The notes beneath the pieces are model-generated. The model ran no database searches, was not told where the DNA came from, and worked only from the letters and a program-made list of their open reading frames with translations. The position numbers were made by a program, and so were the translations under genes. 34,835 bases of DNA from Myxococcota bacterium. Its GTDB lineage: Bacteria > Myxococcota_C > UBA6777. Of the stretch, positions 1 to 34,835 are shown piece after piece (position 1 is the stretch's first letter; each line of letters begins with the position of its first letter). The stretch lies in assembly GCA_963169055.1 (NCBI GenBank), contig CAUJFU010000134.1, positions 1 to 34,835 of the forward strand. The letters run 5' to 3'.

Positions 1-1
1 T

Positions 2-145
2 CGGCGTTTGCGGGTGGAATCTGATTTTCCCGATGTGCTGATGGAGATCGACGGTGAGGAATTGGGCCGACTTCCGTTGGTGTGCGAAGTGATGGCGGGG
101 GCATTGCCGTTTCGTCACCTTATGCAAGGCGTGATCAAGCCGTAG
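2..145 (+). CDS. C-terminal end of a probable diacylglycerol/sphingosine-kinase-like lipid kinase (partial)
   Basis: The reading frame is open from the left edge and stops with TAG at 143-145, leaving the last 47 residues of a protein that begins outside the window. The tail contains the pattern MEIDGEELGRLP, followed by a short stretch ending in GALPFRHL. This resembles the closing beta-sandwich of the diacylglycerol kinase / YegS / BmrU family, where a 'DGE..g..P' turn is followed by a last strand ending in a 'pgal.vl' pattern. Such enzymes phosphorylate a lipid hydroxyl at the membrane. The ATP site and catalytic residues lie outside the window, so the family call rests only on this C-terminal signature. 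An NAD-kinase-fold protein of another specificity is possible. Confidence 0.5.
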   Translation, partial: RRLRVESDFPDVLMEIDGEELGRLPLVCEVMAGALPFRHLMQGVIKP

Positions 146-218
146 ATTGCGGCGAGATGAGAGATCTTGGATGGTAGAGAAGGGCATGGGGATGGCGAAG
201 CAGCGGTTTGGGGGGAGG

Positions 219-434
219 CTACTCTTCTTTGTGTGTGTCGTGAGGTTCTTCTTGTGCGGCGGCTTCTTCTTGTTGGATGATGATCTGGGCGAAGAGTTCT
301 TCGCGAAACACCGCGACGGAAGAAGGGGCGGTAATGCCCAGTCGGACCGTTTTTCCTGAGATACTTTTGACAACGACGACGATGTCATCGCCGATACGGA
401 TGCTTTCGCCGGGTTTCCGTGTGAGGATGAGCAT
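219..434 (-). CDS. csrA: Carbon storage regulator CsrA (RNA-binding translational regulator)
   Basis: CsrA/RsmA is a small dimeric protein that binds GGA motifs in mRNA leaders, usually blocking the ribosome binding site, and controls carbon flow, motility and biofilm. The 71-residue protein begins [11 protein letters not shown] and has the IRIGDDI and VRLGITAP strands of the family. R6 and R44 (in VFREE), both important for RNA contact, are present. The C-terminal tail from about residue 55 is acidic and Gln/Glu-rich, slightly longer than the E. coli protein (61 aa). The frame stays open upstream to 623, but family alignment fixes the start at the ATG at 434. A purine-rich GGGAAG lies just upstream. 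It is transcribed alone, away from the neighbour on the plus strand. Confidence 0.95.
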
Positions 435-789
435 AATTTCTTCCCGCCTCTTGCGTGCGCTCCCGTGAGGGGAGGACGCTCTTCTGCTGTCTTCGGGGGC
501 TTGCGATGCTTTCTTCTTGTGGTCGAAAGCTCGCCGTGGAGATGTCGGCATAGTTTCTTCGTACACGAATCCAGAAGGAAAGGGAAGAAACCAACAAGCG
601 TCCGAGAATTGAAAAGATAGCACAGTCTTCTTGGGATCTCCAAACCGAAAAATACAAAGTCGTTTGTTTTCGGTGTCTCAGGTGGATCGGTGAGGAGGCG
701 GCCAAGTGGGGGCGTGTTGTATGTGGCTTCGCTTTCGATGTAAAGGAGGGCGTGCGGAAGAAGTTGTGTTGGAGATGGGAGAAATGCGG
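435..789. other. Intergenic region between divergent csrA and a small exported-protein gene
   Basis: About 355 bp separate the csrA start from the likely start of the plus-strand gene. It must hold the csrA promoter and leader. I found no convincing sigma-70 promoter, terminator or RNA gene. A strong AAGGAGG sits at 743-749 but has no well-spaced start codon in the frame of the downstream gene. Confidence 0.4.
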
Positions 790-1209
790 ATGCGAAGGTG
801 GTGTTGGTGTGTTGGGGTCTATGTTTCATTGTGTGGGGCCGTTGAAGCCGCGCCACCTGTTGCGCAAGATAGGCCAGTTGCATCGACCGTTGTTGTGCAG
901 GATGTCATGGGGATGTTTTGGTTTCGCCGTCAAGCGGTGTCTGCGAAGCCATCGGCAGTACCGAAGGCGATCCGCTCTCGGTTGATGTTGCCGTTCGTGG
1001 ATCCTGCGATCCCCAAGGGTGGGGGGCGCGATACGAAGCCAGCAACCACACAATCACCAAAGTCAAAAGGCCCATCGGAACGAAGTTTTGCGGTGAGTCG
1101 TCCTGCGGTGAGTCGTCCTGCGGTGCCTTCGACGGGCCGTCTGCGCAGTCAAGGAGCGCATGGGAAAGAGCCCTATTCTGCAAGCAAACCAAAGCCATCT
1201 GCGCGGTGA
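790..1209 (+). CDS. Small exported protein of unknown function
   Basis: I do not recognise a family. The 139-residue product starts with a short basic n-region and a hydrophobic stretch ending in CGAVEAAPPVAQ, which looks like a Sec signal peptide with signal-peptidase I cleavage after about residue 20. The mature part is low in hydrophobics and rich in Pro, Ser, Arg and Lys, with a VSRPA pair encoded by a 15-bp direct repeat (1090-1119), so it is probably largely disordered. I chose ATG 790 because GGGAG (777-781) is 8 bp upstream; ATG 784 and ATG 775 are also in frame. The stop overlaps the ribosome-binding site of the next gene (gap 9 bp), so the two are probably co-transcribed and both envelope-located. 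Confidence 0.5.
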   Translation: MRRWCWCVGVYVSLCGAVEAAPPVAQDRPVASTVVVQDVMGMFWFRRQAVSAKPSAVPKAIRSRLMLPFVDPAIPKGGGRDTKPATTQSPKSKGPSERSFAVSRPAVSRPAVPSTGRLRSQGAHGKEPYSASKPKPSAR

Positions 1210-1218
1210 GGAGAAAAG

Positions 1219-2697
1219 GTGTTGCGTCAAGAGAGACAAGGACAAAGCCGACAAAGTGCGATCTTGGGGGTATTTTGTGCGTTGTGGTTTCCTGCGTCGG
1301 TGGGGAGTTGGTTGCAGCTTTGGTGGCCGGAGTATCGGTTGGTGATGTGGGCTGTGGTGAGCGCGGCTTTGGGGTTGTGGGTGGGAGGGCGATGGCTTCG
1401 GATGGATGGGGTCTATGGTGGTTTGTGGAGCGTGGTGGCGTGGGTGGCGTTGGGGCCTGTGTTTTTGTGGTTTCCGATGCTGCGGCCTTTTGCGGGGTGG
1501 ATCTTGTTGTTGGGGGCGTTTGTGGGAGGAGTGAGTTGGGGCGGAGCGTGGGGGGTTTTGGCGGATGCGTGGGGGGAGATCTGGTCGGGGACGTTGGATC
1601 TGGGTGAAGCGCCGATCTTTTTGGGGACGTTGATCCTTTTGGGTGTGTTGTTGGCGTTGCCGTTCTTTGTGCGCCCGTATTTAGGGCGTTTGGGGCTGCA
1701 TGTGTTGGTGGGTTTGTTGTGGGGATGGTTTGTGTTGTGGGGGGTACAAGCGGCGGGAGGGGTGTCTCGTTGGGTGTGGGGAGGGTGGTCGCTGGGAGGT
1801 TTGGGTTTGTGCGTGGGGTGGGTGGTGTGGTGGCCTGCATCGTTGCCGAACCACGAGGTGGTTTATTCGGCCTCGGTGGGAGGGGAGCGTGTGACGTTGA
1901 ACGCTCGAAGAGGCGAAGGGATGCAGGTGTTGGCGTTGGTGTCGGAGCGTTCGACGCTGTACCAAAGTATCCAAGCGTATCGAACAGCGGAGATCATTGT
2001 TCATCCTGCGATGGCAAGGAGCAAAGCAAAGCGGCACAAGATCTTGTTGCTAGGCGGCGAGGATGGGACGATCTTGCGTGAGATCGCAAAATATCCCGAA
2101 GGTGCGGAGGTTGTGTGGGTTCCGTTGTTTTCGATCTGGGCTGATTTTTTCCAGAAGGCTCCGCATTTTTCGGAGATCCACGAGCAAGCGAGAAAGCGTT
2201 TACAGATCAAAAAACTTGGTTTATCGGCATTTTTTCAACATTGGGAGTGGTCGGCGCTGTTAGAAAAGATCAAAGCGCAAGGATCGTTTTCGTTGATCTT
2301 CGCGGATCTGCCGCCGCCTACAGAAGCGCTTCAGATGTTGTATACAGCACGCACCAAAAAAGCCTTGCTTGCGATGCTTTCTTTGGAAGGTGTGTTGGTG
2401 GAGTCGTCGGCTTCGCCTTATCGCCAACGACCGCTGTTTTGGTGTCTTGCGGCCAAGTGGGCGGAGGTGGGGGCGTATGTGGTTCCGTTCCATTTGTCGC
2501 CGTCGTTGCTGGGGGATCATGGTTTTGTCTGGGTGCTACGGAAGCCGTTTGAAGCTTCGACACAGCCTCTCAAGATCACCGTCCCTACGCGTTATTTGAC
2601 GCCTGAGCTTCCTTTTCATACGTTTATGCGGTTTGCGCGTGATGTAAATCCCGACGGTCGGGAGATGGAAGGGGCATGCACCCTGCCAAGCTTGTGA
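1219..2697 (+). CDS. Membrane-bound spermidine-synthase-like (SpeE-fold) protein
   Basis: This is a 492-residue protein with a GTG start preceded by GAGGAG (1208-1213). Roughly residues 15-220 form several Trp/Leu/Val-rich membrane segments. Residues ~270-480 form a Rossmann methyltransferase-type domain of the polyamine aminopropyltransferase family: KILLLGGEDG matches the GGGDG nucleotide loop (~279-283), FSLIFADLPPP matches the catalytic D..DP motif (Asp ~362), and TRYLTPELPFHTF matches the usual C-terminal end. The family transfers aminopropyl from decarboxylated SAM to putrescine; membrane-fused members are common but their substrates are mostly unproven. The acidic residue that normally follows the second strand (VELD-type) and binds the ribose is replaced by VWVPLFS, so activity or donor may differ. 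Product uncertain; fold call fairly sure. Confidence 0.8.
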   Translation: MLRQERQGQSRQSAILGVFCALWFPASVGSWLQLWWPEYRLVMWAVVSAALGLWVGGRWLRMDGVYGGLWSVVAWVALGPVFLWFPMLRPFAGWILLLGAFVGGVSWGGAWGVLADAWGEIWSGTLDLGEAPIFLGTLILLGVLLALPFFVRPYLGRLGLHVLVGLLWGWFVLWGVQAAGGVSRWVWGGWSLGGLGLCVGWVVWWPASLPNHEVVYSASVGGERVTLNARRGEGMQVLALVSERSTLYQSIQAYRTAEIIVHPAMARSKAKRHKILLLGGEDGTILREIAKYPEGAEVVWVPLFSIWADFFQKAPHFSEIHEQARKRLQIKKLGLSAFFQHWEWSALLEKIKAQGSFSLIFADLPPPTEALQMLYTARTKKALLAMLSLEGVLVESSASPYRQRPLFWCLAAKWAEVGAYVVPFHLSPSLLGDHGFVWVLRKPFEASTQPLKITVPTRYLTPELPFHTFMRFARDVNPDGREMEGACTLPSL

Positions 2698-2776
2698 GGG
2701 AGGGGTGCTCTGTCGTCGAGACTCGTGAGGGAGAGGTGAGCTGTCGTTGAGGCTCGTGGGGGAGAGGCGGCTTGCC
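2691..2776. repeat. 31-bp imperfect tandem repeat, about 2.8 copies
   Basis: Copies lie at 2691-2721, 2722-2752 and 2753-2776 (partial). The first two agree at 25 of 31 positions; each begins CTYGTGAGGGAGRGGTG. The array starts in the last codons of the spermidine-synthase-like gene and continues into the gap before the Bax-inhibitor gene. The G-rich core resembles the sequence at 6035-6100 read on the minus strand. Confidence 0.75.
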
Positions 2777-2902
2777 ATCGGTGGATGGGCGGATTATGTT
2801 GCGAAGCGATTTTGAGAGAGTTTTTTCATCTTTGCTGTTTTGGGAGTGAGACGAACTCTCTTAAAAAGCAAAGGACCATTCAAAAAAGAAGGAGCACAAC
2901 AG

Positions 2903-3640
2903 ATGGTAAGACGTCATCGACGGGTTGAAGTGTACGAACAGGGCGAAGCACCGAGCTATACACGCGGTTTTCGTATGGAGATGCAGGTAAGCGAAGCGGG
3001 CCGCCAGCTTTTGATGAAGACCTACATGTGGATGTTTGCGGCGCTAAGCGTGACGGGCGTCGTTGCGATGTATGTGTTGAGTTCGCGTGATATCTTGATG
3101 TATCTGCGCATGAATCCCGGTGTGCTGATCGGTATGTTGATTGGCGAGTTGATCTTGGTCGGTATCATCGCAGGGATGGTGCATCGGATGAGTGTTCCTG
3201 TGGCTGCGGGCACGTTCTTTTTCTACGCGGCCTTGAACGGGATTACGCTTGCTCCGTTGTTTTTGATGTACACCAGCACCTCGATCGCAAATACTTTCTT
3301 TATCACGGCGGGGATGTTTGCGGTGACGACGGTGTATGGATACACAACCAAACGCGATCTCACAGGCATCGGACACTTCGCGATGATGGGCTTGATCGGG
3401 ATCATTATCGCGTCCATCGTCAACATCTTCACGGGTAGTTCGATGTTGCATTGGCTGATCTCGGTGATCGGGGTGGTCGTTTTTACGCTGTTGACGGCCT
3501 ACGACACGCAGATGATCGTTCAGATGGGCGAAGAAGGCGATAACAGCAGCCAGACCGCGATCTACGGTGCGCTGGAGCTTTACCTCGATTTCATCAACCT
3601 CTTTATTCTGTTGTTGCGCCTCTTTGGTAGTCGCGAATAA
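2903..3640 (+). CDS. Bax inhibitor-1 / YccA family membrane protein
   Basis: The product (245 aa) has an N-terminal cytoplasmic arm of about 35 residues and seven hydrophobic segments, ending LYLDFINLFILLLRLFG, the typical terminus of the BI-1 (UPF0005) family. Bacterial members such as YetJ are pH-sensitive calcium leak channels, and E. coli YccA inhibits the FtsH protease. The two Asp residues that gate YetJ have counterparts in TAYDTQMI and LYLDFINLF. ATG 2903 was chosen because AAGGAG lies 8 bp upstream; the frame runs further upstream to 2840 without support. It stands alone between the SpeE-like gene and the TPR gene. A weak 8-bp inverted repeat (2815-2822 with 2854-2861) lies in its leader. 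Confidence 0.93.
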   Translation: MVRRHRRVEVYEQGEAPSYTRGFRMEMQVSEAGRQLLMKTYMWMFAALSVTGVVAMYVLSSRDILMYLRMNPGVLIGMLIGELILVGIIAGMVHRMSVPVAAGTFFFYAALNGITLAPLFLMYTSTSIANTFFITAGMFAVTTVYGYTTKRDLTGIGHFAMMGLIGIIIASIVNIFTGSSMLHWLISVIGVVVFTLLTAYDTQMIVQMGEEGDNSSQTAIYGALELYLDFINLFILLLRLFGSRE

Positions 3641-3781
3641 TACGATACCCAAGAGATGGGTACGCGAAGTATGGCGTCGGTGGTGTGCGTGGTATGGCGC
3701 TTGAGCAACGCATCGTGTTTGTGTATTCTTGCTCGACTTTCTGCAACGAAGACCGTGGCACACTACAGGAGGACGTCACTT

Positions 3782-5989
3782 ATGTTCGCTCTGCCACCAG
3801 AATGCCAATCCTTACCCGCAGAGATCCAAGCTGCATTGGTCGATTTTTTTTCGCGGCGTTTGCCTGTGATCCGTTGGATGAGCGGTGCGGGAGATCGCCG
3901 TCGTGCCGCGATCGCGCTCAAGACGTACTTAAAACGCCTACAATACTTCGGTGTATACGAGACCGACGAGATCCAATGGGTCGATGATCTCGAAGCGGCG
4001 CGGGTCGCTCATCAAGCCAGTGCGCGCAGTGCATCGCTTGATGAAAGCCGCGACCTTGCGCTGAAAAGCATCCAAAGCTCCGCAGAAGGATGTGGCCGCT
4101 TGGCGGCTTTGCATGCTGTTCGTGCATGGGTACGGCATCTGGTTTCTCAGCAGCAGCCGTCTTTTTTCTCACCCCAAGACTGTGCCAACGCTGCGGACGA
4201 TGTATCGTTGATGGTGGCTTGGATGATCGTCGGTGATCAACAGCTTGAACCCAACCCCTTCGATCCGTTGTTGCAGCTTTGGGAAGAGGGATTTTGGCCG
4301 ATCGGTCCGCTTGCAGGGAAGTTTGTGATCTTCGCACCAAGCGCTTTGGCGCTTCAAAACAAAGGTGCGCAGATGTACTCTGTCAGCGGTGCGTACGGTG
4401 CAGCGGGGCAATTTGCACCACAACCCTCAGGAACACAGATCACTCCTTCAGGCGATGGGTGGACGATCTCGATGAGTTGGTCGAGCGATCAAATGGAGTC
4501 CCCCCAAGCGGCTGCTCCGTCCTACGGTGGGGCTGCAAACTACCCACCAGCGGGTATGTCACCAGCAGGTGCATACGGGCCGTCTGCTCCATCGCCCTAT
4601 CCACCGCCCCATGACGAAGCGATGGTGACACAAGCACAACGGGGCTTCCAAGCGCCCCCACCGAGCGGGGCTTATGCCCAACCGCAAGGATACCCGTCCT
4701 CCCACGGCGGCGGTATGTCGATGCAACCCGCCTATCCTACGGGGCCAGCGTTTCCTCCACCCTCCGCCCATGATCCCGATCCCTTTTCCGAAGCTGAAGT
4801 CGCGGCCCCGCCCGCGTCAGGTCGCGGGATGATGTTTGGAATCCTCGGACTGTTGGTTGTTTTAGGGGGGGCTGGATGGTTCTTTTTGATCTACGAATCC
4901 ACCGAGCAGATCTATCAAAAAGCCGTCAAAGAGTTGCGTGCGAAGAACTACGCCAAGGCACAGATGCTGCTTGAGCGGGTCATCAAAGAAGACAAGGACT
5001 TTACAAAAGCCTATCGTGGTTTGGCCGACGCGCTTTTCGGCATGGACAAACCGCAAGTCGCTATCGACGCTTACAAACAAGCGATCGCTCGCAACGCAGG
5101 GGACGCGCTCGCGCAACGCAATCTCGGCTACCTCTTGAAGCAACAACAAAACTTTCAGGATGCCGAGTTGGCCTTACAACAAGCGGCACAAAAGCTCTCG
5201 AATGATCCGCTCGTTTGGTTGTATCTTGGCGACGTTCAGGCCGCGTTGAAGCGCCACACTGCCGCAGAGCAAAGTTATAAGCGCGCACTTACAAACAAGG
5301 CCGATCTTGCGGCTGCTTGGAACAACCTTGGAACGGTGTATCTGCGTCAAGCGGAGACCTTGTTCACAACAGCAGCCGCCCTCAATCCCGATATCTTGAA
5401 GCCACCCGCCGACAAAGAAGCCCCCGCTCTCCCACCGCAGATATTGAACCTTGTTCAACAAGCGGAAACAGCTTTCCAAAAGGCCGTTCAATCGGGCGTA
5501 AAGGCACTTTATCATCGGAACCTCGGAAACGCTTTGGCGATGCAAGGAAAAGAAGACCTTGCTATCCAAGCCTATCTTTCGGCACAACAGAGCGATGCCA
5601 ACCAAGTCGAATCGACGGTGAGCCTCGCAGCGTTGATGATCCGACAATATCGCTATGCCGAAGCGTTGCCCTACCTTCAACGCGCCATCCCCGTCCTGAC
5701 ACAAAAAGCGCGGGAAGCCACCAAAGACCCAAGCGTCAAACAAGAGCTTGCAGCCGCTTTGTATAACCTTGGCTTGGCACACGAAGGCGTCGGAAACCGC
5801 GAAGAAGCCGCCAAAGCCTACCAAAGCTACACCCAAGAAGAACCCCAAGATGCCGATGGCTTCTGCCGTTTGGGGCAAGTCCTCAAAGTCTTACGGCAAA
5901 AACCACAAGCCAAACAAGCCTACGAAACTTGCCTGCGCCTCAATCCTTCCGATCAAGATGCCCAACGCACCCTCCGCTCTCTTCGTTGA
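3782..5989 (+). CDS. Single-span membrane protein with C-terminal tetratricopeptide repeats
   Basis: The 735-residue product has three parts. Residues 1 to ~200 form a globular, partly helical region of no recognised family. Residues ~200-345 are Pro/Ala/Gly/Tyr/Gln-rich and probably disordered. A transmembrane helix lies at about 350-372 (GILGLLVVLGGAGWFFL). The remainder, ~375-735, is a run of TPR units with the usual A..LG.....A...Y..AL pattern, including AYRGLADALFGM, AWNNLGTVYL and ALYNLGLAHEGVG. TPRs form a superhelix for protein docking. The order suggests a cytoplasmic N-terminal part and TPRs in the periplasm, but topology is inferred. AGGAGGA (3767-3773) sits 8 bp before ATG 3782, which decides the start; upstream in-frame starts have no such site. 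Partners unknown. Confidence 0.88.
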   Translation: MFALPPECQSLPAEIQAALVDFFSRRLPVIRWMSGAGDRRRAAIALKTYLKRLQYFGVYETDEIQWVDDLEAARVAHQASARSASLDESRDLALKSIQSSAEGCGRLAALHAVRAWVRHLVSQQQPSFFSPQDCANAADDVSLMVAWMIVGDQQLEPNPFDPLLQLWEEGFWPIGPLAGKFVIFAPSALALQNKGAQMYSVSGAYGAAGQFAPQPSGTQITPSGDGWTISMSWSSDQMESPQAAAPSYGGAANYPPAGMSPAGAYGPSAPSPYPPPHDEAMVTQAQRGFQAPPPSGAYAQPQGYPSSHGGGMSMQPAYPTGPAFPPPSAHDPDPFSEAEVAAPPASGRGMMFGILGLLVVLGGAGWFFLIYESTEQIYQKAVKELRAKNYAKAQMLLERVIKEDKDFTKAYRGLADALFGMDKPQVAIDAYKQAIARNAGDALAQRNLGYLLKQQQNFQDAELALQQAAQKLSNDPLVWLYLGDVQAALKRHTAAEQSYKRALTNKADLAAAWNNLGTVYLRQAETLFTTAAALNPDILKPPADKEAPALPPQILNLVQQAETAFQKAVQSGVKALYHRNLGNALAMQGKEDLAIQAYLSAQQSDANQVESTVSLAALMIRQYRYAEALPYLQRAIPVLTQKAREATKDPSVKQELAAALYNLGLAHEGVGNREEAAKAYQSYTQEEPQDADGFCRLGQVLKVLRQKPQAKQAYETCLRLNPSDQDAQRTLRSLR

Positions 5990-6279
5990 TCGCGAAACCC
6001 GCCCCCCCTCCTACGCTTACGAGGGTACATGTTGTTTTACCCTCACCCCGTCGCTACGCGACAGCCCCTCTCCCTGCGACGCTCACAAAGCCTCGCTGCA
6101 AGGTGAGTTCCGCCTCTTTTCGTTTTTTGTGCCTACGTAATACGATCTCCGAGAGATGTGCGATCGAAGGGTCGTGCGTAGACGCCCTATTGTTGGGCAG
6201 CCACACCTTGCTGCCCCTACGTTTTATGATCACACGATGGGCGGATTTCGTATAAGCCCTATGGATCGTTGTGTGTGGA
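5990..6279. other. Convergent intergenic region with dispersed-repeat remnants
   Basis: This 290-bp gap between two converging genes has no coding support. It holds a CCCTC/GAGGG inverted repeat (about 6006-6025), GTCGC-TAC-GCGAC (6050-6062) inside a C-rich stretch, and the GTAGGGGC hairpin at 6195-6220. A 6-bp inverted pair (ATACGA 6140-6145, TCGTAT 6248-6253) brackets the hairpin. I see no classical terminator with a T run. Confidence 0.5.
6195..6220 (-). repeat. GTAGGGGC-type hairpin element
   Basis: On the minus strand the element begins GTAGGGGCAGC and closes with GCTGCCC: a perfect 7-bp stem (6195-6201 with 6210-6216) and an 8-nt loop. It shares the GTAGGGGC head and hairpin layout with the element at 10296-10318. 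Confidence 0.55.
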
Positions 6280-7374
6280 TCAATCGGGTGCGGAACCACG
6301 GGGGCAATCTTCGCCGGGCTTGATGATGGCGAATTCGACGCGTCGGTTGGTGGCGCGTCCGCGTTTGGTGCGGTTGGTGTCGATGGGATGGACAGGCCCG
6401 TATCCGAGGGGGGTGAGTTGTCCTGCGTCAACTTGCTCTCGGACGAGGAAGTTGCGAACGGAGCGGGCGCGTCGTTTGGAGAGGTCGATGTTGTAGGCGC
6501 GTGGGCCACGGCTGTCTGTGTGTCCTTCGATACAAACGCGGATGCCTTTGTTACTGCGGATGGCGTCGGCGACTTCGCGTAGCATGGCGAAGGAGCGCTT
6601 TTGGATCTTGTCGCGTGCGGTCGCGAAGAAGACTTTTTGGCGCAATTCGATCTTTTTGTCTTTGATGACGATCAACTTGTATTTTTTCTTAATGATCTTG
6701 ATGGCGGGACAGCCGTTGGGTTCAACGCCCGGGACGGTGGGGCATTTGTCGCGAAAGTCGGGGATACCGTCGCCATCGCTATCAATGGCTGCATCAGGGC
6801 AACCATCCTCGTCTTGAAAGCCGTTTTTGTCTTCGGGTTCAAAGGGGCATTTGTCGCGGAAGTCGGGGATGCCGTCGTTGTCGGAGTCGCGTTCACCGTC
6901 AGGACAACCGTCGCTGTCTTCGTAGCCTTGGTAGTCTTCGGGTTGGGTGGGGCATAGATCGCGACAATCGGGGATGCCGTCGCTGTCGGTATCTTTGGCG
7001 CAAGGATCGATCTTGGGGACAGGTCGTGGACGGGGGCGGGGTCGAGGTTTGGGTTTGCCGATACATTTCCACATCTCGCCGCGTTTTCGGAAGACTTCGA
7101 CTTCTTCGCGGGCCAGTTTTGCCCAAACGACGGCGCGTTTCATGTGCCATTCGGCGAGGATATGTTGGCCTTGACGGAGTTCGGTTTCTGTAAATTCGGT
7201 CTCTGCGCGGGCTTTGGCATAGGAATAAGGCGCACACAAGCGTGCGCCATCTTTGTCCATCGCGTTGACTTGGGTTTGTAGCCAGTCAAGGCGGGTGCGG
7301 ACTTCGGGGCCGGTGGCGCAGCTCGGCAACAACAAGAGACACCATGCGCTCAACAAAACAAGATAACGTCTCAA
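6280..7374 (-). CDS. OmpA-family lipoprotein with thrombospondin type-3 repeats
   Basis: The 364-residue protein begins with a lipoprotein signal (LLLLPSC, Cys19). Residues ~25-105 form an alpha-helical DUF4398-like region, followed by a KPKPRPRPRPR linker. Three calcium-binding TSP3 units follow (DTDSDGIPDCRDLCP, DSDNDGIPDFRDKCP, DSDGDGIPDFRDKCP). The C-terminal OmpA/MotB domain starts near 255 and has IEGHTDSRG, LSKRRARSVRNFL, and RATNRRVEF, which bind meso-diaminopimelate in peptidoglycan. It should tether the outer membrane to the wall through the stiff Ca-loaded stalk. The start is TTG at 7374: GGAGG lies 6 bp upstream and the first in-frame ATG is after the signal peptide. It follows the DUF4398-type gene by 94 bp on the same strand, probably one operon. 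Confidence 0.95.
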   Translation of the reverse strand: MRRYLVLLSAWCLLLLPSCATGPEVRTRLDWLQTQVNAMDKDGARLCAPYSYAKARAETEFTETELRQGQHILAEWHMKRAVVWAKLAREEVEVFRKRGEMWKCIGKPKPRPRPRPRPVPKIDPCAKDTDSDGIPDCRDLCPTQPEDYQGYEDSDGCPDGERDSDNDGIPDFRDKCPFEPEDKNGFQDEDGCPDAAIDSDGDGIPDFRDKCPTVPGVEPNGCPAIKIIKKKYKLIVIKDKKIELRQKVFFATARDKIQKRSFAMLREVADAIRSNKGIRVCIEGHTDSRGPRAYNIDLSKRRARSVRNFLVREQVDAGQLTPLGYGPVHPIDTNRTKRGRATNRRVEFAIIKPGEDCPRGSAPD

Positions 7375-7468
7375 CGTAGACCTCCGCGTTGGATTCGTAT
7401 GAACCGACAGATTCGAGCGTACCGCAGGTCTTGCGTGAAGGAAAACCTACGGAGAAGGGATGGCGGTA

Positions 7469-7876
7469 TCATTCGACGATGCGTTTTCGCAAGTAGTTGT
7501 TGCCGGGAGCGCTATTCTCTTTCATGTAGCGCTGTTCCATGATCTTGGCGCGGTCGCAGACGACAGGAGGCTTTTTCTGTTGGGTTTGACGCATCTCTGC
7601 GAGGCGTTGGGCAGCTTTGGCGTAGGTAGCGGCTTGTGAGGCGAATTGAGCGGCAGCTTCAAAGTCCGAGAAGCCGGCTTCTTCGACGGCTTTCCGCATA
7701 TAGGTTTGAGCGGCGTAGTATTCAAAGCACGCCCATTCCCATGCTTTGGCGTTTTTGGCGTTTTGCTCGGCTTCGGAGGCTTCCATGATCGAAGAGATGT
7801 ATTGAACGGGTCCACAACCGAGGTGGAGACCGATCATTGCAACAAAGAGGGCGACAAGAAAAAGCGAACGAGGCAT
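7469..7876 (-). CDS. DUF4398-type lipoprotein
   Basis: This 135-residue product starts with a lipoprotein signal ending in LHLGC (Cys21). The rest is mostly helical and Ala/Glu-rich, with AKAWEWACFEYYAAQTYMRKAVEEA and ASQAATYAKAAQRLAEM, resembling the DUF4398 family of small envelope lipoproteins that often sit next to, or are fused to, OmpA-like proteins. The downstream neighbour carries a similar helical region before its TSP3 repeats, so this looks like a partner or a paralogue of that region. ATG 7876 has GAGAGGA about 9 bp upstream. Function unknown; a structural role at the outer membrane is inferred. Confidence 0.85.
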   Translation of the reverse strand: MPRSLFLVALFVAMIGLHLGCGPVQYISSIMEASEAEQNAKNAKAWEWACFEYYAAQTYMRKAVEEAGFSDFEAAAQFASQAATYAKAAQRLAEMRQTQQKKPPVVCDRAKIMEQRYMKENSAPGNNYLRKRIVE

Positions 7877-8183
7877 GCGATACGTTCCTCTCTTTGGGGT
7901 CTAGCGCAAGATCATCTGGCCTGTGGTTGGCGGACTTCTCGTCGAGACGAAGCCTCGAAGGGGGAGAGAGCATCTGAGGAAGGGAACCCGCGAAGGCTCG
8001 GTGATCTTGCGAGACGGCACAAAAATCCTCTTGTGTGGGTAGCAGAAGCAGGCTCCTCTTGTCAAGTTCGATGGCTTTCGCGTAGATTCGCATCGGCGCG
8101 GAACCTGTGGTGTTTTCGTGCGAAGAGGATGTCGAAAAGAAGTCCGAAAAGGATGTGCTTGGACGAAAGAAGATGAGGCATGG
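7877..8183. other. Divergent intergenic region between the OmpA operon and the exbB operon
   Basis: The 307-bp stretch carries promoters for both directions. I see one plausible plus-strand promoter (8059-8088) and no RNA gene. A small inverted repeat TCTCG-T-CGAGA lies near 7937. Confidence 0.4.
8059..8088 (+). promoter_or_regulatory. Possible sigma-70 promoter of the exbB-exbD-tonB operon
   Basis: TTGTCA (8059-8064, 5 of 6 to consensus) is followed after 18 bp by TAGATT (8083-8088, 4 of 6). It points toward exbB about 95 bp downstream. Matches of this quality arise by chance, so this is tentative. Confidence 0.3.
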
Positions 8184-8894
8184 ATGTTATCGCATAAGTT
8201 GTGGGAGATGGCGCAGATCGGCGCGGAATGGGTGTTGTATTTGTTGTTGGCGTTGAGTTTGTATTCGATCGCGATCATGGTCGAGCGTGTGGTGTTTTTT
8301 TGGCGTGTACGTAGCGATATCGAGCAGTTGCGTCGGCGTTTGCGCCGAAGTCTTCAGGAGGGTGGAACCGCCCGAGCATCCGAACAATTTGCTCGTGAAG
8401 AAACGCCTGAGGTGGTGATTTTGCGCGAGTCGTTGGCGATGGCAGCGGGGGGAGCCGATGCGGTTCAAGAAGCGGCAGCGGGGGTTCGTGAGCAGCAAAA
8501 GATCAAGCTGGAGCGCGGATTGATTGTCTTGGGTACGTTGGGGAACAATGCCCCATTTATCGGCCTATTTGGAACCGTGTTGGGGATCATCAACGCTTTT
8601 CGCGACTTGTCCACGACCCAACTCAGCCAGTCTGGAAACAAACTGATGGGCAGCATCTCGGAAGCGTTGGTGGCGACGGCGGTGGGTTTGTTGTTGGCGA
8701 TCCCTGCGGTCTTGGCGTTCAACTTTTTCCAGCGCCGCGTCAAAGTGACGTTGTCTGGGGCGGATACGCTGTTGCACGAGCTTCTTGCGTACTTGCGAAG
8801 CCGAGAAGCACACGATCCCCACTTCGTGCAACCTGTGATCTTGCCGCCTCGAAAAAACGAATCTCGCGCATCCACCGAAGAACGCGCTGGATAA
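8184..8894 (+). CDS. exbB: MotA/TolQ/ExbB proton-channel family protein
   Basis: ExbB/TolQ proteins form a pentameric inner-membrane proton channel that drives TonB or TolA. The 236-residue product has three membrane segments: ~17-38, ~113-138 (GTLGNNAPFIGLFGTVLGIINAF, the family signature) and ~160-183 (ISEALVATAVGLLLAIPAV). A cytoplasmic loop with basic helices lies between the first two. ATG 8184 was chosen because the N-terminus then starts just before the first helix and GAGG is 5 bp upstream; the frame runs up to 8118. It heads the set exbB-exbD-tonB, so an ExbB role is preferred to TolQ, although no tolA/tolB/pal is present to test that. Confidence 0.93.
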   Translation: MLSHKLWEMAQIGAEWVLYLLLALSLYSIAIMVERVVFFWRVRSDIEQLRRRLRRSLQEGGTARASEQFAREETPEVVILRESLAMAAGGADAVQEAAAGVREQQKIKLERGLIVLGTLGNNAPFIGLFGTVLGIINAFRDLSTTQLSQSGNKLMGSISEALVATAVGLLLAIPAVLAFNFFQRRVKVTLSGADTLLHELLAYLRSREAHDPHFVQPVILPPRKNESRASTEERAG

Positions 8895-8916
8895 CCCGCT
8901 TCAAGGAGAAACCAAG

Positions 8917-9351
8917 ATGGCTGGTAAAGCTGGCGGCCAAGACGACGATGTGATCGTCGATATCAACGTCACACCGCTTGTTGACGTGGTGTTGGTGTTG
9001 TTGATTATCTTTATGGTGACGGCGCGCCTGATGGTGCCGCCTGCGATCCCTGTGGAGCTTCCCAAAGCCAGTACAGGCGAGGGAGGGGAGCCTTCTTCTT
9101 TGGCGATTACGATCTCACGCGCAGACAAAACCTTACCCGAGCGTTACTACATCAATGGGACGGAGGTGACGCCGCCCGCTTTGCGCGAGCGGGTGTCTTC
9201 GGAGCTCAAGAAAAAAGGTAGCAAAAAGCTCCAAGTGGTGATCGCGGCAGATCAGCTTGTTCCGCATGGGAAGGTGATGTGGTTGCTCGATACGCTCCGT
9301 CAATTGGGTGTAGAACAATACGCATTCAATATCAATCCGAGTGCGCCTTGA
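8917..9351 (+). CDS. exbD: ExbD/TolR biopolymer-transport protein
   Basis: The 144-residue protein begins with a short polar arm and then DINVTPLVDVVLVLLIIFMVTA, the single membrane helix of ExbD/TolR. Asp23 is the conserved proton-carrying residue of the family. A periplasmic domain follows (~45-144) with ITISRADKTLPERYYINGTEV and VVIAADQLVPHGKVMWLLDTLRQLG, matching ExbD folds. ExbD dimers sit inside the ExbB pentamer and pass proton-motive energy to TonB. It lies 22 bp after exbB and 13 bp before tonB on the same strand, so it is certainly in the same transcript. CAAGGAG lies 10 bp upstream of ATG 8917. Confidence 0.95.
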   Translation: MAGKAGGQDDDVIVDINVTPLVDVVLVLLIIFMVTARLMVPPAIPVELPKASTGEGGEPSSLAITISRADKTLPERYYINGTEVTPPALRERVSSELKKKGSKKLQVVIAADQLVPHGKVMWLLDTLRQLGVEQYAFNINPSAP

Positions 9352-9364
9352 GGAAGGGGACGTC

Positions 9365-10222
9365 ATGAGGAGCCTACTCGCGACGTTGCGAGAGAAAAAA
9401 CTGCTGCGTTGGAGCGTTGCTTCCGTTGCATCGGCGTTGCTGCATGCAGGGTTAGCTTTTGGCTTGATTCTTTACAAACCAGCGCCACGCCCACCGGAGC
9501 CGAAAAAGGTGCATTTTCGCTTGCTCAAGCCGCGCCCCGAACCTCCGCGCCCTGCACCGCGCCCACCCGAACCTCCGCCCGTTCCGCGACCTGTGATCCG
9601 CCCGAAGCCACGGCCCAAACCGCGCATCCGCCCGCGCATCCGCCCTCGTCCCCGACCGCGTGCTGTTCGGCCCATCCCACCGCCCAATCAACCTCCGCGA
9701 CGCCCACCCCCACGCGCCGAAGAAGCACAGCCGATCTTTGGCGTCTCGATGGATTCTGTTTCGCAAAAGCCCGGTGGGCGCAACGCCATCCGCGTTGGAA
9801 ATACGCTGATGAAAGAACCCGATGGGCGTTTTACTCCTCCCAGTCAGGTTCGCTCTTACAACGCCCCTGACGGCGAGGCGGGAGATCCCCAAGGGACGGG
9901 GAAAAAAGATGTGTTTCAGCCTATCCCCGACTTCGAGTTGGATCAATACCCCCAAGAGGTTCAATGCCCCAAAGCCAACTATCCCCCCGAAGCCGAGCGG
10001 CTCGGCATCCAAGCGGTGATCGTTTCGAGCCTAGAGATCCGACAAAACGGACGAATCCGCCGTGTCCGTGTGATCAGCGTTCGACCCGATGGGGCCGACA
10101 AGTATGGATTTTCAAAATCTGTTCGTGCGGCTTTGATGCGTTGTCGGTTTCGAGCCGCACGTTACAAAGGAAAAGCTGTCGACGCCGTCATCCGCTACAC
10201 CTCTCGTTTTGTTCCAGAGTGA
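9365..10222 (+). CDS. tonB: TonB energy-transducing protein
   Basis: TonB couples the ExbB/ExbD motor to outer-membrane receptors. The 285-residue protein has one N-terminal membrane segment (~15-37, SVASVASALLHAGLAFGLILY), a long Pro/Arg-rich spacer (~38-125, many PRP/PKP units) that spans the periplasm, an intermediate region, and a C-terminal TonB domain (~200-285) with NYPPEAERLGIQAVIV, LEIRQNGRIRRVRVISV and MRCRFRAARYKGKAVDAVIRY. The spacer is unusually Arg-rich rather than Lys/Glu-rich. Start ATG 9365 is supported by GGAAGGGG (9352-9359); an in-frame GTG at 9341 overlaps exbD and lacks a site. The partner receptor gene lies downstream, separated by an inserted element. Confidence 0.93.
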   Translation: MRSLLATLREKKLLRWSVASVASALLHAGLAFGLILYKPAPRPPEPKKVHFRLLKPRPEPPRPAPRPPEPPPVPRPVIRPKPRPKPRIRPRIRPRPRPRAVRPIPPPNQPPRRPPPRAEEAQPIFGVSMDSVSQKPGGRNAIRVGNTLMKEPDGRFTPPSQVRSYNAPDGEAGDPQGTGKKDVFQPIPDFELDQYPQEVQCPKANYPPEAERLGIQAVIVSSLEIRQNGRIRRVRVISVRPDGADKYGFSKSVRAALMRCRFRAARYKGKAVDAVIRYTSRFVPE

Positions 10223-10242
10223 GCCGCTTCGACGATTTGAAA

Positions 10243-10453
10243 TAGGATAGGAGTTACGCAGTTGAAGAGGGAAAGCGTGAAGAATCAACCCGTTGTAGGG
10301 GCGGTTCGCGAACCGCCCGCGCCCGAACATCGGCCTTTTTCGTATCGAACTGCGTAAGCCCCGTATTGGCGAACAGATCGCAGGTTTTTCACGCCGACGA
10401 CTCTGTCGCTTGGCATGGCGCGAACACGGGTTTTTTGCGTAGTCCCTATCCTA
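10243..10453. mobile_element. MITE-like element with imperfect terminal inverted repeats
   Basis: The left end TAGGATAGG..TACGCA (10243-10260) and the right end TGCGTA..CCTATCCTA (10436-10453) are inverted copies matching at 15 of 21 positions, including perfect TAGGATAG/CTATCCTA. Inside, TTACGCAGTT (10254-10263) has an exact inverted partner AACTGCGTAA (10348-10357), and a perfect 20-bp palindrome lies at 10299-10318. No transposase frame fits in 211 bp, so this would be non-autonomous. It separates tonB from the receptor gene and ends just before that gene's ribosome-binding site. Target-site duplications were not evident. Confidence 0.55.
10296..10318 (+). repeat. GTAGGGGC-type palindrome
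   Basis: GTA is followed by GGGGC and a perfect 20-bp palindrome (10299-10318, GGGCGGTTCG and its complement). A run of five T occurs about 15 bp later (10334-10338), too distant for a standard terminator, though the structure may weaken transcription into the receptor gene. Confidence 0.65.
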
Positions 10454-10470
10454 CTGAAAGGAAGAGTTGT

Positions 10471-13224
10471 GTGTTGAAGATCACGGCGGACGTACGGGGC
10501 CGCATGACGCAAAAGCCGAAACGACCGAAGGCACAGTGGTTTGCTCTGCTTTGTTTCTGTTGGACGGTGGGGAATCTCTCGTTGATCTTGCCGAACGCAT
10601 CGGCACAACCCACGCCGCCAAACACAACAAAACCCGCCACTCCCCAAGGTTTTGTTCCTCCGAAGCTTCTACAATTTGTACAGGCTCCTTATCCCAAAGA
10701 AGCCTTGAAAGCCCGGAAAACAGGGGCTGTTTTGTTGCAGCTCATCGTCGATGCAACAGGCAAAGTGGTGAAAGCAACGGTGGTTGAATCCGCAGGGGCA
10801 GAATTCGATCAAGCGGCTCTTTCAGCGGTACAACGCTTTGCGTTTCAACCCGCCACCTTCAAAGGCAAGCCCGTTCCTGTGCGCATCGCGTATCGGTATC
10901 GTTTTACGCTCCAAACGATCGCTGTTTCGCGACCTGCCACACGGCCCAAACCTACGTCCCTGCCTGCCACCCAAACGGCCTTGCCTCCGCCGCGTCGAGC
11001 GATCGAATCACGCACTCTCGATAGTGCGGGGGCCTCTGTGGTTCGTGGGTTTTTGCGTGAGCGCGGAACTCGCCGTCCGATCGAAGGTGCGCCAGTCTAC
11101 TTGCTTGGGCGGAAACGCTACCAAGCGATCACCGATCCCGAAGGAGCCTTTTCGATCCCCAACGTGCAGCCCGGGCGTTATCGTTTTGTTGCGCCTGTTC
11201 CCAACTTTGAAAAGCTCCGTCAGACCGTCACCGTGGCACGCAAAAAAACACTCGACTTGCAAGTCTACTTGCGCTCCACCTCGGAGGAGCTGTTTCAAAG
11301 TGTGACGCGAGCCAAACGCCAACGCCTTGAGATCCATCAACAAAGCCTTCAAGAAGAAGAGATCCGCATCGCCCCCGGAACCCAAGGCGATCCGCTCAAA
11401 GTCATACAAAACCTTCCCGGGGTTGCGCGAACTCCCCTCAACGCAGGGGCCTTTATCGTGCGCGGCTCTGCCCCGGGAGACACACGCACCTATCTTGACG
11501 GCCATCAGATCCCGCAGTTGTACCATTTTGGCGGTCTGACCGCCGTCGTCAACGGCGATATGGCCCAACGCCTCGACTTTATCCCGGGCGGTTTTAGTGT
11601 CGCATACGGGCGTGGGATGGGCGGTGTGATCCATCTGCAAACTCGCCCCGGAAAAGATCGTTTTCATGGTTATGTGGATCTGGATATCATCGATATCGGG
11701 CTTTTTCTTGAGGGGCCTTTGTGGAAAGGCGCAACCTTTGTGGCTTCTTTTCGGCGAAGTCACTTGGATCTGTTTCTGAATCTGATCTTGCCGAAGAATC
11801 GGGCCTTTGATCTGACTGTCGCGCCGCGTTATTACGATTACCAGTTCAAGATCGACTGGAACGTTGATCGGCACAACCGCTTGACGCTGATGTACTTTGG
11901 TTCGGGTGACAAGCTGTCCTTCTTGCGCAGCGAACCTGTGGGGCGCTCCGATATACGCGGAGATTTTCTATTTTATACGGCGTTTCATCGATTGAATTTC
12001 TCTTGGGCTTTTCGGCTAGGCACCACTTTTGAACACGATCTCGCCGTACAGATCGGCACTACCAATACTGACACCAAAGGCGGTGATCAGTTTGCATTTG
12101 GATTGTTCGAGCCGATCTTGTCGATCCGCGATGAGATGCGTTGGACTCCCTTCAAGCAATTGATGATCCGAGCGGGTCTTGATATGCGCCTTCGCTACGA
12201 AGAACAGCGCTTTGATGCCCCGCCTTCGACGCCGCGTGTTGGGGACGGAAACACGGGGGGAACGAACATCTTGCGCGATCTCAAGGAAAATCTGATCAAT
12301 ACATGGATTCCTGAACCTGCCCTGTACATCGAGGCCGCGTGGATGCCGATCCCTTCGTTGCGGATCGTACCGGGGATACGGGTTGATTTCTTTGGACGCA
12401 CCAAAGAATTTACTTTTGATCCGCGCTTCAACGTGGCTTGGGACCCGATCAAGATCTTGACGCTCAAGGCGAGTGTGGGTCTGTTTTCGCAGCCTGCCAC
12501 GGGGCTCAATTCTTCCGAGATGTTTGGAAACCCCGATATTCGGGCAGAAAAGGCGATGCACTACGTTCTTGGTGCAGAAGTACGTTGGACGGAGTTCTTT
12601 GCGACCGAAGTCAACGGATATTACAAAGATCTGAGCGGTTTGGTGGTGAGCAGCAGTGATGTGGTGGTGCGCAACGGTCAAGAAGTCCCAGAGCGCGTCA
12701 CCAACAAGGGCCAAGGTCGTGCCTATGGTGTCGAATTCTTGATCCGTCACAAACCACACGGAAAATTCTTTGGATGGATCAGCTATACACTCGGTCGTTC
12801 CGAGCGGTTGAATCGCACCACGCAAGAGTGGGAGTTGTTCAACTTTGATCAAACGCACATCTTGACGTTGCTTGGGGCTTACAAGATCGGTTGGGGTCTG
12901 ACGTTGAGTGCGCGTTTTCGATTGGTTTCAGGGAATCCGTACACGCCCAATATAGGCGGGATCTACAACGCAGACTCGTTTAGTTATTTGCCGATCCGAG
13001 GCAAGACCAACTCTGCACGCGCCGAGCTTTTCCATCAACTCGATCTGCGCCTTGATTACGAATACGCCTTCCCAACGTGGAAAATGATCTTTTACCTAGA
13101 CGTCCAGAACGTTTACTACCAACTGAACCAAGAAGGTCGGATCAACAATTATGACTACACCAAACAAGCCCCCCTTACGGGCATCCCGATCTTGCCTTCT
13201 ATCGGGATTAAAGCGCAGTTTTGA
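10471..13224 (+). CDS. TonB-dependent outer-membrane receptor with an N-terminal TonB C-terminal domain
   Basis: The receptor (917 aa) starts with a signal peptide (WFALLCFCWTVGNLSLILPNASAQ). Next comes a complete TonB C-terminal-type domain, ~66-146 (APYPKEALKARKTGAVLLQLIVDATGKVV...VQRFAFQPATFKGKPVPVRIAYRYRF), then a Pro-rich linker, a carboxypeptidase-regulatory-like beta domain (~190-270, VVRGFLRERGTRRPIEGAPVYL), a plug (~295-400, GDPLKVIQNLPGV, GAFIVRGSAPGDTRTYLDG), and a beta-barrel ending in IGIKAQF with a terminal Phe as BAM requires. The substrate is unknown. GTG 10471 is chosen for AAGGAAG 6 bp upstream; ATG 10504 is the main alternative. It probably works with the exbB-exbD-tonB genes just upstream. 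The domain order is unusual. Confidence 0.93.
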   Translation: MLKITADVRGRMTQKPKRPKAQWFALLCFCWTVGNLSLILPNASAQPTPPNTTKPATPQGFVPPKLLQFVQAPYPKEALKARKTGAVLLQLIVDATGKVVKATVVESAGAEFDQAALSAVQRFAFQPATFKGKPVPVRIAYRYRFTLQTIAVSRPATRPKPTSLPATQTALPPPRRAIESRTLDSAGASVVRGFLRERGTRRPIEGAPVYLLGRKRYQAITDPEGAFSIPNVQPGRYRFVAPVPNFEKLRQTVTVARKKTLDLQVYLRSTSEELFQSVTRAKRQRLEIHQQSLQEEEIRIAPGTQGDPLKVIQNLPGVARTPLNAGAFIVRGSAPGDTRTYLDGHQIPQLYHFGGLTAVVNGDMAQRLDFIPGGFSVAYGRGMGGVIHLQTRPGKDRFHGYVDLDIIDIGLFLEGPLWKGATFVASFRRSHLDLFLNLILPKNRAFDLTVAPRYYDYQFKIDWNVDRHNRLTLMYFGSGDKLSFLRSEPVGRSDIRGDFLFYTAFHRLNFSWAFRLGTTFEHDLAVQIGTTNTDTKGGDQFAFGLFEPILSIRDEMRWTPFKQLMIRAGLDMRLRYEEQRFDAPPSTPRVGDGNTGGTNILRDLKENLINTWIPEPALYIEAAWMPIPSLRIVPGIRVDFFGRTKEFTFDPRFNVAWDPIKILTLKASVGLFSQPATGLNSSEMFGNPDIRAEKAMHYVLGAEVRWTEFFATEVNGYYKDLSGLVVSSSDVVVRNGQEVPERVTNKGQGRAYGVEFLIRHKPHGKFFGWISYTLGRSERLNRTTQEWELFNFDQTHILTLLGAYKIGWGLTLSARFRLVSGNPYTPNIGGIYNADSFSYLPIRGKTNSARAELFHQLDLRLDYEYAFPTWKMIFYLDVQNVYYQLNQEGRINNYDYTKQAPLTGIPILPSIGIKAQF

Positions 13225-13228
13225 TGCG

Positions 13229-14335
13229 ATGATGACACTCCAACCGCACCGCTTTCGATTCTCGATCGTTCGATCTCGCCGATGTTTGCGCAGCCTTGGG
13301 TGCCTGAGCTTTTTGATTCTTTTGGTGGGCTGCGTCAATCAATGCGAAGTCCCCTTCCCACCGAGTTCTTTTATCGACAAGATGCGCATCTTAGCGATCC
13401 AAGCCGAACCGCCCGAAGTCACGCCCGGACAGCCCGTCAAGCTGCGCTTTCTGGCCGTCGATAGCAAGGGCATTGTCCCTACAACGGGGTTTTTGCCCTT
13501 TCCTTCGTGTCTTTCAGACGGCGGACCTGCCGATCCTTCCGCGCTTTGGGTGGGTTGTTTGCCGGGGGTCGGGCCTGTCGAAGATAGCTCGCGTTCTTGC
13601 ACAGATTTTTCGTTCATTTCTGGGGCTTCGGATGGCGGCGTGGCCGATGGTGGCGGGGCCGATGGTGGCGGGGCCGATGGTGGGGGAGGTATCGATCTGA
13701 GCAAGTTTCAGATCACTTCGCCACCTTGCGGGGTTTCGGTGAGTTGGCAAACGCCCGCAGCGTATTTGAATCCGTTGAACGCAGAAGAACAAACCAAAGG
13801 CCGAGAAGCTGTGATGGTGCTTTCTGCTCGGATACAAGGGCTTGATCAAGTTTCCTTCAAGCGCGTACGCCTCTCGAAACGCGAACCTCCCAAGCAAAAC
13901 ACCAATCCTCGCTTTTTGGGCGTCACGATGGGCGGGATGGAGGTGGATTGTTGCGACGAGCGAAACCCCGACGCTTGTAAACCACACGAGATTCCTGCGG
14001 ATGCGTCCGTCGAGATCCGCGCACGCATCGATCCGCAATCCCAAGATCTCCTGCCGACGCCGCTTCCCGATCAGCCACGCGAAGATATCTCGATCGTCTG
14101 GTTTACCAATGCAGGCGAGTTCAACCGCCAATCGACCGTCTTATCGGGCAAGAACCCCCCACGAGATAGCCCTTGGCCGACATGGTTTCCCACAGACTTT
14201 CAAGGAAAGCCGCTTTCCGAAGGAACGCAAGCAACCATCGTCGCTGTTGCACAAGACTTTCGCGGAGGGATCGGATGGATGGTTTGTCGCCTTCGACTCG
14301 GTCCGCCCAAGAAAACAGAAGCTGTTCCTGATTGA
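13229..14335 (+). CDS. Lipoprotein of unknown function downstream of the TonB receptor
   Basis: I do not recognise a family. The 368-residue protein has an Arg-rich n-region, a hydrophobic core and a lipobox LLVGC (Cys35). Residues ~50-90 look like an Ig-like beta segment (IQAEPPEVTPGQPVKLRFLAVDSKG), a common start of surface lipoproteins. A DGG/ADGGG linker (~139-155) is encoded by a 15-bp tandem repeat. The rest contains several Cys (for example VDCCDERNPDAC) likely to form disulphides. The start (ATG 13229 or 13232) is 4 bp after the receptor stop, so the two are translationally coupled; no clear Shine-Dalgarno is visible. Its place suggests a surface partner of the receptor, by analogy with substrate-binding lipoproteins; this is inference. 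Confidence 0.8.
   Translation: MMTLQPHRFRFSIVRSRRCLRSLGCLSFLILLVGCVNQCEVPFPPSSFIDKMRILAIQAEPPEVTPGQPVKLRFLAVDSKGIVPTTGFLPFPSCLSDGGPADPSALWVGCLPGVGPVEDSSRSCTDFSFISGASDGGVADGGGADGGGADGGGGIDLSKFQITSPPCGVSVSWQTPAAYLNPLNAEEQTKGREAVMVLSARIQGLDQVSFKRVRLSKREPPKQNTNPRFLGVTMGGMEVDCCDERNPDACKPHEIPADASVEIRARIDPQSQDLLPTPLPDQPREDISIVWFTNAGEFNRQSTVLSGKNPPRDSPWPTWFPTDFQGKPLSEGTQATIVAVAQDFRGGIGWMVCRLRLGPPKKTEAVPD
13643..13687 (+). repeat. 15-bp in-frame tandem repeat, three copies
   Basis: GCCGATGGTGGCGGG is present at 13643-13657 and 13658-13672, with a variant at 13673-13687. It encodes repeated ADGGG in the lipoprotein linker. Copy changes keep the reading frame, so linker length could vary among strains. 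Confidence 0.8.
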
Positions 14336-14384
14336 CGGCCAAAGGTCTTTGGAGCGGTAGGGGGTGGGTTTGGAAAACGTAGAG

Positions 14385-14406
14385 CCGCCCTGCCGATGCG
14401 GGGCGG
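14385..14406. repeat. GC-rich hairpin, possible relative of the GTAGGGGC elements
   Basis: CCGCCC (14385-14390) pairs with GGGCGG (14401-14406) across a 10-nt loop, preceded by GTAGAG. It lies 50 bp after the lipoprotein stop but has no T run, so it is a doubtful terminator. Confidence 0.4.
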
Positions 14407-14418
14407 AACCTCACGAAA

Positions 14419-14451
14419 GCCAGAAGCAAGCTAGAAGCAAGCCAGAAATTT
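14419..14451. repeat. 11-bp tandem repeat, about 2.7 copies
   Basis: Units GCCAGAAGCAA (14419-14429), GCTAGAAGCAA (14430-14440) and a partial third from 14441. Confidence 0.6.
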
Positions 14452-14607
14452 GGCAAAAGCAGTTCTTTGTTTGCAATATAGGAGTGGTGCCGTTGGGCAG
14501 ATACCCGTGTTCGCGGATGCTCAAGCGAGAGAGTTGTGGGTGTCAAAACCGATGATCTCTTCGCCAATACGGGGTCCAGGGGCGATAGTCCCTTGCGGGG
14601 TTTGGGG

Positions 14608-14679
14608 CAGCACCCCATCACATAAACCAAGCAGCACCCCATCACATAAACCAAGCAGCGCCCCATCACACAAACCAAC
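14608..14679. repeat. 24-bp tandem repeat, three copies
   Basis: Copies at 14608-14631 and 14632-14655 are identical (CAGCACCCCATCACAT, then AAACCAAG); 14656-14679 differs at three positions. The period keeps frame, so open frames cross it on both strands, but none looks like a real gene. Confidence 0.85.
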
Positions 14680-14744
14680 AACTGGCTTTGCAATCCTGCG
14701 GAGGTGGTGTAGAGGACGGTCTTGACGATCCGAGGGAGAGCGCG

Positions 14745-16193
14745 ATGAGGAGCCGAGAAGAGGCAAAACAAGCACACGAACAAGCAGAGAGCGAAGGGGA
14801 CGCGATCGAACTGGCCAAGCAAAGTTTACTGCTGGACCTTTTCGCGCATTTGCAGCCGAAAGAGGGGGAGTTTTGGTTTTTGGAAAGTGACGGGAGCGAT
14901 GTTTGTTTGCAGGCAGGGGCCGAAGCGCGGCAGTTAGAACAGGCTGCACAGGAAGAGGCGATGGTTGCTTTGCGCGATCTTCCATTGTGGCGATGGCTTC
15001 GACCTTTTCTGCGATCAGGATTTTTCTTGGGAGCGCGGGGGATGGCGTTGCGTGCGCTGCATGCGTTGAGCAACGGGCGGCTGGCGTTGCGTTTTGTCTT
15101 GGGTGGTCGGCGGGTGCGCGAGCCTGTGCAATGGCAAGCTCACCTTGAAGCGTGGTTGCAATCTGTCGGGATATCACGGCAGCAAGGGCCGCATCGCATC
15201 TTGCAGATCGATGGAGCGGTGTACGAGACGCTGCGAGAGATGATCTACCTCGGCCAAGCTCGGGCACCCGGGATCTTGTTGATCGAGCCAGAACATATCG
15301 AGGAAGATCTTTCTGATGTGCTGCATCTTTTGGAAACAGCCTTAACAAGGGGATTTTGGGTGTTGCTCCATGTTCCTTTACGCACAGCAGAACCGCGTAA
15401 TTCGGTATCTGGGGCCACTTATGAGTCTTTGATTCAGGGGCTAGAAGAACTCCAAGTGTCGCTGTGGTCGGTCGAAGTCGGAGGTGTCGGGGCGACTTGG
15501 CCGCACACACGCCGAAGCGCGTGGTGGGTGATCGCCCCAAACGAAGGGATGCAAGCATTTCGTGTGCAGGCGTGGAGTCACTTGCGGAGGCTGTTTGAAA
15601 CGGGGTTTCAGCGCGCAAAAGAAGGACTCAAGATCAAGGATCTCTGCGAGTCGATGTTGCTGGAAGGTTCGTTGGATGCAGAAGGAGCTTTTACGCGGTC
15701 TTTTCCGCGAGAAGTGGGCTACCAGCTTTTTTTGGATCGAGCGAATCCTTCGGATATCAAAGCGATCTTGGATCTTTGGGAATCTTTGATGGATGAACAC
15801 GCCCAAGAGACCAGCCTTTTTCAACGCCGTCCGACGGCGCGTTATTCTCTGCGCCGCACGTTTCTCAACTACCTAACACAGCCCGGACACTTGTTGTTGG
15901 TCTTGCGCCACCTCCAACACCCGATTGGATTTTTGTCGGCTTGTGTGACACGAACCCCGCTGTTGCAGGAAAATCGTTTTGGTCAGATCATCGACACATA
16001 CATTCAACCTGCTTTTCGGGGCCATCAGTTGGGCAGCGCGATGGTGCGTTGCACGATCGAATGGTTTCAGATCCAAGGCATCCAACAGGTCGAGTTGAAC
16101 TTCGCTACGCACAACCACGCTGCGGAGCGATTTTGGCGTCGTCATGGGTTTTCGCCGTACTTGTGTATCGCAACCCAACGTATCGCATCGTAA
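14745..16193 (+). CDS. GNAT-family acetyltransferase with a long N-terminal region of unknown function
   Basis: The last ~150 residues of this 482-residue protein match the GNAT fold: GFLSACVTRTPL, then FGQIIDTYIQPAFRGHQLGSAMVRC (acetyl-CoA loop of the R/QxxGxG/A type), VELNFATHNHAAERFWRRHGF and a closing strand. GNAT enzymes acetylate amines or N-termini using acetyl-CoA. The first ~310 residues match nothing I know: a charged helical start (~1-35), then alternating strands and helices including HRILQIDGAVYETLREMIYLG and GILLIEPEHIEEDLSDVLHLLETAL. No membrane helix or signal peptide, so cytoplasmic. ATG 14745 has GAGGGAGA 5 bp upstream; the frame opens earlier without support. Substrate unknown. 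Confidence 0.85.
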   Translation: MRSREEAKQAHEQAESEGDAIELAKQSLLLDLFAHLQPKEGEFWFLESDGSDVCLQAGAEARQLEQAAQEEAMVALRDLPLWRWLRPFLRSGFFLGARGMALRALHALSNGRLALRFVLGGRRVREPVQWQAHLEAWLQSVGISRQQGPHRILQIDGAVYETLREMIYLGQARAPGILLIEPEHIEEDLSDVLHLLETALTRGFWVLLHVPLRTAEPRNSVSGATYESLIQGLEELQVSLWSVEVGGVGATWPHTRRSAWWVIAPNEGMQAFRVQAWSHLRRLFETGFQRAKEGLKIKDLCESMLLEGSLDAEGAFTRSFPREVGYQLFLDRANPSDIKAILDLWESLMDEHAQETSLFQRRPTARYSLRRTFLNYLTQPGHLLLVLRHLQHPIGFLSACVTRTPLLQENRFGQIIDTYIQPAFRGHQLGSAMVRCTIEWFQIQGIQQVELNFATHNHAAERFWRRHGFSPYLCIATQRIAS

Positions 16194-16253
16194 ACATCCG
16201 ATACTCCGAACACTCGGTGAGTTCAGCGCAGGGGGTTGACAATTTCTGACGAG

Positions 16254-16277
16254 GAGACTTCTCTTCAAAGAGGTCTC
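16254..16277 (+). other. Inverted repeat after the GNAT gene
   Basis: GAGAC (16254-16258) plus CTCT pairs with AGAG plus GTCTC (16273-16277), with a two-base bulge and a four-base loop. It lies 60 bp after the GNAT stop and lacks a T run, so it is only a weak terminator candidate. A TTGACA at 16236-16241 has no good -10 partner. Confidence 0.3.
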
Positions 16278-16395
16278 ACTTGTTGGGGGTGTTTGGTTTT
16301 GTGGGGTATCGTCAAAGAAGGGCTTGTGTGGAAGGGCTTGTTTTCTCGAACGATGCTCAACGAAGCGTCAAGCGATTTAGCGTGGAGTGGCAAGC

Positions 16396-18234
16396 ATGCG
16401 GTGGGTGATGCGTTTGTTGTTGTGTGGAGGGGTGTTGTTCGGCTTGTGGGCCGCGTCTTCGTGCCAAACCGATCTGCCTTGCTCTGCACAAGATTGCCTG
16501 CTTCCGCGTGCCTGTTCGGATGGTTTGTGCGTTTGTGCTGCCCCGTTGGTGGAGTGTGCGCAGGGGTGCTTTGATCTACAAAGCGATCCGCGCCATTGTG
16601 GCCGTTGCGAGGGGGCTTGTAAGGCCGAAGAACGCTGCGAACAAGGCAAATGTCTGGTCGCTTGTCCGCCAACACAGGCTTTTTGTGAGGGTCGATGCGT
16701 CTCGCCAAGCCAAGATCCCCTTCATTGCGGGGCTTGCGGTCGCTCTTGTTTGGCGGGAGGGAAGTGTGAGCAGGGGACGTGTCGCTGTGCGCCACCGTTT
16801 TTGGAGTGCGAGGGGGCTTGCATCGATCCTCGGGCAGATGGTCGTCATTGCGGAGGGTGTGGCCAGCCTTGTCCTGCGGGGCAAGTTTGTGTGGAGGGCG
16901 GTTGTGTGGCCTCATGTCCTGCGGGGACGCCTGCCGTTTGTTTGGGCGGCTGCATCGCACTTGAGCGCGATCTGCTGCATTGTGGGGCCTGTGGTCGTGC
17001 TTGCAAGGTGGGCTTGTTTTGCGTTAACGGACAATGCGGTTGTGTCGGTCAATCGGTACTTTGCGCAGATCGTTGTGTGGATGCAAACACCGATCGCCAA
17101 CATTGTGGAGGGTGTGAAAAAGCCTGTGTTTCGGGCGAAGTTTGTGTCGAAGGGCAGTGCCAAGTGTCTTGTCCTGCGGTGACGCCAACGGTGTGTTTTG
17201 GGGGATGTGTGGATGTTAACAAAAACCCCGAACATTGCGGTCGTTGTGGGAACGCCTGTCAAAAAGACGAACGTTGCGAAGCGGGGGCGTGCATCAAGGC
17301 TTGCTCGGCGCAGAACCCCGATGTGTGCGATGGGCAGTGCGTAGATATCCAAGGAGATGCGCGTCATTGCGGCGGTTGTGGCAAGGCTTGCGCAAATGAT
17401 GCGCTGTGCTTGCAAGGGCGTTGCGTGGTTCCCGATATCACGTCCGAAGCCAATCTCTCGGCGGGTCGGTTCACGATGGGATCGCCTACTTTGGAAAAGG
17501 GCCGTCAAAAAGACGAAAACCAACACGATGTGCGTTTGACAAGAGCTTTTTCGATCCGACGCTATGAAGTGACGCAAAAAGAATTCAAGGAACGTATGGG
17601 CTACAATCCCTCGTTTTTTGCGGATTGTGGGGAGATCTGTCCAGTCGAAAATGTCAATTGGCACGAAGCGCTTGCGTTTGCGAACGCGCTTTCTCGGAAG
17701 AACGGACTTGAAGAGTGCTTTTCTTGTGCGGGAGTCGGTACAGCGGTGTCTTGCACGATCAAGCCCGCGTATGCGGGAAACAGCTACTACGCTTGTGCGG
17801 GCTATCGTTTGCCGACCGAAGCAGAGTGGGAATATGCCTATCGTGCGGGGACAAATACGGCGCTTTACAACGGAGATATCACCCTGACGACTTGCGACAC
17901 TCTCGATCCCAACGCGGAGCAGATCGGGTGGTATTGTGGGAATTCACCCCACAAAGGAACATCGCGTGTTGGGCGCAAAAAGCCCAATCCATGGGGGCTG
18001 TATGATATGGCGGGAAACGTTTGGGAGTGGTGCTATGATGCGTATGCTCTTTACCCATCCCAAGCTGCGGTTGATCCTGTGCAATTGAAGCCAACTCAAG
18101 GCGATTATATGGTCTTTCGAGGTGGCGGATTTTGGGCGGAGTCGCGAATGTTGCGTGCTGCGACGCGGGCAGGGATGCGGATCAACAGTCGTGGTTCGGG
18201 CGTGGGCTTTCGGGTTGTGAAGACGATGCGCTAA
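16396..18234 (+). CDS. Exported Cys-rich repeat protein with a C-terminal FGE/sulfatase-modifying-factor-like domain
   Basis: The 612-residue product begins with a signal peptide (LLLCGGVLFGLWAASSC, possibly a lipobox ending ASSC). Residues ~40-345 hold seven cysteine repeats of about 45 residues, each with C..C[IV]D....D..HCGxCxxxC and a following CxxGxC, as seen in Myxococcota surface proteins. From ~355 to the end is an FGE-sulfatase domain (GRFTMGSP, YRLPTEAEWEYAYRAGT, NPWGLYDMAGNVWEWCYD, FRGGGFW). The two catalytic cysteines of true formylglycine-generating enzymes, normally soon after the RGGS motif, are absent (FWAESRMLRAATRAG), so it should be a binding domain rather than an FGE. ATG 16396 has GGAG 8 bp upstream. 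Disulphide-rich and probably surface-exposed. Confidence 0.9.
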   Translation: MRWVMRLLLCGGVLFGLWAASSCQTDLPCSAQDCLLPRACSDGLCVCAAPLVECAQGCFDLQSDPRHCGRCEGACKAEERCEQGKCLVACPPTQAFCEGRCVSPSQDPLHCGACGRSCLAGGKCEQGTCRCAPPFLECEGACIDPRADGRHCGGCGQPCPAGQVCVEGGCVASCPAGTPAVCLGGCIALERDLLHCGACGRACKVGLFCVNGQCGCVGQSVLCADRCVDANTDRQHCGGCEKACVSGEVCVEGQCQVSCPAVTPTVCFGGCVDVNKNPEHCGRCGNACQKDERCEAGACIKACSAQNPDVCDGQCVDIQGDARHCGGCGKACANDALCLQGRCVVPDITSEANLSAGRFTMGSPTLEKGRQKDENQHDVRLTRAFSIRRYEVTQKEFKERMGYNPSFFADCGEICPVENVNWHEALAFANALSRKNGLEECFSCAGVGTAVSCTIKPAYAGNSYYACAGYRLPTEAEWEYAYRAGTNTALYNGDITLTTCDTLDPNAEQIGWYCGNSPHKGTSRVGRKKPNPWGLYDMAGNVWEWCYDAYALYPSQAAVDPVQLKPTQGDYMVFRGGGFWAESRMLRAATRAGMRINSRGSGVGFRVVKTMR

Positions 18235-18249
18235 GACGAAGATATCGTA

Positions 18250-19497
18250 TTAGGGGAGACGGCGTGAGAGGAAAAAAGCACACAGGGTAAGAGCAAGAGA
18301 CAGCGCAAACAGCGATGGATAGGAGAGAAACAACAACAAGAAACCTGCGAGCAGAGGAGATAGCTGGCCGATGGCGGTGGCGAGATTCGCAAGGCCGATG
18401 TAGAGGGGGCGCTGGTTGTCGGGAGCATGATCGATCACCCATCCAAAGAAGCCAAGACTCCAAGTACAACGCTCGCTGCCGCGTAAAAAGGTTGCGCAAG
18501 AAAGCAGCGTGAGTGCGTAAGGCATAGGAGAGAACGTTGCAGCGATGGCGCACAACAGATGCAGGGACAGAAATGTCAGCCCGGCCCAGATGCCAAAACG
18601 TTGATGCCAACGTTCGATGAGCGGGGTCAAGGTAAGGGCGGCGAAGACACGTCCCGCGATCAACAACAACACAAAGTGCCCCAAGATCTCGGAAGAAGGC
18701 AGACGAAGAACTTTGAGCGCGTACACGGTGTAAAAGATGGACGCGCCGTTGGCGATATCAAAGAGCAAACGCACCACGAGAAAACGCCCGAATGGTGGGT
18801 CTTTTTGGATGATCTGCAACAGATATCGCGGATATTCCTTGAGTGGAGGCAGTTGAAGCAGATGTTGAGGGGGGCGTTCTTGTACTTGGATCAAGGAGAG
18901 CCACCCCGCGATCATCAGCAAGCCCGATATCGCGAAGAGAAGGGCAAAGTTGTAAGGGAAGGTGTATCGAGACAGCACGAAAGGGACGATGGTGAGGGCC
19001 GCGATCGCGATAAAGGGGCCTTGGAGGACTTGGGCGTAGCCGAGGACGCGGGAGCGGGAGCGGGCTTGAAGGCTACTGCCGAGCAGATCAGACCATGCGG
19101 TGGCGACGACTCCTTCGATCATCCGTGCGATCATGCAGGTGATCAAAAAGCTCCACAGCAGAAGTTGCGGGTGATTCGGGCCGATCCACATGATCAGAAC
19201 AGCGAGAGAGAAAAACAGCAGACGTGCAAGGAACCCGGGCCAGATCACCCAAGGCTTGCGGGTTTGGGAACGCGAGATCGGTCGTGCTGCCAAAAGTTGA
19301 GGAGCCAGCCAAAGAGTGTAAAAGGACGCACTTGCGAGGCCGATCAACCATGTTTCTTGGGTGAGGTGGCTGACAAAAGCAGGGATGGTGGTGCTTGGAT
19401 CGATGATCGAAAGGGCTGTTCCGAAAAAGAACACATCAAAAAACAGCGCATAGAAGTTTCGTTTTTCGTTGGGCGGAGGAGCATGTGGCGTTGTCAA
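18250..19497 (-). CDS. Major facilitator superfamily transporter
   Basis: The 415-residue protein has about 12 hydrophobic segments in two halves joined by a central cytoplasmic loop (QERPPQHLLQLPPLKEYPRYLLQ). The first half has FALLFAISGLLMIAGWLSLIQ and a short RSRSRVLG loop; the second has IGLANLATAIGQLSPLLAGF. This fits an MFS exporter or importer, but I see no subfamily motif that fixes a substrate. The start is TTG at 19497, with AAGGAA 6 bp upstream; an ATG start would drop the first membrane helix. It is the last gene of the minus-strand series, 51 bp after the LolC/E-like gene. Confidence 0.88.
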   Translation of the reverse strand: MTTPHAPPPNEKRNFYALFFDVFFFGTALSIIDPSTTIPAFVSHLTQETWLIGLASASFYTLWLAPQLLAARPISRSQTRKPWVIWPGFLARLLFFSLAVLIMWIGPNHPQLLLWSFLITCMIARMIEGVVATAWSDLLGSSLQARSRSRVLGYAQVLQGPFIAIAALTIVPFVLSRYTFPYNFALLFAISGLLMIAGWLSLIQVQERPPQHLLQLPPLKEYPRYLLQIIQKDPPFGRFLVVRLLFDIANGASIFYTVYALKVLRLPSSEILGHFVLLLIAGRVFAALTLTPLIERWHQRFGIWAGLTFLSLHLLCAIAATFSPMPYALTLLSCATFLRGSERCTWSLGFFGWVIDHAPDNQRPLYIGLANLATAIGQLSPLLAGFLLLFLSYPSLFALSLALTLCAFFLSRRLP

Positions 19498-19548
19498 GTA
19501 AGGTTCCTTGCGCGGTGGTTGCGCGAAGAAGTCGGGGGATGGGGAAGA

Positions 19549-20787
19549 TCACTCGTAGCGCAAGATGTCTACGGGTTTTTGTCGGGCGGCTTGGACTGCG
19601 GGATAGATCGCCGAGAGAAAAGCGATGATCAAGGCACAGACCGCAACAACGGTGACTTCGACAGGTCGGATCTGGATGGGAAGTCGAGAGATGAAGTAGA
19701 TCTCGGCATCAAGGCGGATATGAAGGCGTTGGGCAAGTTGACAAAGAAGCAGCCCGAGAAAAACACCTGCAAGAGTCCCAAGCGCGCCGATGTACAAACC
19801 ATACGTCATAAAGATCTTCATGATATCTTGGCGGCTTGCGCCCATCGTTCGAAGGATGGCGATATCTTTGGATTTTTCGAGCACCATCAAGATCAACGTC
19901 CCTGCGATGTTGAGGGAAGCGACAAGGATAATAAAGAGCAAGACGATACTGAGCGCGAACTTGTTTTGCTCGATGGCTTTGAACAAGTTGCGATTCATAT
20001 CGCGCCAGTCTTGGAGCCGATAAGGCCATCCCCCCAGTTGTTGCAAGATCCCCGATTTCACGGAGGCGATCTGTTGGAGATCATGCAGCAGGATCTCTAA
20101 GCCGCTGACCGAGTTGTTGAGGTTAAAGAAGCTTTGGGCTTGAGAAAGCTCGATCACGCATTGTTTGCTGTCGTATTGATGGAAGCCAAAACGAAAGAGA
20201 TAAGAGACGCGAAAGTTTCGATGGCTAGAGCGCTGTTTGTAGCTGAGTCCAAAAAGGCTGATCGGCGAGATCACACGGACGATATCGCCTTCGCGGACTT
20301 GGAGCTTTTCAGCGAGACTTTTGCCGAGAGCGATACCGGGAAGTTCGGCAGGATGGGGTGATTTGAGGCGCATGAGACCTTGGGGCTTGCTCAGGCCGTG
20401 GCGCAAGAGGGTTTCGAGGTGAGCGGGTTTGGAGATATCGATGCCTTTGAGGCCAACCCCAATGCGCTTTCGTCCTGCGGAGATCATGACTTCACCGAGG
20501 ACGATGGGGGAGACGCTACGGATACCGGGATAACGCAGGAGTTTTTGTTGAACGCTTTGGTGGTCGCGGAAGTCCACACCATAACGAAACAGGATGGCGT
20601 GGGCGTGGGCTCCGATCGCTTTGGAGATGAGTTCTTGTTGAAAGCCGTTCATCACGGAGAGGACGACCGTCAGAGTCGCCACTCCAAGCGTCACGCCAAG
20701 GATGCTGATCAACGTGATCAGCGAGATAAAAGAGGTGCGCTGGCGTGATTTGAGGTAGCGCAAGCCGATCCATGTTTCGTAACTCAT
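19549..20787 (-). CDS. lolE: LolC/LolE-family lipoprotein-releasing ABC permease
   Basis: The Lol system extracts mature lipoproteins from the inner membrane. The 412-residue protein has an N-terminal membrane helix (~22-47, ISLITLISILGVTLGVATLTVVLSVMNGF), a large periplasmic domain (~48-270) and three C-terminal helices with the FtsX-type MacB/LolC core (AILRTMGASRQDIMKIFMTYG, AIYPAVQAARQKPVDILRYE). The ending PVDILRYE is typical of LolC/E. ATG 20787 aligns with family N-termini; GGGAG lies about 10 bp upstream. No LolD ATPase or second permease is adjacent, so it may act as a homodimer (LolF-like) with a distant LolD; that is inference. Confidence 0.92.
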   Translation of the reverse strand: MSYETWIGLRYLKSRQRTSFISLITLISILGVTLGVATLTVVLSVMNGFQQELISKAIGAHAHAILFRYGVDFRDHQSVQQKLLRYPGIRSVSPIVLGEVMISAGRKRIGVGLKGIDISKPAHLETLLRHGLSKPQGLMRLKSPHPAELPGIALGKSLAEKLQVREGDIVRVISPISLFGLSYKQRSSHRNFRVSYLFRFGFHQYDSKQCVIELSQAQSFFNLNNSVSGLEILLHDLQQIASVKSGILQQLGGWPYRLQDWRDMNRNLFKAIEQNKFALSIVLLFIILVASLNIAGTLILMVLEKSKDIAILRTMGASRQDIMKIFMTYGLYIGALGTLAGVFLGLLLCQLAQRLHIRLDAEIYFISRLPIQIRPVEVTVVAVCALIIAFLSAIYPAVQAARQKPVDILRYE

Positions 20788-20880
20788 TGACCGAAAACTC
20801 CCGTGAAAGCAAAAGCAGGGCGCGAGAAGCACACAGCGATCTGCGGTGTGCGCAGGAAAAGAGCAGCGATACAAAATGCG

Positions 20881-20902
20881 ATAGGAGCGAAGTAAGTCCT
20901 AT
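20881..20902. repeat. Small inverted repeat ATAGGA/TCCTAT
   Basis: ATAGGA (20881-20886) pairs with TCCTAT (20897-20902), then GCGTAA follows. The words TCCTAT and GCGTAA also occur in the ends of the element at 10243-10453. It sits between yciO and the LolC/E gene. Relation is tentative. Confidence 0.35.
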
Positions 20903-20919
20903 GCGTAATTCCGATCCGA

Positions 20920-21528
20920 TCAAAAGAAGACAGCGGGATCGCCGACGCCAAGGCGCAAGACTTCGGGGGTTGCGGTGGTCAAGTCGACGATGGTGGACGG
21001 ATTTTCGGGGAGGATCTCTGCATCGATCACCGCGCCGATCAATTTTCCGTAAAGGTCTTCGATCTCACGGGGATCGTCGATGTATTGGCCTGAGAGATCG
21101 TTGGCGGTGACGTTGAGCAGAGGGGTTCCCATGAGTTCAAGAATGCCGAGAATCACGGGATGATCGGGGATGCGGATGCCGACTTCTTTGCGTTTGCCTT
21201 GGAGGTGGCGTGGGACTTCTTTGGTGGCTTGAAGAATGAGCGTGTAGGGGCCGGGTAGGACGCGTTTGGCGACACGGTAGGCGATATCGCCGATGTAGCA
21301 GTATTGAGAGACCTGTTTAAAGGAGGACGCTAAGAGCGCACCCGGCTTGTTTTTGGGGCGGTTGGTGATGCGATAGAGTTTTTCGACGGCCTTGCGTTGG
21401 TTCATATCGCATCCAAGGCCATAACCCGTATCGGTGGGATAGCAAAGGATCTCGCCTTCTTGGAGGATCTCCATAGCGCGTTGAAGTTTTCGGGGTTGAG
21501 GGTGGTGTTCATTGAGTACGAGCAGCAT
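20920..21528 (-). CDS. yciO: YciO/Sua5/YrdC-family protein
   Basis: The product (202 aa) matches E. coli YciO closely in layout: NEHHPQPRKLQRAMEILQEGEILCYPTDTGYGLGCDM, then NRPKNKPGALLASSF, LPGPYTLILQATKEVPRHLQGKRKEVGIRIPDHP and a closing STIVDLTTATPEVLRLGVGDP. The Sua5/YrdC fold makes threonylcarbamoyl-AMP for the t6A37 tRNA modification; YciO is a paralogue with weak activity and may serve ribosomes or RNA instead. The variant PGALLA replaces the usual KxR region of TsaC, which favours YciO over TsaC. ATG 21528 was chosen because the family N-terminus begins there. It sits in the minus-strand series, 69 bp after the zinc-ribbon gene. Confidence 0.9.
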   Translation of the reverse strand: MLLVLNEHHPQPRKLQRAMEILQEGEILCYPTDTGYGLGCDMNQRKAVEKLYRITNRPKNKPGALLASSFKQVSQYCYIGDIAYRVAKRVLPGPYTLILQATKEVPRHLQGKRKEVGIRIPDHPVILGILELMGTPLLNVTANDLSGQYIDDPREIEDLYGKLIGAVIDAEILPENPSTIVDLTTATPEVLRLGVGDPAVFF

Positions 21529-21597
21529 GGACTTTCCGTGTGTGTCGAGTGTGGGGCGATGGAGAGAGAAAGCGAGCAAAGCGGGGAGGATGAAGGA

Positions 21598-22029
21598 TTA
21601 AGAGGACGTGTTCTCTTCGGAAGGATCGTCTTCTTCGGGGGGAAATCCCAAGAACAAGCCACACTCGGGACATTCGCCTTCGTCAGTGACTTCGGAGATC
21701 TCGGTTTGGCATCCCGGGCAGACGACGGTGTCTTGGGACAGATCGACGATCTGATCGGGGGGAGCCTCAAGGCCCGCAAAGGCAAGGGTTTCTTGCCAGA
21801 TCTGTTGAAAAAGTTCCACGACCGCTTCGATATCTTCGCGGTATACGCGCAGTTCGAGGGTGGGTGGGCCTTGTGCAGGGACTTCGCCTTCGATGTCACC
21901 GACGATCACGGCGGGGATGTCGTATTCTTCGAGCGTGATCAAGCGCTCTCGGCAGTTTTGAAGGTCGCCTAGAAAGACTGTCACCATCTCTTCGATGGGA
22001 AAATCAAGAGCCGTTTGTTTGTCTTCCAT
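21598..22029 (-). CDS. Small zinc-ribbon protein with a DUF2007-like N-terminus
   Basis: The 143-residue product has two parts. Residues ~14-80 read as a beta-alpha-beta domain (MVTVFLGDLQNCRERLITLEEYDIPAVIVG and LELRVYREDIEAVVELFQ), resembling DUF2007 signal-transducing domains. Residues 104-123 hold CPGC-x12-CPEC (Cys 104, 107, 120, 123), a zinc ribbon. The C-terminal tail is acidic (EEDDPSEEN). The start at ATG 22029 avoids a 56-bp overlap with the cyclophilin gene that the longer frame (to 22122) would cause; the ribosome-binding site is weak (GAGAGAG). Function unknown; cytoplasmic. Confidence 0.75.
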   Translation of the reverse strand: MEDKQTALDFPIEEMVTVFLGDLQNCRERLITLEEYDIPAVIVGDIEGEVPAQGPPTLELRVYREDIEAVVELFQQIWQETLAFAGLEAPPDQIVDLSQDTVVCPGCQTEISEVTDEGECPECGLFLGFPPEEDDPSEENTSS

Positions 22030-22066
22030 CTCTCTCTCGTCGCCGTCTCTGGGCGGTTTGCGCGAT

Positions 22067-22582
22067 CTAGGCACGCCGTATTTGGATGGTTTCGAGGACG
22101 ACAGGGGTTCGGGGTTTGTCACCGGGACCTGTGGGAGTGGAAGCGATGGCGTCCACGATATTCATTCCGCCCACAACTTTGCCAAAGACGGAGTGGCGGT
22201 TGTCGAGCCACGGGGTGGCTTTGTGGGTGATAAAGAATTGGCTGCCGTTGGTGTTGGGGCCAGAGTTCGCCATGCTCAACACGCCGGGACCATCGTGTTT
22301 GAGCGCGGGGTGGAATTCATCAGCAAATTTGTAGCCGGGACCGCCTGTACCCACACCAAGGGGGCAACCGCCTTGGATCATGAAGTCTTTGATGATGCGG
22401 TGAAAAGCAAGGCCGTTATAAAAGGGGCGGTTGTGTTGGGCTTGGCGGGTTTTGGGGTCAAGCCATTCTTGGCTTCCCGTCGCGAGGCCGACAAAGTTGG
22501 CGACGGTGTGCGGGGCTTGCTGTTCAAAGAGTTCAACGGTGAAGTTGCCCATACTGGTATAAAAATCTGCATAAAGAGCCAT
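22067..22582 (-). CDS. Cytoplasmic cyclophilin-type peptidyl-prolyl isomerase
   Basis: Cyclophilins catalyse cis-trans isomerisation of X-Pro bonds. The 171-residue protein is a minimal cyclophilin with no signal peptide: [36 protein letters not shown] (catalytic Arg62, with Phe67 and Gln70), [15 protein letters not shown], and [15 protein letters not shown]. All active-site residues look intact. AAGGAA lies upstream of ATG 22582. It lies 27 bp from the next, exported cyclophilin on the same strand, and three paralogues are in tandem. Confidence 0.95.
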
Positions 22583-22609
22583 GCGTTTTTCCTTTTTGTG
22601 ATGGGGAGA

Positions 22610-23455
22610 TTAGTCGTCTTCGCTCAGTCGTAGCCAAGTGCGTTTCCACGCCTTGCCAAGCTGGATCTTGACGCGTTTGATTTGGATCGGTGAGGACGGT
22701 TGGCCGCTTGCATCGAGTGGTGCTTCGGCCATGGCGTTGATCACGTCCATTCCGTGAACCACTTTGCCAAAGATCGTGTAACCACGGCGCACAACGCGTT
22801 CTTTGCAGATCGCGCTACCGTCGGCAGCACTCGGAAACTGCCGTGCGTAGTCTGTGCAATCCTGATCGCTGAGGCAGCGTACAGGGGTCGAAAAGTTTTC
22901 GCAATAGCGTCCTTTGATCTCTTTGGGATCGAGCCAAGGGGTGCTACGCAGGGTGATGTAAAACTGGCTGCCGTTGGTGTTGGAGCCGATGTTGGAAAAG
23001 CCGACCATTCCGACGGTTTGGTGACGGAGTTGTGGATGAAATTCATCGTCTGCCGAAAAGCCGGGTCCACCGCGTCCATTGCCAAGCGGGCATCCTCCCT
23101 GCACCAAGTAAGTGGGGAGGATTCGATGGAAGGTCAAACCATCGTAGAGTGGGCGTTTGACTTTTTGCTTGGTTTTGGGATCAGTCCATTCACGCGCTCC
23201 TGTCGCGAGATCGATAAAGTGTTTGACCGATTTCGGGACGTATCGCTCGAACAGTTCGATGACGACGGCACCGCGCTCTGTGTGCAAGATTGCCCAAGGT
23301 TGTTTGGAAGTGTCGCTGTTTGCGGCGTTTGGGGGAACAAGCAGGAGTCCCACAAACAACACCGCAAGGCCCGCGCCCCCGCTTGCAAGCCGCAGAAAGC
23401 GCGTCCATACGGTGCGTCTGTGTTGAGGGGGGGGAGAGAACGATTGGGCTTTCAT
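22610..23455 (-). CDS. Exported or membrane-anchored cyclophilin with a four-Cys insert
   Basis: The 281-residue protein has a basic N-terminus and a hydrophobic segment (~24-43, ASGGAGLAVLFVGLLLVPPNA), either a signal peptide or an anchor, then a cyclophilin domain (~52-275). The active site reads FHRILPTYLVQGGCP: the catalytic Arg111 is present but Phe-Met is changed to Tyr-Leu. Between the WLD strand and the FGKV strand sits an extra ~45 residues with Cys at 185, 194, 200 and 217, absent from the cytoplasmic paralogue. Start ATG 23455 has GGAG 8 bp upstream; the longer frame (to 23548) is unsupported. It probably folds periplasmic or surface proteins. Confidence 0.92.
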   Translation of the reverse strand: MKAQSFSPPPQHRRTVWTRFLRLASGGAGLAVLFVGLLLVPPNAANSDTSKQPWAILHTERGAVVIELFERYVPKSVKHFIDLATGAREWTDPKTKQKVKRPLYDGLTFHRILPTYLVQGGCPLGNGRGGPGFSADDEFHPQLRHQTVGMVGFSNIGSNTNGSQFYITLRSTPWLDPKEIKGRYCENFSTPVRCLSDQDCTDYARQFPSAADGSAICKERVVRRGYTIFGKVVHGMDVINAMAEAPLDASGQPSSPIQIKRVKIQLGKAWKRTWLRLSEDD

Positions 23456-23579
23456 CGAAAAGTCTCCGCAGCATACAGCCGCTTGGGCTGTGGGTTGGAT
23501 AAAGATTGACCGGGATCGCGACAGTGCGACTTTGGAGCAACGCCCCACAACATCTATCCCAAGCGTGTCGCGCCTAGGT

Positions 23580-24437
23580 TTATTTGGTGGGTGGAGTGGT
23601 GGGCGGCTTTGGGGGAACCGTGTTGAGGTGGTTGATATCGAGCCATGCTTTGTCCCATTGGGCGGTTTTTTTGATCAAGACGCGGTTCATGGTGATGTTT
23701 TCGGTGGGGCGGGTTTGGTTGTGGGGGGCGTTTCCGATGGCGATCACGACGTCTTGACCGTGAACCACTTGACCAAAGACGCTGTGGCCGCGCTTGACAG
23801 TGCGGTTGCAGGCGGGTTTTCCGCTGGCGAACTGCGGGTAGCGCTGAGCGAGGATCTCGCATTGGAAGTCGCCTTGGCATCGGACAAAGCGACCCGGAAA
23901 GTTGGAGCACACCTTCATCTCGCTGCCATCGAGCCAAGGGGTGGCTTTGTGGGTGATAAAGAATTGGCTACCGTTGGTGTTGGGACCCGAGTTCGCCATG
24001 CTCAAGATGCCGGGCTTGTCGTGCTTGAGGTCGGGATGGAACTCGTCTTCAAACCGATATCCCGGGCCGCCTGTTCCGTTTCCAAGCGGACAGCCTGTTT
24101 GGATCATAAAGCTGGGGATGACGCGGTGGAAAATACGGCCATCATAGAAGGGGCGGTTGTATTGCATCTGGCCGCTGGTCGGGTCTTTCCAAGCCTTGGT
24201 GCCTGTGGCAAGGGCGACAAAGTTAGCGACGGTTTTGGGGACACGTTTGGCAAAGAGTTGCGCGATGATCGTGCCTTTGGAAGTGTAGATCACAGCCCAC
24301 GTTTTTTCGGCGGTGTCGGTGGTTTCTTTGTTGCCGGGCCAAGGTGTGAAGCCTTGCGCTGCGGCGTTGGGCAGAGTCATCGCATAAGTCAAGAGCAAGC
24401 CAAGCCAAAGTGACGGATACAGCAGACGTTTCAACAT
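23580..24437 (-). CDS. Periplasmic cyclophilin with a four-Cys insert
   Basis: The 285-residue product has a cleavable signal peptide ending LPNAAAQ (~28) and a cyclophilin domain (~44-270). The active site is [15 protein letters not shown] (Arg105), with the usual QGG changed to QTG. The same insert as in the next gene is present, with Cys at 177, 187, 193 and 210. The segment [20 protein letters not shown] is identical to the cytoplasmic paralogue, and the DNA there agrees at about 64 of 67 positions. AAAGGA lies 7 bp before ATG 24437. It heads the minus-strand series, so a promoter is expected in the gap to 24842. A Pro/Thr-rich tail closes the protein. Confidence 0.93.
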
Positions 24438-24534
24438 ACAGAATCCTTTGTTCTTTGAGTGTCAGGGGAGCAAAAACGGAGCCTCTTGGAAGGGTCGGTG
24501 TGTTGGGGATATCGGTTCAAAGAGGGCGTAAAAA

Positions 24535-24596
24535 AGCATCAGCCCGCTGCGCCGAATCCGTACAAAGCATCGGCCCGTTGCGCCGAACCCGTACGC
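24535..24596. repeat. 31-bp tandem repeat, two copies
   Basis: Copies 24535-24565 and 24566-24596 agree at 26 of 31 positions; both start AGCATCRGCCCGYTGCGCCG. The period equals that of the unrelated array at 2691. Confidence 0.75.
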
Positions 24597-24733
24597 ATCC
24601 GCAAAATATGGAGCCGTATGTAGCACAAAAGCCGCCGCGATGGCAAGCCTTTCGATCACCCTTGTGGAGTGGTCTTTTTCGAGGCTTGTTGCCCCAAGCA
24701 ACGGCGTGGATGTGTGATGGTCTGGTGTCTCGC

Positions 24734-24762
24734 TTGACAGGGGGTTGTGTGTGCTGTTAAGT
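24734..24762 (+). promoter_or_regulatory. Possible sigma-70 promoter of the murI-ftsEX operon
   Basis: A perfect -35 TTGACA (24734-24739) is followed after 17 bp by a poor -10, TTAAGT (24757-24762, 3 of 6). It lies about 80 bp before the first gene. Weak evidence because of the -10. Confidence 0.3.
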
Positions 24763-24842
24763 GCATGGGGATTGCGTGCGTGTTGCTGGGCTGATGCGTT
24801 GCGTGTGGGTCGATTCAGACGGATGTTGTTGAGGTTGGAAAG

Positions 24843-25283
24843 ATGGGAGATCGTTTCGTGCGGATCATGCGTGGTTTGGTGGGTGTGTTGTTGTTGGGGT
24901 GGTTGGTTGCGGCGTGCGTGACACGTCCAAATGTGGACCCATCTTGCAAAGAGCGCGGTGAATTGGAGATCGGTTGGTTGTTTGATGGAAGTGCCGTGTG
25001 TCCAACGACCGAAGGGGCGGCGATTCAAGAAGTGCGCGTCAAGCTCTGGCGACAAGCCGAAGACGGAAGCCGCGAAGCATTGCATCTGGATGGAAAAGGC
25101 GACGTTTACAAATGCGCGGCACAAACAGTCGTCTTTCCGAATTCTTTGTGCGGCGTGTACGTGATCCAAGTCTCTGCTGCGCTTGAAAATGGCCGTGTCG
25201 CGTGGAATTCTTCGGAGACGGTCCACCGCATCAAAGGCGGCCTGATCAACTCGGTGCGTGTGGGAATGCGTCCTGTTAACTAA
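24843..25283 (+). CDS. Small lipoprotein of unknown function
   Basis: The 146-residue product starts with a basic n-region, a hydrophobic core and the lipobox LVAAC (Cys25). The mature part (~120 residues) has four further Cys and reads as a beta-sheet domain: ELEIGWLFDGSAVCPTTEGAAIQEVRVKLWR, then LCGVYVIQVSAALENGRVAW. I do not recognise a family; it resembles small Ig-like or transthyretin-like envelope proteins. ATG 24843 lies directly after GGAAAG; ATG 24867 is an alternative. It lies 35 bp before murI and is probably the first gene of that operon. Envelope location fits the neighbours. Confidence 0.8.
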   Translation: MGDRFVRIMRGLVGVLLLGWLVAACVTRPNVDPSCKERGELEIGWLFDGSAVCPTTEGAAIQEVRVKLWRQAEDGSREALHLDGKGDVYKCAAQTVVFPNSLCGVYVIQVSAALENGRVAWNSSETVHRIKGGLINSVRVGMRPVN

Positions 25284-25318
25284 AAAGCAGCGATAACAAA
25301 TCATGCGTAGGATGCGGA

Positions 25319-26236
25319 ATGATCGGGGTATTTGACTCGGGAGTTGGCGGTTTGACGGTCGTGCGTGCGATGCGCGATCTATTGCCATCCGAGACGATCC
25401 TGTATTTGGGGGATACCGCACGCGTTCCGTATGGCAACAAAAGCCCTGAAACGGTGCGGCGTTATGCACGCGAAGCGTTGGCTTTTTTACAAATAGCGGC
25501 GCACGAACTGATGTTGCGCACACGCAAGCTTGAAGCATGGCAGCCCCTTCACACCAAGCCAGATTCTCCGGCATTTCCATCCGTCGAAGGGCGGTTAAAG
25601 TTGGTCGTTGTGGCGTGCAACACCGTTTCTGCGGTGGCTTTGCCCGATCTGCGAGCACGAAGCGAAGTGCCTGTTGTGGGGGTGATCCGTCCTGCCGTCA
25701 AGCGTGCGGTTCAAGTGACACGCAGCCAAGAAGTCGCGATCTGGGGAACCGAAGGAACCATCCGCAGTCAGGCCTATCAACAGGTGCTTGCGGAGGTGGC
25801 CCCTCAGATCCGCAGCCTCGGTTTGCCATGTCCTTTGTTGGTGCCTTTGGTCGAAGAAGGCTGGTTGCAACACCCCGTCACAGATTCTGTTTTGCGGATC
25901 TATCTTTCCCAGCTTCATTCCTCGACGTGGGACACCCTGATCCTTGGCTGCACCCACTACCCTCTTTTGCGACCTGCGCTGTCTGCTTTGTTGCCTTCGT
26001 CTTGTGCGTTGGTGGATTCTTCTCAAACAACTGCCGAAGAAGTTCTGACGTTGTTGCAAAAGCGCGGATGGTTGGCTCCTATAGATGCCAAGGGTGAGTT
26101 GTTGTGTTTTGTGACGGATTCCGCAGCGCGTTTTCGCCGTGTTGCCGCGCAGTTCTTGGGAGAAGAACCCCAAAGCGTCGATCAGATCGAGATCACAGCC
26201 TTTCAACACTTGATCCCCGGAGGGGGTTTGCGATGA
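25319..26236 (+). CDS. murI: Glutamate racemase MurI
   Basis: MurI converts L- to D-glutamate for the peptidoglycan stem peptide. The 305-residue product has the family start IGVFDSGVGGLTV (Asp6-Ser7), GDTARVPYG, the first catalytic cysteine in VVACNTVSA (Cys100), and the second in LILGCTHYPLL (Cys211). GTEGTIRS is also conserved. It is longer than usual (about 265 aa) because of an extra ~30 residues at ~62-92 (LEAWQPLHTKPDSPAFPSVE) between a helix and the strand leading to Cys100. Start ATG 25319 has AGGATGCGG upstream. Its stop overlaps the next start as ATGA, so it is translationally coupled to the unknown gene and ftsEX. Confidence 0.96.
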   Translation: MIGVFDSGVGGLTVVRAMRDLLPSETILYLGDTARVPYGNKSPETVRRYAREALAFLQIAAHELMLRTRKLEAWQPLHTKPDSPAFPSVEGRLKLVVVACNTVSAVALPDLRARSEVPVVGVIRPAVKRAVQVTRSQEVAIWGTEGTIRSQAYQQVLAEVAPQIRSLGLPCPLLVPLVEEGWLQHPVTDSVLRIYLSQLHSSTWDTLILGCTHYPLLRPALSALLPSSCALVDSSQTTAEEVLTLLQKRGWLAPIDAKGELLCFVTDSAARFRRVAAQFLGEEPQSVDQIEITAFQHLIPGGGLR

Positions 26237-27321
26237 TCACGGGATACAACCACAACGTACGCCACGAAGGTCGTATTTATCATATCCAAACAGAAGATAG
26301 TGGGATTCAATACGCGCATATCATTACGCATCTCTTTGTCGGTGGAAACATCATTTCTTCGAAGAAAAGTTCGTATGGTCATCTGCTCGACAAAGGCTTC
26401 GATGAAGACCGCTTGGAAAAAGAGATCCAAGCGTTGATGAAAGATCAGCACAAGGACATGATGCGCGAGTTGAAGGGCGGCGCATACGACCACATCGGGA
26501 CGTTTAAAAAGGAAGGAGAAGCGCTGACCCCGGGAGAGGGAGGGGCTCAAAAAGTCCGAAATACCAGCCTAAGTGGTGGCCCTCAAGTAGGCGGGATCGG
26601 TGGCTTGCCCGGGATGACGGCGGCGGCAGCGGATGGCGCGATCTTGGATCTGGATGCGACAAGTGGTGTGGGTGACGTAGAGGCCGAACTGGAACAATCG
26701 CTTGAAGCGATGATGAGTGATATCGATTCGCTGTTGACGGACGAGGATGCGGGAGTCGGGCGTGGTGGGCGTGATCGTGCTGCTTCGCGCAGCCCAAGGC
26801 GCGGACGTGAGCGGCCTTTGCTTGCGCGGGATCGTCCAGCTTTTCCTTCGGCTTTGGTCACCAAAGCCGATATGCCGACGCTTGATCACACCGAAGGCAA
26901 CGTCGTTTTGGACACTTCGTCGGTCTCTGTCGGAACACAACAAGCAACATCGGGCGAGAAGCCTTCAGAGCGTTTGCGCGCCCAACGCCGCGAGCGGCCT
27001 TCTTTGGATCTGCGACCTCCAAATACGCCGACGGCGGCCCAACCCTTTTCGCAGGTTGCTCCTTCTGCACAGGCGGCTCCACCGCCCAAATCGTCTGATC
27101 CTGCGCTCGATACGTTATTGCGTGCTGTGCTGTCCGCTTCAACGGGCCGCGTCGATCGGGCGACCAGCGAGATGACCACACGCCCGCCGCAAAAAGTTCA
27201 TGTGGTAGTGCGTGGATGGGATCTGCGCCAAGAAGCTGCACAGATCGCCGGACAGTCGGCCTCAAACGCATCTGTCCAATCGGTGGTCTCTTCTTTTCTC
27301 CGCAGGGATCGCTCGTCATGA
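26233..27321 (+). CDS. Conserved protein of unknown function between murI and ftsE
   Basis: I know no function for this protein, though I recall similar N-termini in uncharacterised deltaproteobacterial proteins. Residues 1-~90 are a compact, well-formed domain: YNHNVRHEGRIYHIQTEDSG, AHIITHLFVGGNIISSKKSSYG, then a charged helix ending LMKDQHKDMMRELKGG. Residues ~95-362 are Pro/Ala/Ser/Arg-rich and mostly disordered, with a short structured end near KVHVVVRGWDLRQEAAQ. There is no signal peptide or membrane helix, so it is cytoplasmic. It overlaps murI (ATGA at 26233) and ftsE (ATGA at 27318), so the three are coupled. A role in division or wall growth is inferred only from this position. Confidence 0.85.
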   Translation: MITGYNHNVRHEGRIYHIQTEDSGIQYAHIITHLFVGGNIISSKKSSYGHLLDKGFDEDRLEKEIQALMKDQHKDMMRELKGGAYDHIGTFKKEGEALTPGEGGAQKVRNTSLSGGPQVGGIGGLPGMTAAAADGAILDLDATSGVGDVEAELEQSLEAMMSDIDSLLTDEDAGVGRGGRDRAASRSPRRGRERPLLARDRPAFPSALVTKADMPTLDHTEGNVVLDTSSVSVGTQQATSGEKPSERLRAQRRERPSLDLRPPNTPTAAQPFSQVAPSAQAAPPPKSSDPALDTLLRAVLSASTGRVDRATSEMTTRPPQKVHVVVRGWDLRQEAAQIAGQSASNASVQSVVSSFLRRDRSS

Positions 27322-28046
27322 TCCGCTTTTTACAAGTGTCCAAAACCTATCCCGGCCACGAACCTGTGTTGGAAGAAGTGAACTTTTCGGTGGGGCGGGG
27401 AGAATATATGTTCCTCACAGGGCGTTCGGGTGCGGGAAAAAGTACGCTGCTCAAGTTGATGATGGCGATCGAGCGCCCATCCGAAGGGCAAGTCCTGATC
27501 GGAGGCCAAGATATCGCACGATTGAAAGCCTCGCAGTTGCCGTATTTTCGGCGAAAGATCGGTGTGGTCTTTCAAGATTTTAAGTTGCTTCCGCGCCGAA
27601 CGGTCTTTGAAAATGTCGCGTTTGTTTTGGAGATTATGGGCATCGGGCACAAGGAGATCGCTGCGCGTGTGGAGCAGATCCTCCACGAAGTCGGTTTGGT
27701 GCATGTGGCCCACAAGCGTCCTGCGCTGTTGTCGGGAGGTGAAAAACAACGGGTGGCGATCGCACGCGCTTTGATCCACAAGCCGTTGCTGTTGTTGGCG
27801 GACGAACCTACGGGAAACCTTGATCCTGATATCGCGCATGAGATCATGGAGTTGTTTGCACAGGCGAACCGTCGAGGAACCACGTTGGTGGTGGCTACGC
27901 ATGATGTTACGATGTTGGAATCGTCGATGTATCGGCATTGTCGGATCTTGCATGTGGGTGGGGGAGATGTGATTGAACGCAGAGCCGCGACGGCACGGAC
28001 AGGATCGTTTGATCGTCTTCCGTCGTTGGAGATCGAGGGGTTGTAA
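27318..28046 (+). CDS. ftsE: Cell-division ATP-binding protein FtsE
   Basis: FtsE is the ATPase of the FtsEX complex at the septum, which signals peptidoglycan hydrolases instead of transporting. The 242-residue protein has Walker A GRSGAGKS (35-42), Q-loop VVFQDFKLL, signature LSGGEKQR (138-145), Walker B LLLLADEPTGNLD (Asp162, Glu163) and switch His195. The length suits FtsE (about 220 aa). FQDFKLLPRRTVFENV is typical of FtsE rather than LolD. It starts at ATG 27318 overlapping the preceding stop, and its own stop overlaps the ftsX start (TAATG). Confidence 0.95.
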   Translation: MIRFLQVSKTYPGHEPVLEEVNFSVGRGEYMFLTGRSGAGKSTLLKLMMAIERPSEGQVLIGGQDIARLKASQLPYFRRKIGVVFQDFKLLPRRTVFENVAFVLEIMGIGHKEIAARVEQILHEVGLVHVAHKRPALLSGGEKQRVAIARALIHKPLLLLADEPTGNLDPDIAHEIMELFAQANRRGTTLVVATHDVTMLESSMYRHCRILHVGGGDVIERRAATARTGSFDRLPSLEIEGL

Positions 28047-28948
28047 TGTGGTATGCCTTGCGTCAGGCTTGGCGCAATGTTCGGGAAAGTTGGACGGTGG
28101 CGCTGCAAACGTGGCTGATGATGGGGATCTCGCTGTTTGTGTTGGGTGCGTTTGCTTGTTTATCGGTGCAAGTCGAGGCGGTTTTGGCGCATTGGGAGGG
28201 TGAGGCCCCTGTTTTGGTCTATCTCAAGGCCGATATCTCGATGGCACAGCAAAAAGCCTTGCAGGTGCGCTTGGCGACGCGCAAAGAGATCCGAAGCGTG
28301 CGTGCGATCTCTCCAGAAGAGGCGATGCGGCGTATGCGCAAAAGTCTTGGAAAAAAGAAAGATCTGTTGAAGGGCTTAGATGTCCCGTTGTTTCCGGCTT
28401 CTTTGGAGTTGGACTTGCATTCTTGGGCGCGGAGAGAACATCTGATCGAGAAGATGAGCCAAGAGATCACGCGGTGGCGAGGGGTTCAAGAGGTGGATTA
28501 TGGGCGGGAATGGTTTGCGCCGCTGTGGCAGATGGCGTATTGGGTGCGTGCGATCTTGGCGGGCGGGGGATTGTTGTTGTTGTTGTGTACGAGTTTGATG
28601 GCTGCGGGGACGATTCGCTTGAGTTTGTTGTTGCACCAAGACGAGATCGAGATCATGCGGTTGGTGGGAGCGACCGAGCGTTTTGTGCGTGGGCCTTTTT
28701 ACACAGAAGGCGCAGCTTCGGGATTTTTGGCGGCGTGCTCGGCGTTATTGGCGCTGGTGTTGTTGTTTGGTTCGGTGGATCGGTCGTATGGTGAAAGTTT
28801 TCGGGTTTTTACTTCTCTGCCGATGCGGTTTTTGTCGGTTCAGCAGGTGGGCTGGTTTTTGATTGGGGGCTTGATGGCGGGGATCGTGGGGAGTTGGTTG
28901 GCTTTGATCCGCCCCCCCAAGCGCCAGAAAGATCGTGCGTTATGGTGA
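28046..28948 (+). CDS. ftsX: Cell-division protein FtsX
   Basis: FtsX is the membrane subunit that passes FtsE's ATP cycle to periplasmic activators. The 300-residue product has a short cytoplasmic start (MWYALRQAWRNVRESW), a first membrane helix (~20-42), a periplasmic loop (~43-165, with VLVYLKADISMAQQKALQVRL and a DYGREWF segment) and three further helices, the usual FtsX plan. The motif EIEIMRLVGATERFVRGPFYTEGAASG is the family's cytoplasmic coupling loop. The last codons (KRQKDRALW) lie in a 30-bp sequence repeated 72 bp downstream. Confidence 0.95.
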   Translation: MWYALRQAWRNVRESWTVALQTWLMMGISLFVLGAFACLSVQVEAVLAHWEGEAPVLVYLKADISMAQQKALQVRLATRKEIRSVRAISPEEAMRRMRKSLGKKKDLLKGLDVPLFPASLELDLHSWARREHLIEKMSQEITRWRGVQEVDYGREWFAPLWQMAYWVRAILAGGGLLLLLCTSLMAAGTIRLSLLLHQDEIEIMRLVGATERFVRGPFYTEGAASGFLAACSALLALVLLFGSVDRSYGESFRVFTSLPMRFLSVQQVGWFLIGGLMAGIVGSWLALIRPPKRQKDRALW

Positions 28949-29020
28949 ACAGCGTGCGGGGTGTAGGACAGTGCAGCGTGCGCCTCATCAAAGCGCCAGA
29001 AAGATCGTGCGTGATGGTGA
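28919..29020 (+). repeat. 30-bp direct repeat spanning the ftsX end and envC start
   Basis: Copy A 28919-28948 and copy B 28991-29020 agree at 29 of 30 positions (AAGCGCCAGAAAGATCGTGC, then GT[T/G]ATGGTGA). The offset is 72 bp, a multiple of three. Copy A holds the ftsX stop and an ATG overlapping it; copy B holds the likely EnvC ATG. Confidence 0.85.
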
Positions 29021-30207
29021 GGGTGTTGCTTGTTTTGTGCGTGTTTTGCGTGATGTGGGGCGGGCAGGTGTTTGCGCAAGAAGACGATGCTGCGAGTCGC
29101 CAACGTCGTTTGGCGCAGTGGGGAGAGCGCTTGCGGATGGAGCGTTTGCGTTCGAGAGAAGGGGCTTTGCTCGAAGAAGTCGAGCGTTTGGATCAACGCA
29201 GGGTGGATATCGAGCAGCAGGAGCAGCTTTGGCAAAAGCGAGCCGAAGAGGTGAAGAAAAAAGTGGAAGAAGCGCAACAAGAAGTTGCGTTGCAAAAAGA
29301 GATCTGCCGTGTGATGGTACAGACGATGCGCCCGAGGCTACGGTTGTTTTACCGTGTGTCTCGGCTGGGCCACGGTCGGATCTTGCTTGGGAGTCGGACG
29401 TTGCGAGCGATGGCTTTGCGATGGCGTTTGTTGCGTGTGTTGACAGCGCACGATCTCAAGATGTTGCAGGATTATCAACAGCTACGCCGTAAAGTAGAGC
29501 AAAGCGTCGAGAAGCTGGAGCGTGAAAACAGCCGACTCAAGGCGATTATTGACAAGTTGCGCAAGCAGCAAGCGCAGATCCTTGGCTACAAGCGGGAAAA
29601 ACAAGCGGCGTTGCAGTTGATTTACCAAGAGGCCGACCTTTACAAACGAGCCGCACAGGAGATGCAGCAGAGCGGCCAAGGTTTAACGCAGATGTTGCGT
29701 GGTGGAGCAGGGCAAGCGGCAGCGCAAGGAGCGACCGCATTCAAAGGGCGGCTACCGTGGCCGATCCAAGGATTTACGCCCTACTGCGAGCAATACAAGT
29801 TGCACCAAGAAGGCTCCTTTCGTGCGCTGCACTGCGAAAAAATGGGGCGCACGCCCAAGCCTTTGCGGACTCCGTTGGGACGAGCGGGGATCACCATGAC
29901 CGTTCCAACGGGATCTCCGATCCAGTCGGTTGCAACGGGCCGTGTTGCTTACCAAGGTTGGCGTCGTGGGTATGGGCTTGTGTTGATTCTGGATCACGGC
30001 CATCGTTTTTATACGGTGTACGCGCACCTTTCGAGTACGACAACCCAACAAGGCCAAGTCGTCTCTGTGGGTGAGGTGATCGGTTTAAGCGGCGCAACGG
30101 GGGCGCTCAGTGGCCCCGCGTTGTACTTTGAAGTCCGTTATCCTGTGCGTCCACAACCCCCCGAAGATTGGCTTCGGGCGGTGCAGCCTCCCCAAGAAAC
30201 CCCTTGA
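29014..30207 (+). CDS. envC: EnvC-like divisome activator with a degenerate LytM (M23) domain
   Basis: EnvC binds the FtsX periplasmic loop and activates cell-wall amidases at the septum. The 397-residue protein has a signal peptide (VRVLLVLCVFCVMWGGQVFAQ), a long coiled coil (~25-240, with VERLDQRRVDIEQQEQL and KLERENSRLKAIIDKLRKQQ), and a LytM domain (~275-390). The metal ligands are lost: the HxxxD region reads GRAGITMTV and the HxH region reads GPALYFEV, although YAHL remains. This means activator, not hydrolase, as in E. coli EnvC. ATG 29014 gives a clean signal peptide; ATG 28942, overlapping the ftsX stop, is an in-frame alternative. It lies between ftsX and the protease. Confidence 0.93.
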   Translation: MVRVLLVLCVFCVMWGGQVFAQEDDAASRQRRLAQWGERLRMERLRSREGALLEEVERLDQRRVDIEQQEQLWQKRAEEVKKKVEEAQQEVALQKEICRVMVQTMRPRLRLFYRVSRLGHGRILLGSRTLRAMALRWRLLRVLTAHDLKMLQDYQQLRRKVEQSVEKLERENSRLKAIIDKLRKQQAQILGYKREKQAALQLIYQEADLYKRAAQEMQQSGQGLTQMLRGGAGQAAAQGATAFKGRLPWPIQGFTPYCEQYKLHQEGSFRALHCEKMGRTPKPLRTPLGRAGITMTVPTGSPIQSVATGRVAYQGWRRGYGLVLILDHGHRFYTVYAHLSSTTTQQGQVVSVGEVIGLSGATGALSGPALYFEVRYPVRPQPPEDWLRAVQPPQETP

Positions 30208-30231
30208 GCGGGGCAATGGAGCGATCCACCG

Positions 30232-31455
30232 ATGCGAAGAGTGCGTGATACCTTGTTTTTTCTTGGAGGTCTATTGGCGGGGATGTACATGGTGCGTTTC
30301 GCTTTTGGTGAGCACGGCGACTTGTACCAGAGCCGATACAAAAAGCTTGATATCTTTGCTTCGGTGTTGAGCCACATCGAAAATGACTATGTGGATGCGG
30401 TGGATAGCAAAAAGCTGATCTACGGTGCGATCAAAGGGATGACGGGTCAGCTCGATCCATACACGGTGTTTATTCCGCCAAACTTGTACCAAGAGATGAA
30501 GGCCGATACATCGGGAGAATATGGTGGACCGGGATTGGAGGTGACCAAAAAAGGCGAGCAGATCGTGGTGATCACACCTGTGCCGGATTCTCCTGCACAA
30601 CGGGGAGGGCTGCTTGCAGAAGATCAGATCGTGCAAGTGGGGGATGTGGCTGTGCGGGGGAAGACGGTATTTTCGGTGCGTCGGCTGATGCGGGGGCGCC
30701 CGGGGACGGAGGTGGTGCTTTGGGTCTTGCGCAAGGGATGGCCGAAGCCACGGCGATTTGTGCTGATCCGTGAGCAGATCCGCGTCTTGAGCGTGGAGGC
30801 GCGGATGTTGGAGAAAGGCTATTACTACTTGCGGATCAAAAGCTTTCAGGATCGGACAGAGCGACAAATGAAGGAATCGCTCGAACGAATGCAGCGCAAA
30901 GGTCCGATTGCTGGGGTGATTCTTGATCTGCGAAATAATCCGGGGGGATTGTTTGATCAGTCGGTGCGCGTAGCGGATCTGTTTGTCAAGTCGGGTTTGA
31001 TCGTGGCGGCGCGTGGGCGCAATCCCCGCAAGGTGGAGCGTGAATATGCGCACGAAAAGGGGACGTACCTGCATTTTCCGATCGTTTGTTTGATCAATGG
31101 CGGGACGGCTTCAGCGGCAGAGATCGTCACAGGGGCGCTCCAAGATCATCGGCGTGCGGTGGTTCTTGGGACGGAGAGTTTTGGCAAAGGCTCGGTGCAG
31201 ACGATCATTGATCTTGCCGATGGTTCGGGGCTCAAGATGACCATCGCACGCTACTATACGCCTCTTGGTCGGTTGATCCACGGAAAGCGCATCCAACCCG
31301 ACGTCGAAGTCGAGATCGCTGCTTCTGAGGACACGCAAGTCAAAGAAGCGCTGCGTCACCTCCAACAAAAAGCCCTCTACCAAAAAGCCCTTGGCAAGGG
31401 ACTTCCTGCCGAGATGCGCACCCGCTTTCCTGCCCCAACACCTGTGCAGCCCTAA
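30232..31455 (+). CDS. ctpA: Carboxy-terminal processing protease (S41 family, CtpA/Prc-like)
   Basis: The 407-residue protein has an N-terminal hydrophobic segment (~7-24), either signal or anchor, then an N-terminal helical region, a PDZ domain (~95-180, with GGPGLEVTKKGEQIVVITPVPDSPAQRGGL) and the S41 catalytic core: GVILDLRNNPGG, GGTASAAEIV (Ser294) and ESFGKGSVQT (Lys319). CTPs cleave exported proteins near the C-terminus and, next to ftsEX/envC, often control wall hydrolases. It follows the envC-like gene by 24 bp and is the last gene of the operon. GGAG lies about 12 bp before ATG 30232. A Pro-rich tail ends the protein. Confidence 0.95.
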   Translation: MRRVRDTLFFLGGLLAGMYMVRFAFGEHGDLYQSRYKKLDIFASVLSHIENDYVDAVDSKKLIYGAIKGMTGQLDPYTVFIPPNLYQEMKADTSGEYGGPGLEVTKKGEQIVVITPVPDSPAQRGGLLAEDQIVQVGDVAVRGKTVFSVRRLMRGRPGTEVVLWVLRKGWPKPRRFVLIREQIRVLSVEARMLEKGYYYLRIKSFQDRTERQMKESLERMQRKGPIAGVILDLRNNPGGLFDQSVRVADLFVKSGLIVAARGRNPRKVEREYAHEKGTYLHFPIVCLINGGTASAAEIVTGALQDHRRAVVLGTESFGKGSVQTIIDLADGSGLKMTIARYYTPLGRLIHGKRIQPDVEVEIAASEDTQVKEALRHLQQKALYQKALGKGLPAEMRTRFPAPTPVQP

Positions 31456-31512
31456 TCTTCGGGGCGATCGCGCTGGCCCGAGTCCCGAACCTTCGCAAGG
31501 CCAAGAACGAAA

Positions 31513-31893
31513 TCAAAAGGTCGAGCTTGTCGAGGAAGAGGGGGGAAGGAGGAGGGAAAGTCGGCGTAATTCGTGTTCAAAAGTATCGACAGAACGGTGG
31601 ATATCGGGGGGCCTTTGGAGGCGGACAGCGTTTTCTAAGGAGATGGCGACTCGATGAAGCGAGCCTTCACCGAGTTGACTGCAACAGCCCTTGAGGGTGT
31701 GTGCTTCGCGCAAGGCGTCTGCGGTGTGTTTTTGTTGGAGGGCTTGTTTTAATTGGGCGAGGCGTTGGGTGGTTTCTTCGACAAAGAGCAGCACAAGGCT
31801 GTACATCAGGTCGGGATCGTTGCCCGTGACTTCGCGCAGGTAGGTTGCATCGAAGATGTCGGTCGATTGGAGAAAAAGATCATGTTTGCGCAT
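31513..31893 (-). CDS. Stand-alone histidine phosphotransfer (HPt) domain protein
   Basis: HPt domains carry phosphate between response regulators in multi-step phosphorelays. The 126-residue product is little more than the domain: FDATYLREVTGNDPDLMYSLVLLFVEETTQRLAQLKQAL, then ALREAHTLKGCCSQLGEGSLHRVAISLENAVR. His65 in AHTLKG is the expected phosphorylation site. A Ser/Arg-rich tail ends it. ATG 31893 was chosen because it starts just before the domain; the frame continues upstream to 32124 without support. No kinase or regulator gene is next to it. Its end faces ctpA across 57 bp. Confidence 0.88.
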   Translation of the reverse strand: MRKHDLFLQSTDIFDATYLREVTGNDPDLMYSLVLLFVEETTQRLAQLKQALQQKHTADALREAHTLKGCCSQLGEGSLHRVAISLENAVRLQRPPDIHRSVDTFEHELRRLSLLLPPSSSTSSTF

Positions 31894-32199
31894 CGCGTAA
31901 GGGTCTTTCCAGTCCACAGTTTGTGGTGGTGGGGAGCGGGTGGCAAGCCGAGTCTTGCAGGAGAAAGCAGCCAAGGTATCGAGTGTTTGGTATGGTTGTA
32001 GAGGACGATCGAACAAAACGCAAGAGATCTTACAGTTCGCGAGAAAATGTTTTGCATCTTGTGATGTTGTGGTGGATTGTTTGAGTTCGCTTGACCAAGC
32101 GGGTCGGTTGCTTTTATGCTGCACAAAAGACGTTTGTGTTTTGCATCTTGCGAAAGGAGGATTGGGCTTTTGTTGTTTGGCAAAAGCACTATCTTGAGG
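31894..32199. other. Divergent intergenic region between HPt and Nudix genes
   Basis: 306 bp with no gene. It holds a possible plus-strand promoter (32091-32120) and a strong AAGGAGG (32154-32160) that is 39 bp ahead of the best Nudix ATG. Confidence 0.45.
32091..32120 (+). promoter_or_regulatory. Possible sigma-70 promoter of the Nudix-thioesterase pair
   Basis: TTGACC (32091-32096, 5 of 6) is followed after 18 bp by TATGCT (32115-32120, 4 of 6). It lies about 35 bp before the AAGGAGG site. Plausible but unproven. Confidence 0.4.
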
Positions 32200-32616
32200 A
32201 TGAGAGAGGCTTCGTTTGGTATCGTTCCCTACTTCGTCGATGGTTATCGTTATTTATATCTCATTGTCCAACATCACGGCGGTCATTGGGGCTTTCCAAA
32301 AGGCCATCCAAACGATGGCGAAAGCTTTTTTCAGACGGCTCAACGAGAGTTTGAAGAAGAGACAGGGATCCGCCAGTACCAAATTGACCCGCAGCGGGCG
32401 TTTGTGGAAAGTTATGTTTTTGACAAAGGTCGGACCGAAGTGGCCAAGACGGTCACCTACTATTCAGCCCGCGTCTTTTCGCTCGAAGTTCGCCTACAAT
32501 CGGCAGAGATCAACGATCATCGTTGGTTGCCTTTTGAGGACGCGATCAAGCAACTAACGTTCGACGGGAGCAAACAAGTTCTTGTCGAAGTGCGCAACGT
32601 GATTGAACGATATTAA
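32200..32616 (+). CDS. Nudix hydrolase, probably diadenosine-tetraphosphatase type
   Basis: Nudix enzymes cleave nucleoside diphosphate derivatives. The 138-residue product begins MREASFGIVPYF, like bis(5'-nucleosyl)-tetraphosphatases, followed by a full Nudix box from Gly35 to Ile57 (GHPNDGESFFQTAQRE, then FEEETGI: GX5EX7REXXEEXGX). HWGFPKGH before the box is typical of the Ap4A group. The start is unclear: ATG 32200 fits the family but GAGG is immediately adjacent, while AAGGAGG (32154-32160) is well spaced from in-frame TTG 32170, which would add ten residues. It is followed by the thioesterase gene 22 bp later. Confidence 0.9.
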   Translation: MREASFGIVPYFVDGYRYLYLIVQHHGGHWGFPKGHPNDGESFFQTAQREFEEETGIRQYQIDPQRAFVESYVFDKGRTEVAKTVTYYSARVFSLEVRLQSAEINDHRWLPFEDAIKQLTFDGSKQVLVEVRNVIERY

Positions 32617-32638
32617 GCATCGGAAAGGTTTGTCAGAC

Positions 32639-33085
32639 GTGTCGAGAGAAGAGAGCGGGCAGGTTCGATCGCGGATGGAGTTTCGTGTGCGGTACGTGGA
32701 GACCGATCAGATGGGGGTGGTGCATCACGCATCGTATCTGGATTGGCTGGAAGAAGGCCGCATGGACTATATGCGCAAACGCGGGTTGTCGTACGCAAAA
32801 ATCGAAGAGATGGGGTTTTTCTTGCCGGTGGTGGAGTGCAAAGTGCGTTATTTGGCTTCTGCACGTTTTGAGCAGGAGCTTGTGTTGTTTTCGTGGATCA
32901 AAGAGATCCAGCCGTTGCTGGCGTTGTTTGCGTATCGTTTGGAGGACAAGGCCAGCGGTCAGTTGTTGTTAACGGGGCATACAAAACACGTCTGTGTGAC
33001 GCGTTCGGGGGAAGTCCAAGAGATCCCGCATGTGTGGGTCGAATCTCTCGCACCCGGGTTGTTGGGGTCTTTCGATCTCTCCTAG
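32639..33085 (+). CDS. YbgC/4-hydroxybenzoyl-CoA-type acyl-CoA thioesterase
   Basis: Hot-dog fold thioesterases of this group hydrolyse acyl-CoA. The 148-residue product has the signature VRYVETDQMGVVHHASYLDWLEEGRMDYMR, where the Asp of the ETDQMG motif is the usual catalytic residue, and the closing strand LLTGHTKHVCVTRSGEVQEIP. The start is uncertain: GTG 32639 has GGAAAGG about 10 bp upstream, while ATG 32675 lies at the domain edge. It lies 22 bp after the Nudix gene on the same strand. E. coli YbgC sits with tol-pal genes, but none is here, so the substrate is open. Confidence 0.88.
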   Translation: MSREESGQVRSRMEFRVRYVETDQMGVVHHASYLDWLEEGRMDYMRKRGLSYAKIEEMGFFLPVVECKVRYLASARFEQELVLFSWIKEIQPLLALFAYRLEDKASGQLLLTGHTKHVCVTRSGEVQEIPHVWVESLAPGLLGSFDLS

Positions 33086-33107
33086 GACTTAAGCGGTTGC
33101 TTTGTTT

Positions 33108-33125
33108 GCGTTCGATGCGGAACGC
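33108..33125. terminator. Possible weak bidirectional hairpin between converging genes
   Basis: GCGTTC (33108-33113) pairs with GAACGC (33120-33125) across a 6-nt loop, between the thioesterase stop (33085) and the thiolase stop (33141). There is no T run, so termination is only suggested by position. Confidence 0.25.
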
Positions 33126-33140
33126 TCGAAGATGTCGGTG

Positions 33141-34319
33141 TTATCGCTCGATCAAGATCGCGGCTCCCATGCCGCCGCCCACGCAGAGGGTTGCGAGGCC
33201 GGTGTGGAGGTCGCGTCGTTTCATTTCGTAAAGCAGGGTGGTGGTGATGCGGCAACCCGTCGCGCCGACGGGATGGCCGAGAGAGATGCCCGAACCGTTG
33301 ACGTTGGTGATATCGCGGTTGAGTTCGAGACCCTTTTCACAAGCGAGGTACTGTGCAGCGAAAGCTTCGTTGACTTCGATCAGTTGGAGGTCGGCGAGGC
33401 TTTTGCCAGCGCGCTGAAGGAGCTTTTTGACCGCAGGGACGGGGCCGTAGCCCATGCGTTCGGGTTCAACGCCAGCTTTGCTGTAAGCGGTGATCTTGGC
33501 CAAGACAGGAGCGCCAAGGCTGCGAGCGCGTTCTTCGGACATCAGGACCATCATCGCGGCCCCGTCGTTGATGCCTGAGGCGTTGCCGGCAGTGACGGTT
33601 CCGTCTTTTTTGAAGGCGGGTTTGAGTTTCGCGAGTGTTTCGCGAGTGGTGCCACGTCGGGGATGTTCGTCGGTTTCGATGATCTGTTCGCCTTTGCGGG
33701 TTTTGTGGGTATAAGGGTGGATCTCTTCTTTGAAGAGTCCTGCGTCGATGGCTGCGATGGCGCGTGTGTGGCTGGTTTCAGCGAGGAGATCTTGTTCTTC
33801 GCGGCTGATGGAAAACTCTGTGGCGAGGTTTTCTGCGGTGATGCCCATGTGGAAATGCCCGAGTGGATCGGTCAATCCTTCGAGCAAGGCGTCCGTGGCT
33901 TGGAGGTGTCCCATGCGCCCGCCCCATCGGGCGTCTTTGAGTATGTAGGGGATGTTGCTCATATTTTCGACCCCGCCCGCCAACACCGCTTCGGCATCGC
34001 CTGTCATGATCTGCTGCATCCCGCTGAAGATCGCTTGCATACCCGAAGCGCATTGGCGCTGAATGGTCATCCCCGTGGCGGTGTGTGGGATACCGGCCTT
34101 GAGTCCGATCACGCGAGCGATATTGATCTCGTCTGTGCGCATCATACAATGCCCAAGGATCACGTCTTCGATCAGCGATGGATCGATCTGTGCGCGCCGA
34201 AGGGCTTCTTTGGCGATCTCCGTTCCTAAATCACTTGCCGAGATATCCTTGTAGATGCCCCCAAACGAACCAATCGCCGAGCGCACCGCTGACACGATTA
34301 CGACATCCTTGAATCCCAT
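33141..34319 (-). CDS. Acetyl-CoA C-acetyltransferase (thiolase)
   Basis: Thiolases join two acetyl-CoA to acetoacetyl-CoA or cleave 3-ketoacyl-CoA. The 392-residue product has the usual layout and catalytic residues: Cys90 ([10 protein letters not shown]), VNEAFAAQY with the Asn-Glu pair, His349 ([12 protein letters not shown]) and Cys379 ([10 protein letters not shown]). The length matches the family exactly. The start ATG 34319 has AAGGAG about 9 bp upstream. Whether it is biosynthetic (polyhydroxybutyrate, mevalonate) or degradative (fatty acids) cannot be told; no other beta-oxidation or phb gene is in view. It faces the thioesterase gene end to end, and its upstream region holds the 17-bp repeat array. 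Confidence 0.95.
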
Positions 34320-34625
34320 CGAAGCTTCTCCTTTTGTGTTTGAACGCGACTGATGCGGTGGATCACCGAATCAAAGGACCGCAAAATACGGCAAGCGCTG
34401 ATTGGATGCAAGACGAAAACGCAACACATCCGAAACGTCGGCCAATCCGAAGATTCGATCGATATGGCGATTCGAGCGATGCGATGGTTCGGTCAATCCG
34501 AATGTTTGGTCAATCCGAAGATTCGAGCGATGCGATGGTTCGGTCAATCCGAAGGTTCAAGCGATGTGAAGATTCGGTCAATCCGAAGGTTCGAGCGATG
34601 TGGAGTGTTGGAGAAGGTCGGGGAT
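34320..34625. other. Intergenic region upstream of the thiolase gene
   Basis: 306 bp between two minus-strand genes, over half of it the 17-bp tandem array at 34440-34609. About 120 bp remain between the array and the thiolase start, enough for a promoter, but I could not name one. Confidence 0.5.
34440..34609. repeat. 17-bp minisatellite, ten units of two alternating types
   Basis: Ten contiguous 17-bp units fill 34440-34609. Type A reads GGTCAATCCGAAGRTTC (34440, 34491, 34508, 34542, 34576) and type B reads GAGCGATGCGATGGTTC or close variants (34457, 34474, 34525, 34559, 34593). Most units end in GRTTC. From 34508 on they alternate A-B, giving a 34-bp higher period; the first half reads A-B-B-A. 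The unit is not a multiple of three, so no repeated peptide results. Confidence 0.9.
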
Positions 34626-34835
34626 TTAGCGATAATCGCGGGTGACGTGGACTTTGATCGAAAAGAGGTTGTAGAAGTATTTGGCGGTCCACAACAGGCC
34701 GGAATTTTGGTCGTACGAGGTATCGGTGGCAAAGTCTTGATACCATACGCGCAAGACGCGCTGGATTCGGGCTTTGCGTGAGTTGAGATCAAGTCCATCG
34801 ACGCCTTTGTCCCACATCGCGTAAGGATCGGAGAC
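34626..34835 (-). CDS. C-terminus of an unidentified protein (partial)
   Basis: The frame enters from the right edge and stops with TAA at 34626-34628, giving the last 69 residues. They read SDPYAMWDKGVDGLDLNSRKARIQRVLRVWYQDFATDTSYDQNSG and end KYFYNLFSIKVHVTRDYR. Alternating aromatic and polar residues near the end could be a terminal beta strand, but I recognise no family. Codon use is like the neighbours and no repeat or stop interrupts it. It would be upstream of, and on the same strand as, the thiolase gene, separated by the 17-bp array. Confidence 0.6.
   Translation of the reverse strand, partial: VSDPYAMWDKGVDGLDLNSRKARIQRVLRVWYQDFATDTSYDQNSGLLWTAKYFYNLFSIKVHVTRDYR

Follow-up and report, generated by a model that had tools for sequence, protein, structure and literature searches.

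In a 34,835-nucleotide stretch of DNA from a Myxococcota bacterium, the whole of which is called the window here, a 211-bp block without any gene inside is found at positions 10243-10453. It lies between two genes of the iron-uptake type, tonB (9341-10222, forward strand; TonB_C, PF03544) and the gene of a TonB-dependent receptor (10471-13224, forward strand) with TonB_C, CarboxypepD_reg and Plug domains. Three in-frame start candidates are present in the receptor reading frame (GTG at 10471, TTG at 10474 and ATG at 10504), and the gap to tonB amounts to 248-281 nt by choice of start codon. The starts are preceded by GGAAGAG at 10460-10466, which lies about 10 bases beyond the end of the block. 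Over 10366-13224, the receptor shows near its N terminus a TonB C-terminal-type domain of its own, ahead of CarboxypepD_reg and Plug, and its N-terminal part also matches in relatives from other genera.

The three measured features that an earlier sequence-only reading had attributed to the block were all found again as described. Its ends form imperfect terminal inverted repeats (10243-10263 against 10433-10453, 15 of 21 matches), a score that came up once when the block was put through 20,000 mononucleotide shuffles. The 10-bp inverted pair, TTACGCAGTT, is exact (10254-10263 and 10348-10357), a perfect 20-bp palindrome, GGGCGGTTCGCGAACCGCCC, occupies 10299-10318, and the absence of a gene was likewise confirmed. 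The limits of the block had to be corrected, as the element proper stops at 10449 (CCTAT) and the outer TAGG and CCTA, which are inverted and form no direct repeat, belong to the flank. In addition, the same reading had proposed two overlapping nested units (about 10254-10357 and 10243-10453); in their place, two different repeats joined at 10359-10361 were found.

The left repeat, termed unit A, extends over 10247-10361 on the forward strand and is a copy of a 118-bp family, with 111 of 118 identities to the family consensus over 10247-10364. Its left terminal inverted repeat, ATAGGAGTTACGCAGTT, lies at 10247-10263 and its right one (10348-10361, reverse strand) is cut off at the fusion, which leaves the copy without the last ~6 bases of that repeat. 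The palindrome at 10299-10318 is a constant part of this family. The right repeat, unit B (10359-10449, reverse strand), is an inverted partial copy, comprising the first ~99 bases, of a second family of about 171 bp, and the part kept in the window begins at base 73 of the consensus, read in reverse, and continues to its end. It carries the same terminal repeat as family A with an 8-base deletion inside it, and this degenerate outer right repeat, GCGTAGTCCCTAT, is found at 10437-10449. Three bases at the fusion point, 10359-10361, are common to both units.

The identity of the two halves as separate dispersed repeats follows from their distribution. When the block was used as query against the window's own genome, about 39 scored matches besides the block itself fell on the left half (query 15-129, 84-97% identity), and the right half (query ~127-204) has matches of its own elsewhere, mostly in the orientation opposite to that of the neighbouring left half. 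With a 76-base probe across the join, bases 1-37 matched copies of unit A and bases 35-76 matched copies of unit B, while the window alone spanned the join. The block is one nearly full family-A element fused to half of a family-B element. Further copies, which the sequence-only reading had proposed to look for across the genome, are many.

Family A was represented by 52 copies of 118 bp with a mean identity of 92.9% to the consensus, and family B, with a 171-bp consensus, has the same 17-bp ends as family A and a different interior. The end pattern ATAGGASTNACGCNGTT, allowing at most one mismatch, gave 231 matches in the window's own genome and 220 in its sister species of the same genus (MAG.451, here G001), against none for the reversed control. 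Five genomes of the phylum were scanned with the strict form of the pattern, which was found in these two and was absent from the other three, from two genera. The right-end pattern of unit A was also compared with 84,980 species genomes, a set that may omit the records of the window's own genome, and matched in MAG.451 ("Myxococcota bacterium") alone. These copy numbers were derived from counts of pattern matches and from about 1.27 Mb of DNA that was fetched because it contains copies. GC content was 53% for A and 55% for B, against 55% for the DNA sampled; neither family shows the AT-richness that is typical of MITEs without being essential to them. All but one of the 83 placed copies lay outside called genes, and the exception is a pair with degenerate ends and apparently false. 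The simple gene caller often puts starts too far downstream, and distances to starts were not used.

Two further traces of family B were observed in the window. Downstream of the receptor region, positions 14476-14650 hold a second, diverged copy (best match 14505-14617, 83%); the sister species differs in sequence after TTTGCAATATA, and this copy may be another species-specific insertion. A solitary family-B end of 25 bases (92%) lies at 33083-33107 with no partner.

Both families have been mobile, as indicated by target duplications, intergenic copies and exact empty sites in the sister species. Of the end pairs that face inward, 60 span 112-122 bp; 24 of these are flanked by exact 4-bp direct repeats and 17 by 3-bp repeats, most of which by inspection become 4-bp repeats if the terminal base of the element is assigned to the target. 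Duplications of 4 bp are present for other copies of both families. Exact empty sites, in which the duplicated bases are present just once, were found in the other species for an A element of G001 (CCTG), a B element of G001 (CTTG) and a B element of the window's own genome (GCGA). Across all fetched DNA, nine elements had an orthologous stretch that aligns without the element and a few sites were filled in both species; some of the nine aligned through diverged flanks, and it is the three exact cases that carry the argument. Adjacent A and B elements 3-4 bases apart were also observed (L176 3748-4042, L188 9381-9671 and L193 9199-9489).

Both families thus look like bacterial MITEs. They are shorter than about 500 bp (118 and ~171 bp), non-coding, bounded by terminal inverted repeats, dispersed and intergenic, and copies other than the one in the block add target duplication and empty sites; at the degenerate copy studied here, no target duplication is visible. 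The proposal of a non-autonomous, MITE-like element is upheld by the many copies, the common terminal inverted repeats, the 4-bp target duplications and the exact empty sites elsewhere. As far as the searches show, A and B are two new MITE families whose kind is already known, new being meant relative to the genomes scanned here.

It is very improbable that the units are instead REP- or BIME-type repeats whose mobility depends on a RAYT (Y1) transposase. Their central palindrome, clustering and intergenic location look REP-like, and the palindrome recurs in dispersed copies in other genomes. REPs as generally described lack long terminal inverted repeats and target duplications, and in this respect REP and BIME elements differ from A and B, whose long end repeats, constant lengths (118 and ~171 bp), 4-bp target duplications and exact empty sites argue against such an origin. 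What the two kinds have in common is that they are intergenic, palindromic and present in high copy number (PMC2817692).

Further parallels are found among other small repeats of bacteria. The Chunjie element of Geobacter uraniireducens is short and non-coding with terminal and direct repeats, and as here it has dozens of intergenic copies along with partial ones, one of which interrupts an uptake operon (PMC10969869). It differs in its length of 178-235 bp, and reciprocal fusions at an orthologous site are not among the features that the review describes for it; the two are likened here by description (PMC10969869). In the same way, the Correia element of Neisseria is a multicopy MITE found mostly just upstream of genes, with stable RNA hairpins and reported inversion, as here; it too is likened by description, and it differs in its unrelated host and its known promoters, IHF site and RNase III cleavage (PMC10969869). 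Finally, the BOX, RUP and SPRITE repeats of Streptococcus pneumoniae are different small repeats that cluster and insert into each other, but here it is two families with identical terminal repeats that became fused halves (PMC10969869).

Since A and B have the same terminal inverted repeats, one transposase acting in trans most likely moved both. No autonomous element bounded by these ends was found among four transposase families (DDE_Tnp_1, IS1380, DDE_Tnp_1_6 and DDE_Tnp_1_2) in the two genomes of the genus, which are draft assemblies. DDE_Tnp_1 had no match in the window's own genome and five in the sister species, none of them bounded by these repeats, DDE_Tnp_1_2 was present just as a fragment in the sister species, and IS1380- and IS1182-type families were absent from both. 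Inward-facing end pairs were listed up to 2.5 kb and a subset was read. A 2-kb candidate of the sister species (C102) was rejected, as it holds a gene for a cysteine-rich protein between two A ends. In this species, at L122 1010-1042, a lone A end runs directly into GAAAAGGAAAAAAGGATG, apparently the ribosome-binding site and start of the gene for a 628-amino-acid cysteine-rich protein, as if the element end supplied the translation start region.

The sequence-only reading had suggested that the element split an operon, and this receives structural support from three genomes that represent two further genera of the family, in which tonB and the receptor gene abut: they are 5 nt apart in G002, overlapping in G003 and 11-14 nt apart in G004. 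In the comparison with relatives for an empty site, which that reading had also proposed, the genes abut in other genera, and in the sister species the site is filled. There, the left part of an inverted B up to CCCCGTATT is fused to an inverted A that is without its first ~26 bases. In the window, A is fused to an inverted B from CCCCGTATT onward, and the complementary B parts of the two species meet at the same nine bases. The block is not conserved as an ordinary leader in distant relatives. Further along the same locus of the sister species (L085 10754-11558), some 800 extra bases were observed between the match to window position 14352 and its continuation, and the window is without them.

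The best explanation, to which a probability of about 0.85 is given, is that the block is the remnant of two non-autonomous MITEs, laid down by insertion of B, insertion of A into B and then separate trimming in each species. The order of events, the deletions between terminal repeats and the mobilisation in trans are inferred. An ancestor of the genus would first have acquired a B element, in reverse orientation, in the junction of tonB and the receptor gene, and an A element would then have inserted into it near CCCCGTATT. In the lineage of the window, recombination between directly repeated terminal repeats may have removed the left half of B; in the sister lineage, the right half would have been removed likewise, and A was presumably inverted in one of the two. 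No intermediate nest, in which a complete A sits inside B, was observed.

A composite built elsewhere and inserted as a single A-B unit is unlikely by comparison. It finds some encouragement in adjacent A-B pairs (L176 and L188) that have a short linker and shared outer direct repeats, as if mobilised together as one unit. Against this origin, no second copy of the A-B fusion was present among the scored matches in either genome, the outer flanks at the site form no direct repeat, and in the sister species this position is occupied by the B half that complements the one in the window. It is more doubtful still that the leader is recurrently rearranging, with the common terminal repeats letting A and B recombine in place and the fused or inverted leader differing per species and perhaps per strain. 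If true, this would generate heritable variation in the expression of a TonB receptor.

Under the preferred reading of two successive insertions, and judged from the gene order in relatives, the tight spacing of tonB and the receptor gene must have been ended by the insertion. In place of tight translational coupling to tonB, the receptor gene would likely have gained a structured leader of 248-281 nt that has a ribosome-binding site of its own. Whether the block has in addition been co-opted as a regulatory leader, whose hairpins or internal promoter set receptor expression, is a separate matter that is compatible with the two-insertion history and stands as a tentative possibility of rather low probability, though more probable than either a ready-made composite or a rearranging leader. 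The block could act as a terminator, provide an RNase III site or hide the ribosome-binding site. Such a role is suggested by the position of the block, which stops about 10 bases before GGAAGAG, and by RNA folding: the RNA of family A is much more strongly folded than its shuffled versions (z -5.6 to -6.7) because its ends pair, and the block reaches z -2.5, the leader of the sister species being less folded again. In the latter (L085 6840-6880), the inverted A places CCTTTTCAA shortly upstream of the receptor's TTGAAAGGAAG; both pair in the predicted fold, and this pairing could mask the ribosome-binding site. Correia elements act in this manner, and promoters, IHF sites and RNase III cleavage are among the regulatory effects reviewed for them (PMC10969869), which serve here as leads. 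On the contrary, scans of the block for consensus promoters and terminators found none, an Rfam search gave no match of note, and both sequence and fold at this place differ between the two species. An orientation bias of unit A towards downstream genes, which seemed likely in the first 20 loci, was not borne out, with 13 of the copies examined in the same orientation as the genes and 9 in the opposite one.

The two transposon families add to a poorly studied uncultivated lineage, and the searches described here found them in a single genus. The locus provides a worked example of MITEs that separate a tonB-receptor pair and then apparently fuse in place, based on two species and three outgroup genomes with abutting genes. 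This insertion history is instructive, though not unprecedented.

The central palindrome of family A was also observed well beyond the genus. Its core occurs 78 times in the window's own genome and 82 times in the sister species, and a 21-base version is a dispersed repeat in unrelated genomes too. In a sample of 290 genomes, the family-A palindrome GGGGCGGTTCGCGAACCGCCC (window 10299-10318) was present exactly in nine unrelated ones (G052, G141, G278, G044, G013, G059, G171, G230 and G285). It is high-copy in some of them, with 115+110 matches in G052 and 57+57 in G141 (both strands of the palindrome counted), and it often lies within GTAGGGGC...GCCCCTAC in otherwise different surroundings.
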